A stretch of 48,662 bases of DNA from assembly GCA_009782785.1 (NCBI GenBank), contig WRIJ01000014.1:1-48662 (forward strand), written 5' to 3'. Origin of the DNA: Propionibacteriaceae bacterium (GTDB lineage Bacteria; Actinomycetota; Actinomycetes; Propionibacteriales; Propionibacteriaceae). Both the position numbers and the translations under genes were made by a program. Within the stretch, counting starts at the first letter, position 1. Each line of letters starts with the position of its first letter. The notes beneath the pieces are model-generated. The model did not search any database. It saw nothing but the letters and a program-made list of their open reading frames with translations, and was not told the origin of the DNA. This document shows, piece by piece, positions 1-48,662 of this stretch.

Positions 1-111
1 CACCGACACTTCGGGCATGCCATGCCGCTGACCAGCCAGAACGCCGCTGCGGCTAGGGCGGATACGCGGGGGGTATGGCGGGATCAGCGTGGCGCGGGCC
101 TGGGAGAATAG
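1..111 (+). CDS. Partial reading frame entering from left edge, possible N-terminal part of the CDGSH protein
   Basis: Frame 1 is open from the first base to a TAG at 109-111 and gives about 36 residues starting HRHFGHA. The opening histidine followed by a G/F-containing stretch could be the end of a CDGSH motif (CDxxH, then a GF-like segment). The next gene encodes the second half of a double-CDGSH protein in another frame. I infer, weakly, that the two frames once formed one gene and that a frameshift lies between roughly 100 and 190. It could equally be the tail of an unrelated upstream gene. Confidence 0.25.
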   Translation, partial: HRHFGHAMPLTSQNAAAARADTRGVWRDQRGAGLGE

Positions 112-560
112 AGGTATGCCCAGGGCGAGTGCTGCCCCGGCTGGGCCGTCGAGGCGGCATGTGGTTGTCGAACCGGGGGTGCCGTTGTGCGTACGCACGT
201 TTCTGTCATCGCGACGCGGGTGATGTGTGGACGTTGACTAGACAGGATGCTGATGAGTTTTGTCGCGAAGAAGCTTTGATTGCTGCTTCGGAGTGTCCGG
301 CTGGCAGGTTGGTGGCTGTTTCGAAAGACGATGGTCAGGATCTCGAAGAAGAGTTCTCCCCTGAGGTGGTCGTACTGCAGGATCCTCAAAAGGACGTCTC
401 AGCTGCTCTTGCCGTACGCGGACCCGTGCAGTTGGTCTCTGCTAATGGTGAAGAGTACGAGGTACGCAACCGTGTGGCACTATGTCGTTGCGGACAGTCC
501 AGCAACAAGCCGTACTGCGATGCCTCACACGTCAGCGCCGGTTACACCGATGGACGCTAG
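75..560 (+). CDS. CDGSH iron-sulfur domain protein (C-terminal part; possibly frameshifted)
   Basis: The C-terminus carries CRCGQSSNKPYCDASH, the C-x-C-x8-9-C-x3-H pattern of CDGSH (mitoNEET-type) 2Fe-2S domains. Before it, RCAYARFCHRD followed about 40 residues later by SECPAG looks like the cysteine-rich segment of the divergent 4Fe-4S domain found in the middle of actinobacterial double-CDGSH proteins. Such proteins are thought to be cytosolic redox proteins; their partner is unknown. The first 28 residues (R/G-rich, high GC) do not resemble the family, so the true start may be ATG 159, or the N-terminal CDGSH half may be lost to a frameshift (the frame entering from base 1). No clear ribosome binding site precedes 75 or 159. 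Confidence 0.6.
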   Translation: MAGSAWRGPGRIEVCPGRVLPRLGRRGGMWLSNRGCRCAYARFCHRDAGDVWTLTRQDADEFCREEALIAASECPAGRLVAVSKDDGQDLEEEFSPEVVVLQDPQKDVSAALAVRGPVQLVSANGEEYEVRNRVALCRCGQSSNKPYCDASHVSAGYTDGR

Positions 561-889
561 GGGACCAGGCAAGGAAAGCCGCAGAAAGACGGCGAGAGGG
601 AACACAAAAGGTCCCCTTGTGCTGGAGCCTCTTGGAAAGTGGATTGATAAGCGGAAACGCCGATAATACTGCGTGGAGCATCGCCCGCGACTCGAACCGT
701 CTTCACTTCGTGAATCCGGTGTTCGAGTCCTCAAGATCTTGGATGATGTTCCATTGTGTTCCTCGCGGTAAGCGCTACGCACTGGTGATCTTCGACCGCC
801 ACACCTTCGGTGTAATACCGCTCGTCAACACTCGTTCGCTCGACGAGAATCCCCAAGCAAGCTTGGGATTCTCTCCTCGCTCTCTCGTG
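561..889. other. Intergenic region without a recognisable gene
   Basis: No convincing coding frame or complete tRNA is visible. The stretch holds short hairpins: ACACC/GGTGT around 801-813, and a strong one at 845-873 described separately. Segments such as GTGTTCCTCGC near 757 resemble the GAGGAACAC repeat core at 12.1 kb and 48.6 kb, so part of it may be degraded copies of that repeat family. Confidence 0.4.
845..873 (-). terminator. Hairpin downstream of tRNA-Ala, possible terminator
   Basis: GAGAATCCC at 845-853 and GGGATTCTC at 865-873 pair, and the stem continues inward through AAG/CTT, giving about 12 bp around a very short loop. It lies 17 bases beyond the 3' end of the tRNA-Ala on the minus strand. 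No T-run follows, so it could be a factor-independent terminator of the weak actinobacterial type or a processing or stability hairpin. Confidence 0.45.
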
Positions 890-962
890 TGGAGCATAGG
901 GGACTCGAACCCCTGACTTCGACCTTGCAAAGGTCGCACTCTACCAGCTGAGTTAATGCCCC
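890..962 (-). tRNA. tRNA-Ala (anticodon UGC)
   Basis: Read on the minus strand, a 73-base cloverleaf runs from GGGGCAT to ATGCTCCA. The acceptor stem pairs fully except for a G3:U70 wobble, the classic alanine identity element. The D arm (CTCAGCTGGTAGAG), the anticodon arm with loop CTTTGCAAG (anticodon TGC) and the T arm (GGGGTTCGAGTCCCC) are all canonical. CCA is not encoded beyond the discriminator A. It stands alone, followed by the hairpin at 845-873. Confidence 0.95.
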
Positions 963-1657
963 AGGTACCCACAGCGGTCCGAGAGCCAACCTGGAACGGA
1001 TATATAGAATTCCAGGCCGGGGTGCCCACCGCGGGCAACGAGAGTATATCCTAGTCAAGCAGGCGATTTAGCCCAAATCGGCCCATTTCTTATCAAGATG
1101 TTATCCACAACCTGCTCTGGGGGCATCAGGAACTACCGAGCCGCCTCACCAAGCTAGCTCACCGTGACGTACTAATCCTCCTGTGAGCAGCAGTCACACC
1201 CAGGAGTAGGGACCCGAGACAAGGCCTCATCCCACAGTCGTCGCGCCTCAGTCTGCTTTTGGCTCAACATGACACCAGCAAAAGACAGCCCAGCGAGGAT
1301 CAACACCAAGTACAAGAACTTTTTCATACCCCCAGTCTCTCACGGCCCGCCAATAGCCTCAACCATCCACTGAATCTGATGAGTGGGGTGGCACCCATTC
1401 AAACACTTGATATCCACCCGAGACCCCCACATGAGTGTCCATCATGGTGGGACACAAATGTTGAAGAGCTCCGTACTTCAAGCGTAGAAACCGGCAATAA
1501 ACCCCCGCTCGGACAACAACATGACACCAATGCGACAATTCCGCCACCACCATGGAGACACATTCGCATTTGCGACAGCAAATACCGCGTCTCGGCCAAC
1601 GCAGAAGGCAACAGACACAGAGTTGAGTGGGGTTTCAACAACAATGAGGGGAGTCTC
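963..1657. other. Long upstream region with a single perfect DnaA box
   Basis: About 700 bases separate the tRNA from the preferred start of the next gene. An in-frame extension of that gene from TTG 1259 is open but reads as low-information, H/P/T-rich sequence with no family resemblance, so I leave it out. TTATCCACA at 1101-1109 matches the DnaA-box consensus exactly. It stands alone, so it is not evidence of an origin. Nothing else is recognised. Confidence 0.35.
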
Positions 1658-2350
1658 ATGAAGGTTCAATCAGCACGAGCGACAATGATCCAGTTCTATC
1701 CTATGGCCGCAGGTGAATCACCAGGAGTTATCATTTCGCGACTTAACCGAGAATGGGAAGAGTATGCTCAACAAGTTCCTACCTGGGCCTCCAACTGCGC
1801 AACGATGGCAATGGTGCTCCACAGCATTCGATTCGACCCAGATCGTGTACTCAGTGAACTCATTTCAGCATGTCAAAAAGGTGATCGACTTGCTGGGCGC
1901 GTGATCGTGCAGGCACTGCTGCCCAAAATCATCCTCATGGCATCAACCAACCCGTACCCTCCCATAGAGCACATTCTTTCTGCTCTGTGGATCCGCATAG
2001 CCCATTATCGCCTGGATAGGCGCCCATGCTGTGTGGCAGCAAACCTTACTCTCGATGCGCGCAAGGATGCTGTGGCAGAATGCCGAGTACGGGTGAGTGC
2101 CCCTCAAGAACATGTGGAAGACCAGGAAAAACACACGGCCGAAGAGATAATTGACACCGCCCGAGATCTCAGGTTGGCGACCTCACAATCATTAAACATC
2201 GTGGAAAAGGTGTACGTCGATGGACTTCCCAGTGCGCAGGTCGCGAGCCTCTACAACATGAGTCCAGCAGCAGTACGACGGCGCTGCTCGGACACTGTTC
2301 GGCGTCTTCGAGACCAGCGACACCTTCTCTATGACGTAGTCGCCGGTTAG
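1658..2350 (+). CDS. Sigma-70 region-4-like helix-turn-helix protein, actinobacterial hypothetical
   Basis: A 230-residue protein starting at ATG 1658 behind the purine-rich ribosome site TGAGGGGAG. The middle part (CQKGDRLAGRVIVQALLP, then SALWIRIAHYRLDRRP and VAANLTLDARKD) follows the layout of a recurrent actinobacterial family I know only as hypothetical or sigma-like. The last 55 residues (EKVYVDGLPSAQVASLYNMS, then AVRRRCSDTVRRLRDQ) look like a sigma region 4 or LuxR-type HTH, suggesting DNA binding. No sigma region 2 with a convincing -10 recognition helix is visible, so it is probably not a functioning sigma factor. The frame is open upstream to TTG 1259; the shorter start is chosen for its ribosome site and family likeness. 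The S4 gene begins 20 bases downstream. Confidence 0.65.
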   Translation: MKVQSARATMIQFYPMAAGESPGVIISRLNREWEEYAQQVPTWASNCATMAMVLHSIRFDPDRVLSELISACQKGDRLAGRVIVQALLPKIILMASTNPYPPIEHILSALWIRIAHYRLDRRPCCVAANLTLDARKDAVAECRVRVSAPQEHVEDQEKHTAEEIIDTARDLRLATSQSLNIVEKVYVDGLPSAQVASLYNMSPAAVRRRCSDTVRRLRDQRHLLYDVVAG

Positions 2351-2369
2351 TACCTCCAAACTCCAGGCA

Positions 2370-2747
2370 GTGACCTACACTAGTTGGGTGCGTATAGATC
2401 AATGGTTGTGGGTGGTACGTCTGTTCAAGAGCCGTTCGCAAGCAACGACTGCTTGTCGTGGAGGACGGATACGTTTGAACGGAAAAATCGCCAAAGCCTC
2501 TGCACAGGTCGCTCCAGGCGACATCATCACTTGGCGAGATCAACTGCGAACACGGGAAGTACGGGTCGTCGTCCTGCTTCCTCGAAGAGTGGGGGCTCCC
2601 CTCGCGGTTGAAGCCTATCTTGATATGTCTGAGCCTCTTCCACCGAAAGAAACCACTGGCGGGGTCCCTCAGCGAGATCCGGGTGCGGGACGCCCAGAGA
2701 AGAAGGATCGCCGCGACCTTGATCGCCTGAGAGGTTTTCAGAAATAA
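2370..2747 (+). CDS. S4-domain RNA-binding protein, Hsp15-like
   Basis: VRIDQWLWVVRLFKSRSQATTACRGG is described here by its parts: R-x-D-x-WLW at residues 8-13, the K-SRS motif at 19-23, then RIRLNGKIAKAS and the basic, proline-rich tail ending in DLDRLRGFQK. This is the single S4 fold of the Hsp15/HslR family. In E. coli that family binds stalled 50S subunits that still carry peptidyl-tRNA; the same role here is inferred. The length (125 aa) is usual. The start is uncertain: GTG 2370 or GTG 2388, the latter putting the S4 motif at the very N-terminus. It follows the sigma-like gene closely and may be cotranscribed with it. Confidence 0.85.
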   Translation: MTYTSWVRIDQWLWVVRLFKSRSQATTACRGGRIRLNGKIAKASAQVAPGDIITWRDQLRTREVRVVVLLPRRVGAPLAVEAYLDMSEPLPPKETTGGVPQRDPGAGRPEKKDRRDLDRLRGFQK

Positions 2748-2835
2748 GTGCTGGCGAGCGTGGGGTATACTCATGGGCTGAGTCTGTGCAGATCGACTTT
2801 TCGACTTTCGATAATCCAGTAAAGGTGGAACTGAC

Positions 2836-3327
2836 ATGAATATTCGTCGCATACTTGTGGGGGCCACAACCCTGTGTCTCCTGGGTACTTTGAGTGGTTG
2901 TGGTTTCTTCTCTGGTGACAAGCGCGATCCGGATGGACGAGTGACCGCCTCAACGAATATCGATGCTTTCTCTCTCCAGGTCGGCGACTGTATCATCACT
3001 GCTGATTTGGGTGATCAGTTCACAGAAATTCCGGTTGTTCCTTGTGGTGAAGCCCACGATGCTGAAGTCTTTCATTCTTTCGATATGCCTGACGGTGATT
3101 ATGACGCTGACGAACTCAAGGAGAATGGAAACAGAGTCTGTTACGGGACAGTGAAAGAATACGTTGGCCCGAATTACTACAAAGTCACTGAACTTGGGTT
3201 GGATGTTTATTACCTCGGCCCAACACCATCCTCCTGGAGCAATGGGGATCGTACGGTCACCTGCATTGCCAATGCTGCATCTGGGGAAAGCGAACTGACC
3301 TCCAGCGTCAAAGGAATGGGCAACTAG
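2836..3327 (+). CDS. Lipoprotein with septum-formation-like domain
   Basis: A 163-residue lipoprotein. The signal peptide ends in the lipobox LSGC with lipidated Cys22; start ATG 2836 follows AAAGGTGGA. The exported part begins LQVGDCI and has the V-x-C...HDAEV pattern, a central Cys and a C-terminal TCIANA, as in the Septum_form domain (PF13845) of actinobacterial exported proteins. The protein closely matches the C-terminal half of the membrane protein at 4950-6128, down to the ending ELTSSVKGxG, so one arose from the other or both were copied as a domain. It faces the LRV array in convergent orientation. Its ligand is unknown. The four cysteines probably form two disulfides. Confidence 0.8.
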   Translation: MNIRRILVGATTLCLLGTLSGCGFFSGDKRDPDGRVTASTNIDAFSLQVGDCIITADLGDQFTEIPVVPCGEAHDAEVFHSFDMPDGDYDADELKENGNRVCYGTVKEYVGPNYYKVTELGLDVYYLGPTPSSWSNGDRTVTCIANAASGESELTSSVKGMGN

Positions 3328-3395
3328 CACCACTAGATGCGCACCCCCCCCCAGGGAAGGGCATCGCCCACCCAGCGACGGCTACCAGCAGGTTC

Positions 3396-4931
3396 TCACC
3401 AGTAGGTAAACTCTCGAGAGTTCATGAAGAATCCGTGATGGGTACTCGTATCCCAACACAGGACTCCCTCATCTTGGCTTCGGCAAGCAACATCACCCAT
3501 GTTTGCCACCGTACCTTCTGCCAGTGTAGGAATCGACAATCCTTCGCTCTTGTTGTTTGCCCATGGCGGTACATCTCCATACCATTGCCCGCTCACAGTG
3601 CCGTTGCTGAGGATGGGAGCAACAGATCCTCCCGTCACAGGTTTCTCTGGCGTGATGTCACCAGGCAGGCTCCACGATTGGTTCTTCGTCTCACAAAACA
3701 CCATGCCAGGACCATAAGCATCAGTCGTACATCCGATATTTCCGTTTGGTGTGGAGAACTGGGTGAAGGTCATGTACTGCCCTTGAACACGAGGAGTGGT
3801 AGCACTGTACGGCATCCCCTCACAAACCACGTTATCAATACCGTTGGGTAGCAGTACGCCACCAGGACACTTGGTTTGCTGACTGGTTTTGATGACAGAG
3901 ATCGCCTCTTTAAGTTCACCCAAACTTGCATCGACAGACTCCACCATGGTGGTGCGTTCCATAAGGTTGAAGGTTGTACGGGTTTGCAGAGCAGAATCGA
4001 TCACCTCTTTCAAGGCAATACGATTGGCTTCTTCTTTCACCAGACCTTCTGATGATTCGTACACTGCTTGTGCTTCTTCGATAGCCGCAGAGAGTAGCTC
4101 CCCCAGGTACTCCATACGGCTTTCATCGACTTGGAGAGTCTTCGCGCTCAGAGTCTCTGTCGCTTTCTGTACGACGGCTGTGGTCTCTTCCAAGGTAGCT
4201 ATCTGGAGTTTCGTTTCACCAGTGGAGGAAGCCTTCGCGGGAGTCTTGTCCTCTATATGTGGGGTGGCACTGACAATTTCTGCAGCTAATGCCTCATGCA
4301 GGAGGGGATCTTTCAACTGATCTGCCTCGGTGATCTCCAGTGACTCGGTGGCATCAGCCACAGCGGTAGTGAGCGCATCCCGTGCCGTACCATATTCCTC
4401 AACCGCTGTGTCAAAATCCTTGTTCAACATCGAGGGTTGGATGACGAAAAAGAAAACCGCCACCCCAATGCCAGCAAGCAGGACAAGTCCCCCAAGGACG
4501 GATCCGATAATGATCGGTTTCTTCTTTGAGCTCTTCTCCCCCGATTCGCCATCAGCCGATGGTGATGCCGAACCCTCAGAGGTCGGCGATGGCGTCAATG
4601 CCCACGGTGAACTCTCCGAGTGTGTCGCAGGATCAAATGCTGCAGGTGGTTCAAAACTGACCGCAGGGAAGGCGGCCTGTTCAGGGTATGCCATGGGGTC
4701 CATGATCGCTGTTGCAGCCTCACGAGCTTCTCGTTGACGCAAAGCCTCATGAACAGCTTCATCACCGTACTGCTCAATATGGGCAAGCAACCCCGGATAA
4801 GCATTCGGATGTTTGGCTACCTCAACCCAAAGATCCTGGTGATGAGTGGTGATAGTGAGAAGATCCTCATCCGACGTGGCGGCGTCATTCAGAGCAGCTC
4901 TGGCTAGGTTGCGGTCATCGATGAGACTCAC
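3396..4931 (-). CDS. LRV-domain membrane protein with DUF6636-like exported domain (array member 4)
   Basis: A 511-residue one-pass membrane protein. Residues 1-70 are a variant leucine-rich-repeat (LRV) segment with motifs DEDLLTITTHHQDLW and VAKHPNAYPGLLAHI. A Pro/Ser/Glu-rich linker and a KKK stop lead into a transmembrane helix at about 140-164. Outside lies a helical region (165-340), then a Cys-containing domain with PNGNIGC, GVLCWD and THHGFFMNS typical of DUF6636. The N-terminus is therefore cytosolic and the C-terminus extracellular. It begins with GTG after AAGGGG, 18 bases behind the 6128-4950 gene, so the two are almost certainly cotranscribed. Function unknown. It is closest in layout to the proteins at 8530-10173 and 6239-8335. 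Confidence 0.8.
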   Translation of the reverse strand: MSLIDDRNLARAALNDAATSDEDLLTITTHHQDLWVEVAKHPNAYPGLLAHIEQYGDEAVHEALRQREAREAATAIMDPMAYPEQAAFPAVSFEPPAAFDPATHSESSPWALTPSPTSEGSASPSADGESGEKSSKKKPIIIGSVLGGLVLLAGIGVAVFFFVIQPSMLNKDFDTAVEEYGTARDALTTAVADATESLEITEADQLKDPLLHEALAAEIVSATPHIEDKTPAKASSTGETKLQIATLEETTAVVQKATETLSAKTLQVDESRMEYLGELLSAAIEEAQAVYESSEGLVKEEANRIALKEVIDSALQTRTTFNLMERTTMVESVDASLGELKEAISVIKTSQQTKCPGGVLLPNGIDNVVCEGMPYSATTPRVQGQYMTFTQFSTPNGNIGCTTDAYGPGMVFCETKNQSWSLPGDITPEKPVTGGSVAPILSNGTVSGQWYGDVPPWANNKSEGLSIPTLAEGTVANMGDVACRSQDEGVLCWDTSTHHGFFMNSREFTYW

Positions 4932-4949
4932 GATGGTACCCCTTTTCTT

Positions 4950-6128
4950 TTACTTTCCTTTACCCTTCACACTTGAGGTGAGCTCAGTACGTTCTGACTT
5001 CGCATAAGCGAGACAGGCGATCGTGCGATCACCATTCTGCCAGGAATTCTCTGATGGAGCGAAAAAAGTCAGCCCCAACCCCCGTGAAGAGACAAAACTG
5101 TGTCGCGACCCCACATAGTCAAGCATGGCTTGAGTGCAGGTGTCTTTGGCAGTTTTTTCTACAGTCGCTTCGACATAGTCATCCCCAGTGGCCTCAAAAA
5201 CTTTGATGATTTCGGAATCATGCGGTGTGCTGCAGGCTACGCGTGGAACGGATTGGAATCGCCCCTCAAGGTGGCGGATAATCAAACAGTCACCGAGAGC
5301 CAGATTCTTCACATCAACCCCATTGGTTACCATAGACTTGATATCTTCCACGAGGGTGTCGAGGTCGTTGACCACCTGGCGTACGTTCAAGGTTGAAGTA
5401 TTGAGTTCATTGACTTGGTCGCGGATCTCTACAGCTGTTTCGCCCATGTCACCGGGTTCAGCGACGAGGGTCCTCGCCTGCTCGATCCCTTGGGCAAGAT
5501 TCTCTAAAAGGGAAGGATCGTCAAGTTGTTCAATGGTCGTCGATTCTTGAATATCTATAGCATCTCGTAGGGAGCTGAACAGTGAATCCTGCGCTAAGCG
5601 GTAGCTTGAAACGGCTTGCTCGTAGTCATCGGTGGCTTGGATGAGCGCTTGACGAGGTTGGACAACCAGGATGGAAACCAGAGCAATGGCCAGGAGAACT
5701 ATCCCTATCGAGACAGCCGAATAGAGCATTGTTCGGGTCTTCAGTTTTCCTGGAATGAGATGCTTGCGTGTCTTCTCAGGTGTGGGGTACGCCGGTTCAT
5801 GCTCGGCCCTTGAGTCGATATCGTGAGAGTACGAGTTCAGGGACGGCCGTGGTTGCGCGGAGGCCCCACTACTGTACGCCGACTGGGGTCTTCTCGTCCG
5901 AGGTAGGTTCGTATGCGGCGGATCGGGATCTCGTGGTCGAGAACGTAATGCTTCAAGAACCGCGTCATCACCTTTCTCTTCAAGGAAGGCTAGAAGAGAC
6001 GGGTACGCATGAGGGTGTGCAGCAATCAACGGCCACAGGTCTGGGCGCTTTTGAGCAATGGAGGTGAGATCATGTGCTGAAGCCGAAGGACTCTCCACGA
6101 CTACTCTGGCAGCATCAAAATTACTCAC
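4950..6128 (-). CDS. LRV-domain membrane protein with septum-formation-like exported domain (array member 3)
   Basis: A 392-residue paralogue with a different ectodomain from its neighbours. Residues 1-62 form the LRV segment (DLTSIAQKRPDLWPLIAAHP, then AYPSLLAFLEEKGDDAV). A basic linker precedes a transmembrane helix at 134-156. The external helical region runs to about 270. The final 118 residues repeat the lipoprotein at 2836-3327: GDCLI (Cys281), Cys299 before HDSEI, Cys331, and the SWQNGDRTIACLA block with Cys372. The end, ELTSSVKGKGK, is nearly the lipoprotein's. The DUF6636-type domain of the other three members is absent. The array thus keeps a constant cytosolic module and swaps the sensor-like outside module. 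Confidence 0.8.
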   Translation of the reverse strand: MSNFDAARVVVESPSASAHDLTSIAQKRPDLWPLIAAHPHAYPSLLAFLEEKGDDAVLEALRSRPRDPDPPHTNLPRTRRPQSAYSSGASAQPRPSLNSYSHDIDSRAEHEPAYPTPEKTRKHLIPGKLKTRTMLYSAVSIGIVLLAIALVSILVVQPRQALIQATDDYEQAVSSYRLAQDSLFSSLRDAIDIQESTTIEQLDDPSLLENLAQGIEQARTLVAEPGDMGETAVEIRDQVNELNTSTLNVRQVVNDLDTLVEDIKSMVTNGVDVKNLALGDCLIIRHLEGRFQSVPRVACSTPHDSEIIKVFEATGDDYVEATVEKTAKDTCTQAMLDYVGSRHSFVSSRGLGLTFFAPSENSWQNGDRTIACLAYAKSERTELTSSVKGKGK

Positions 6129-6238
6129 TGCATTGTCCCTTTCACCTGGCGCGACAATCTGTCAGGAAAAGAATACCGGCTGGAGGGGATTGGCGTCTTG
6201 TCGGTTGGTTCAAGAAACTTTCCGCACCTGGGAGTGGA

Positions 6239-8335
6239 TCACCAGCGAGTGAAAGAATCCTTATTGACACGGAAGCCGTGATGTGACGTGACATCCCAGC
6301 ACACCGCACCTTGTTCTGTACTCAAACAAGCAACATCACCGAAGTCTGCAACTTTGCCCACTTTGAGTACGGGTGCTTTGACACCATTCGACTGGTTACT
6401 TTGCCAAGGTTGAGCACTATAGGAGCTTGTCCCTCGTACCTCACTGTTGGTGATCGTTGCATGGCAGGGTGCTGAGGTGATGCAGTCGTTGCCTACCGAG
6501 TCTGGGAAATCCCACTTTCGTTCAGGTACTTCACAAATCATGGCACCAGTAGTGAAAGCATCCTTCGTACAGCCCACATCACCTGACGGTAGTGAGAACT
6601 GTATCGTGGAGCGCCCACTGACTTTGGTGACACTAGCATCCTCAGGCATGCCTCCACACACCATGGCATCAATACCTGGGGGAAGAACCGTACCGTTCTC
6701 GCACTTGGTCTTTTTCACAGCCAGTACGGCGTTGGTCGCCATTTCGAGTGCAGCTCGTTGTTCTGCAATAGTTTCCAGAACACTCTCGTGATTCGTGGTG
6801 TTCACGGCATCAATGTTTTGCCTCGCAGCAGTGAGCACAGTCAGCAAGCTTTGGCGTACTGCATCATCAGGTACGAGCCCTTCAGACGTGTCATAGAGTT
6901 CTTGGGCAGAATTCATCAACTCGGTCACGGCAATGGTAGCAATCTGGGCTCTATTAGAGTTCACGTCCGAGGTTGCATTACCCACACTTGCTGTCATAGC
7001 AACAATTTGTTCCCTGCGAGTGTTCAACCGCTTAGTTTCGGCACGGATTGCTTTCGTTGTGGCTGGCATTTCTGGAGAAACATCCAAGAGCTCATTGGCA
7101 TCAGCGATCGTTGATTCGAGAGTGGTCAACAAGGTGAGGTTGTCGACTTCGTCTTCCCCAACAGTGGCTAGAGTCTGCTCAGCTTGGCCTATAGCATTGC
7201 GCAACTCTTGCTGAGTAGTTTCGTAGTGTTCTTTCGCTGACCTAAAGTCTGCACGAGCCTGATAAGGCATGAGCAGGGCCATAATCAGTATCAAAACGAC
7301 AGCAAGGAAGGCAATCACTCCAGCAATGACCCACGGCGTCATGGGCTTCTTTTTGCTGGAAGGCTTTTTAACAGTCTTTTTAACAGTCTTCTTGGGTTTG
7401 TCTTTGCTGGTTGACACCTCTGTTTCATCGGTGTCGTCTTGGTCGGATTCGTCCTCGTCTGTTTCTTTGTCAGATTCTGGATCAGAGTCTTCTTGAGACT
7501 TTTTATCCGATTTCTTGTCCGATGTCTGGTCAGCTTCGTCATCATCGGTGTCAAAGTCAGCATCAATGTCGAATTCATCATCGAGGTCTAGGTCAATGTC
7601 GTCGACTATCTCTTTAGCATCCTCTTTCACCTTGACCGCATCGTCGCGTACCTCACGCTCAACAGTCTTCACTGTTGCTGGTTTATCCAAGTCGATCTCG
7701 TCGAGATAATCATCAATGTCGTCGAGTGATGCTTTGAGCTCTTCAACAGGTTTGCGGTGAATATTCGGGTTGTTCCAGTCTTCGAAGATTTCGTCAAGAG
7801 CTGAATCGATACTCTTGGATTCGCTTGTACGTAGCGGTCTGCGTACTGGAGGTGTGGGGGGGAGGCGCAAAGGGTCGCCGATTGAGGTGGTGGGTTTGTC
7901 CACGTTGAGTCGCGCCCGATCAGTCACTCGGGAGGTGCGCTCTGAAGTGAGGCGAGTACGCTCAGTGGAGGTACGCGTCGACAGGCTTGATGACCCCCCG
8001 CGATCGGTCGATAGCCGAGGACGAGTCAAGGAATCCGGTGTCGGGACTTCGTCGCGTGCACTACGGAAACTTGATGTCGTGGAAGCAGTACGAGAGGTGG
8101 AGAACTCGTCGCTAGTCGACTGGGTTGTTCGTGGACGCAGCGAAGTCGAACGTGTTGTTCTGGTTGACGCGGGTTGGCTTGCCAGTTTCTTTAAAGCTGA
8201 TTCAGCATTGGCGTGACCAGCAGCTCTGTCCAAAAGATCTGGATGTGCTGCGGCTATCGCCATGAGTTCGGCACCGGTTGTACTCGGTTGACGCAAGGCT
8301 GCTAGAGCTGCCCCTCGAAGTTGCATGTCACGCAC
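6239..8335 (-). CDS. LRV-domain membrane protein with long acidic linker and DUF6636-like domain (array member 2)
   Basis: At 698 residues this is the longest array member. Residues 1-50 carry a reduced LRV segment (TTGAELMAIAAAHPDLLDRAA). Residues 55-175 are a Ser/Thr/Arg-rich tract. Residues 175-310 are extremely acidic (runs of D, E and S), ending in a Lys-rich block (311-330) just before a transmembrane helix at 334-357. Outside come a helical region and a C-terminal domain with LPSGDVGCTKDA, GAVCWD and SHHGFRVN, matching the other DUF6636-type members. The opposite charges of the linker and Lys block may let the cytosolic tail fold back on the membrane; that is inference. Start GTG 8335; an ATG lies three codons in. 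Confidence 0.75.
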   Translation of the reverse strand: MRDMQLRGAALAALRQPSTTGAELMAIAAAHPDLLDRAAGHANAESALKKLASQPASTRTTRSTSLRPRTTQSTSDEFSTSRTASTTSSFRSARDEVPTPDSLTRPRLSTDRGGSSSLSTRTSTERTRLTSERTSRVTDRARLNVDKPTTSIGDPLRLPPTPPVRRPLRTSESKSIDSALDEIFEDWNNPNIHRKPVEELKASLDDIDDYLDEIDLDKPATVKTVEREVRDDAVKVKEDAKEIVDDIDLDLDDEFDIDADFDTDDDEADQTSDKKSDKKSQEDSDPESDKETDEDESDQDDTDETEVSTSKDKPKKTVKKTVKKPSSKKKPMTPWVIAGVIAFLAVVLILIMALLMPYQARADFRSAKEHYETTQQELRNAIGQAEQTLATVGEDEVDNLTLLTTLESTIADANELLDVSPEMPATTKAIRAETKRLNTRREQIVAMTASVGNATSDVNSNRAQIATIAVTELMNSAQELYDTSEGLVPDDAVRQSLLTVLTAARQNIDAVNTTNHESVLETIAEQRAALEMATNAVLAVKKTKCENGTVLPPGIDAMVCGGMPEDASVTKVSGRSTIQFSLPSGDVGCTKDAFTTGAMICEVPERKWDFPDSVGNDCITSAPCHATITNSEVRGTSSYSAQPWQSNQSNGVKAPVLKVGKVADFGDVACLSTEQGAVCWDVTSHHGFRVNKDSFTRW

Positions 8336-8529
8336 ATCTGCTCCTCAGAATCTGGTATTCGCAACAAATACTGCCGTTCTGTCATCCATGCGAGCATGAA
8401 CCTACGACGGCGATATGTCAGTCTATTCGCTCGCGGACAAGGTTCCAAGTCGTGTTGAGATTTGCCTCCAGAGCTTGCACCATCGGGCCTGGCCTATCTT
8501 TTTCATCGCACCAGCCACCCAAGTGGCGT

Positions 8530-10173
8530 TCACCAGTGCAGGAATCGGTCCCGGTTGATGAGAAAACCATGGTGGGTATCAATGTCCCAACATATGACTC
8601 CATCTTCAGTACTCAAACAGGCAACCTGTCCCATATTGGCTGCTTGCCCATAGTTGAGGGTAGGTACTTGACTCCCCTGACTGCGACTATTAGCCCAATC
8701 ACCCACCCCTTGATTCCACAGGCCCTCAACTCTGCCGTTTTCGATAGCTGGTTGTGGATCACCGGTCACACCTGGGGGATTATTTACCTTGAGCTCCCCT
8801 GGCATCGACCAGGAGCGATTAATGATCTCGCACGTGAAATTCAAATACGACGATGCCGTACAGCCAATATTTCCGCTCGGCATTTGGAACTGGGCGATAG
8901 TGCCCCAACCAACATTGACTCGCGGGTAGGTGGCACCAGCAGGCATACCACCACAGACAGCCTCGGGAATCCCCGGCGGGAGCAGGATTCCATTGGAACA
9001 TTTCTTAGACTGCCCGGCTCGTACTGCATCCAAGCGTGAAGCCAACTCTTTGAGACTGCTACCGGCTGCTTGCGACATGGTATCTCGATCCATGGATGCT
9101 AGTTCTGAGACAATCCTGTTCGTGTCCTCGATGGCGTTACCCAGGGCAACCCGAGTCTGTTCATCAGCCACAGCTCCATTCGATTCCTCAAACACTTGCC
9201 GAGCTTCAGTTAAAAGGTTAGTGAACTGAGTACGGTAGTACTCAATGCGAGAATCATCCATAGCTTTCGTTGTCGCAGTCAGTGAGTCCACTTCTTGCAG
9301 TACGAGCGTGGTCGCCTCAGTCATCGTTGTGACCTGCTCGCGCACCTCAGCAGTGGATTGGGCTTTATCTGGAGCAAAATCAACGTACTCTTCTGCGTCC
9401 GTGATCTCCTGCTGAAGCTTTTCGAGTAGCGAACTGTCACTGAGGTGATCCGATCCCGTGAGAAGGACATCAGAATTAGTGAGGTGGAGGGAAGCCTTAG
9501 CATCAACAATGGCGAGGCTGAGTTTGTCTTGTGCCGCAGAGAACTCTTCCACAGCACTGTCAAAATCTGTTCCGGTTGAGGATGGCTGAATCACAAAGAA
9601 AAAAAGCACGGCACCAATTCCGCCCAGAAGGGCAACACCCCCAGCAATCGCACCAATAAGGATAGCAGTCTTGTTGGATTTCTTCTCAGGTGGGGTGGCC
9701 AAGTATTCAGGAGGTACCATCCCTGGTGGTGCCATCACCGCATTCGGGTTGAAACCAGTCTGTGGGTCATAGCGCCCGTGAGGATCACGATAGGCCGCTT
9801 GGTTGAGAAGGTCCTCCCCCAGTGGAGCCACACCCGGGTCCGTACCGTGAAAGGTTCCAGGAGTCACCATGACTGGGGAAATCTCCATAGGCAATCCAGC
9901 AACTGGATTATCGATAGCCATCTCAGCGCCCACAGGCGTGGGGTTCACTGCAGGTTCGCCATCGGTCGTACCGCGTTGGTTGATCGCCTCTTGGACAACA
10001 GCGCCCCCGTACTGGCCAAGATGAGTGAGCAAATCAGGATAAGTATTGGGATGTTTGGCGATATCGACCCAAAGTCCTGGGTGATGGTTGGTTATCGCGA
10101 GAAGATCCTCAGGAGTCGTGGCAGGATCTTCCAAGGCACGTTGGGCAGTCTCGAAATCGACCAAGTCACTCAT
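8530..10173 (-). CDS. LRV-domain membrane protein with DUF6636-like exported domain (array member 1)
   Basis: First gene of the minus-strand array, 547 residues. The start ATG at 10173 is chosen because GGAGGT lies seven bases upstream; an open frame continues 26 codons further. Residues 10-65 are the LRV segment (PEDLLAITNHHPGLW, VDIAKHPNTYPDLL). A Pro/Gly/Met-rich linker with FNPN and PPGMVPPEY follows, then a transmembrane helix at 169-195, an external helical region and the C-terminal domain with MPSGNIGCTA, GVICWD and THHGFLIN. The transmembrane segment and the sequence FFFVIQPS after it are nearly identical to the 3396-4931 protein, so these two are the most recent duplicates. Confidence 0.8.
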   Translation of the reverse strand: MSDLVDFETAQRALEDPATTPEDLLAITNHHPGLWVDIAKHPNTYPDLLTHLGQYGGAVVQEAINQRGTTDGEPAVNPTPVGAEMAIDNPVAGLPMEISPVMVTPGTFHGTDPGVAPLGEDLLNQAAYRDPHGRYDPQTGFNPNAVMAPPGMVPPEYLATPPEKKSNKTAILIGAIAGGVALLGGIGAVLFFFVIQPSSTGTDFDSAVEEFSAAQDKLSLAIVDAKASLHLTNSDVLLTGSDHLSDSSLLEKLQQEITDAEEYVDFAPDKAQSTAEVREQVTTMTEATTLVLQEVDSLTATTKAMDDSRIEYYRTQFTNLLTEARQVFEESNGAVADEQTRVALGNAIEDTNRIVSELASMDRDTMSQAAGSSLKELASRLDAVRAGQSKKCSNGILLPPGIPEAVCGGMPAGATYPRVNVGWGTIAQFQMPSGNIGCTASSYLNFTCEIINRSWSMPGELKVNNPPGVTGDPQPAIENGRVEGLWNQGVGDWANSRSQGSQVPTLNYGQAANMGQVACLSTEDGVICWDIDTHHGFLINRDRFLHW

Positions 10174-10496
10174 GGATCTACCTCCAGTTTCCTCCAGTGC
10201 CGAGGATGTCCTCACCAGGTTGTCGCGAAGCTGCCCAATCACCGCAGACACCTGTGTAGTCCGGTGGTCGTTGAGGTTTCATTCGAGCAGGAAGCCAACG
10301 TGTTTAAGAATACTCACCGGCCCAGTTGATGTCACGGCACACCCACATAATGAACATCACCTGTCACATTTGGTCCCGTTTGGGTGCTGGGCAGAACCTC
10401 ACGGTATGCTGAACCCTGGCAGTTGTTGTCCCCCCTTGAGGTGAGTGATGAGAAATGCCCATATAACCGGATGCACGAGAGACGAGGAACGCGTCA
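10174..10496. other. Divergent intergenic region between LRV array and glnA
   Basis: This region should hold promoters for the array (leftward) and glnA (rightward). TATAAC at about 10463, upstream of glnA, is a possible -10 element, but no well-spaced -35 is apparent. I looked for GlnR (GTnAC-n6-GaAAC) and AmtR sites and found no convincing match. Confidence 0.3.
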
Positions 10497-11921
10497 ATGT
10501 TTAAGAATCTACAGCAGGCACAAGACTACTGCCGCGACAATGGAATCAAAATGGTCGACTTCATGATGATCGATCTGAATGGACGCTGGAGGCATCTCAC
10601 CATCCCTGCCGAGAGGCTCACCGAGCACACCATGGAGCACGGGATTGGTTTCGACGGCTCCAACTATGGGTTTGCACCCATTGAGAAGTCGGACATGATT
10701 TTCGTTCCTGATCTGTCGAGTGCCTATGTCGATGAATTTTCTTCCGTACCCACTGTGGCCATGATCGGTGATGTTTTCGTCATCGATCTGCCGAAGAACC
10801 GCCGCTTTGATCAGGATCCTCGCAACGTGGCGTACCACGCACAGGAATACATGAAGAAGTCGGGTATTGCCGACGAAATGCGCATTGGCCCTGAGTACGA
10901 ATTCCACGTATTTGACCATGTGTCCTATGAGGTGAGTCCACACAACACGAGGTACACCCTCGACTCTGAGCAGGCGGAATGGAATTCTGGTGACGAGATC
11001 CACAACCTGGGTTACAAGATGGCGAAAAAGGGTGGGTACCACATGGCACCGCCACTGGATCAGCTCAGTGATTTCCGTTCCGAGGTTGTGATGCTGATGG
11101 AAAACCAGGGCATTCAGGTTAAATACCATCACCATGAGGTTGGTGGCCCAGGTCAGCTGGAGATCGAAGTCGAATTCGGCGGAATGATGGAAATGGCTGA
11201 CAAGACCATGATGGCCAAGCATCTCATCAAGAACTATGCGGTGAGTGTCGACAAATCAGTCACCTTCATGCCGAAACCTCTCTATGAAGAAGCTGGCAAT
11301 GGGATGCACGTCCACATGCACTTGTTCAAGGGTGGCAAGCCACTGTTCTATTCCGAGGAAGGGTACGCCCAACTTTCAGAAATGGCACACCATTTCATCG
11401 GTGGACTACTCACCCACGCACGCGCCCTGTGTGCCTTCACCAATCCGTCAACCAACTCGTACAAACGCCTTGTGCCTGGGTACGAGGCTCCTGTGACTAT
11501 TGGGTACGCCACCTCGAATCGTTCGAGTGTGATTCGTATTCCGGCGTACGCAAAAGCGCCCATGGATAAGCGTTTCGAACTGCGCTCACCAGATGCCACC
11601 TGCAACCCGTACTATGCTTTCGCAGCAATACTCATGGCGGGCCTGGATGGGGTCAAGAACAAGATCAGCCCTGAGGGTCATGGCCCATATGACTTCAACC
11701 TCTATAACCTGACAGCTGATGAGCAGAAGAAGATTGAGCAACTTCCTCGTACCTTGGATGAGGCCCTTGATGCTCTCGAAGCTGATCATGACTTCCTGAC
11801 TGAAGGTGGGGTCTTCCCCCAGCGCCTGATCGATATCTGGCTGGAGAACAAGAGGGCTGAAGCGGCACGCTGCTCCCAGATTCCACACCCCGTGGAGTTT
11901 GAGCTGTACTACGACCTGTAA
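10497..11921 (+). CDS. glnA: Glutamine synthetase, type I
   Basis: A 474-residue type I glutamine synthetase: ATP + glutamate + ammonia to glutamine. Signature elements in order: FDGSNYGFAPIEKSDM (N-terminal beta-grasp), EYEFHVFD (metal-binding Glu), HHHEVGGPGQLEIE, NGMHVHMHLF, TNPSTNSYKRLVPGYEAP and NRSSVIRIP, and a C-terminal ELYYDL. Tyr403 in FNLYNLT lies where adenylylated enzymes carry their target tyrosine. The details (KAPMDKRFELRSPDATCNPYYAF) differ from the usual actinobacterial GlnA1 (which has RxEVRFPDPxANPYLAF there) and remind me of enzymes from anaerobic Firmicutes-like lineages, so transfer is possible. ATG follows GAGACGAGGAA. It stands alone, bounded by repeats. Confidence 0.95.
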   Translation: MFKNLQQAQDYCRDNGIKMVDFMMIDLNGRWRHLTIPAERLTEHTMEHGIGFDGSNYGFAPIEKSDMIFVPDLSSAYVDEFSSVPTVAMIGDVFVIDLPKNRRFDQDPRNVAYHAQEYMKKSGIADEMRIGPEYEFHVFDHVSYEVSPHNTRYTLDSEQAEWNSGDEIHNLGYKMAKKGGYHMAPPLDQLSDFRSEVVMLMENQGIQVKYHHHEVGGPGQLEIEVEFGGMMEMADKTMMAKHLIKNYAVSVDKSVTFMPKPLYEEAGNGMHVHMHLFKGGKPLFYSEEGYAQLSEMAHHFIGGLLTHARALCAFTNPSTNSYKRLVPGYEAPVTIGYATSNRSSVIRIPAYAKAPMDKRFELRSPDATCNPYYAFAAILMAGLDGVKNKISPEGHGPYDFNLYNLTADEQKKIEQLPRTLDEALDALEADHDFLTEGGVFPQRLIDIWLENKRAEAARCSQIPHPVEFELYYDL

Positions 11922-12385
11922 ACCACAGTTCCATCACAAGAGGACGTGCCTTTTGTGTCACATTCCGCGCAGCGTTGCCCACCCACCGTCCGCGATTGCA
12001 TGGCAACTGATGCACATAACGTTGCGTAGTGACTGCACCCACCCAACCCGGTCATCCTGTGGAACGAAGATCGCCGAACCCACGTCACCCTGCGGACGGG
12101 TGACGAGCGAAGCGAGGAACACCGTCTCGCGGGGTCCAGGTATCACACTGACCACTATGAAGAGTCTGTCAAATGTGCTCACCACCAACAGACTCTACAC
12201 TGTGGTGATTGCTTGTCTGGATTCCGCGAGTCGGGCTAACGCCCTCCGCGGAATGACCATCTGGGTGGGGAACACGCAGTGACCATCTGGGTGGGGAACA
12301 CGCAGTGACCATCTGGGTGGGGAACGCGGAATGACCAGGTGGTTACTGAACGCGGACCAGGTGACCCTGTGAGAATTTGGTTTCA
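11922..12385. repeat. Composite repeat region: nested palindromes plus three 26-bp tandem units
   Basis: No gene. In order: a perfect 8-bp stem CGTCACCC/GGGTGACG (12083-12105), abutting the 21-mer GACGAGCGAAGCGAGGAACAC core (12102-12122); a hairpin GAGTCTGT/ACAGACTC (12162-12195); a nested palindrome ATTCCGCG/CGCGGAAT (12221-12254) with inner GGGC/GCCC; then three tandem units of exactly 26 bp (12255-12280, 12281-12306, 12307-12332). The first two units are identical and the third diverges in its last seven bases to end in CGGAAT. The 21-mer recurs at 48624-48644 with two changes, again next to a nested palindrome and tandem units. It is probably a non-autonomous repeat family. Confidence 0.7.
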
Positions 12386-12414
12386 TTGACCGGTTTTGAG
12401 TTTTGCGGTACAAT
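12386..12414 (+). promoter_or_regulatory. Sigma-A-type promoter of the ArsB/NhaD-family transporter gene
   Basis: TTGACC at 12386-12391 and TACAAT at 12409-12414 are separated by exactly 17 bases, a near-consensus housekeeping promoter. Transcription would start near 12421, giving a leader of about 87 bases before the TTG start. The leader can pair CAGGGTT with AACCCCTG (about 12429-12468) and contains two imperfect copies of a CATGGAT...GCCGACC segment, so it may be structured. I do not recognise a known riboswitch in it. Confidence 0.7.
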
Positions 12415-12507
12415 CGGCACCGACTGATCAGGGTTAATTCTCAAACATTTGTGCTTGTGAACCCCTGAAAGCCATGGATCAGGGCCGACCCCATGGATGA
12501 TAAGTGA

Positions 12508-13821
12508 TTGGAGCCGACCATACTTTCATCAACCGTAATTGCGTATCTCGCTATAGGCGTGTTTGTGGTCAGCTATGGTCTCATTGCCACAGAAAAGGTC
12601 CATAGGGTTGCTGCAGCCCTCGGCGGTGTCGCTGTCATGATTCTTCTCGGAGTGGTGACTGCAGATTCGGCTTTCTTTGACCACACCACCGGGGTTGACT
12701 GGAATGTGCTCTTCCTCCTCTTCGGGATGATGGTGATCGTGTCGATCCTGCGCCATACGGGGTTGTTCGAGTTCATTTCACTGTGGGCGGCACGTGCTTC
12801 TCAAGGAAAACCAGCACGATTGATGCTTCTGCTGATCTTGGTGACATCAGTGTTTTCTCCCATTTTGGACAATGTCACCACGGTGTTGTTGGTAACGCCG
12901 GTCACTCTCTCGGTGTGTCAACGTCTCAGGATTGATCCTGCCCCTCACCTCATTGCGCTGATTCTTGCCACGAATGTGGCTGGCCTGGCGACCCTCATCG
13001 CTGATCCTCCCAATATCATCATCGCCTCCCGTGCGGGGCTCACTTTCAATGACTTCCTGATCCACTCTCTTCCCTTATGCATCATTCTCCTTGTTGTTGT
13101 TGTCTTCCTCATGAGGATCATTTTCCGCAAACAGCTCAAAGAGAAAATCAATGTTGATGAGGTGCTGGAGGGTATCCACCCTGCTGATGCGATCAAAGAC
13201 AAATATCTCCTAGCCAAGTGCCTAGCCGTACTCGTACTGACCCTCATCGCTTTTGGTTTCCATACGACCCTCCATACTGATCCATCGGTTGTTGCCCTCT
13301 TAGGTGCTGGCGCGATGGTGATCGTCAGCCGTACGACCCCTCAAGAGTTCCTTCAAGAAGTGGAATGGATGACACTCGCCTTCTTCATGTCCTTGTTTGT
13401 TCTTGTTGGCGGCCTCGTCAGTGTTGGGGTGATCGGCAAACTGGGCCAGATGGCAGCAGACCTCATGGGTGGAAATGAATTGATTGGTGCAACAGGACTC
13501 CTCGCCTTTTCAGCAGTAGCTGGATCCTTGGTCGACAATATTCCTTATAGTACGGCGATGACTCCGGTGGTTGAAACGATGGTCGCATCGACAGGCACTA
13601 TCGGGGCAGATTCTCCCCTGTGGTGGGCTTTCGTCTTTGGATCCGATCTTGGAGGCAATGGTACGGCTGTGGGTGCTGGAGCTAATGTCGTTGTCTTGGG
13701 TGTTGCGGCCAAGTGGGGTCGTCCTATTAGTTTCTGGAAGTTCACGAAGTACGGTTTACTCGTCACCGGAGTCACTCTGGTCGTGAGCTGGATATATCTC
13801 TATGTGAGATATTTCCTCTAG
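12508..13821 (+). CDS. ArsB/NhaD (ion transporter superfamily) membrane transporter
   Basis: A 437-residue integral membrane protein with about 11-12 hydrophobic helices. Markers are the N-terminal VDWNVLFLLFGMMVIV, the conserved FSPILDNVTTVLLVTPV and IADPPNIIIAS segments, the C-terminal repeat half VDNIPYSTAMTPVV, and SDLGGNGTAVGAGANVVV near the end. These are the paired membrane-dipping motifs of the ArsB/NhaD/citrate-type superfamily. The substrate may be a cation, anion or organic acid and cannot be read from sequence. TGA at 12505 immediately precedes TTG 12508, so TTG is the first possible start; no strong ribosome site is visible. The stop overlaps the convergent LytR_C gene by four bases. 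Confidence 0.85.
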   Translation: MEPTILSSTVIAYLAIGVFVVSYGLIATEKVHRVAAALGGVAVMILLGVVTADSAFFDHTTGVDWNVLFLLFGMMVIVSILRHTGLFEFISLWAARASQGKPARLMLLLILVTSVFSPILDNVTTVLLVTPVTLSVCQRLRIDPAPHLIALILATNVAGLATLIADPPNIIIASRAGLTFNDFLIHSLPLCIILLVVVVFLMRIIFRKQLKEKINVDEVLEGIHPADAIKDKYLLAKCLAVLVLTLIAFGFHTTLHTDPSVVALLGAGAMVIVSRTTPQEFLQEVEWMTLAFFMSLFVLVGGLVSVGVIGKLGQMAADLMGGNELIGATGLLAFSAVAGSLVDNIPYSTAMTPVVETMVASTGTIGADSPLWWAFVFGSDLGGNGTAVGAGANVVVLGVAAKWGRPISFWKFTKYGLLVTGVTLVVSWIYLYVRYFL

Positions 13822-14402
13822 GTCGGCTCAGCGGTTGGATCTCCAGTCATTGTGGGCACGTCTTGGGTTGCTGTTTGCGTGGGTGCAGGTAGGCATACTG
13901 TCCCCGACGGAATATCGATAATAAGCTTGGGTTGTTCAGCGTACGCTGTCGCTTCTTCAAAACTGTTGCCCACAATGACCTCGACCGTGTGATCAACTCG
14001 CCCATCACCGACGATTTGGGGGTCTTTAAACATTCCAGCAACCAACTGGACTTCAGGGCTATCTTCAGATGTGCCAACGACCATGACAGTGAGAACCTTG
14101 GCGTCCTTCTTGTTCTCAATCTTGTCAATGATGAATCCCACACCTTCAAGACGTGTGGCAGTCCGCCCTGCTAACCCGCGCATGGAACCGCCGTTATAGA
14201 CGTTCACCGTCACAGCCTTTGGTTCGAGAACTGACATACTCGATGTTTGGCATTCAATGGGCTCCGGACCAGGTGGCACTTTCGTGACTGTCTTGTATCC
14301 CCACACAACTCCCACCAGGAGGAGCGACAGAAGAACCACGAGGGTGACCAGTGTCGACCACTTCCTCAGCAGTTGTTTGATATCCCCTGTGTTGATGTCC
14401 AC
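13818..14402 (-). CDS. LytR_C-domain envelope protein
   Basis: A 194-residue protein with one transmembrane helix at about 17-37 and an external LytR_C domain (VTVNVYNGGSMRGLAGRTA, then LEGVGFIID, and later VDHTVEVIVGNSF), the small domain often attached to LytR-CpsA-Psr ligases or found alone in Actinobacteria. No LCP catalytic domain is present. The tail is Pro/Thr-rich. GTG start follows GGAGAATTA. It is divergent from the L,D-transpeptidase gene, with about 210 bases between. A cell-wall assembly role is inferred from the domain and that neighbour. Confidence 0.8.
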   Translation of the reverse strand: MDINTGDIKQLLRKWSTLVTLVVLLSLLLVGVVWGYKTVTKVPPGPEPIECQTSSMSVLEPKAVTVNVYNGGSMRGLAGRTATRLEGVGFIIDKIENKKDAKVLTVMVVGTSEDSPEVQLVAGMFKDPQIVGDGRVDHTVEVIVGNSFEEATAYAEQPKLIIDIPSGTVCLPAPTQTATQDVPTMTGDPTAEPT

Positions 14403-14513
14403 TAATTCTCCTTGGTGGTTGGATTCATAAAGAATCCTACTGGATTCTGTCCAAGATCACGGGCATTGGCGATTCGATTGGGAAATTGGGGTTTTGTTCT
14501 CAAAATCCTGGAG

Positions 14514-14519
14514 TATAAT
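14514..14519 (+). promoter_or_regulatory. -10 element (TATAAT) for the L,D-transpeptidase gene
   Basis: A perfect TATAAT lies about 95 bases before the chosen start. GTTTTG, 17 bases upstream, is a poor -35, so an activator or alternative sigma may be involved. No long structured leader is recognised between it and the gene. Confidence 0.5.
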
Positions 14520-14614
14520 TATCTTAGTTAGCATTTAAATTGCCCCAGCTTTTGGCTCGGGGCTATCGGTGCGGTACCTATGAAGCCTACGTGGCTGAAG
14601 CAAGTGGAGGTGCA

Positions 14615-17600
14615 ATGCTCTGGTGGAATGACGCAGAGGCAAATCAGGATAGTCCTGAATCCTCAGACCAGCTGCGCCCAGAAACCGTTTCACGGAAATC
14701 TTCTGGAATGATGAAAGCTGAAACTGCCCGCGATAAGGGTTCACTCACCACTGATGCAAAGATTGGTGACACCAAGACATCATCGACCACTGAGAAAACC
14801 ACAACCTCGTCCCCTAAGGCCTCAACAAAATCTTCTGCTTCGTCACCAAGTAGGACTTCTCGAAGCGAAAAATCTTCAACGCCAAAAGATGATTCTTCTC
14901 GGGAGTCCACAAATGAGCTGCCATCGAAGAAAACAGAGACGAAAGCGAAAACATCAAGTTCCAAACCTGCGACCACCTCGAAGCGTGAAACCTCTTCCAC
15001 AACTGCCACATCCCAGGTGAAGGCCACCACATCGCAAGGCAATAAGTCCTCAGAGTCTTTGAAAGCTAGAACAGCTCGACTCAAACAAACACTGGGGAGT
15101 CATACAACAACCCCCAAATCGGATGCTAAGAAAACTGTCAAGGTTGATCACACTGCCCAAACCACAACTGCGAGTAAAGACACAGCAGAAAAGACTCCAC
15201 CCACTTCAGGGACACCGGCAAAAGATAGTGGAAAAAAGACTGGCCAATCCTTGAAACCAGCCGACTACATCAAAGCGGCCATAGAAAAGGGGCAGCTGGC
15301 TCAAAGTTCATCGAAGACTAGTGGCAAGGTTGTCGATAAAGGTTCTGTTTCTTCTGGAACCAGCTCCTCGTCAAAGACTTCCCCAAGTTCGACGACCACA
15401 AGCAAGACGTCCGGGTCTAAAACACAGTCCTCTTCGCCAAAGACAACCACGCGTACCCGGAAAGTCACTCGCAGGGTTGTCAAGAAACCAACCAAACCAC
15501 CCAGGGTTGTTGTCAGAGACGAATGGGGGGTTGCTGATCTCTCTCCTGAATCTATGCCTTTCAGCATCTGGGGGAGTCAAGGAGTACGAGATGGTGATGC
15601 TCTGCTGGCTCACCAATCTGCGCTCGATAAGGCAGCATCCCAGCAGCGTGCAGCAGAAAAAGCAGTAGCAGAACGACTAGCAGCGTCGCGTGCTGCTCGC
15701 AAAGCTTCCCAAGAATCGGCGAAGGTTGATTCAGTTAAACCAGAACCCAAGGTTGTTGATGCAACTGTCGTTGCTCCCATTGTTGTCGAGGCTGCTTCTG
15801 CTGCAGAACCTCGTACGCCCGTGGTAGAGGCGGCCGTACCTGCCGAAGAGGCAGCCGTACCTGTCGACGAAACCATCCTTGTACCGAGGGCTGAAGAAGA
15901 AACCTTCGATGTTCAAGAAACCAAAGCTGAACCTCTTGCACCTCCGAGCCACGTGGACCCCACCCAGGAAGTTGTGGCTACGAAGGTACTCCCTTTGATC
16001 CCGCCCGATCCAGATACTCTCGTACCAGTTCTTGTCCATCCGCTTGAACCAGACAAAGTTGAACCGGAACTGGTTTTGGTTACGCAACCACCACAGCCAG
16101 AACCGCCACAAGAAGTCACCGATCAAGTTCTGGAGTTTGTTATTCCTGCTGAATTGACAGCGCCCAAGGTTCAGGACGAAGCAGGCCAAGGGTTCACTGC
16201 CCCCGACAATCTCTCGACAGAGATCCAGAATGTGGCGCCACCTGGTGATACCCACCTCCAGCCGAGTGAACCGCAGCTCCCACCAACACTGTCATTCGTT
16301 GAAGCACAATCCCAGCAGGGGCAGAACCTCACCGCAGCACCTGGAGTAGGTACACCCATTGCGCCTCGGTTGAAGAAAGCTCGACCCAAGGCAAGTACGC
16401 CAAAGAAGACATCACTCAAGAATAGGATTGCCCTCACAGAAACTGGTGAGGTTATTGATCCGAAGCGTGGCAAGTTGATGACTGCCTTGGCGGCAGTTAT
16501 TGGTCTCGTCTTAGCTGTTGGGGGTGTGGGAACTTCAGGGTTCTTCTATTTTGAGAGCCATGCCAAACCTGGAACCCAGTTGGCAGGACAAAGCGTTGCT
16601 GGGTTAGACCGTGACCAAATCCGCGGAATCGCCACCAATATTGCCCAAAACTATCGTCCCACAGTAGCCTGGGAGGGCCGTGAACTCTTGGTTTCACCGC
16701 AGGATCTTGGTGTGACCTTTGATGTGGAAGCAACAGTCGACAGCGTGATGAATGCCGCCGAAGCCCAAGGTGTTTCACAGAAATATAACCCTTTTGAGAC
16801 CAAACAGGTCCCCATGGTCATGGATATCGACATCAAAACCCTCGAAACATTCCTCAACGAGAGTTTCATTACTGAGGACATGAGATCAGTTCCAGCGACG
16901 TTGAAATTCACTAAAGACAAGTTCACCTTGGTCCCAGGAATTGAAGGCACCAGTATTGATGCCAACCTGGCCGCAGAGACACTCATTGCCGCTGGTGGTG
17001 TCGTTGATGAGATTCCTGTGTCTACGGCTGTCGAGCCACCAGCGATCCTTGACGATGAAGCACAAAAGACTGTTGATGCAGCGAATTTGCGCATCAAGAA
17101 TGCCCCAGTGATCTCTGGAAATGGCAAGAAGTACACTATTCCAGCTGCCAAGATTTCCAGCTGGATGATTCTCACTCCCGACTTCGATTCAGGCACGATC
17201 GGGTTAACGATTGATGAAGACAAAGTCCGTGAAGAACTGCCGAAACTCTTGGCTGACAATTTCACTCAACGCATGGTTGGCGGTGAGGTTCTCGTACGCC
17301 CCGATGGTGGAACCATTGCGGTGAAACAGTACGGCCGCGATGGCACTCAGGTGAAGGATCCTGATGCGGCAACTGCTGGCGTACTGGAGGCTCTCCGCGA
17401 AGGTAAAGCCGCAACAGTGAGCATCGAAATTGTTGTCCACAAGGCGACCAATAAGAAAGTCCAAATGGACGACAAGTACCTGGTCCCCAATGGTGAAAAG
17501 TGGGTGGAGGTGAATCGCTCAAACTACACAGTCACTATGTGGGAGGGTACGACCAAGATCAACTCGTACTCTGTTGTGATTGGTCGCCCCGGCACACCCA

Positions 17601-17845
17601 CGACCCCAGGCGTCTTTAAGGTGTACGCCAAGATTCCGCGCCAGACAATGTCTGGTCCAGATTACCGTGTAGAAAATGTTCAGTGGATCGCCTACTTCAA
17701 TGGTGATATTGCGCTTCATGGGAATTATTGGGTAGGAAGTTTCGGGCAAGCAGCTTCACACGGCTGTGTGGGCATGCCCAATTCGCAGGCCAAGGTTCTC
17801 TATGACTGGATCAGAGTCGGTACGATGGTTGTCGTCCACGACTAA
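14615..17845 (+). CDS. Large membrane-anchored L,D-transpeptidase (YkuD) with PG-binding domains
   Basis: A 1,076-residue cell-wall crosslinking enzyme. Residues 1-300 are a Ser/Thr/Lys-rich disordered tract; about 300-600 is Ala/Pro/Val/Glu-rich, including an alanine-rich helix. A transmembrane helix lies at 620-642. Outside, two PG_binding_4-type modules (AGQSVAGLDRDQIRGIA and a later copy near VSGN) lead to a C-terminal YkuD domain with the HGN...SHGCVGM catalytic motif; nucleophile Cys1051. The enzyme should form 3-3 peptidoglycan crosslinks. ATG 14615 is chosen for GGAGG four bases upstream; the frame opens at TTG 14540. The cytosolic arm of about 620 residues is far longer than usual for this family and is probably an interaction platform. 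Confidence 0.9.
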   Translation: MLWWNDAEANQDSPESSDQLRPETVSRKSSGMMKAETARDKGSLTTDAKIGDTKTSSTTEKTTTSSPKASTKSSASSPSRTSRSEKSSTPKDDSSRESTNELPSKKTETKAKTSSSKPATTSKRETSSTTATSQVKATTSQGNKSSESLKARTARLKQTLGSHTTTPKSDAKKTVKVDHTAQTTTASKDTAEKTPPTSGTPAKDSGKKTGQSLKPADYIKAAIEKGQLAQSSSKTSGKVVDKGSVSSGTSSSSKTSPSSTTTSKTSGSKTQSSSPKTTTRTRKVTRRVVKKPTKPPRVVVRDEWGVADLSPESMPFSIWGSQGVRDGDALLAHQSALDKAASQQRAAEKAVAERLAASRAARKASQESAKVDSVKPEPKVVDATVVAPIVVEAASAAEPRTPVVEAAVPAEEAAVPVDETILVPRAEEETFDVQETKAEPLAPPSHVDPTQEVVATKVLPLIPPDPDTLVPVLVHPLEPDKVEPELVLVTQPPQPEPPQEVTDQVLEFVIPAELTAPKVQDEAGQGFTAPDNLSTEIQNVAPPGDTHLQPSEPQLPPTLSFVEAQSQQGQNLTAAPGVGTPIAPRLKKARPKASTPKKTSLKNRIALTETGEVIDPKRGKLMTALAAVIGLVLAVGGVGTSGFFYFESHAKPGTQLAGQSVAGLDRDQIRGIATNIAQNYRPTVAWEGRELLVSPQDLGVTFDVEATVDSVMNAAEAQGVSQKYNPFETKQVPMVMDIDIKTLETFLNESFITEDMRSVPATLKFTKDKFTLVPGIEGTSIDANLAAETLIAAGGVVDEIPVSTAVEPPAILDDEAQKTVDAANLRIKNAPVISGNGKKYTIPAAKISSWMILTPDFDSGTIGLTIDEDKVREELPKLLADNFTQRMVGGEVLVRPDGGTIAVKQYGRDGTQVKDPDAATAGVLEALREGKAATVSIEIVVHKATNKKVQMDDKYLVPNGEKWVEVNRSNYTVTMWEGTTKINSYSVVIGRPGTPTTPGVFKVYAKIPRQTMSGPDYRVENVQWIAYFNGDIALHGNYWVGSFGQAASHGCVGMPNSQAKVLYDWIRVGTMVVVHD

Positions 17846-17911
17846 GAAAAATCGTGGTGCGATGAGTGGGTTGAGTGATCAGCCAACCACTGCTTAGTGA
17901 AGGGAGCAGGA

Positions 17912-18889
17912 ATGACTAAGCAGGGATGGCATCCAGATCCTGGTGGTCTCAAAGGATCCTATCGATATTGGGATGGTTCCCAGTGGTCCCAAGCTCTTTC
18001 CCCTTCCCCGCATGCTCCTGCTCCAGACCCGGCCTTATCGCCACTGGATGGAGATTCTTCGTCGTTCAACCCGGCAGCTCCCATGGAGGGGGGCCAGTCA
18101 TCAGCTGGCGACGATGATGCTTATGACATTTATTCGATTGGTGCCACGAAAACCAAGCCACCATTGGCCTTGATGGCGTTCGTCACCCTTGTTTTCCTTC
18201 TGGTCGTGGGCCTCGTGGGTTTCCTCGTTGGCACATTCGTCTGGAACCCGTTTCATCCGATCGGTGAGAAAACCGAACTACCAGGACTGATCAACGACGG
18301 TGATCCGACCGAAATCTGCCCAAGAAAACCTGATGCCAATGAGCGTAAGGATCATCCCAAGCGGGACGGTCGACTCTATGGGGGGCGTCTGTCCTTCCCA
18401 CAATTAGGCTCACCATGGTCGAGGCCGAATTATGGTGAAACTCGCGTACCTTTCGGTCGTGACACTGCTGAACAATCAGTGAAGATCCATAAGAACAAAA
18501 ACCGGAAGGGGGCCTGGTCCTATTGGGTCGCCTCGCTCTTGGTGGGTGAACTCAATGCTGGGGATGGATTCTATTCCCCTGAAGAGGGTTCCAAGATCGT
18601 CAACAAATGCATCTATGGCTCTTTTTACGGCCAGGAAGACTTGGTGACCCCGGAGGTTCTCAGATCAGAGGCCTATCAGGTCGATGGGTACGAAGGGTGG
18701 TACACCGAAACGAATCTGACCTTCGATATCCAGGGACTACCGACAAAAAACGAGATCGCCATCGTCATCATCGTTCGTACCTCAGAAATGTCGTCCTCGA
18801 TTTTCTTTGCCTCCATCCCTGGGGATGCAATGTACCTTCGCCCAGATGTGGAGTACGCGATCGCCAACCTCCGCGTTCATCCTAACTGA
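17912..18889 (+). CDS. DUF2510-domain membrane protein
   Basis: A 325-residue protein. The N-terminus GWHPDPGG, then YRYWDGSQWS (residues 4-26), is the DUF2510 domain, common at the cytosolic end of actinobacterial membrane proteins. A Pro-rich linker leads to a transmembrane helix at about 83-110. The remaining external domain of about 210 residues (with GRLSFPQLGSPW and GDGFYSPEEG) has one obvious Cys (in NKCIYG) plus one near the membrane, and I do not recognise it. ATG 17912 is chosen over 17897 for AAGGGAGCAGG. It lies about 65 bases behind the L,D-transpeptidase gene in the same direction and may belong to its transcript. It converges with ileS. Confidence 0.75.
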   Translation: MTKQGWHPDPGGLKGSYRYWDGSQWSQALSPSPHAPAPDPALSPLDGDSSSFNPAAPMEGGQSSAGDDDAYDIYSIGATKTKPPLALMAFVTLVFLLVVGLVGFLVGTFVWNPFHPIGEKTELPGLINDGDPTEICPRKPDANERKDHPKRDGRLYGGRLSFPQLGSPWSRPNYGETRVPFGRDTAEQSVKIHKNKNRKGAWSYWVASLLVGELNAGDGFYSPEEGSKIVNKCIYGSFYGQEDLVTPEVLRSEAYQVDGYEGWYTETNLTFDIQGLPTKNEIAIVIIVRTSEMSSSIFFASIPGDAMYLRPDVEYAIANLRVHPN

Positions 18890-18900
18890 TACCGCCAAGG

Positions 18901-21900
18901 TTATGCCCGAGTGAGCCAGTACGAGATTCCCAAGTCTTTGTCTTCTGTCCAATCCGCTCCGCCCTTGTCGCTTCTGGTGATCTGGGTGGCCAGAACTTCA
19001 CCAGCAACATAGTCTTCGGATTCTTGGAGTGCTTCAGCGGCATCACCCTGCCCAGTCCAGGACACATGAATGCGGTCGGAAACATCCAACCCTGAGTTTT
19101 TGCGAAGCTCCTGGATCCCGCGTACGACCTCTCGTACCCATCCTGCCTTCAGCAGATCAGAAGTGAGCTCCACATCGAGGGCAATGGTTTCTCGTTGGTC
19201 TCCGACCACTGACCATCCTTGCTTGGGGCGTTCCGAGATGAGAACATCGTCGGCAGTGAGGATGGTTCCACCATCGTAGTCGAGAGTGAATTCTCCCCGG
19301 TCATGGATCGCAGATGCCACCTGGGCAGGATCTGCTGCAGCGATGAGGGCTGCCACTTCAGCAGTTTTCTTACCGAAACGACGGCCGAGCGAGCGGAAAT
19401 TCCCTTTGACTCCATAGGTCACCAAATCGCCGTCACTGGAGAAGGATTCCAGGGTGTCGATGTTCAACTCTGCTGTGATCTCTTCAATGAGCTCAGCGGT
19501 GAGCTTGTCTAGCGAGGATTGTGAGATGAGTGCCCTCGATAGCGGTTGGCGTATCTTTATTCCAGCTTCCGAACGCGCTGAGCGCCCCAATTCGACTAAC
19601 CGCTGGGTGAGCGCCATCGAAGACTCGAGACCCTCGTCGATCGAGGTTTCTTCCACTTGAGGCCACGAAGCCAGATGAACAGAATCGGGCACCGGGGTTG
19701 CAGGGCCCTGGGAGTGTTCGCTGGAAGCAACGAAGAGATCCTGCCAAACGCGCTCGGTCATGAATGGTGTGATCGGGGCCATGAGTCTAGTGAGAACATC
19801 GAGGGCTTCATGGAGTGTCGACAGTGCAGAGTTGTCGCCGTTCCAGAATCTGCGGCGCGAGCGGCGTACGTACCAGTTACTCAATTCGTCAATGAACTCT
19901 TGAATGAGCGTACCGGCGCGGAGTGTGTCGAACCCTTCTAGTGCAGTGGTGACTTGGGAGATGAGGCTCTGGGTGCGCGAAACAAGCCAGCGGTCGAGTA
20001 CGTGACGGGCTTGGAGGGCGGGAGGATTGCCTGGCAACCAATGGTTGACTCGGGCATAGAGGGCTTGGAAACTCACAGAGTTCCAGTACGTCAGTAGCAC
20101 CTTTCGTACAGTCTCTTGAATCGTTGTGTGCCCCACACGCCGTGAACTCCATGGTGAGCCTCCGGCCACCATGAACCAGCGAACAGCATCAGCACCATGG
20201 TCGTTGAGCAGCGGAATCGGTTCTAGGGTGTTGCCGAGATGTTTGCTCATCTTTCGTCCATCTTCGGCGAGAATGTGACCGAGGCAGAGCACGTTGGCAT
20301 AGGATGAGCGATCAAACGTCAAGGTGGACACAGCCATGAGCGAATAGAACCATCCGCGCGTCTGGTCGATGGCTTCGCAAATGAAGTCAGCCGGGAAAGA
20401 GGATTCGAAGAGTTCAACCGAGCCCTCACGAGCAGGATATCCGTGTTGCGCGAAGGGCATTGCTCCCGAATCGAACCAGGCATCGATCACTTCTGGTACG
20501 CGAGTGCAGGTTGACGAACAATCAGGACAAGGGAAAGTGATGTCATCGACGTACGGTCGGTGGGGATCCAAGGTAGATTGATCAGTGCCCGTGAGCTTGG
20601 TGAGTTCACTCAGTGAACCGACACAGGTTTGGTGGGCATTCTCGCAACGCCAGATGGGCAGGGGCGTACCCCAATAGCGTTTGCGTGACAGCGCCCAGTC
20701 GACGTTCTTGTCCAACCAGTCGCCGTACCTCCCCTTCTTGATGTGGTCGGGGTACCAGGTGGTAGCCTCATTTTCGCGCATCAATTCGTCTTTGATGTCG
20801 GTCGTGCGAATGTACCAACTGGGCTGTGCGTAGTAGATCAGTGCCGTGTGACAGCGCCAACAGTGGGGATACTGGTGGGTGATGTCGAGGGCCCGAAAGA
20901 GCAGATTCCGCTCAGCCAGCGAGTTGATGATGGGTGGGTCGGCTTCAGTGAACATTAATCCACCGACCAGGTCGATTCCTTCGTCGAAGGTGCCATCGGC
21001 GAGAACCGGATTGACCATGGGGAGGCCATATCCTCGGCAGGCGACCATGTCGACTTCACCGAAGGCAGGGGCCATGTGGACGATTCCTGTACCGTCGTCG
21101 ACGGTGACGAAATCACCGAGAAGGACATAGTTGGTGTCGCCTGGAATCTCGACTAATTCCAGAGGACGGTCATAGTGCCACCCTTCCATGTCTTGGCCAG
21201 ACATTGTTCCCACAACCTCGTAATCCTCGCCGAGCACTTCTTCTTTGAGAGCTTCGGCCACAATGACCGTGTCATCACCCTTGGTGGCAGCAACATAGGT
21301 GACATCTGCTTTGACTGCTGCTGCAGTGTTGGAGACGAGTGTCCAGGGGGTTGTTGTCCAGACTAAGAGTGAAGCTTTTCCACCCCAGGGGCCATCGATG
21401 AGGGGGAAACGAACATAAACAGTGGTGACGGGATCTTCTTCGTACCCTTGGGCGAGTTCATGGTCGGACAGCGTTGTACCGCATCTGGGGCAGTACGGCG
21501 CTACTCGATAGTCTTCGACGAGCAGTCCTGAGTCGTGGATCTTTTTCAGTGCCCACCATACTGATTGAACATAGTCGCTGGACATGGTCCAGTAGGCTTC
21601 GTCGAGGTTCACCCAATAGCCCATGCGAGTCGTGAGCTCTGTCCACATATCGACATAGCGACTTACCGACTCGCGGCATCGGGTGTTGAATTCGCCAATC
21701 CCGTACGCTTCAATATCGGGCTTACCGTTGAACCCCAACTCTTTCTCCACAGCAATCTCAACCGGCAAACCATGGCAGTCCCAACCAGCCTTGCGCGGAA
21801 CACGGAACCCCTGCATGGTTTTAAACCGAGGGAAGACATCCTTGAATGCGCGAGCCTCAATATGGTGCGTACCCGGTTGCCCATTCGCAGTGGGAGGGCC

Positions 21901-22065
21901 CTCATAGAAGGTCCACGTCGGGGCATCAGTGGCTTCGAGAGTACGTGCGAAAGTGTCGCGATTGGCCCACAACTGGAGAATCTCATGTTCCATCGCGCAC
22001 AGATCAATCTGTGGAGGGACATTGTTGTAGGCCCCGGTGTTCTCGGGTGATTCTTGTGCATTCAT
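18901..22065 (-). CDS. ileS: Isoleucyl-tRNA synthetase
   Basis: A 1,054-residue class I synthetase charging tRNA-Ile. The HIGH-type motif appears as GTHH (residues 65-68) after YEGPPTANGQP, followed by RKAGWDCHGLPVE; KMSKH is at 605-609. The editing domain CP1 and the zinc-type CPRCGTT/CRCH-like cysteine pairs are present. Length and motif spelling match actinobacterial IleRS of the long, eukaryote-like type, many of which resist mupirocin; that property is inference. On the minus strand TACAAT lies nine bases before the ATG, so the mRNA is probably leaderless. There is no room or sequence for the T-box often found upstream of ileS in Actinobacteria. Confidence 0.97.
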   Translation of the reverse strand: MNAQESPENTGAYNNVPPQIDLCAMEHEILQLWANRDTFARTLEATDAPTWTFYEGPPTANGQPGTHHIEARAFKDVFPRFKTMQGFRVPRKAGWDCHGLPVEIAVEKELGFNGKPDIEAYGIGEFNTRCRESVSRYVDMWTELTTRMGYWVNLDEAYWTMSSDYVQSVWWALKKIHDSGLLVEDYRVAPYCPRCGTTLSDHELAQGYEEDPVTTVYVRFPLIDGPWGGKASLLVWTTTPWTLVSNTAAAVKADVTYVAATKGDDTVIVAEALKEEVLGEDYEVVGTMSGQDMEGWHYDRPLELVEIPGDTNYVLLGDFVTVDDGTGIVHMAPAFGEVDMVACRGYGLPMVNPVLADGTFDEGIDLVGGLMFTEADPPIINSLAERNLLFRALDITHQYPHCWRCHTALIYYAQPSWYIRTTDIKDELMRENEATTWYPDHIKKGRYGDWLDKNVDWALSRKRYWGTPLPIWRCENAHQTCVGSLSELTKLTGTDQSTLDPHRPYVDDITFPCPDCSSTCTRVPEVIDAWFDSGAMPFAQHGYPAREGSVELFESSFPADFICEAIDQTRGWFYSLMAVSTLTFDRSSYANVLCLGHILAEDGRKMSKHLGNTLEPIPLLNDHGADAVRWFMVAGGSPWSSRRVGHTTIQETVRKVLLTYWNSVSFQALYARVNHWLPGNPPALQARHVLDRWLVSRTQSLISQVTTALEGFDTLRAGTLIQEFIDELSNWYVRRSRRRFWNGDNSALSTLHEALDVLTRLMAPITPFMTERVWQDLFVASSEHSQGPATPVPDSVHLASWPQVEETSIDEGLESSMALTQRLVELGRSARSEAGIKIRQPLSRALISQSSLDKLTAELIEEITAELNIDTLESFSSDGDLVTYGVKGNFRSLGRRFGKKTAEVAALIAAADPAQVASAIHDRGEFTLDYDGGTILTADDVLISERPKQGWSVVGDQRETIALDVELTSDLLKAGWVREVVRGIQELRKNSGLDVSDRIHVSWTGQGDAAEALQESEDYVAGEVLATQITRSDKGGADWTEDKDLGISYWLTRA

Positions 22066-22159
22066 AACCCCTCTATTGTACGGGTTCGATGACCACCACG
22101 TGTCCTCATAGCGATACCGCTAGCCAAGAGGTACTGTTTTGTGCCATAGTGAGAACGTG

Positions 22160-22378
22160 ATGGCAGAAGTACGAGGCGGCCAGTCAGGATTCTCAGACGA
22201 CTATGAGTCAGTCCAGGCTCTTCGCCAACATGGAATAAAGTTCCTCAATGAGGCCTATGGGCAACCTGGCATGGCCAAGTTTGATCTCATTGCCTATATC
22301 GACAGACTCCACAGTGTCAACACTGCTGAGGAGGTCACCAAGATGATCATGGAGATGATGGCAGAGATTGTTCCCTGA
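22160..22378 (+). CDS. Small hypothetical protein
   Basis: A 72-residue acidic protein (about 79 if it starts at GTG 22139) with no motif I recognise. FLNEAYGQPGMAKFDLIAYI and the helical, Met-rich end VTKMIMEMMAEIV suggest a small helical bundle. It is divergent from ileS over a short gap. GAGAACGTG precedes the chosen ATG. Coding is supported by composition and by placement between ileS and the DUF1707 gene. Confidence 0.5.
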   Translation: MAEVRGGQSGFSDDYESVQALRQHGIKFLNEAYGQPGMAKFDLIAYIDRLHSVNTAEEVTKMIMEMMAEIVP

Positions 22379-22454
22379 TCTAGTAGGTGACCAGTGGACG
22401 ACGCGGTAGTACGACCGGGTTCAGTCGAGCCTGGGTTTATGAAAGACTTGGTCC

Positions 22455-22664
22455 GTGAGCGCAGAACCTCGAGACGTTGGGCCCCTCTACGGGGGTGATC
22501 AAGTCGCGCTCGAATCTGACCGCCAACTAGTGGAGAATCTGCTCGTTGCTGCTCTTGCAGATCGCCGCATCAGTGACCCGGATTACACCCACCGCATCGG
22601 ACTTGTCCGCCGGGCACGCATCTTCGATGACTTGGTCCCCATTGTCCGCGATCTCATGAACTGA
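22455..22664 (+). CDS. DUF1707-domain small protein
   Basis: A 69-residue protein. [21 protein letters not shown], then [15 protein letters not shown] and [10 protein letters not shown] follow the DUF1707 pattern (D-R, two short helices, then E/D-Y/F-R, then a C-terminal LxxLLxDL). This module normally sits at the N-terminus of actinobacterial membrane proteins; here it stands alone without a transmembrane segment. GTG start at 22455. Function unknown. It is followed by ppgK 63 bases on. Confidence 0.7.
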
Positions 22665-22727
22665 CCACAAAGCTGTCCGCGAATCCTCGTACCCGCGCAG
22701 ACTCCATCGACTGCTAAGCTGGCACCC

Positions 22728-23492
22728 GTGACTGAGATCGGATTCGGAATCGATATCGGTGGTTCGGGAATCAAAGGCGCCCCGGTTGATCTCGTGGCAG
22801 GAAAACTAGCCACTAAGCGAGTACGCATACCCACTCCGCAACCATCCACACCACAAGCCGTGGCAGAAACTGTAAAAGACGTGGTCAGCGAATTCTTTGG
22901 CTCGCAGTGCCCATCCTCCCTAGGAATCACCATGCCGTGTGTTGTTCATGATGGTGTTACCAGGTCAGCGGCAAATATTGACCCGGCATGGGTCAATCAC
23001 CGAGCTCGAGACACTTTTTCTGAAACCCTTGGCACGGAGGTTGTTGTCCTCAATGACGCCGATGCAGCCGCCTTGGCAGAGCTTCACTATGGTGCAGCAC
23101 AAAACCACCAAGGGTTAATTATCCTGACCACACTGGGTACTGGTATCGGCTCGGCGATGATCTATAACGGTGTGCTGATACCCAATGCAGAGTTGGGCCA
23201 TATTGAGATCGATTCTCGCCATGGCGAAGATTGGGCTGCTGCCCGCGTACGCGTTGAAGAATCACTATCGTGGCCCGACTATGCCCAGCGTCTCCAGCGC
23301 TATTACTCCACATTGGAGTTCCTTTTCAGCCCTGACTTATTCATTGTGGGTGGAGGGGTTTCCAAAGATGCTGACCAATTCCTTCCCCTGCTGACACTTG
23401 AGACACCTATCCTTCCTGCACTCCTGCGAAACCAAGCAGGCATTATCGGCGCTGCCTGGCAGGGCCGTGAATCGCTCGCCGCCCGAAGCTGA
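22728..23492 (+). CDS. ppgK: Polyphosphate glucokinase
   Basis: A 254-residue ROK-fold kinase. [13 protein letters not shown] (residues 5-17) is the phosphate-1 motif, [14 protein letters not shown] is the catalytic Asp segment, [12 protein letters not shown] is phosphate-2, AELGHIEID is the ROK glucose-binding Glu/His segment and [13 protein letters not shown] is the adenosine motif. The zinc-binding CxCGxxGCxE of glucose-specific ROK kinases is missing, as in PpgK. Substrate: glucose with polyphosphate or ATP, giving glucose-6-phosphate. GTG start. It is upstream of citrate synthase with a 143-base gap that contains an operator-like palindrome, so the two genes are probably separate units. 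Confidence 0.92.
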
Positions 23493-23527
23493 GCCGAATT
23501 TGCAGGTCTTCTCAATACACCTTTGAG

Positions 23528-23542
23528 CCGGTATCATACCGG
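23528..23542. promoter_or_regulatory. Perfect palindrome upstream of citrate synthase, candidate operator
   Basis: CCGGTATCATACCGG is a 7-bp inverted repeat around one central C, about 95 bases before the gltA start, with a TATCAT-like -10 inside it. Too short-looped for a good RNA hairpin, it reads better as a protein binding site. The cognate regulator is not known. Confidence 0.5.
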
Positions 23543-23635
23543 GAGAGTATTCAAAGAAGTCTGCGTGGATTGATCAGTGCTGGTTGCCACTGGTGAGCCC
23601 TAGAGAGAAGACGCGGATCTGAACAAGGAGATACG

Positions 23636-25018
23636 ATGCCTGAGACTGCCTCGCTCACTTTGCCTGATGGCCGAACGATTGAGCTTCCCGTCATAGTGGG
23701 GAGTGAGAACGAACATGCGATAGACATTTCTCGGCTTCGAGGGGAAACCGGTTACATCACGATTGACGACGGATTCATGAACACTGGGTCCTGCAAGTCG
23801 GAGATCACCTTCATTGATGGCGAGAAGGGAGTCTTGCGCTATCGAGGTTATCCTGTCGAAGATCTGGCCAAGAATTGCTCCTTTGTTGAGACAGCTCAAT
23901 TGCTCATTTGGGGAGAATTGCCGACACCAGAAGCGCGCCGTGATTTCTCTGATCTGCTCACAGAAAACTCTGCTTTGCCTGAAGATTTCCGCCGACACTT
24001 CACGGCCTTCCCTGTTCATGCACACCCGATGTCGATCATGTCAGCGATGATTAATGCTCTGCAAAGTTATGATCTCCCCGGGCTCATTATTGACGATGAG
24101 GAAGAATTCGAGAGAGTCAGCGGGGCGCTGATGTCGAAGGTACGTACGATCGCTGCTGCAGCCTACAAATCCTCTATCGGTGAGCCCATCATGTACCCGC
24201 GCTATGACCTGCGTTATGTGGAGAACTTCCTGCACATGATGTTCTCCAAGCCCTACCGCGACTATGTACCCTCAGCTGAGGCAACAGCTGCGCTGAATCT
24301 TTTCTTCCTGTTGCATGCTGACCATGAACAGAATTGTTCGACTTCAACCGTACGCATGGTGGCGTCGGGCCAGGCCAATATGTACGCTTCGGTGGCTGCT
24401 GGGGTGTGCGCCCTGTGGGGTCGTCTCCATGGTGGTGCTAATCAAGCAGTCATGGAGATGTTGTCATTCATCCAGAGTTCAGGAATGTCAGTCAAAGACT
24501 ATGTTGCCAAGGTGAAAGATCGCGCCGAAGGTATTCGTTTGATGGGTTTCGGGCATCGGGTCTACCGGGCTTTTGACCCTCGCGCCGTACTACTGAAGGA
24601 TGCCTGCGACAAGTTGCTCAATGCCATGCATATTGACGACCCGCGCTTGGAGATCGCCAAGCAGCTCGAAGAGGCAGCCTTGAGCGATGACTATTTCGTG
24701 TCACGCAAGCTCTATCCGAATGTTGACTTCTATTCGGGGATCATCTTGACAGCTTTAGGAATTCCGGTAGAGATGTTTACTGTGCTGTTTGCTATTGGAC
24801 GAGTGCCCGGGTGGATCGCTCATTGGAAAGAGATCTATGACGTTCCTAGTACGAAGATTTACCGCCCACGCCAGGTGTATACCGGTTCAGTGAGGCGCGA
24901 ATGGCTTAACCGTTTCCAGCGCGAAAAGGGGTACACCGATTCTCGCGGTTTCAAGGTGCCTGAAGAACTTCGACCCACGCAGGCACCGCAAGCTGACGCC
25001 GTACCACCGACGAACTAG
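23636..25018 (+). CDS. gltA: Citrate synthase, hexameric type II-like
   Basis: A 460-residue citrate synthase (oxaloacetate + acetyl-CoA to citrate), entry enzyme of the TCA cycle. The catalytic triad is His230 (HADHEQN), His307 (FGHRVY) and Asp364 (NVDFYSG). The N-terminal small beta domain present in long bacterial citrate synthases starts at LTLPDGRTIELPV. ATG is preceded by AAGGAGAT with ideal spacing. It stands alone; the palindrome at 23528 suggests transcriptional control. Confidence 0.97.
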   Translation: MPETASLTLPDGRTIELPVIVGSENEHAIDISRLRGETGYITIDDGFMNTGSCKSEITFIDGEKGVLRYRGYPVEDLAKNCSFVETAQLLIWGELPTPEARRDFSDLLTENSALPEDFRRHFTAFPVHAHPMSIMSAMINALQSYDLPGLIIDDEEEFERVSGALMSKVRTIAAAAYKSSIGEPIMYPRYDLRYVENFLHMMFSKPYRDYVPSAEATAALNLFFLLHADHEQNCSTSTVRMVASGQANMYASVAAGVCALWGRLHGGANQAVMEMLSFIQSSGMSVKDYVAKVKDRAEGIRLMGFGHRVYRAFDPRAVLLKDACDKLLNAMHIDDPRLEIAKQLEEAALSDDYFVSRKLYPNVDFYSGIILTALGIPVEMFTVLFAIGRVPGWIAHWKEIYDVPSTKIYRPRQVYTGSVRREWLNRFQREKGYTDSRGFKVPEELRPTQAPQADAVPPTN

Positions 25019-25063
25019 CTCGACGAGCTTGTCGCCCAACTCAGGGCTACAGTGAGGTTAGTT

Positions 25064-26560
25064 CTATTCCTGGGGAGCTTCGAGTGCCCCAGGCAATTCG
25101 TCACTGAGTTCTGCCACGAGATCAACCTCTTGGGGTGTTTCAACTTGTACGAAAGGCTGAACCAGGGTGTCAGCCTCGACCTTGGCTAAAGGTGTCGCTG
25201 AATCCTCGTCCACGCCGAGAGCAACCTTTTTCTTGGCACCCAAGAGACTAGCGAGAATCATCAACACCAGACCGATAGCACCGGTAATGATCAAGCGAAT
25301 GGTTGATGAGTTCATCGGGCCACCACCCATGTAGAGAATCGATGCTGCTCCTTGGCCGATCGGTCGCTGAGGTGCCCAAGGATAGATCCAGGACTGCCAA
25401 AAGTCTGGAAGCATTTCTTTGGCGAGCATTCCCACAGACATCCCACAGGCAAAGCAGGTGAGAATGACGAGGATTCCCAGCGGCCGTGCAATATCAAGGG
25501 CACCCAGGAAGAGGGTCATGACACAGAAACTGCCGATGGCGAGGAAGATCGATAGGGGAACCAGTGGCACGCTTAACCCACCAGCGAGAGTGAGGATGCC
25601 TACTGCAGCGGCTGAGATCAGGGCGGAGAGGATAGCTGCGTACCCTAATTGTCCGGCATAAAGCCCTAAACGCCCGCCGACACCGGTCTCCTTTTTGGGG
25701 CGAAGGATCAGTCCGAGAAGAACCGCACAAATGGCGCTCATCATGAAGATAGGCATGACAATGACATTGCCGGACATCATGGCACCAAATCCGGTCCCAA
25801 GATTCTTATTGTTGATCAAGGAGATGTCGGCGTTGAGCCCCTTCGCCATGAGCATAGTGGGAAGCCCGGTTTCTAAGGTTTGCCCAATCATGGGGTTCTT
25901 GCCAGAGTTGATGATCACTCCCATGACAGGTGAATCTTCGCTCAATGGTGGAAGACTGGGGCCCTCATTGGGTCCTGCACCCTGGTTTGGGTCCTCTGGT
26001 GTGGGGTTGGACGTACCCGTGGTGGGATCGGCTGTGGGATCAACACCAGGGGTCGGATCAGTAGGGGCAGGGGTTTCGGTGGGTTCTGTGCCTGGGGTGG
26101 GCGTTGCACCAGGGTCGCTCGGTTGCTGTGTGGGATCCTGCGAGGGTGCGGGAGGTGGCGTACCGCCCTGGTTCTCACCGGTTCCACCTGGAAGGGGCAT
26201 CGTGGCTTGCATGGCCGGCCACTGTTTTGCGGAGAAATCTGCTGGAATAATCAATGCCCCATAGTATTTGTTGTTGGCCATGTCCTGATCGAGGGCTTCT
26301 TTTGTCGCAACAACAGTGAATGCGAAGGGGGAGGCCTCTTCACCTGGGGAGGCATTTTGCAGTTGGGCCATCATTTGGTTGCCCAAGTTCAGTTCCCCAC
26401 CTGGTGTTGTTATTCCTTCATCGAGGTTAACAATAGCCAAGGGTACGTTTTTGGGTTCTGCATGAAGCAGGGGATACATCATGACAGAAAAGACGCAGAA
26501 GATCACGAGGATCACTCCCACGGGTAGGGCGTACTTTTTTATTCCCAAGTTCTCGATCAT
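25064..26560 (-). CDS. YhgE/Pip-like ABC-2-type membrane protein with Pro/Thr-rich insert
   Basis: A 498-residue membrane protein. A first transmembrane helix (residues 10-30) with MMYPLLHAEPKNVPLAIVNLDEG is the signature start of YhgE/Pip-type and ABC-2-like exporters. The external region holds a Pro/Thr/Gly-rich insert of about 90 residues (roughly 125-215, repeating PTP, DPT and PG), apparently a flexible spacer. Then SPVMGVIINSGKNPM and about six further helices, and a cytosolic acidic tail. In the family this half-protein normally pairs with an ATPase or acts as a phage-infection-type protein; no ATPase is adjacent. ATG follows GGAGGAAGACTC. Substrate unknown. Confidence 0.8.
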   Translation of the reverse strand: MIENLGIKKYALPVGVILVIFCVFSVMMYPLLHAEPKNVPLAIVNLDEGITTPGGELNLGNQMMAQLQNASPGEEASPFAFTVVATKEALDQDMANNKYYGALIIPADFSAKQWPAMQATMPLPGGTGENQGGTPPPAPSQDPTQQPSDPGATPTPGTEPTETPAPTDPTPGVDPTADPTTGTSNPTPEDPNQGAGPNEGPSLPPLSEDSPVMGVIINSGKNPMIGQTLETGLPTMLMAKGLNADISLINNKNLGTGFGAMMSGNVIVMPIFMMSAICAVLLGLILRPKKETGVGGRLGLYAGQLGYAAILSALISAAAVGILTLAGGLSVPLVPLSIFLAIGSFCVMTLFLGALDIARPLGILVILTCFACGMSVGMLAKEMLPDFWQSWIYPWAPQRPIGQGAASILYMGGGPMNSSTIRLIITGAIGLVLMILASLLGAKKKVALGVDEDSATPLAKVEADTLVQPFVQVETPQEVDLVAELSDELPGALEAPQE

Positions 26561-26660
26561 GAGTCTTCCTCCAGCAATAGTTGTTCTCGGCGACGGTGTT
26601 CAACGCGTCCCAAGATACGTTAGCGCAGTTTGGTCACTGATGGAGCCTGTATTCCATCGT

Positions 26661-26778
26661 GAGAAGAAAAAGACTGCATGGCGGCGGGTTAAGGAGGGGG
26701 GAAGTAGCCCGTCGCCATGCTGACACCGTTGTCTTTCTCGTCACGAGTGGAGCGTTGGGGGGAATCATTCCACTCAAT
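26661..26778 (-). ncRNA. 6C small RNA (two hairpins with six-cytosine loops)
   Basis: On the minus strand, GAGTGGA/TCCACTC (26769-26775 and 26745-26751) encloses a loop with exactly six Cs. After a short linker, GCATGGCGACGGG pairs with CCCGCCGCCATGC (26708-26720 and 26676-26688, one mismatch) around a loop with CCCCCC and CCTCCTT. AGTCTTTTTC follows, so the second hairpin is also a rho-independent terminator. Two stem-loops with six-C loops are the defining feature of the actinobacterial 6C RNA family (Rfam). In mycobacteria 6C sRNA base-pairs with G-rich sites in mRNAs. A perfect CCAAGG/CCTTGG hairpin upstream (26799-26813) may belong to the transcript. Confidence 0.85.
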
Positions 26779-26944
26779 GTTTTTCCGAGTGACCCTGCCC
26801 AAGGAACCCTTGGACGTTGGTGTCGCCATATATAACCATGGCGGCACAAGTTCTATTCCCATACCAATGAATTTTCTCCTAGCATTCGTCACTACGCGAC
26901 GATTGCTTGCGTACTCCGTCAAGCAGCAGCGGTCAAGGTGTGGC

Positions 26945-27319
26945 CTACTCGTCGTCTTCGGCTAAGTCAGCGGCGATTTGGGCTCGTACGTCATCCATAT
27001 TCAGGTCGCGTACGGCTTGGATGAGGCGTCCGAAGTCTGAGGCACCCATGGCACCTGGCTGAGCAAAAACTCCAATGCCATCCCGGAAAGCCATGATGGT
27101 AGGAATCGATGAGATCCCGAGTCGACCAGCTAGTTCGCGTTCTTCCTCAGTGTTAATGGAACCGAAGATGATGTCTGAGTTTTCTTCTGCGGCTTGTTCA
27201 AACACGGGCTTGAAAGCGCGGCACGGTGGGCACCACTCGGCCCAGCAATCAAGGAAAACCATTCCGGGTTCATTCACGGTGGCTTCAAAAGTGTCAAGGG
27301 TGATAGTACGAACAGACAT
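26945..27319 (-). CDS. trxA: Thioredoxin with WCPPC active site
   Basis: A 124-residue thioredoxin-fold protein. FLDCWAEWCPPCRAFKPVFEQ has redox Cys30 and Cys33, and SSIPTIMAF supplies the cis-Pro. The active site reads WCPPC where WCGPC is usual, which should change its redox potential. A C-terminal helical extension (about 20 residues, ending DDE) exceeds the standard fold. ATG 27319 is six bases after the -10 TATTAT, so the mRNA is leaderless; the frame's longer start has no support. It shares the operator at 27329-27344 with the divergent DUF156 repressor, so it is probably controlled by it. Confidence 0.9.
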   Translation of the reverse strand: MSVRTITLDTFEATVNEPGMVFLDCWAEWCPPCRAFKPVFEQAAEENSDIIFGSINTEEERELAGRLGISSIPTIMAFRDGIGVFAQPGAMGASDFGRLIQAVRDLNMDDVRAQIAADLAEDDE

Positions 27320-27325
27320 ACCGAT

Positions 27326-27635
<310 letters not shown>

Positions 27636-27679
27636 ATCGTGAGCGGGCGAGGATCAAGCCACCAACGCTTATATGAGCA

Positions 27680-27700
27680 ATGTCCCCATCTGTGGGACAT
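27680..27700 (+). terminator. Hairpin after the DUF156 gene, possible terminator
   Basis: ATGTCCC (27680-27686) pairs with GGGACAT (27694-27700) around a seven-base loop, 45 bases after the repressor stop. No T-run follows, so termination is only likely, not shown. Confidence 0.35.
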
Positions 27701-27811
27701 CGATGACTGAGAGGTAGCCACTTCATTTAGACTGTGCACGTCGAGCGCCATCAGCGAAGATACTCCTGTGGGGAGGAACGGATGGAGCCGAACCTAGACA
27801 AAAGGAGAATC

Positions 27812-28687
27812 ATGGCCGACGAAAAGAAACCCGCCAGCACAGCCAAGACAACCACGCGTAAAGTCGTGGCTGCATCACCCTCAACCTCGGCAGGGAAAAC
27901 AGCAAAAGCCACCAGTGGGGTTCCCACACAGAAATTCACGCCAACAGAAGCATCGAAAAAGAAAGCTTTGACGAATCGCATTCTTGCCGCCATTTTCTGG
28001 GCAGTGGCGATCGGTCTGGAGATGTTCACCATCTTCTGGATCCTCAAGCGTACAGAACTCAAGGGCTTCATGGTCTGGCTCATCGCAGCCATCGTAGTCA
28101 TTGGCATCTTGGCCATTATTGGTTCACAGTTGTGGAAGAGAGCTAATCGCTATGATCCTGCATCGGAGAAGGACACAGTTCGTTTCTTCATTCAGAATCA
28201 GCTCGGTGTCATCATCACGATCATTGCCTTCCTTCCACTCATTATCTTGATCTTCCTCAATGACGATATGAAGGGAAGCCAGAAGGCGATCGCTGGAACC
28301 ATCGGCATCGTCGTCATGGCTATCACAGGCTTGGCTAGTGTGGATTGGAATCCTCCCTCCATCGAGAAGATGACCGAGGAACAGAGGATTGCCTGTGCCT
28401 TCTCGGCTGGTTGTGAGGTCTATTGGGTTGAAAAAGGTTCTGTTTATCACTTGTGTTCCCACAAGGATAATAATGGGAATGGAATCTTGGACGATGAAGA
28501 GAATAACGACGCTAACCTCATTGGAGCTTTCAAGAATGGAACTTCTCCTATTCAGGTCGGGACTCTTGAAAAAGCAGTCGAGGAAGGAAAGTTCCGCCTC
28601 AGCATGTATGGATTCTCAGAATGCGGTTACGACGAAAACAAGCCGGTATTCCCAGCTTGCATGGAGGATGCTACCAACTGCCAGTAA
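27812..28687 (+). CDS. Membrane protein of unknown function, four transmembrane helices
   Basis: A 291-residue protein. Residues 1-50 are a Lys/Thr/Ala/Ser-rich cytosolic tail; four hydrophobic helices follow (around 58-80, 86-108, 130-150 and 158-177), then an external or cytosolic C-terminal domain of about 110 residues with several Cys (ACAFSAGCEVYW, YHLCSHK, FSECGYDE, PACMEDATNC). KDNNGNGILDDEEN resembles a calcium-binding EF-hand-like loop (D-x-N-x-N-G-x-L-x-x-x-E). I do not recognise the family. ATG 27812 follows AAAGGAGAAT; another ATG with its own ribosome site lies at 27782. Confidence 0.7.
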   Translation: MADEKKPASTAKTTTRKVVAASPSTSAGKTAKATSGVPTQKFTPTEASKKKALTNRILAAIFWAVAIGLEMFTIFWILKRTELKGFMVWLIAAIVVIGILAIIGSQLWKRANRYDPASEKDTVRFFIQNQLGVIITIIAFLPLIILIFLNDDMKGSQKAIAGTIGIVVMAITGLASVDWNPPSIEKMTEEQRIACAFSAGCEVYWVEKGSVYHLCSHKDNNGNGILDDEENNDANLIGAFKNGTSPIQVGTLEKAVEEGKFRLSMYGFSECGYDENKPVFPACMEDATNCQ

Positions 28688-28730
28688 GAAATCGCTGACA
28701 TAACCCCTTGTCAACGATCAATTAAACGAT

Positions 28731-28780
28731 GACTCGCTCCGCCCCGGAAGAGCCCTAAGAGGTTTCTCCGGGGCGGAGTC
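28731..28780 (+). terminator. Strong GC-rich hairpin between membrane protein and PBP genes
   Basis: CTCCGCCCCGGA (28737-28748) pairs perfectly with TCCGGGGCGGAG (28767-28778), with GACT/AGTC outside. A 12-bp, nearly all-GC stem is ample to stop transcription from the preceding gene even without a clear T-run. It ends 31 bases before the PBP start. Confidence 0.65.
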
Positions 28781-28810
28781 ATGTCGGCGGTCTATGGTAG
28801 TCTGAAACTC

Positions 28811-31174
28811 ATGCAGAAAAACACCCGAGCTAAGAAGCTGTCCGCATTCGGGATGATGGTCGGAATCAGTGCACTCGCTGGTGTGCTGGTTGCCGGGCTC
28901 GCAATCCCTGCTGCTGCACTCACAGGAGTCATGTCGACAGTGGTGTCGACGTCCCTCTCCGAGCTTCCGCTGTCTCTGCTCACTCCTCCTGCTGCTGAGC
29001 GTACGACCGTCTACACCAGCACAGGGGATGTCCTCGCCCAGTTTTACGACGAAAACCGCATCATTGTCGAGTTGAGCGATATCGCCGAAACGATGCAGAA
29101 GGCCCAGGTGGCCATTGAGGATGACCGCTTTTACGAGCATGGTGCCCTCGATTTCCGAGCACTCGCTAAAGCTGGACTCTCCTATTTCAGTTCCGATAGT
29201 GGCGGTGGTGGTTCCACACTCACTCAGCAGTATGTCAAACAGGTCCTCATGGAAGAAGCTGTCAAGATTCGCGATCCTGAACTGAGGGCAGAAGAACTCG
29301 AAGCAGTCCAGGCACGTACTCTCGGTCGAAAAGTGACAGAGATGCGCCATGCTATTGCCATCGAAAACAAGTTCACGAAAGATGAGATCCTCGGGCGTTA
29401 TCTCAACATTGCTTATTATGGTGATGGTGCTTACGGTGTTGAAGCTGCCGCCCACCATTATTTTGGTACGACCGCAGCTGAACTCACTCTCGGGCAGTCA
29501 GCCCTTTTAGCTGGAATCGTTCAAACACCGTCACGTAATCCTGTTGATGATTTGTCGGGTGCACTTGAGCGTCGAGATGTTGTTCTTGATCGAATGGTTG
29601 AACTCGAGATCATTACAGCAGCGGAGGCTGAACAAGCCAAACTTGAAGTCTTCAATCCTGAGGGTGTGACGTACGTCAAGAATGGTTGCTATGGGGTGAA
29701 GTACTCACAGGTCTGTTGGTTGGTGTGGAGATACCTCATGAACAACGAGGCGCTGGGTGAAAATGAACAGGTTCGTGCAGATACAGTACGCCGAGGGGGC
29801 TTCGAGATAGAAACCTTCTTCGATTCGAAGAAACAAGATGCTGCCCAAAAGGCGGTTTCCAAGTTGGTCTCACCAAAAGATCCTGTCCTATCTGCGATGC
29901 TGCTGATGGAACCAGGAACAGGTCACGTGGTGGCAGCTGCACAGAATCGACATGTCTTCGGTGATGATGCGAGTCTGGGGGAAACTCAGTGGCTCTCCTT
30001 TGCCCTCCCCGAATATGGTGGTGATCAAGGTCAGCAGCCTGGATCGATTTTCAAGGTTTTCACAGCTGCAGCTGCTCTTGAAGAAGGGATACCTCCCACA
30101 AAGATGATTGACGCAAGATCGTCAGTCGCTTTCGGTGGTCAAACATTCAAATCTTGTGATGGCCCTTTCCGGGTTGGTCCATGGAATGTGGTCAATGCCT
30201 CACCTTCCGGCAAGATGGATATGAGAGCCGCAGCTGCAGGTTCCGTCAACACCTATTTTGTGAAGCTTGAACAGATTATCGGCATCTGCCCGGTGGTGCA
30301 GATGGCGGACAAAGTGGGGGTGAGGTTATCTTCACCCACTGAGGAATACCCAGATATTCTCGCCTATGACTCTGTTGCCTCCCTCACCTTGGGTGTGATT
30401 GAGATTTCTCCCATGTCGATCGCAACAGCGATCTCGACTTATGCTGCCCAAGGGATTCGTTGCGATCCTATTATCATTAAATCCATTAAGGACCCTACTG
30501 GTGTGGAGGTACCCACTCAGCAGTCGAACTGCCATCGAGCAGTGTCAGCTGACGTAGCTAATGGTGTGAACTCTGTGTTCTCACGGGCCTTCTCGCGTGG
30601 CGGTACGGCTTCTGGTTATGGTTTCCCTGATGGGCGCGCAGCTTCCGGAAAAACCGGAACAACAGACTCTGGGCGTGCAGTATGGATTGTGGGATGGACC
30701 CCTGAAGTTGTTGGTGTCGCCATGATTGGTGTGGATCCTGATCCTCGTTCTGCAAAGTTCTGGAGTGGTAGAAGCAAGTCACTAGCTGGACTGACGTTAC
30801 CTGATAGCGGAACCCGTTTGGGAGGATATGGTGGTGCCGACGCTGGTCGAATATGGCAGTCGACCATGTCCGCTGTTGCCAGTTCCTACCCGAAAACTGA
30901 GTTTGCTAGCCCCTCAAGTTCTATCCTCACAGGAAAAGTGGTCACACCCCCAAGTACGTCAGGAATGGACTTGAAGAGAGCAACACAAGTGTTGGAGGAT
31001 GCTGGGTTCTTTGTTTCAGTGTCGAAAATCTATGATGATCAACCAGCCAACACCTTGGTGAACGTGAGTTGTGAATATATTTACGGTGGCACCTGCACCT
31101 TGGCTGTTTCTCAAGGCCCACGCAAGCAAACCCCAGAGCCCCCGCCTCCCCCGGATGAGCCCGGCGGCGGATAA
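28811..31174 (+). CDS. ponA: Class A penicillin-binding protein with PASTA domain
   Basis: A 787-residue bifunctional peptidoglycan synthase. One transmembrane helix (12-35) is followed by a GT51 glycosyltransferase domain with catalytic Glu103 in EDDRFYEH and GGSTLTQQYVKQ. The transpeptidase domain carries Ser412 (SIFK), Ser478-x-Asn (SVN) and Lys614 (KTGTT). A single PASTA module (residues about 710-775, GMDLKRATQVLEDAGF) lies before a Pro-rich end. The enzyme polymerises lipid II and makes 4-3 crosslinks outside the membrane. ATG 28811 is chosen so that the N-terminus is a typical basic start before the helix. It ends one base from the convergent pseudokinase gene. Confidence 0.93.
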   Translation: MQKNTRAKKLSAFGMMVGISALAGVLVAGLAIPAAALTGVMSTVVSTSLSELPLSLLTPPAAERTTVYTSTGDVLAQFYDENRIIVELSDIAETMQKAQVAIEDDRFYEHGALDFRALAKAGLSYFSSDSGGGGSTLTQQYVKQVLMEEAVKIRDPELRAEELEAVQARTLGRKVTEMRHAIAIENKFTKDEILGRYLNIAYYGDGAYGVEAAAHHYFGTTAAELTLGQSALLAGIVQTPSRNPVDDLSGALERRDVVLDRMVELEIITAAEAEQAKLEVFNPEGVTYVKNGCYGVKYSQVCWLVWRYLMNNEALGENEQVRADTVRRGGFEIETFFDSKKQDAAQKAVSKLVSPKDPVLSAMLLMEPGTGHVVAAAQNRHVFGDDASLGETQWLSFALPEYGGDQGQQPGSIFKVFTAAAALEEGIPPTKMIDARSSVAFGGQTFKSCDGPFRVGPWNVVNASPSGKMDMRAAAAGSVNTYFVKLEQIIGICPVVQMADKVGVRLSSPTEEYPDILAYDSVASLTLGVIEISPMSIATAISTYAAQGIRCDPIIIKSIKDPTGVEVPTQQSNCHRAVSADVANGVNSVFSRAFSRGGTASGYGFPDGRAASGKTGTTDSGRAVWIVGWTPEVVGVAMIGVDPDPRSAKFWSGRSKSLAGLTLPDSGTRLGGYGGADAGRIWQSTMSAVASSYPKTEFASPSSSILTGKVVTPPSTSGMDLKRATQVLEDAGFFVSVSKIYDDQPANTLVNVSCEYIYGGTCTLAVSQGPRKQTPEPPPPPDEPGGG

Positions 31175-31175
31175 C

Positions 31176-33176
31176 CTACCCTGAGAAGCTCACCTCGGCA
31201 AGGTCAGCTTGGATGACCCCTTCACTGATCTCAGGCAGTTCACTGATGTACACCAGCGCGTACCTGGTCGTGACCTTCTTAAAGTCAAGGGTTGTGGTGT
31301 CTTGAGTGAGGTGAACGGGTGGTGTTGATGGACTCCAGTTCTTGTATGTCGACAAGTCGGGTTTCTGGACACTAGCTGCGTCACCTTGGGGTACGTACAC
31401 TCGAGCAGTGATTGGCTTCAAGTCAATGGTGATACTCACCTGCGAAATCTCGACAGCCTGCCCGAAATCAAAAACGACTCCAACCCCTGGTTTCTTGCCT
31501 GGAATATAGAGACCTTCGAACTCGAATCCTCGTTCCTCTTTGAGTTTCTTGGTGTCGTACACCTCAGTCGTCCATTTGGTCGAAGGATCCTTGTCATAGG
31601 CATAAATCAATTCTTCTGGGGTTTCCCCACCGCTACCGCCATCCTCTTTCGGGTCGAAATCTATGGCGTCGACTATCTCTCGCTGTGTGAGTCCACTGCC
31701 AGGTGTAGCAGCCTTCTGATCCCGAGCAGAGTGATAGAACCCGATAATCAGTGAACTTACGAGCGCCAAAACAACCAACGACACCAAGACAAGAAAGACC
31801 CTGGACCAGGTCTGTGCCTTGTCGGGCGCGATCGGTGCACGTAAAGGTACGGCTGTGTCATTCTTCTTCACTGGCTTGTCGCGGGCAATCCGCTTCTTAC
31901 CGGCGCCGGGTTGGTCATCAGTGGTTTGGTCATGTTCCTGGGGTGAATCCTTTGCTGGTGCAGTGACTTCCACAGTCACAGAGTCGTCCCCACTGATTGG
32001 TGTTCGCGTTTCGGGCGTATGGGCAGGTTCCACATCATCAGTGACCGCGTCAGGATTCTCGCTCGCGGTGGTTTTATCGCTGACTCCAAGGATTCGTGGC
32101 CGCTGAGCAGGACCCTGTTGTGCAGCGACCTGCGAGCGGGGGGCTTCTTCAGCACTACTCACCCGATCAATAAGAGAATGTGTAGGATCTTGTGAACCCA
32201 ACGTTGCAGAGAGAGCTTCAGCCACCTCTTGGGCAGTCGCAAGGTGATCAGGATCCTTCAACGACAAGATCCGCCCAGTGAGTTTGTCCAGTGCTACCGA
32301 AGTGCCAGGACGTACCTGGCCAGGAGGTTGGAGACCACCATCATGGCGCGGTGCCTTCGGCAACCCAACTTCTGCACTACCAGGCCAGGTTCCGGTGAGA
32401 CAGGCGTAGAGTAATCCACCGCATCCGACAACATCCATGGCTTCCATGTGGGTACGGGACAGTTCACGATCAGAGTGTCGTGGAGTGAGAGCCAAGTCAA
32501 CTCGCAACCCAGAGATTTTCACGTTCCCACCAGTTGTGATGTGGATCTTCGTGGGATCGATTCGGCAGTGATATTGCTGTGAGGCATGGGCTGAGGCGAG
32601 CCCGACCGCAACCTCTCGTACCACCCAAGCTGCTTCTTGCCCGCTCAAAGGTTTCGAGCTCAGGATCTCTGTCAGAGTACGCCCATCGGTCCTCTCACAA
32701 ATGATGAAACCCCCATCGGCATCTTTGTCGACATCGAGGATCCTCAAGAAATGGGCGTCCATGACCCCAGAGGCTAGGCGCCCTGCTTCAAGATAGTTGC
32801 CCGTGTTGTCATCCAGGGGAAAAGCCGTGACATAGACCGGGCGAGACAAGGATTCGTCGGTGGCACTCCAGCGGGTACCCACCCCATGTTTGGAGACCAT
32901 GTCGATGAGGCGATAACGCCCAGAGATCACTGCCCCAGGTACGAGCGGTGCCAACCCGGTAAGGATCGGTTGAGCGTCAGTATCACCATCATCAAACAAC
33001 GAAGAAGTGTCTTTCCACACACTAGAATCTTGGCTGCGGCGTATACGCTGAGACTTTTCACGCCGCGTTGGGCGCCGTGGTACAGGGTGTGGGCGCGGGC
33101 CTGAATCTTCACGATCAGTACCCGGATGAGGGGGGTCCACAGGATAGGCATCCGTGTATTCGGTGTCAGACTCCAC
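31176..33176 (-). CDS. Pseudokinase membrane protein, equivalent of the C-terminal half of mycobacterial MviN
   Basis: A 666-residue protein. Residues about 85-330 have a protein-kinase fold (ISGRYRLIDMV, DGGFIICERTDGRTL, AWVVREVAVGLASAHA) with its catalytic residues gone: VAIK reads YVTAF, HRDxKxxN reads CRIDPTKI, and DFG reads ISGL. Then a long acidic/Pro linker, a transmembrane helix (about 468-490) and an external beta-rich domain with AYDKDPSTKWTTE, like a discoidin-type carbohydrate-binding module. In M. tuberculosis the same three parts follow MurJ in one polypeptide and recruit the FHA protein FhaA when phosphorylated. GTG 33176 follows GGAGCCCACAG and overlaps the murJ stop by 11 bases; a longer frame starts at TTG 33209. 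Confidence 0.85.
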   Translation of the reverse strand: MESDTEYTDAYPVDPPHPGTDREDSGPRPHPVPRRPTRREKSQRIRRSQDSSVWKDTSSLFDDGDTDAQPILTGLAPLVPGAVISGRYRLIDMVSKHGVGTRWSATDESLSRPVYVTAFPLDDNTGNYLEAGRLASGVMDAHFLRILDVDKDADGGFIICERTDGRTLTEILSSKPLSGQEAAWVVREVAVGLASAHASQQYHCRIDPTKIHITTGGNVKISGLRVDLALTPRHSDRELSRTHMEAMDVVGCGGLLYACLTGTWPGSAEVGLPKAPRHDGGLQPPGQVRPGTSVALDKLTGRILSLKDPDHLATAQEVAEALSATLGSQDPTHSLIDRVSSAEEAPRSQVAAQQGPAQRPRILGVSDKTTASENPDAVTDDVEPAHTPETRTPISGDDSVTVEVTAPAKDSPQEHDQTTDDQPGAGKKRIARDKPVKKNDTAVPLRAPIAPDKAQTWSRVFLVLVSLVVLALVSSLIIGFYHSARDQKAATPGSGLTQREIVDAIDFDPKEDGGSGGETPEELIYAYDKDPSTKWTTEVYDTKKLKEERGFEFEGLYIPGKKPGVGVVFDFGQAVEISQVSITIDLKPITARVYVPQGDAASVQKPDLSTYKNWSPSTPPVHLTQDTTTLDFKKVTTRYALVYISELPEISEGVIQADLAEVSFSG

Positions 33177-34902
33177 CTGTGGGCTCCTTTCGCAGTTTCC
33201 GGCGGACAAGGTCCATCAATTCTGTGATCTCGGAGATCTTGAACAGTTTTGCTAGTACCAAGTAAACACCACAACCCACGATGAGGGCGCTCACCGAGCC
33301 GATCAATGCCATACCTTGTCCAGGAATCGGCAATTCTGAGGCCAATTCTGGGTGGAAACTGGCCGCAATGACGGGTTTGATTGTTCCCCACACGACCAGA
33401 CCAGCAGCCAGGGCACTAGGGATGGAGATGGCCACGAGGCGCATCATGTGGCCGGTGAGGAAGAATTTCTTTTCGAAAGGGATTGCCCTTTTGAACAGTC
33501 TCCATCCTAGGAAAGCAGCCCCGACGTATCCGAGAACGTACCCTCCAGCGATGCAGGGAGCCACCCACACTGAGGGGACAGAAAAGACAACAACCCCAAG
33601 GATCGCTATCCCAGAGGTGATGGACACGAACAGCACTTCAATGAAGAAGGGAGTACGAGTGTTAGACATCGAAAAGAAAACTCGATCCATGAGGTGCTGG
33701 AGTGTGAGCGGGATCAGACCGAGTGAAAACACCACGAGAGTCCATCCAATGTAGGCTCCACCACGCTCGATTCCCCATCCGGCCACACCGACCGGCAGGC
33801 CCACCACGAGGATCAAGAAAGCCAAAGGGATAATAGCTGCATAAATAATGCGCAGTGACGACTGAAGCTGGTTCATGAAGTTCTCCCACTGCTCACCGGC
33901 GGCGAGATGGGACAAGGTCGGTAGGAGGGCTGTCGCTAAGGACACAGTCAGGAGTGAGTGGGGCAGGAAGAAGATGAGCATGGAAGCTCCGAGAATGTAA
34001 CTTCCTGCGCCGCTACCTCCATGGGTCGCGCCCCCAGCCATGCGGGTCACGATGATGTAGTTGACCTGTGTTGCCAAAACCATGGCGATCGCCCAGGTCG
34101 CCACTCGAGCAGTTGCTCCCAGACCGGTGTGAAGAAAATCGAAACGGGGCCGATACCGGAAACCAACCTTCTTCAGGAAGGGAATGAGGATAGCTGCCTG
34201 GGCAATGATCCCTATTAGTGACCCGACACCTAAGAGAACAATCTGTGCAGAAGTGAAAGCTTGCTGGGTGTCAGTATGGAAACCCCAGATCACCGCGTAC
34301 GTGGCGAGCATAGCCACCTGAATGACGTTGTTGATCGCTGGTGCCCACATCATCGGGCCAAAAGACCCACGAGAATTGAGAATCTGCCCACCAAGGAAGA
34401 AGGCACCAAAGAAGAACACTTGGGGAAGAACCAAGAGGGTCAATGTGGTCAAGGACTGGTAGTGGACTGCTCGGGCTGGGTCGCGCCACGATGACGATGT
34501 CACCAGGGCAACGACGTACCGATGGAAAATGATCAGTAGGATCGTCAAACTGAGGATGATCAGACCAAAGAGGGTCACGATGCGGTCAGAAAACCCTTGA
34601 CCACCATCGGCGTCATGGCGCATAGATTTCATCAGTTGTGGAACAAGAATGGCGTTCAGGATCCCACCAGCGAAAAGAAGATACATCTGGTTGGGGATGG
34701 CCGTACCGATCGAAAAAATGTCTGCTTGAACAGACTGAGAGATGAAAAGATATCCTGCCAGGAGGACGCGTACAGCCCCCAAAAAACGTGACACGAGGGT
34801 GCCGGAAGCCATCAGCAAAGTGGATGACATGAGCTTCGGTTGATCCATGGCAGGTTGGCTCGATTGTGCCCGGGGGGTGTCGTCAGGTGTCGCCTTGGTC
34901 AT
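33166..34902 (-). CDS. murJ: Lipid II flippase MurJ
   Basis: A 578-residue MOP-superfamily flippase (MviN fold, about 14 helices) that moves lipid II to the outer face. It has LMASGTLVSRFLGAVRVLL near the N-terminus, then QADIFSIGTAIPNQMYLLFAGGI and later LSVGIERGGAYIGW-like segments. ATG 34902 overlaps the DUF6049 stop as ATGA, so the genes are translationally coupled; GAGGGAA precedes it. The pseudokinase gene overlaps its 3' end. The set DUF6049-murJ-pseudokinase reads as one operon for cell-wall precursor export. Confidence 0.93.
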   Translation of the reverse strand: MTKATPDDTPRAQSSQPAMDQPKLMSSTLLMASGTLVSRFLGAVRVLLAGYLFISQSVQADIFSIGTAIPNQMYLLFAGGILNAILVPQLMKSMRHDADGGQGFSDRIVTLFGLIILSLTILLIIFHRYVVALVTSSSWRDPARAVHYQSLTTLTLLVLPQVFFFGAFFLGGQILNSRGSFGPMMWAPAINNVIQVAMLATYAVIWGFHTDTQQAFTSAQIVLLGVGSLIGIIAQAAILIPFLKKVGFRYRPRFDFLHTGLGATARVATWAIAMVLATQVNYIIVTRMAGGATHGGSGAGSYILGASMLIFFLPHSLLTVSLATALLPTLSHLAAGEQWENFMNQLQSSLRIIYAAIIPLAFLILVVGLPVGVAGWGIERGGAYIGWTLVVFSLGLIPLTLQHLMDRVFFSMSNTRTPFFIEVLFVSITSGIAILGVVVFSVPSVWVAPCIAGGYVLGYVGAAFLGWRLFKRAIPFEKKFFLTGHMMRLVAISIPSALAAGLVVWGTIKPVIAASFHPELASELPIPGQGMALIGSVSALIVGCGVYLVLAKLFKISEITELMDLVRRKLRKEPTGGV

Positions 34903-36836
34903 GAAGATTCCCTCTTCCGTTTGGCCGTACGTACCCTCAGGAAGGTGCCGAGCATGAAGAGGAAAAATGCGCTTCCCGTGACCATCCATCCCATCCAGGC
35001 TGAGGCTCTCGCTGAAATGTGAATGGTGGTTTCGGACTCTAACACTGTTCCTGCTGGAGTTTCGAGAATGAGGACAGCATCAGTTTCTCCTTCGCGTAAG
35101 ATCCGCGAAGACAAGTTGATGGACAGGCGATCCCCAGGGCCAACGTGAACGACATCGCTCGTAAGAACAGAGAGCAGCGCAGGGGAGTCTGCTGCTGTGA
35201 CCACGTGTGCTTTGACACGAACAGAAACCGGTACGGTTAATCCATTGGTGATGGTCACAGGAAACTGTGAGGTCCGAGACGTGAGTGAGACATGCGCAGG
35301 AGCCCAGATGGTCACCCTTCCCATGATCTCTTTCAGCCATGTGTCAACAGCCTCGGCATAGGCATGGGCTTCCTCGGGACTTGTCCAAGACTGGGAGGCT
35401 ATGGATGCCATAGGTACGGTGGTGAGCACCTGTGTTGCTTCATCATCCCCAATGAGATCAGCGTACTCCTTGACGGTGGCGTGGGCAGTTTTGAGTGCAG
35501 TGATGACATCCTTGGTGAGCACACCCATGGGCGGTGAATCCCAGGCACTGGGTGACCAGGGCCCTTGGGTTTGGATTGACCAGAGGGGTACGGTTTTGAC
35601 CCACGATGGTGGACTCAGCAGCGCAGCCTGCTCGGTGGTTTCTATCACGCGTATCTGTGGAACCTTGCTCACCGCAGATTCTGCGGTTGCTCGTTGAATC
35701 TTTTGAAGGTTGGTGTCTGGGTTGTCTGGGCCGGGGCCCCCAGGAAAAGGATCAGCCATAGTGTTGATCACGATGGTGTCGTGAAAGGTTGCACTGCGTG
35801 ACGTGGAAGCAAGAATGATATCCGGTTCAAGTTCCATCATGTAGTCGAGGAATCCTTCATCAACACGGCCACCATGGGGGCGGATGAGTAGGGGAAGGTC
35901 ATTCAGTTCTGGGTTGGCTTCCCCAGCGAGTACTGCTGGAGTAATCACATCCGTACCTGAGGTGTACCCGAACCCTAGATCGGGGTCTGACCAGGGGAGT
36001 CGATAACCTAAGGAACGGTCAAGTTGGTCGAATTCCGCGAGCCATGCACGAGCCAGATCGGAATGGGTTCCTGGTGTCGTGGTCAGGCCATCCCAGATGG
36101 TGTATCCGCCAGCCATGATTCTCACCTCATGGTAGAGCCGAGGATCTACAGCCCAGGTCATGGTGGGTTCTTTAGCTAGATCAATGAGGGTGGCGAGTCT
36201 CGTGTCGAGTTCATCGGCGAGCGAATCATTAGTGAAGACTGAATCAGTGAGCAGGCTTGGTGGGCAGGTGAGCATCACGACTGTGGCTGTTGTTGCCTGA
36301 AGCTCGGTCGCATGGGTAATGAGGGTACGACCGCGGGCAATAGTGACTGGGGAGCTGGTCGTGGAAGATGATCCGCGTACGTGAACTCCGCCAAGATAAA
36401 CCCCATCACGGTTGATGCCCAATTCTTTCCAGGATGCCGACACAGTGAAGGGTGCACTCTCCCCAGGTGCGAAGCCTGCTTGGCCCCCAGTGATGATGGT
36501 TTCTGCTGAGTTGAGAAGGATGCGGTTGCCGGTGTCCAGTTCAGCATTGGAGCTGACAGCGCCATCGAGTTGGTCCTTGGTGGTGATCGGATCTGTGTCG
36601 ATCCACAGCACGACTTGCGCCCGGTAGATGGGCTCGGTTCCGGTGTTGGTGGTGGTCCCCGTCAGGGTGAGACCTGTGGAGGTCACCGTGATGTCAGAGA
36701 AGACGACACTCGCTTCAGGTTCGACCCCATGTGCAGGCGGACTAGGGGTGAAAGGTGCGGCTATGAGGGCGAGGACACTGACAAGTGCAAGGCAAACCTG
36801 AGTCAGCTTTCGTACGCTGGGGGTGGACCTGTTCAC
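34899..36836 (-). CDS. DUF6049-family exported membrane protein
   Basis: A 645-residue protein. A signal peptide (about 1-37, ending AHG) is followed by a beta-rich domain (VVFSDITVTSTGLTLTGTT), a central alpha/beta region (TVVMLTCPPSLL, TWAVDPRL, LPWSDPDLG), a second beta domain and a C-terminal helix (618-638) with a basic tail. It is typically encoded directly before murJ in Actinobacteria, which hints at a role in lipid II export or its control; the mechanism is unknown. GTG 36836 is used; TAAGAT lies six bases before it, so a leaderless transcript is likely. Confidence 0.85.
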   Translation of the reverse strand: MNRSTPSVRKLTQVCLALVSVLALIAAPFTPSPPAHGVEPEASVVFSDITVTSTGLTLTGTTTNTGTEPIYRAQVVLWIDTDPITTKDQLDGAVSSNAELDTGNRILLNSAETIITGGQAGFAPGESAPFTVSASWKELGINRDGVYLGGVHVRGSSSTTSSPVTIARGRTLITHATELQATTATVVMLTCPPSLLTDSVFTNDSLADELDTRLATLIDLAKEPTMTWAVDPRLYHEVRIMAGGYTIWDGLTTTPGTHSDLARAWLAEFDQLDRSLGYRLPWSDPDLGFGYTSGTDVITPAVLAGEANPELNDLPLLIRPHGGRVDEGFLDYMMELEPDIILASTSRSATFHDTIVINTMADPFPGGPGPDNPDTNLQKIQRATAESAVSKVPQIRVIETTEQAALLSPPSWVKTVPLWSIQTQGPWSPSAWDSPPMGVLTKDVITALKTAHATVKEYADLIGDDEATQVLTTVPMASIASQSWTSPEEAHAYAEAVDTWLKEIMGRVTIWAPAHVSLTSRTSQFPVTITNGLTVPVSVRVKAHVVTAADSPALLSVLTSDVVHVGPGDRLSINLSSRILREGETDAVLILETPAGTVLESETTIHISARASAWMGWMVTGSAFFLFMLGTFLRVRTAKRKRESS

Positions 36837-37077
36837 CGTACTATCTTACTTGTGTGGGGCGAATGATGGGGGCCAGGTTGACCATCATGGTCACACGAAT
36901 ATCGACTTCCCCTTCCCGTACAGGTTCAACCACTATTGGGAATTGCTTCATCGTCTGCGTCAGTGTCGCTGTCAATAGCTACTACTGATGCTTGGCTAAT
37001 AGTCGTCATTTTCTTGGGAGTAAGTCCCAATCCAGTAACAAGTGGGCTTGTTTTTATCATTTTCCCCATCTTGGGTT
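36837..37077. other. Intergenic, AT-rich, no recognised gene
   Basis: About 240 bases with no credible coding frame. TTGGGA/TCCCAA (37014-37019 and 37025-37030) forms a small hairpin with T-rich DNA on both sides, perhaps a terminator. It marks the edge of the AT-richer patch. Confidence 0.3.
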
Positions 37078-37452
37078 TCACTTTGACTGATTATGCTTTG
37101 AATAGGATATGACTAATAGAAAGAATGTGAGCACCGTGATAGCGGCGAGGTAAAGTATGCTTACCCAAATGGACAACTCATTTCCACTCCACCAGTAAGA
37201 AAGGCCATATGTTTCTCGATATATAGTTGAAATATCGCTGGTATACCCGCCAAAAACCGCATCCTGAGAGCCAGCCATTAGTACTTGGCGAAACCCAACT
37301 GCACTGTGGCCAAACGGAAGAGCTTTAACAACGAATTGCACGGCATTGGGAAGTAGTCCAATTGGAACATATACACCATTAATAAACCCAATCACTGTTC
37401 CACCTGACCTTGATCTCATTATATGAGAAATTAACATATCGTTATTTGACAC
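37078..37452 (-). pseudogene. Truncated ABC-2-type permease (C-terminal remnant)
   Basis: The frame encodes 124 residues, of which VIGFINGVYVPIGLLPNAV, then FVVKALPFGHSAVGFRQVL and a last hydrophobic helix (SIWVSILYLAAITVLTFFL) match the final third of DrrB/YadH-type ABC-2 permeases. The N-terminal helices and the ATPase partner are missing. The frame begins at a G11/C11 homopolymer (37453-37463), beyond which an unrelated gene lies on the other strand. The first 15 or so residues are not family-like. It is best read as a deletion or insertion remnant. GC drops to roughly a third in places here. Confidence 0.7.
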
Positions 37453-37463
37453 GGGGGGGGGGG
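37453..37463 (+). repeat. Poly-G tract (11 Gs)
   Basis: Eleven consecutive Gs at the junction between the permease remnant and the PG-binding gene. Such tracts slip during replication. It lies outside the chosen coding start (37539), so any length change would affect the leader rather than the protein. Confidence 0.8.
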
Positions 37464-37538
37464 CAAGACTGTAATGTCAAAGTCACCTTGGATACTCATG
37501 GTGAATATCTAAGACTATTCGTAGTCAAAGGAGACGTT

Positions 37539-37985
37539 ATGAAAAGAATAGCTCGAAGAATTGCAGTAGCAACCGCTGCTTTAGCACTGCTGGCGGGTGG
37601 ACTGACGATTGCAGCACCTACAACAACCGCACCTACTGCGGAAGCAGCAGCCACCTATTGGTGCAATGGGTACGAGATCATTCAAACTAGCGCTATGGAC
37701 ATTCGGAAAGTTCCAGTCTATTTCTCAGGGAAAATAACTTCCGCAAATTGCATTTCTGGTTCTGGATCATACGGAGGTCATGTTTGGGCAATACAGGCAG
37801 CTGCTAAAGACTGCTACAAACAGAATCTCAAAGTTGATAAAGATTTCGGGCCGATAACGAAAGCAGCCGTTAAAGTAATCCAAAAACGCGGTGGGGTCAC
37901 CCAAGATGGAGTCTATGGCCCTGTTACTGGCAAGCAGACATCGTTTATGCCTTGGTGTCAGCGGGGAATCCATGGAATCAAATAG
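37539..37985 (+). CDS. Secreted peptidoglycan-binding protein
   Basis: A 148-residue exported protein. The signal peptide (MKRIARRIAVATAALALLA, then AEAAA at about 33-37) is followed by a Cys-containing segment (TYWCNG, SANCISG) and a C-terminal PG_binding_1-type repeat (VDKDFGPITKAAVKVIQKR, then VTQDGVYGPVTGKQT). It should bind cell wall without an enzymatic domain of its own. ATG follows AAAGGAGACGTT. The four Cys probably form two disulfides. The lipoprotein gene starts a few bases after its stop, so the two are coupled. The AT-richer composition and the broken neighbour suggest recent acquisition. Confidence 0.8.
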   Translation: MKRIARRIAVATAALALLAGGLTIAAPTTTAPTAEAAATYWCNGYEIIQTSAMDIRKVPVYFSGKITSANCISGSGSYGGHVWAIQAAAKDCYKQNLKVDKDFGPITKAAVKVIQKRGGVTQDGVYGPVTGKQTSFMPWCQRGIHGIK

Positions 37986-37991
37986 TTGGAC

Positions 37992-39083
37992 ATGGGCAAA
38001 ATGGTGAATGCAGAATGGTGCTTCCACAATAAGTTGGGACTAGCATTGGCGACAGCACTTTTGACTGTTGGTTTGGCTGGATGCTCTACTGGCGATTCGA
38101 ACCAGGAGTCTACCCCGGTTGAAAGTGTTGCCGCCGCACCAGATACTGCTGATCTTCCTTTGGCGCAGTATATTGATGTAGTCCGAATATACACCACGCC
38201 TGAGAATGATGATCCTTTTCTGAAAGATGAACATGAACAGCACGAAGCTAACCTCGCACAGTGCATGAAAGACAGAGGGTTTACTTACTATCCTGTTCCC
38301 TGGGTCCAGCCGGAGGTGATGCCAGGGTTTTTCCCCCAAGGTGACCGAGTTTGGCTCCCAAGCTTGCCAGACACTCGTGAAGAAACGGCTCGAAGTGGTT
38401 ACGGCGTACTTGCGGCAGTGTACTACCCACCGCACTCTGAAGAGATAGTGAAAAACGTTGAATACCGTGACTCGCTAGCTCCTCCAGCTCAAGCAGAATA
38501 TGATCTTGCCTTAGTTGGTGGAAATCCGTATGGATCTGCACCGCAGGGCGCCGCGAAGTCCTGTGGTGAATTACTCGAGGAAGAGCAAGTGACCGCAGAT
38601 GAGAGCAATCCCAGCATAAAAGAGATGTTCAAAAACCAGTACCAGGATCTAGTCATGGACCTCAAGGATCTTCCTTCCGATGTCATGGAGGACTCGCGTA
38701 TTATGGAATTATCGCTCTTGTGGAGCGATTGCATGTCTCACCGAGGCTATGATTTTGCATCCGGCACTGCATATTCAGAATTTGATGTGCTTATTAATCC
38801 TGATTCAGCCTACATGATGGCGTTTCGCACACGAGCCGATGGATCTTTAGGTGAATCCTGGTTTCAGTACCAAGGTGAAAGAAGCACCCCAGAGGAGGAG
38901 CGTTCACTAACTGGCTCAGCTGCCGAAATTGTGATCGCACTAGATGATTTTGATTGTCGAGCGGAAACCAGCTTTACAGAAATCTTCACCACTGTACAGA
39001 TAGAGTTGGAGAATCAATTTCTAGAAACACACTATCAGCAGCTCCAAGAGATGGTGGCATTCGCGCAGCAGTATCCGATCTGA
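37992..39083 (+). CDS. Lipoprotein of unknown function
   Basis: A 363-residue lipoprotein with lipobox LAGC after a hydrophobic stretch (LALATALLTVG). The mature part has LAQCMKDRGF(T)YYP, AKSCGELL, WSDCMSHRGYDF and DFDCRAE, whose Cys-x-x-x-x-GY/GF spacing recurs in actinobacterial secreted proteins of unknown role. Start codon candidates are TTG 37986 (directly after the previous stop), ATG 37992 and ATG 38001; none has a strong ribosome site, so coupling to the PG-binding gene is likely. It converges with the pentapeptide gene. Confidence 0.75.
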   Translation: MGKMVNAEWCFHNKLGLALATALLTVGLAGCSTGDSNQESTPVESVAAAPDTADLPLAQYIDVVRIYTTPENDDPFLKDEHEQHEANLAQCMKDRGFTYYPVPWVQPEVMPGFFPQGDRVWLPSLPDTREETARSGYGVLAAVYYPPHSEEIVKNVEYRDSLAPPAQAEYDLALVGGNPYGSAPQGAAKSCGELLEEEQVTADESNPSIKEMFKNQYQDLVMDLKDLPSDVMEDSRIMELSLLWSDCMSHRGYDFASGTAYSEFDVLINPDSAYMMAFRTRADGSLGESWFQYQGERSTPEEERSLTGSAAEIVIALDDFDCRAETSFTEIFTTVQIELENQFLETHYQQLQEMVAFAQQYPI

Positions 39084-39141
39084 ACTGAGAACAGTAGTGC
39101 TCAGGTAATACTCCTAGATGCAGTGGGGTGCGTACGACCGG

Positions 39142-40377
39142 CTAGTCGTCGAGGATGGTGATTCCAGAGATGTTGTCGCGCACTACTCGCAAACTCGCAT
39201 ACGTAGCTCGGTCCATGGAGGTGTCCTGGAAGACCATGGTTGCCATGGCTTTGCGGGAGACATGGCGGAAGTTGACGTTAACCAGGGTTGCACCGCGAAA
39301 GGTGGCCTCAGCAAGGTTGGCGAAAGTGAAATTAATGTCGCGAAGCATGAGTCCATCAAAACTTGCCCGGCGCAAGTCCGTACCAGAAAAATCAGCACCA
39401 TCCATGTGGCAGTCAGAAAAACGCGCGCCTCGCAGGTCACCAAAGCGAACCCGCACCCCAGTCATGGTGGCGCCAATGAACTCTGTTTTTCTCATGTCGG
39501 AGTACGACAGGACAGCCTCAGGCATCAGCGTGTGGTGGAACTGCGAATTGCGCATCGAACAAGACGAGAGAGTGGAACCACTGAGATTGCTTCTATTGAA
39601 CTTCACCCGCCTTGCGTCAGAAGCCCTGAAAGAGCTTCCTGACAGGTCTGATCCACTGAAATCAGTGTCAACCAAACTGGCACCGATGAAATTGGCATCC
39701 TTCAGGTCTTGGTTAGAGAAGTCTGCTCGCCGGTGTTCACTAGCAGCAAAAGTCTTGCCACGCTTGCCCGCCCAACGATTCTTCCAGTCAGCTTTGCGAT
39801 CCCGAAGGGTGTCCCCGCCGATGAAGAGGCCAACGAAACCAGTGTCAGACAGTGCTTCCTCGGCCTTGGTCAGAGCATTCGACACATGGGAGATCACAGA
39901 GTCGATTCCATCAGCCATCGCATCAGCCATGTCATCCGCCCAGCTTGGTGGCGAGGTTCGCCGGTGTTTCGCAGAGGCGCCAGTATAGGTTTCTCCAGGA
40001 CTGTCTCCGGAGGGGATCTGCTCGGGTGAACCCTGCGGCTCATCTGGTCGGGTCTCAGGAGAATGAGTCGTTGCCTCTTGGCTAACAAACCCTCCGATAG
40101 GTGAGATCGGTGTTTCCTGATCCTCGGGGGAGGACTCATCGTAGATTCGATCTTTCTCCGCGAACTCTGCGATAGTCGTCTCAATGTCACCCACCATGGT
40201 GATGACTTGGGCGTATGCTACTTCCTCATCCACTCCTTGCTCAAGAAGGTCACCAAGGCGATCAAGGAGATTGTGGCGTACCTCAATTCGCAGTTCAGCA
40301 ACGGAAGGGGACTGGTCGTACGGCCCGAAGATGCCATCCAGATAGTCATCAATACGGTCCATGACAGTGGCGTCCAT
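39142..40377 (-). CDS. HAAS-domain protein with pentapeptide repeats
   Basis: A 411-residue cytosolic protein. Residues 1-75 form a HAAS/DUF1700-like helical domain (YLDGIFGPYDQSPSVAELRIE, given in part, and VAYAQVITMVGDIETTIAE), the signalling module usually encoded beside a PadR regulator. A Ser/Pro/Glu linker (80-150) follows, then about 20 pentapeptide repeats of the A(D/N)Lxx type (ANFIGASLVDTDFSGSDLSG and on) to residue 395, a right-handed quadrilateral beta-helix. Fusion of HAAS to such a helix is unusual. It lies 36 bases behind padR and should be controlled by it. The target is unknown. Confidence 0.8.
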   Translation of the reverse strand: MDATVMDRIDDYLDGIFGPYDQSPSVAELRIEVRHNLLDRLGDLLEQGVDEEVAYAQVITMVGDIETTIAEFAEKDRIYDESSPEDQETPISPIGGFVSQEATTHSPETRPDEPQGSPEQIPSGDSPGETYTGASAKHRRTSPPSWADDMADAMADGIDSVISHVSNALTKAEEALSDTGFVGLFIGGDTLRDRKADWKNRWAGKRGKTFAASEHRRADFSNQDLKDANFIGASLVDTDFSGSDLSGSSFRASDARRVKFNRSNLSGSTLSSCSMRNSQFHHTLMPEAVLSYSDMRKTEFIGATMTGVRVRFGDLRGARFSDCHMDGADFSGTDLRRASFDGLMLRDINFTFANLAEATFRGATLVNVNFRHVSRKAMATMVFQDTSMDRATYASLRVVRDNISGITILDD

Positions 40378-40413
40378 GGGGTGTCCTTTCTTAGAGCAGT
40401 GTGAGTGCTTGGG

Positions 40414-40743
40414 TCAGATCAAGAGATCAACGATTGCTTTCGTATGCTCCCAATTGGCTTTGTTGGTGGTGTAGGTGTGGCGGCCTTGGTCAGTGATCCG
40501 GTAGTACTTCCGGCGCCCTCCTTGGGTTTCGTCACCCCAATGCCATTCGATGTCTCCGTCCGTTTCGAGGCGGCGCAAACTCGAATAGAGGGTGGCTTCT
40601 TTCAGTTCGAGGGCTCCATGGGAGCGTGTTTTGAGAATTTTGACGATCTCGTACCCATAGTGGTCATCCTCACCAAGGATCTTGAGAATCATGGTGTCAG
40701 TGTTGCCCCGAAGAAGGTCTGGGGAGATCACCGGATCTGTCAT
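40414..40743 (-). CDS. PadR-family transcriptional regulator
   Basis: A 109-residue winged-helix protein: TDTMILKILGEDDHYGYEIVK, then LKEATLYSSLRRLETDGDIEW and GRRKYYRITDQGRHT are the PadR motifs (given in part). The C-terminal helix is short (class II). It pairs with the HAAS-domain gene downstream, the standard arrangement in which PadR controls the HAAS partner. ATG 40743 follows GAGAGGATAAAC. The ORF opens upstream at 40773, but that start has no support. Confidence 0.9.
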   Translation of the reverse strand: MTDPVISPDLLRGNTDTMILKILGEDDHYGYEIVKILKTRSHGALELKEATLYSSLRRLETDGDIEWHWGDETQGGRRKYYRITDQGRHTYTTNKANWEHTKAIVDLLI

Positions 40744-40792
40744 GTTTATCCTCTCAAGCACCAGTACGGTCATGTTTTCCTACTTGTGCCAC

Positions 40793-40820
40793 ATTACTAT
40801 GCCACGCATTGTACTGTCAA
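40793..40820 (-). promoter_or_regulatory. Promoter of padR-HAAS operon
   Basis: On the minus strand TTGACA (40815-40820) and AGTAAT (40793-40798) are 16 bases apart, about 45 bases before the padR ATG. A PadR self-operator would be expected to overlap it; no clear inverted repeat is seen. Confidence 0.5.
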
Positions 40821-40995
40821 GGGGAGAGTATTCTGCACAGGATTTCTCACCCAGAAAGAGAGAAAAAATATCGAGTTGTGGGAGGCTGTGAGATAATTCT
40901 CCTGCGAGACTCTATTCAAACCTCAACTGGTAGGAACATCAATGAGGCAATCAACAAAGAATCTCGCTAACAAGTAAGGAATATCGGGAGATCCA

Positions 40996-43665
40996 GTGGC
41001 CATCACCGTGACGGACATGCGTATGACCCATCGAGGGGTACATACCCTGCGTGGTGTCAACCTCACCATACGCCATGGTGAATTCTGTGTCCTGCTCGGT
41101 TCTGATACCCACGGCAAAGCCATGCTGATGGCTTGTCTTGCCGGAGTTGCCCATCCAGAATATGGGGCTATTGCTATTGATGGTCATCTCATTACCCGTG
41201 GCCATGAACGCCCAGGAGTCGGGGCAGTCCTCTCATCCGACCTCTTCGATGACTCACTCACCTTAGCGAAAAACCTCCTGTTTGCTGCCCGTTTGCGTCG
41301 GGTCAAAGGTGACAGGCGAGGTGCCATGGAAGACATCTGTGCCCGTCTAGAACTCACTGAAGTCTTAGACACCCCCGTACGTCACCTGTCTGTAGGTTTA
41401 AGGAGGCGGGCCCAACTAGCCCGAGCCCTCGTCCATCGTCCCAGATTCCTTGTGCTAGATGAACCCACTGCAGGAATTGATCCTCGCAGTGCAGAACTCG
41501 TGTGGCAAACCATCATCCTAGAATTGCGCAAAGGTACATCAGTTCTCCTATCCACAGGGTCCACGTCGGTTGCCGTACGAGCTCACACAGTTGCCATCAT
41601 GGAAGATGGTCTCATTGTTGCGCGAGGCAAACCCAGCACACTATTGGAGAAATTTGATCAAGAGTCGCTGGGTGATCTTCTGCAACTGCTCAGCCACAAA
41701 ACCATGACCTCTGAGTTAAAAGGCAGGTACGCTGACGAGCCACCTGTGGCCTTGAATCGCGATATAGGATCGGATTTGGGCCACGATACGGTGACCTCCT
41801 TCTGGGACCCACATTCCGGGCTCTTCGACGACGACACAGATGTGGGTATCGGCATCCTTCAACCACGTATGCCACGTGAACCCTCCACCCCAGATCCGGT
41901 CTTGGGTGATTTTGAAGACCTAGAGCCCCTAGATGAAGTGCTCGGGTTATGGGAAGACGACTCTTTAGAAGTGTGGGAAGGATTCAACGACCTCTATCAG
42001 CCTCTGCGCAACTACCAAGGTCCATCCATCCCACGCAAATCGACAGCATCCACACCCGACCCGGAGAAGAAAGTCATGCCCGGGCGTTTCCCGCCGATCT
42101 TATCGAACCCGATCGCTGCATTGAAGAAACCGCTGGTCACTGCGCCCCACCCTGAGACACCCACACCTGCCGTACCCCCGGCTCAACAGCCTCCCACCTT
42201 GAAACCACCAGAACCCATTTCTCGTGTGACCCCATCAGCATCTCCAACCCCAGTCTCACCACCAGTTACTGAATCCCCGGTTGCTGCAGCTCCAAGCACC
42301 CCAACTCCAGATGCCCCGGCTCCACGTCCATCGCAACCTCCGGCAGCCGAGGTCGCAGCACCCACAGAGACACCCAACAATTTGGGACTCCCAGAAGCAT
42401 TGATCCCAGTGTCCACTTCACAGACCATGGACAGGCCAAAGAACCTCACCCTCAATTTTGCTGGAGTACGAGCAGCGACACCCCATCAGGTTCCCGAGCG
42501 TGGAGAAGAATCCCAGAGTCTTGGTGAGGGTGAAGAAGCCCGTGAGGTGGAGCCGGTTGTCACAGAAGAGCACCACCAAGAAGACATGGCGGAAGAAACT
42601 ATTCACGTTCAGTCCAGTGACGAGACCTCGGAGCTGAGAGAAGGAAGAGATCCTGGCCGTGAAGAGCGTGAAAAAGATGCCGAGGAAGACGCCTTAGAGG
42701 AGGCCCCCCACGGTGTGGACATCGAGCCCGACGCCTTGGAGCCAGGTGGTATCACACCCCCATTTGATCCGACAGCAGTACAAGTGTTCAAGATCGACCC
42801 AGCATACGACCAGAGTCCCGATCAGGGCAGTGATGAAGATCTGGACACGGATCACGACAACTCCCAGGAGGATCACCACGTCAGCGAAGAGCCGTACACC
42901 CCAACAGATGACACCGAACAACCAGACACTCCACTGGATGAGACTCGTCTCGTTGAAAGCCCGTGGTCGCCTCCACAGGATCCTGCATCCATGAGCCCAG
43001 GTGATCTACTGCGATCTGTCGCTGAAAATTGGGAAGAGATCGACGATGATCCTCACGAAGAATCTGAGCCTATACGCGACACTGTCATTGCGGATGTCTT
43101 AGCTGATTTCCCTCCACTGGTGAGCGCTGACGATATCCCCATTCCGGAAATACCTGCCCATTTACTCGACCTGTCTCGCATGACTGGTTCCACCAAGATT
43201 CCCAAGCTTGGTTCTCCCGGCACATCCTCGACCGCTAAAAAACCAGCCCCCGCGAATCCTTCACGTCCAGGCTCATCGTCGACTCTCCGAGACGGTGACC
43301 ACCGTACCTCTTCATCTGGCGAAGAAAAGTCGAAGTCGAGAGAACAACCCATCCGGAAGAAACCACGCTCCTTCGCCAACCATGATGATGAATTCTCACG
43401 GATGGTCGAACGACACTACAAAGAAGACTTTGCCGATGATGACGAGACCACTGGTGAACCCGACCACACTTCTCGTACGAAAACACCAACGCGTCAAGGC
43501 GACGAAGAAACATTCCTGACACGTGAATCGCACCTGTCAGAAGAACTATCCCGCCCACTCGACAAAGAAATGGAGAAGCAAGCACAAGTGCAATTAGCGG
43601 TAGCCAAACGACTCGAAGGTGCTCGAAAGAGACTGTCCTCAGATCGTGACGAGGATTCACTATGA
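40996..43665 (+). CDS. Degenerate ABC transporter ATPase with long acidic disordered tail
   Basis: An 889-residue protein. Residues 1-235 are an ABC ATPase fold with the motifs altered: Walker A reads GSDTHGKA (Ser/Thr after the Lys replaced by Ala), the Q-loop glutamine position reads LSS, the signature is LSVGL and the H-loop reads STGST (His lost). Walker B with its Glu (FLVLDEPTAGID) is intact. Residues about 240-889 are Pro, Glu, Asp and Ser-rich, with long acidic runs and almost no hydrophobic blocks. GTG 40996 follows GGGAGATCCA. The stop overlaps the ABC-2 permease start (ATGA), so the two form a transporter unit. ATP binding may be kept but hydrolysis is doubtful. Confidence 0.75.
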   Translation: MAITVTDMRMTHRGVHTLRGVNLTIRHGEFCVLLGSDTHGKAMLMACLAGVAHPEYGAIAIDGHLITRGHERPGVGAVLSSDLFDDSLTLAKNLLFAARLRRVKGDRRGAMEDICARLELTEVLDTPVRHLSVGLRRRAQLARALVHRPRFLVLDEPTAGIDPRSAELVWQTIILELRKGTSVLLSTGSTSVAVRAHTVAIMEDGLIVARGKPSTLLEKFDQESLGDLLQLLSHKTMTSELKGRYADEPPVALNRDIGSDLGHDTVTSFWDPHSGLFDDDTDVGIGILQPRMPREPSTPDPVLGDFEDLEPLDEVLGLWEDDSLEVWEGFNDLYQPLRNYQGPSIPRKSTASTPDPEKKVMPGRFPPILSNPIAALKKPLVTAPHPETPTPAVPPAQQPPTLKPPEPISRVTPSASPTPVSPPVTESPVAAAPSTPTPDAPAPRPSQPPAAEVAAPTETPNNLGLPEALIPVSTSQTMDRPKNLTLNFAGVRAATPHQVPERGEESQSLGEGEEAREVEPVVTEEHHQEDMAEETIHVQSSDETSELREGRDPGREEREKDAEEDALEEAPHGVDIEPDALEPGGITPPFDPTAVQVFKIDPAYDQSPDQGSDEDLDTDHDNSQEDHHVSEEPYTPTDDTEQPDTPLDETRLVESPWSPPQDPASMSPGDLLRSVAENWEEIDDDPHEESEPIRDTVIADVLADFPPLVSADDIPIPEIPAHLLDLSRMTGSTKIPKLGSPGTSSTAKKPAPANPSRPGSSSTLRDGDHRTSSSGEEKSKSREQPIRKKPRSFANHDDEFSRMVERHYKEDFADDDETTGEPDHTSRTKTPTRQGDEETFLTRESHLSEELSRPLDKEMEKQAQVQLAVAKRLEGARKRLSSDRDEDSL

Positions 43666-44540
43666 GTACACAATCAGAATCCCTAGGAATCCTGTCAACC
43701 ATGGTCATGAGAAGCCTTCGGGTCTTTTTCCATGCCCGCTCGATCTTCTACCTCACACTAGCAACACCTGTGTTGTTGTGGTTGTTCTTCTACGGTTTCT
43801 TCGAACCACAAACTTTCTCAGTCCTCGAATCCTTGCGTACGGGAGCTGACGTCACCGGGCTGACCGACGGATGGTATTTCACCAGTGTGGCCGTCATGAC
43901 CTTCTTCGTTACCACGGCGGCAGTCATGGTGAGTTTCCTCACCGACATGCATTCTGGGCGGATCGGGCTCCACTTGTCGACTGGGGCTCGCCCCTGGCAG
44001 GTCATGTGGGGACACATCATCGCTGCATGGCTAGTGAGTTTCTTTTCCACAGTCTTTGTCATTCTTGTCCACCAAGTGTGGGCTTTAGCTTTCGGCAGTC
44101 GGATCATGTCCGCTGTGGGCTGGTTTGCTCTCTTAGGTGGGTTAGCCTTAGGATCGCTGTTCTTTGCTGCCCTCAACTTTGTGGCCATGACCTTCACCAG
44201 TTCACGCGGTTCCTTTGGCGGATACTGTTTTGTGGCAGGATCAGCCACGGGTGTACTCGCTTTGGCGTACACCCTGAATTTCCGTTTAGGCATGACGACT
44301 GTGGTCGGTTTCCTCCCCTTTGCACAAGTCACGTCGCTCGTGCGTGCACCAGTGCTCCAACCAGGATTGAGCGGAGAAACCCAACCCCATCTGCTGGAGG
44401 ACCTGCTCGGTGTTCACATTCACCTCGGCCATGGGGATATGTGGGCAGGATGGATGGTTCTGCTTGTCTTAATCGGTTGGATCGCACTGACCATCGCGTA
44501 CGGGCACTACCGCATCAACCGTATGTTGAAACGGCGATAG
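43662..44540 (+). CDS. ABC-2-type permease
   Basis: A 292-residue membrane protein with six predicted helices: FFHARSIFYLTLATPVLLW at the N-terminus, then VAVMTFFVTTAAVMVSFLT, AAWLVSFFSTVFVILVH, LLGGLALGSLFFAALNFVA, FVAGSATGVLALAYTL, and a final helix WAGWMVLLVLIGWIALTI. It lacks the extended external loop of YhgE-like proteins. It overlaps the ATPase gene by four bases, so the pair is coupled. Substrate unknown. It ends 20 bases from the convergent ppdK. Confidence 0.85.
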   Translation: MSTQSESLGILSTMVMRSLRVFFHARSIFYLTLATPVLLWLFFYGFFEPQTFSVLESLRTGADVTGLTDGWYFTSVAVMTFFVTTAAVMVSFLTDMHSGRIGLHLSTGARPWQVMWGHIIAAWLVSFFSTVFVILVHQVWALAFGSRIMSAVGWFALLGGLALGSLFFAALNFVAMTFTSSRGSFGGYCFVAGSATGVLALAYTLNFRLGMTTVVGFLPFAQVTSLVRAPVLQPGLSGETQPHLLEDLLGVHIHLGHGDMWAGWMVLLVLIGWIALTIAYGHYRINRMLKRR

Positions 44541-44560
44541 ACACCCTGATCCTTCCTGGA

Positions 44561-47197
44561 CTAGCGCAAAGCAGCCTGAGCGGCAGCCAATCGAGCAATA
44601 GGTACGCGGAAAGGTGAACACGAGACGTACTGCAAACCAGCGCGATGACAGAACTCGACCGATGATGGATCACCGCCGTGTTCCCCACAAATGCCGAGTT
44701 TGATATCCGGGCGAGTCTTCTTGCCCAGCTCCACAGACATCTCCACGAGTTTGCCTACACCATCTTGGTCGAGGCGAGCAAAGGGGTCGTTTTCATAGAT
44801 GCGAGTCTCGTAGTAGGCATCCAAGAACTTGCCCGCGTCATCACGAGAGAAACCGAAAGTCATCTGCGTGAGGTCATTCGTACCAAAGGAGAAGAATTCC
44901 GCCTCGGTGGCGATCTGGTCAGCGGTCAGAGCAGCACGCGGAATCTCAATCATGGTACCGACCATGTAGGTCAGATCGATACCGGATTCAGCAATGATGC
45001 GGTCAGCAGTCTCGGTGATGATTGCCTTGACGAAAGCCAGCTCCTTGACCTCACCCACCAGCGGCACCATGATCTCGGGTACAACCTTCCACCCAGGATT
45101 GCGCTTCTGGACATTGATGGCAGCCTCGATAATGGCCTGGGTCTGCATCTCGCCAATTTCGGGGTACGTCACATCAAGGCGGCACCCGCGGTGACCCATC
45201 ATCGGGTTGAACTCATGGAGTGAATCGATCTTCGCTTTCAAGTCGTCGACCGTGATCTTCATCTCTGTGGCGAGAGCCTTAATGTCAGCCTCATCAGTAG
45301 GAAGGAACTCATGCAAGGGCGGGTCGAGCAGGCGTACGGTCACTGGTTGGCCTTCCATCGCCTCGTAGATTCCCTCAAAGTCACCGCGCTGCATGGGCAG
45401 CAATTTTGCGAGGGCAACCTTGCGCTGCTCGACAGTGTCAGCGACAATCATCTCCCGGATCGCGGCAATACGGTCAGTCTCGAAGAACATGTGTTCCGTA
45501 CGGCACAATCCGATCCCTTCAGCGCCGAATTCGACAGCCTTGCGGGCATCGCCAGGAGTGTCAGCGTTCGTGCGTACCTTTAAGGTACGGTACTTGTCGG
45601 CCCAGGCCATGATGCGAGCAAAATCTCCACCGATCTCAGCAGGAACCGTCTTGATCTCTTGGCCATAGACGTTACCGGTCGAACCATCGAGAGAGATCCA
45701 GTCGCCCTCGAAGTATTCCTTGCCACCAAGAGTGAAAGAGTTCTCATCAGCGCCGAAACGGATCTCACCGAGACCCGCCACGCAACATGTACCCATACCG
45801 CGAGCCACCACTGCCGCGTGCGAGGTCATACCACCACGGGCAGTGAGGATGCCCTTGGCGTGGTACATCCCCTCAATATCTTCTGGAGAGGTCTCCAAGC
45901 GAACCAAGATGACATCCTTGCCCTGCTTGACCGTCCACTCGGTGGCAGCTTCAGCAGTGAACGTGATGTGACCGGTCGCAGCACCAGGAGAAGCAGGAAG
46001 TCCCTTGCCTATCGGGGTGGCGGCCTTCAACTCGGCTGCGTCAAACTGTGGATGGAGCAGAGCATCAAGCTGCTTAGGATCGATCATCGCCACAGCCTTC
46101 TTCTCATCGATCATTCCTTCATCGACCAGGTCGGAGGCGATCCGGAAAGCAGCAGCAGCCGTACGCTTGCCGTTACGAGTCTGCAACATGTAGAGGGTCC
46201 CATCTTCGATAGTGAACTCCATGTCCTGCATGTCCTTGTAGTGAGATTCGAGCTTGCCCACGATCTCGGTGAACTGGTTGTAGACGCCAGCGTTGATCTC
46301 TTGTAGCTTGTCGATGTTCTCGGGGGTACGAATCCCCGCGACCACGTCTTCACCTTGAGCATTCATGAGGAACTCACCAAAGAGCCCCTTCTCACCAGTC
46401 GAAGGGTTGCGCGAGAAAGCCACCCCCGTACCCGAAGTATCACCCAGGTTCCCGAACACCATGGACTGCACGTTGACGGCTGTTCCCCAATCGCTGGGGA
46501 TGTCGTTCATGCGGCGATAGTAGACCGCGCGAGGGTTATTCCAGGAACGGAACACTGCCTTGATCGCGCCGAACATCTGCTCAATGGGGTCGCTGGGGAA
46601 GTCAGCGCCAATCTTGTCCTTATATTCGGCCATGAATTGGTAGGTGAGTTCTTTGAGATCCTCAGCAGTCAAGTCAACATCGAGAGTGACACCGCGAGCC
46701 TCTTTCATCTCGTCAATGAGACGTTCAAAGTACGCCTTACCGACCTCCATGACCACGTCGGAATACATCTGAATGAAGCGACGGTACGAATCCCAAGCCC
46801 AGCGAGGATTATTCGACTTCTTGATCATGGTTTCAACCACGGTCTCGTTCATTCCCAAATTGAGGATGGTATCCATCATGCCGGGCATGGACGCGCGCGA
46901 CCCGGATCGTACTGACACGAGAAGAGGATTATCAGCGTCACCGAACTTCTTTCCCTGCTCAGCTTCCATGGTTGCCACATGTTCCATGATCTCAGCGCGA
47001 ATAGCATCCGAAATGGTTTCCCCATCGTTGTAGTACTGCGTACATGCCTCGGTAGTGATCGTGAAACCTTGAGGTACGGGCATACCGAGCCTCGTCATCT
47101 CAGCGACATTGGCACCCTTTCCCCCCAGAAGGTTACGCATGGAGGCATCGCCTTCACTAAAGTCGTAAACGAATTTTGGCTGTTGTCCGGTATTCAC
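44561..47197 (-). CDS. ppdK: Pyruvate, phosphate dikinase
   Basis: An 878-residue PPDK, converting pyruvate + ATP + phosphate to PEP + AMP + pyrophosphate (reversible). An N-terminal ATP-grasp domain carries GGKGANVAEMTRLG, SVRSGSRASMPGMM and the LQTRNGKRTA segment. The phosphohistidine domain has GGMTSHAAVVARGMG with catalytic His460. A PEP-utilising TIM barrel ends in SFGTNDLTQMTFGFSRDD and GICGEHGGDPSS. GTG 47197 is chosen over GTG 47203 from spacing to AAGGAGA and from the family length. The open frame continues upstream to 47560 with unrelated sequence. In a propionibacterium-like organism it would serve PEP regeneration from pyruvate. Confidence 0.95.
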   Translation of the reverse strand: MNTGQQPKFVYDFSEGDASMRNLLGGKGANVAEMTRLGMPVPQGFTITTEACTQYYNDGETISDAIRAEIMEHVATMEAEQGKKFGDADNPLLVSVRSGSRASMPGMMDTILNLGMNETVVETMIKKSNNPRWAWDSYRRFIQMYSDVVMEVGKAYFERLIDEMKEARGVTLDVDLTAEDLKELTYQFMAEYKDKIGADFPSDPIEQMFGAIKAVFRSWNNPRAVYYRRMNDIPSDWGTAVNVQSMVFGNLGDTSGTGVAFSRNPSTGEKGLFGEFLMNAQGEDVVAGIRTPENIDKLQEINAGVYNQFTEIVGKLESHYKDMQDMEFTIEDGTLYMLQTRNGKRTAAAAFRIASDLVDEGMIDEKKAVAMIDPKQLDALLHPQFDAAELKAATPIGKGLPASPGAATGHITFTAEAATEWTVKQGKDVILVRLETSPEDIEGMYHAKGILTARGGMTSHAAVVARGMGTCCVAGLGEIRFGADENSFTLGGKEYFEGDWISLDGSTGNVYGQEIKTVPAEIGGDFARIMAWADKYRTLKVRTNADTPGDARKAVEFGAEGIGLCRTEHMFFETDRIAAIREMIVADTVEQRKVALAKLLPMQRGDFEGIYEAMEGQPVTVRLLDPPLHEFLPTDEADIKALATEMKITVDDLKAKIDSLHEFNPMMGHRGCRLDVTYPEIGEMQTQAIIEAAINVQKRNPGWKVVPEIMVPLVGEVKELAFVKAIITETADRIIAESGIDLTYMVGTMIEIPRAALTADQIATEAEFFSFGTNDLTQMTFGFSRDDAGKFLDAYYETRIYENDPFARLDQDGVGKLVEMSVELGKKTRPDIKLGICGEHGGDPSSVEFCHRAGLQYVSCSPFRVPIARLAAAQAALR

Positions 47198-47487
47198 GCG
47201 CACATTCTCCTTGACTCTATGCCCCTGAGTTACTTCGTGGGTTGGTGCCTGATAGGCGTACAACAACCCTCGGCAGTCAGCGGAGCATCGACTGACACCG
47301 ATGGGCTTGGCCATAACTCTACTGCCTTCATCCCCTGCACGCGTACTTTGCTCACAGCACCAGGAGTTTTTCACATAGAAATTCTGGAGGAAGTACGCGA
47401 CAAAAAAGGCTATCAGTGGCGTACAGTAGAATGATGCGCGGATGATCGAAGGTGTGTACGAGCACCCGCGCTCGTACTGATGAAGGG

Positions 47488-48480
47488 ATGACAGCTGTGA
47501 ACAACAAGGGACAACCGCGTCGAGCATTACCAGCGACAGAAAAACAAGAGAAACGCTCACGTGGCAAAGGAGGGCTCGTCGTCCTGATCGCTCTCGTCGT
47601 CCTCGTTGCTGGCGGAGTGGGTGCCTACTTTGTTGGCTGGCTTGATCCTCTCATCTCCCGACTCCCCTTCATTTCCTCAACTGAACCCACCGACGAACCG
47701 ACCACTGCGCAGATCAAAGGAGAATGGCCACTGACAGGCATTGCCTTTAGCGGGGACATTGCCTCCCACCCAGCTGTCGTGATGGAGATCGAGAATTCAG
47801 CTGACAATCGTCCGCTTGCCGGTGTGGAAGATGCTGATCTGGTGGTGGAGGAAGCTGCCGGGGACAATACCACTCGGTTGAGTGCCGTCTTCCACTCTTC
47901 CATGCCCTCAGATGTGTCTTCGCTAGGGAGACTGACCGCGACCAATGAACCAATGTGGCCCCAAGGTTATGTTGTCCTGCGTGGTGATCATGTGCCCTCG
48001 GCGTACACCCCAGAACCGAACTCTCCTGCCCCGGAACCTCTCGCACAATTTGATGCTGCTGGAATGGGTGGTACAGCGCAGTGGGATGGGAACATGACCA
48101 ACGACTTTTCAATCCTCTTTCCCGGTGGGGCCCAACCACACTGGACGTGGGATGTTGATGATCTTGAGTGGATGCGCTTTGAAGGCGACCAGCCTGCGCT
48201 GACCGCCAGTGGTACCCAGATAGCCGTCTCTAATGTCATCGTGATTAATGCTGCGATCGACAAGGATTCCCCAGGCCCTATTCCCACAGTCGAACTTGTC
48301 GGCGAAGGTACTGCTTTCGTTGCTTCAGGACAGATGGTTGCTGAAATCCGGTGGAAGCGTGAATCCAGGGCCTCCATGTGGCAGTTCTTCAATGCTGCTG
48401 GAGATCCGATCGTCATGCCTGTGGGTAAAACTTGGATCGAAGTTCTCCCCATAGGCCAAAGTACGGTGACCTGGAACTAA
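47488..48480 (+). CDS. DUF3048-domain (YerB-like) exported protein
   Basis: A 330-residue protein. A Lys/Arg-rich N-terminus is followed by a transmembrane helix (about 26-48, VVLIALVVLVAGGVGAYFVGW). The mature part has PLTGIAFSGD, then RPLAGVEDADLVVEEAAG, RLSAVFHSS, VSNVIVINAAIDKD and IVMPVGKTWIEVLP, which match the two DUF3048 subdomains of YerB-like proteins. These are exported, wall-associated proteins of uncertain activity. ATG 47488 is chosen for GATGAAGGG. Genes for such proteins are usually in envelope-linked clusters. Confidence 0.85.
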   Translation: MTAVNNKGQPRRALPATEKQEKRSRGKGGLVVLIALVVLVAGGVGAYFVGWLDPLISRLPFISSTEPTDEPTTAQIKGEWPLTGIAFSGDIASHPAVVMEIENSADNRPLAGVEDADLVVEEAAGDNTTRLSAVFHSSMPSDVSSLGRLTATNEPMWPQGYVVLRGDHVPSAYTPEPNSPAPEPLAQFDAAGMGGTAQWDGNMTNDFSILFPGGAQPHWTWDVDDLEWMRFEGDQPALTASGTQIAVSNVIVINAAIDKDSPGPIPTVELVGEGTAFVASGQMVAEIRWKRESRASMWQFFNAAGDPIVMPVGKTWIEVLPIGQSTVTWN

Positions 48481-48662
48481 CCTGGACACCTCCCCCGTCA
48501 TCTGGACACCTCCCCAGTCATTCCGCGGAGCACTACGAGTCGCCCTGGCGGGCTCCGCAGCACCACGACGCAGGTTGAGCGGAGAGTGCGCTTGCGCACT
48601 ATCCCGAAACCAAGGAAGTGGTTGACGAACGAAGTGAGGAACACAGGCTCCGCGACTCGCAG
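48481..48662 (+). repeat. Copy of composite palindromic repeat at right edge
   Basis: Two tandem CCTCCCC-containing units (48482-48520) abut CATTCCGCGG. The nested palindrome GCGGAGC/GCTCCGC (48525-48531 and 48552-48558) with inner GCCC/GGGC follows. Then the 21-mer GACGAACGAAGTGAGGAACAC (48624-48644) matches 12102-12122 at 19 of 21 positions. On its minus strand CCGCGGAATGAC leads into the tandem units, as at 12248. The element appears to run off the window edge. Confidence 0.65.

Follow-up and report, generated by a model that had tools for sequence, protein, structure and literature searches.

Actinobacterial Ser/Thr kinases of the PknB/PknD type consist of a kinase domain, a transmembrane (TM) segment, and a PASTA or propeller module. 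The gene array described here, which lies in a window of 48,662 nucleotides (i.e., the whole stretch of DNA that was analyzed), resembles these kinases by analogy only, in that one inside domain is combined with exchangeable outside heads; the kinase domain is absent from the array proteins. Further likenesses are found among three groups of proteins. The LRV_2-DUF7937 (PF25592) membrane proteins of Actinomycetes likewise bear LRV_2 (PF25591) as a tail, but they are polytopic with a C-terminal LRV_2, whereas the array proteins are single-pass, duplicated, and equipped with an N-terminal LRV_2 and exported heads. The exported DUF6636 (PF20341) proteins of Actinomycetes contain a domain homologous to three of the array heads (shared pattern, GNIGC ... 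HGF); in our sample they are mostly short exported or lipid-anchored proteins, while the array heads are mounted on LRV, TM, and stalk. Finally, Septum_form (PF13845) is matched above the Pfam cut-off by the two remaining heads, one of which is found in a protein with an added LRV and half a stalk; the link to septation lies in the family name only. The parts are catalogued Pfam families. Among the open-licence papers listed in literature searches, none described LRV_2, DUF6636, or their combination; those listed for LRV terms concerned Leishmania viruses or their hosts, and three further papers, to judge by their abstracts, dealt with unrelated topics.

Gene order and domain composition of the array

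The array and the adjoining lipoprotein gene are confirmed as originally described. Four tandem genes on the minus strand (10173-3396) encode LRV_2, a linker, one TM segment, a helical stalk, and an exported head. The head is DUF6636-like in G2 (3396-4931; 511 aa), G4 (6239-8335; 698 aa), and G5 (8530-10173; 547 aa from the start used, the open reading frame reaching 10251, beyond that start). In G3 (4950-6128; 392 aa), the first half of the stalk is followed by a Septum_form head. G1 (2836-3327, plus strand), convergent with the array, carries a lone Septum_form head. Paralogy is beyond chance in blastp searches (G2-G5, E 4e-128; G2-G4, E 1e-57; G1-G3, E 2e-27), and the stalk and head of G4 are homologous to those of G2 and G5. 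The divergent glnA gene (10497-11921, plus strand; TIGR00653, E 9e-164) provides a synteny anchor. At the other end, a plus-strand gene (1259-2350) encodes a Sigma70_r4-like C-terminal stretch that falls below the cut-off (E 0.0038); it is kept in the sister species (62% identity over 229 residues in L078). Neither promoter-like sites (2 versus 5.0 in shuffles) nor terminator-like sites (7 versus 7.3) were enriched, so that co-transcription of the array is predicted from orientation and spacing. The host bacterium is a close relative of termite-gut Propionibacteriaceae.

LRV_2 was expected in all four tandem genes. This holds for G2 (58.9 bits; E 5e-16), G3 (62.3 bits; E 4e-17), and G5 (66.3 bits; E 2e-18), which exceed the Pfam cut-off of 27 bits, but not fully for G4, where residues 10-49 alone match, below the cut-off (15.3 bits; E 0.02). 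The first 51 residues of G4 are 82% identical to those of the sister species. The AF2 model of G2 (mean pLDDT, 84) has a confident helical LRV (blocks 92-95) and an all-beta head, and its linker falls below 50 at residues 78-147. As previously noted, linker lengths differ greatly (about 64 to 278 residues, with hand-set borders); that of G4 is long and Ser/Thr/Arg-rich, then acidic. Each of G2 to G5 has one hydrophobic segment, and the predicted topology (LRV inside, head outside) is based on charge and hydrophobicity. The post-TM helical stalk, overlooked earlier, is common to G2 to G5 and to C1a, a protein encoded on another contig. A Pfam scan detected no catalytic domain beside LRV in G2 to G5 and no Pkinase match at E 1; the four Pkinase matches of this genome are all on other contigs. 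With no catalytic domain alongside LRV, the signaling and sensor roles first suggested for these proteins are presumptive.

The exported heads belong to two types. Septum_form (cut-off, 25 bits) is matched by G1 (40.9 bits; E 2e-10; profile positions 125-227 of 227) and G3 (44.8 bits; E 1e-11; positions 127-227). The two heads share 37% identity over 118 aligned residues and a near-identical tail (ELTSSVKG). Together with their blastp match and a lipobox (LSGC) recognized by eye in G1, this bears out the view of the fifth gene as the array's septum-formation-like domain on a lipid anchor. The DUF6636 cut-off (27 bits) is not reached by G5 (14.7 bits; E 0.033), and G2 and G4 are unlisted in the Pfam scan. 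In a profile-profile comparison, however, a stalk-plus-head profile of seven rows matched nine DUF6636-type proteins with a probability of 99.4% (E 6e-21), all nine having been chosen among matches of that same profile; six of the seven that were scanned pass the DUF6636 cut-off. On this profile evidence, we regard the heads of G2, G4, and G5 as DUF6636-like homologues rather than members of Pfam DUF6636. The two types appear to be unrelated, as originally proposed: their hhalign probability is 0.4%, and instead of a single fold the models show an all-beta head in G2 and an alpha+beta head in G3, the latter at low confidence (mean pLDDT of the G3 model, 70). Both types also occur without LRV, on lipoproteins or other exported proteins.

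Conservation and probable exchange of the parts

The array is not confined to one strain. It is syntenic, with changed parts, in a single sister species represented by the Neocapritermes gut MAG Nt197P3bin23, in which the adjacent glnA is 96% identical, the G1 orthologue is 51% identical over the head, a G2 orthologue is present, and the number of genes differs. The sister G3 orthologue retains its TM, stalk, and Septum_form head but has no LRV, and an additional protein of the same MAG, encoded away from the array (L116), comprises TM, stalk, and DUF6636 head, again without LRV. Because both genes lack LRV, no end of the array proteins is strictly fixed, and the idea of LRV as a fixed end, already weakened by the short segment in G4, has to be abandoned. 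Recurrence of LRV with these heads is found in part: the multi-gene array is known from the two sister species only, but LRV with a DUF6636-like head is also present in L147 (f6) and L160/L128 (f46), as detected by our own HMM and Pfam LRV_2. DUF6636 is not listed by Pfam at E 0.01 for L147, L118, and L119. Another species contains a seemingly decayed array member (L071, 16100-17064).

Between the sister species, both ends change more slowly than the stalk, TM, and linker. The dN values are 0.17 to 0.22 for LRV, 0.27 to 0.43 for the heads, 0.45 to 0.53 for the stalk, and 0.61 to 0.93 for the linker, compared with 0.03 for glnA; in G2 and G4, LRV evolves more slowly than any other segment. Since dS is not computable in 5 of the 15 array segments and near saturation elsewhere, dN alone was compared; dN is lower than dS in every segment with a computable dS.

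The claim that the parts are modular is upheld. The LRVs of C1a and C1b are sisters (SH-aLRT 98, from few columns), while their heads have no blastp match at E 1. Head exchange is likely for the family. Growth of the array itself by domain swapping is a different matter, as the stalk tree leaves 7 of its 11 inner forks open and does not settle the order of events within the array. The candidate origin of G3 from a G2-like gene likewise finds no resolution in this tree. In the LRV tree (67 columns, a small number for its 66 rows), G2, its sister orthologue G2', G5, and a G013 protein group together; G4 (with a long-branch warning), G004, Cu122, and Nc150 are placed elsewhere despite the same head type, which may reflect exchange or poor resolution. 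A comparison of row sets A5 and A6 was discarded because A5 has DUF6636-bearing rows.

LRV_2 across the genus and class

LRV_2 was detected in 16 of the 19 genomes of the genus, with up to 10 matches each. The genus with this expansion is known here from gut MAGs. We collected 65 LRV ORFs (64 from the genus and one from G034), 62 of which, all in the genus, have a predicted TM. Among single-TM ORFs, K/R residues are more frequent on the LRV side in 29 of 40, and the positive-inside rule fails in 11. The non-LRV parts of 64 of the 65 ORFs form 10 single-linkage groups and 20 singletons (blastp, E 1e-4), which is not a fold count since groups may be joined via the stalk. Pfam matches beside LRV include PrsW, SLH, PASTA (an LRV-TM-PASTA protein is present in G004), NPCBM, F5/8C, LRR, and propeller-type families; one of these scans gave the first 25 of 31 families at E 0.01, some of them below their own cut-offs. 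The row set A2 has 56 rows: 61 LRV ORFs (60 from the genus and one from G034), minus six, plus one LRV-less relative. The six are the very long L045 and L062 (scanned separately), L048 (contig end), L068 of G034 (without TM), and two short ORFs in L070 and L071.

The class sample comprised ORFs from 55 regions around LRV matches, the weakest being left out. A TM is predicted in 41 of the 42 ORFs with strong LRV (own HMM, E < 1e-8), and LRV is C-terminal in 32 of these and N-terminal in 9. Pfam confirmed DUF7937 in L142 and L149 (the two such ORFs covered by the scan) and a xanthine/uracil permease in L157. At a looser threshold (E 0.01), 53 ORFs match, 12 of them without a predicted TM; the 11 weaker TM-less ORFs mostly contain multiple repeats. 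Thus, an LRV-type repeat does not in itself denote a membrane tail.

A possible docking tail for envelope-facing heads

We put at about an even chance the explanation that LRV_2 is a cytosolic docking tail common to many envelope-facing heads. The array proteins would be single-pass membrane proteins assembled from exchangeable parts, in which LRV_2, presumably a small cytosolic helical-repeat domain, is connected to a single TM helix by a disordered linker. On the outer side, the helical stalk would bear a small head, which is DUF6636-like or Septum_form in the array and varies widely among other proteins of the genus. It seems most probable that LRV docks on a cytosolic partner that these proteins share, or that LRV tails dock on one another, and that the heads bind ligands in the envelope or outside the cell; a variety of external inputs or attachments would in this way be coupled to one inside machinery, with signaling or tethering as the output. 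The lipoprotein G1 would then present such a head with no coupling to the inside. In favor of docking are the TM predicted in nearly all strong-LRV ORFs, the expansion of LRV_2 in the genus, the diversity of the parts joined to it, the slower change at both ends, the sister LRVs of C1a and C1b with their unmatched heads, and the AF2 model of G2. Counting against it are the fact that the analysis turned up neither partner nor ligand, the LRV-less orthologues, the LRV-less heads, the failures of the positive-inside rule, and the TM-less repeat ORFs.

The heads might instead serve attachment to wall polymers, carbohydrate, or gut surfaces, with LRV and linker as a signal-free inner anchor or positioning tag. 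The SLH (2/56), F5/8C (2/56), PASTA, and NPCBM (one protein) domains on LRV proteins of the genus, which we take to be wall- or sugar-binding types, are in keeping with such a role, as are the absence of an enzymatic domain beside LRV in G2 to G5 and the existence of LRV-less forms. We nevertheless consider this reading rather unlikely, given that LRV shows the slowest change of all segments in G2 and G4 and that LRV_2 is also carried by permease, DUF7937, and PrsW-type proteins, which are not adhesins. An extension of the docking model, in which LRV_2 would be a general cytosolic socket through which receptors, PrsW-type intramembrane proteases, DUF7937 proteins, and permeases share one partner in a kinase-free envelope-sensing network expanded in this genus, strikes us as unlikely. 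We doubt more strongly that LRV serves as a tag for biogenesis, trafficking, or turnover, independent of head function: its occurrence at the N or C terminus of membrane proteins that differ in function, and its variable presence between close orthologues, would suit a tag, but 59 of the 62 LRV_2-positive genomes of the class sample contain just one match or two (with up to 15 candidates scored in each genome), and LRV_2 therefore does not tag membrane proteins in general. It is highly improbable that the array is an antigen-like or phage-receptor-like surface system diversifying under selection for variability in its heads, since despite the tandem copies, the divergence that is fast relative to glnA, the gene-number change between the sisters, and the seemingly decayed member, the heads change less than the stalk, TM, and linker, and dN stays below dS wherever computable.

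Should LRV_2 prove to be a docking tail that these proteins share, a single search for its partner would show at once what dozens of membrane proteins in actinobacteria do, and the array would illustrate how bacterial receptors can diversify by exchanging heads on an inner domain that is not catalytic.

Layout and domain composition of the array

The five genes lie where the original prediction had placed them. G5, G4, G3, and G2 form a co-oriented four-gene run on the minus strand (from 10173 down to 3396; intergenic gaps along G5-G4-G3-G2 of 194, 110, and 18 bases), with the G1 lipoprotein gene (2836 to 3327) convergent with this run and glnA divergent from it. An LRV segment had been assigned to all four tandem genes; Pfam detected LRV_2 in three of them, while the LRV of G4 is short and sub-threshold. 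Septum_form was found by Pfam in G1 and G3, and DUF6636 in G5 alone (sub-threshold). In a profile-profile comparison, the seven stalk-plus-head rows matched nine DUF6636-type proteins (99.4%; E, 6e-21), and the DUF6636 family PF20341 was matched by 7 of 8 exported proteins scanned (6 over its cutoff), seven of the eight scanned proteins belonging to the nine-protein set. Homology among the array genes is far above chance. A literature search (open-licence papers) found no account of LRV_2 or DUF6636. The region 13818 to 34989 is rich in envelope genes (i.e., LytR_C, YkuD L,D-transpeptidase, MurJ, and a transglycosylase/transpeptidase penicillin-binding protein), and a gene at 17897 to 18889 encodes an N-terminal DUF2510 (PF10708; E, 2e-8), a small domain placed like the LRV in the array genes.

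Stalk and predicted structures

The transmembrane (TM) segment is followed by a helical stalk, which the original prediction had missed. G2, G4, and G5 carry a long version; G3 has the first half only (positions 2 to 102 of the A3 profile), and C1a, a protein on another contig, also has the first half (positions 3 to 108). The AlphaFold2 model of G2 (mean pLDDT, 84; 11 rows) comprises LRV helices (blocks 92 to 95), a disordered linker (78 to 147; below 50), a TM segment and stalk forming long helices, and an all-beta head (blocks 79 to 96). Confidence is lower for the G3 model (mean, 70; 7 rows; head blocks, 31 to 88), which nevertheless places a 29-residue helix between flanking strands in the head. 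A profile comparison of the DUF6636-like and Septum_form heads gave no match (0.4%; E, 0.15). As far as the models reach, the two ectodomain types do not share a single fold, the outcome that would have counted against the original prediction. A TM plus stalk-like protein without an LRV occurs in both sister species (own genome, C3, L239, 2651 to 3598; G003, L240, 3084 to 4286; A3 match E, 5e-5 and 5e-6, respectively), its gene sitting, by eye, between rpsA-like and polA-like genes.

Comparison with the sister species

G003 (MAG Nt197P3bin23; contig WRIC01000011.1), the closest of the genomes found, has the same neighborhood: glnA (96%), orthologs of G4, G3, and G2, and then the lipoprotein and a sigma-like gene. 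A passage of PMC7024585 gives Nt197 as Neocapritermes taracua. G5 is absent from this array, and the G3 ortholog begins at the linker, with no LRV upstream in any of the three frames. A stalk-plus-DUF6636 protein without an LRV on another contig of this MAG (L116) was not accepted as a G5 ortholog, because its identity to G2, G4, and G5 is nearly the same (37, 34, and 35%).

Between the two species, identity was 69 to 82% for the LRV, 51 to 67% for the heads, 43 to 48% for the stalk, and 31 to 40% for the linkers; the corresponding dN values were 0.17 to 0.22, 0.27 to 0.43, 0.45 to 0.53, and 0.61 to 0.93. Every segment changes faster than glnA (0.03) and the next gene (0.09). The LRV end and the head end are slower than the middle, as would be expected if the inside and outside ends both have a function.

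Distribution

LRV_2 was detected (E, 0.001) in 16 of 19 genus genomes, with up to 10 matches per genome, and in 17 of 57 relatives, the one outside the genus belonging to another family of the same order. In a class sample, 62 of 394 genomes carried it (51 over the cutoff); with up to 15 candidates scored per genome, 59 of these 62 had no more than two matches. LRV arrays recur within the genus: in G010 contig C69, four LRV genes of full length, all with propeller-type parts, stand in a row with a short LRV ORF, and several LRV genes are also arrayed in G010 C16 and G007 C76. At one array end in G010 (L071, 16100 to 17064), a 99-aa LRV ORF is followed by a propeller fragment without a TM segment, which looks like a decayed array member.

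Near-full-length stalk-plus-DUF6636 genes occur in 4 of 19 genus genomes (three in G000, our genome; three in G003, one of them without an LRV; one each in G004 and G013), and some match to the stalk-plus-head profile in 8 of 19; the multigene array itself was seen in G000 and G003 only. Such a gene is also present in MAGs Cu122P5bin14 and Nc150P5bin2 (L118 and L119; 31 and 27% identity), whose hosts are listed in a table of PMC7024585 as Cubitermes ugandensis and Nasutitermes corniger. In a class sample of 296 genomes, the profile matched 22; outside G000, matches were via the head only. An LRV with a DUF6636-like head was found in two other families (L147 and L160).

LRV partners and probable head exchange

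For 64 of the 65 ORFs collected, single-linkage clustering of the non-LRV parts gave 10 groups, some held together by the stalk alone, and 20 singletons. In a set of 56 rows (Pfam E, 0.01), the families listed (25 of 31; not all over their cutoffs) included PrsW (7), DUF5122 propeller repeats (3), SLH, F5/8C, and Septum_form (2 each), and PASTA, NPCBM, and LRR (1 each). C1a and C1b are sisters in the LRV tree (SH-aLRT, 98), while their heads gave no blastp match. The tree also groups G2, G5, the sister-species G2, and a G013 protein (SH-aLRT, 99); therefore, LRV and head have also been inherited together.

Four more LRV proteins with other heads are encoded elsewhere in the genome (L012, 8243 to 11312; L013, 5783 to 7099; L014, 4453 to 5235), that of L014 having lost one half of its LRV; the half that is left (E, 0.006) sits next to the TM segment with almost no linker between them. 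The genus member G008 has three tandem Septum_form membrane proteins (L249, 1331 to 4619) and no LRV_2 match in its genome; here the Septum_form head family forms an array without an LRV. In Actinomyces vulturis (L121, 7359 to 10696), a lipoprotein-like ORF lies 1.8 kb from an LRV protein having a C-terminal hydrophobic segment; the end of this ORF is DUF6636-like by our own HMM (E, 5e-7), although a Pfam scan gave no match.

Functional implications

A TM segment was predicted in 41 of 42 strong-LRV ORFs of the class sample, including two DUF7937 proteins and one xanthine/uracil permease (Pfam); 11 weaker LRV matches, most with several repeats, had none predicted. Since the LRV tail occurs on such different membrane proteins, docking is its best explanation. 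We give about even chances to a mechanism in which the LRV tail would dock and the heads would bind ligands. Attachment by the heads without signaling is rather unlikely, and an LRV serving as a biogenesis tag is still more improbable. PASTA, SLH, F5/8C, and NPCBM are wall- or glycan-binding families, and their presence as heads suggests wall or glycan ligands. The array is real, is conserved in two sister species, and is part of a larger modular expansion; its component domains are known families, and the novelty lies in their arrangement.
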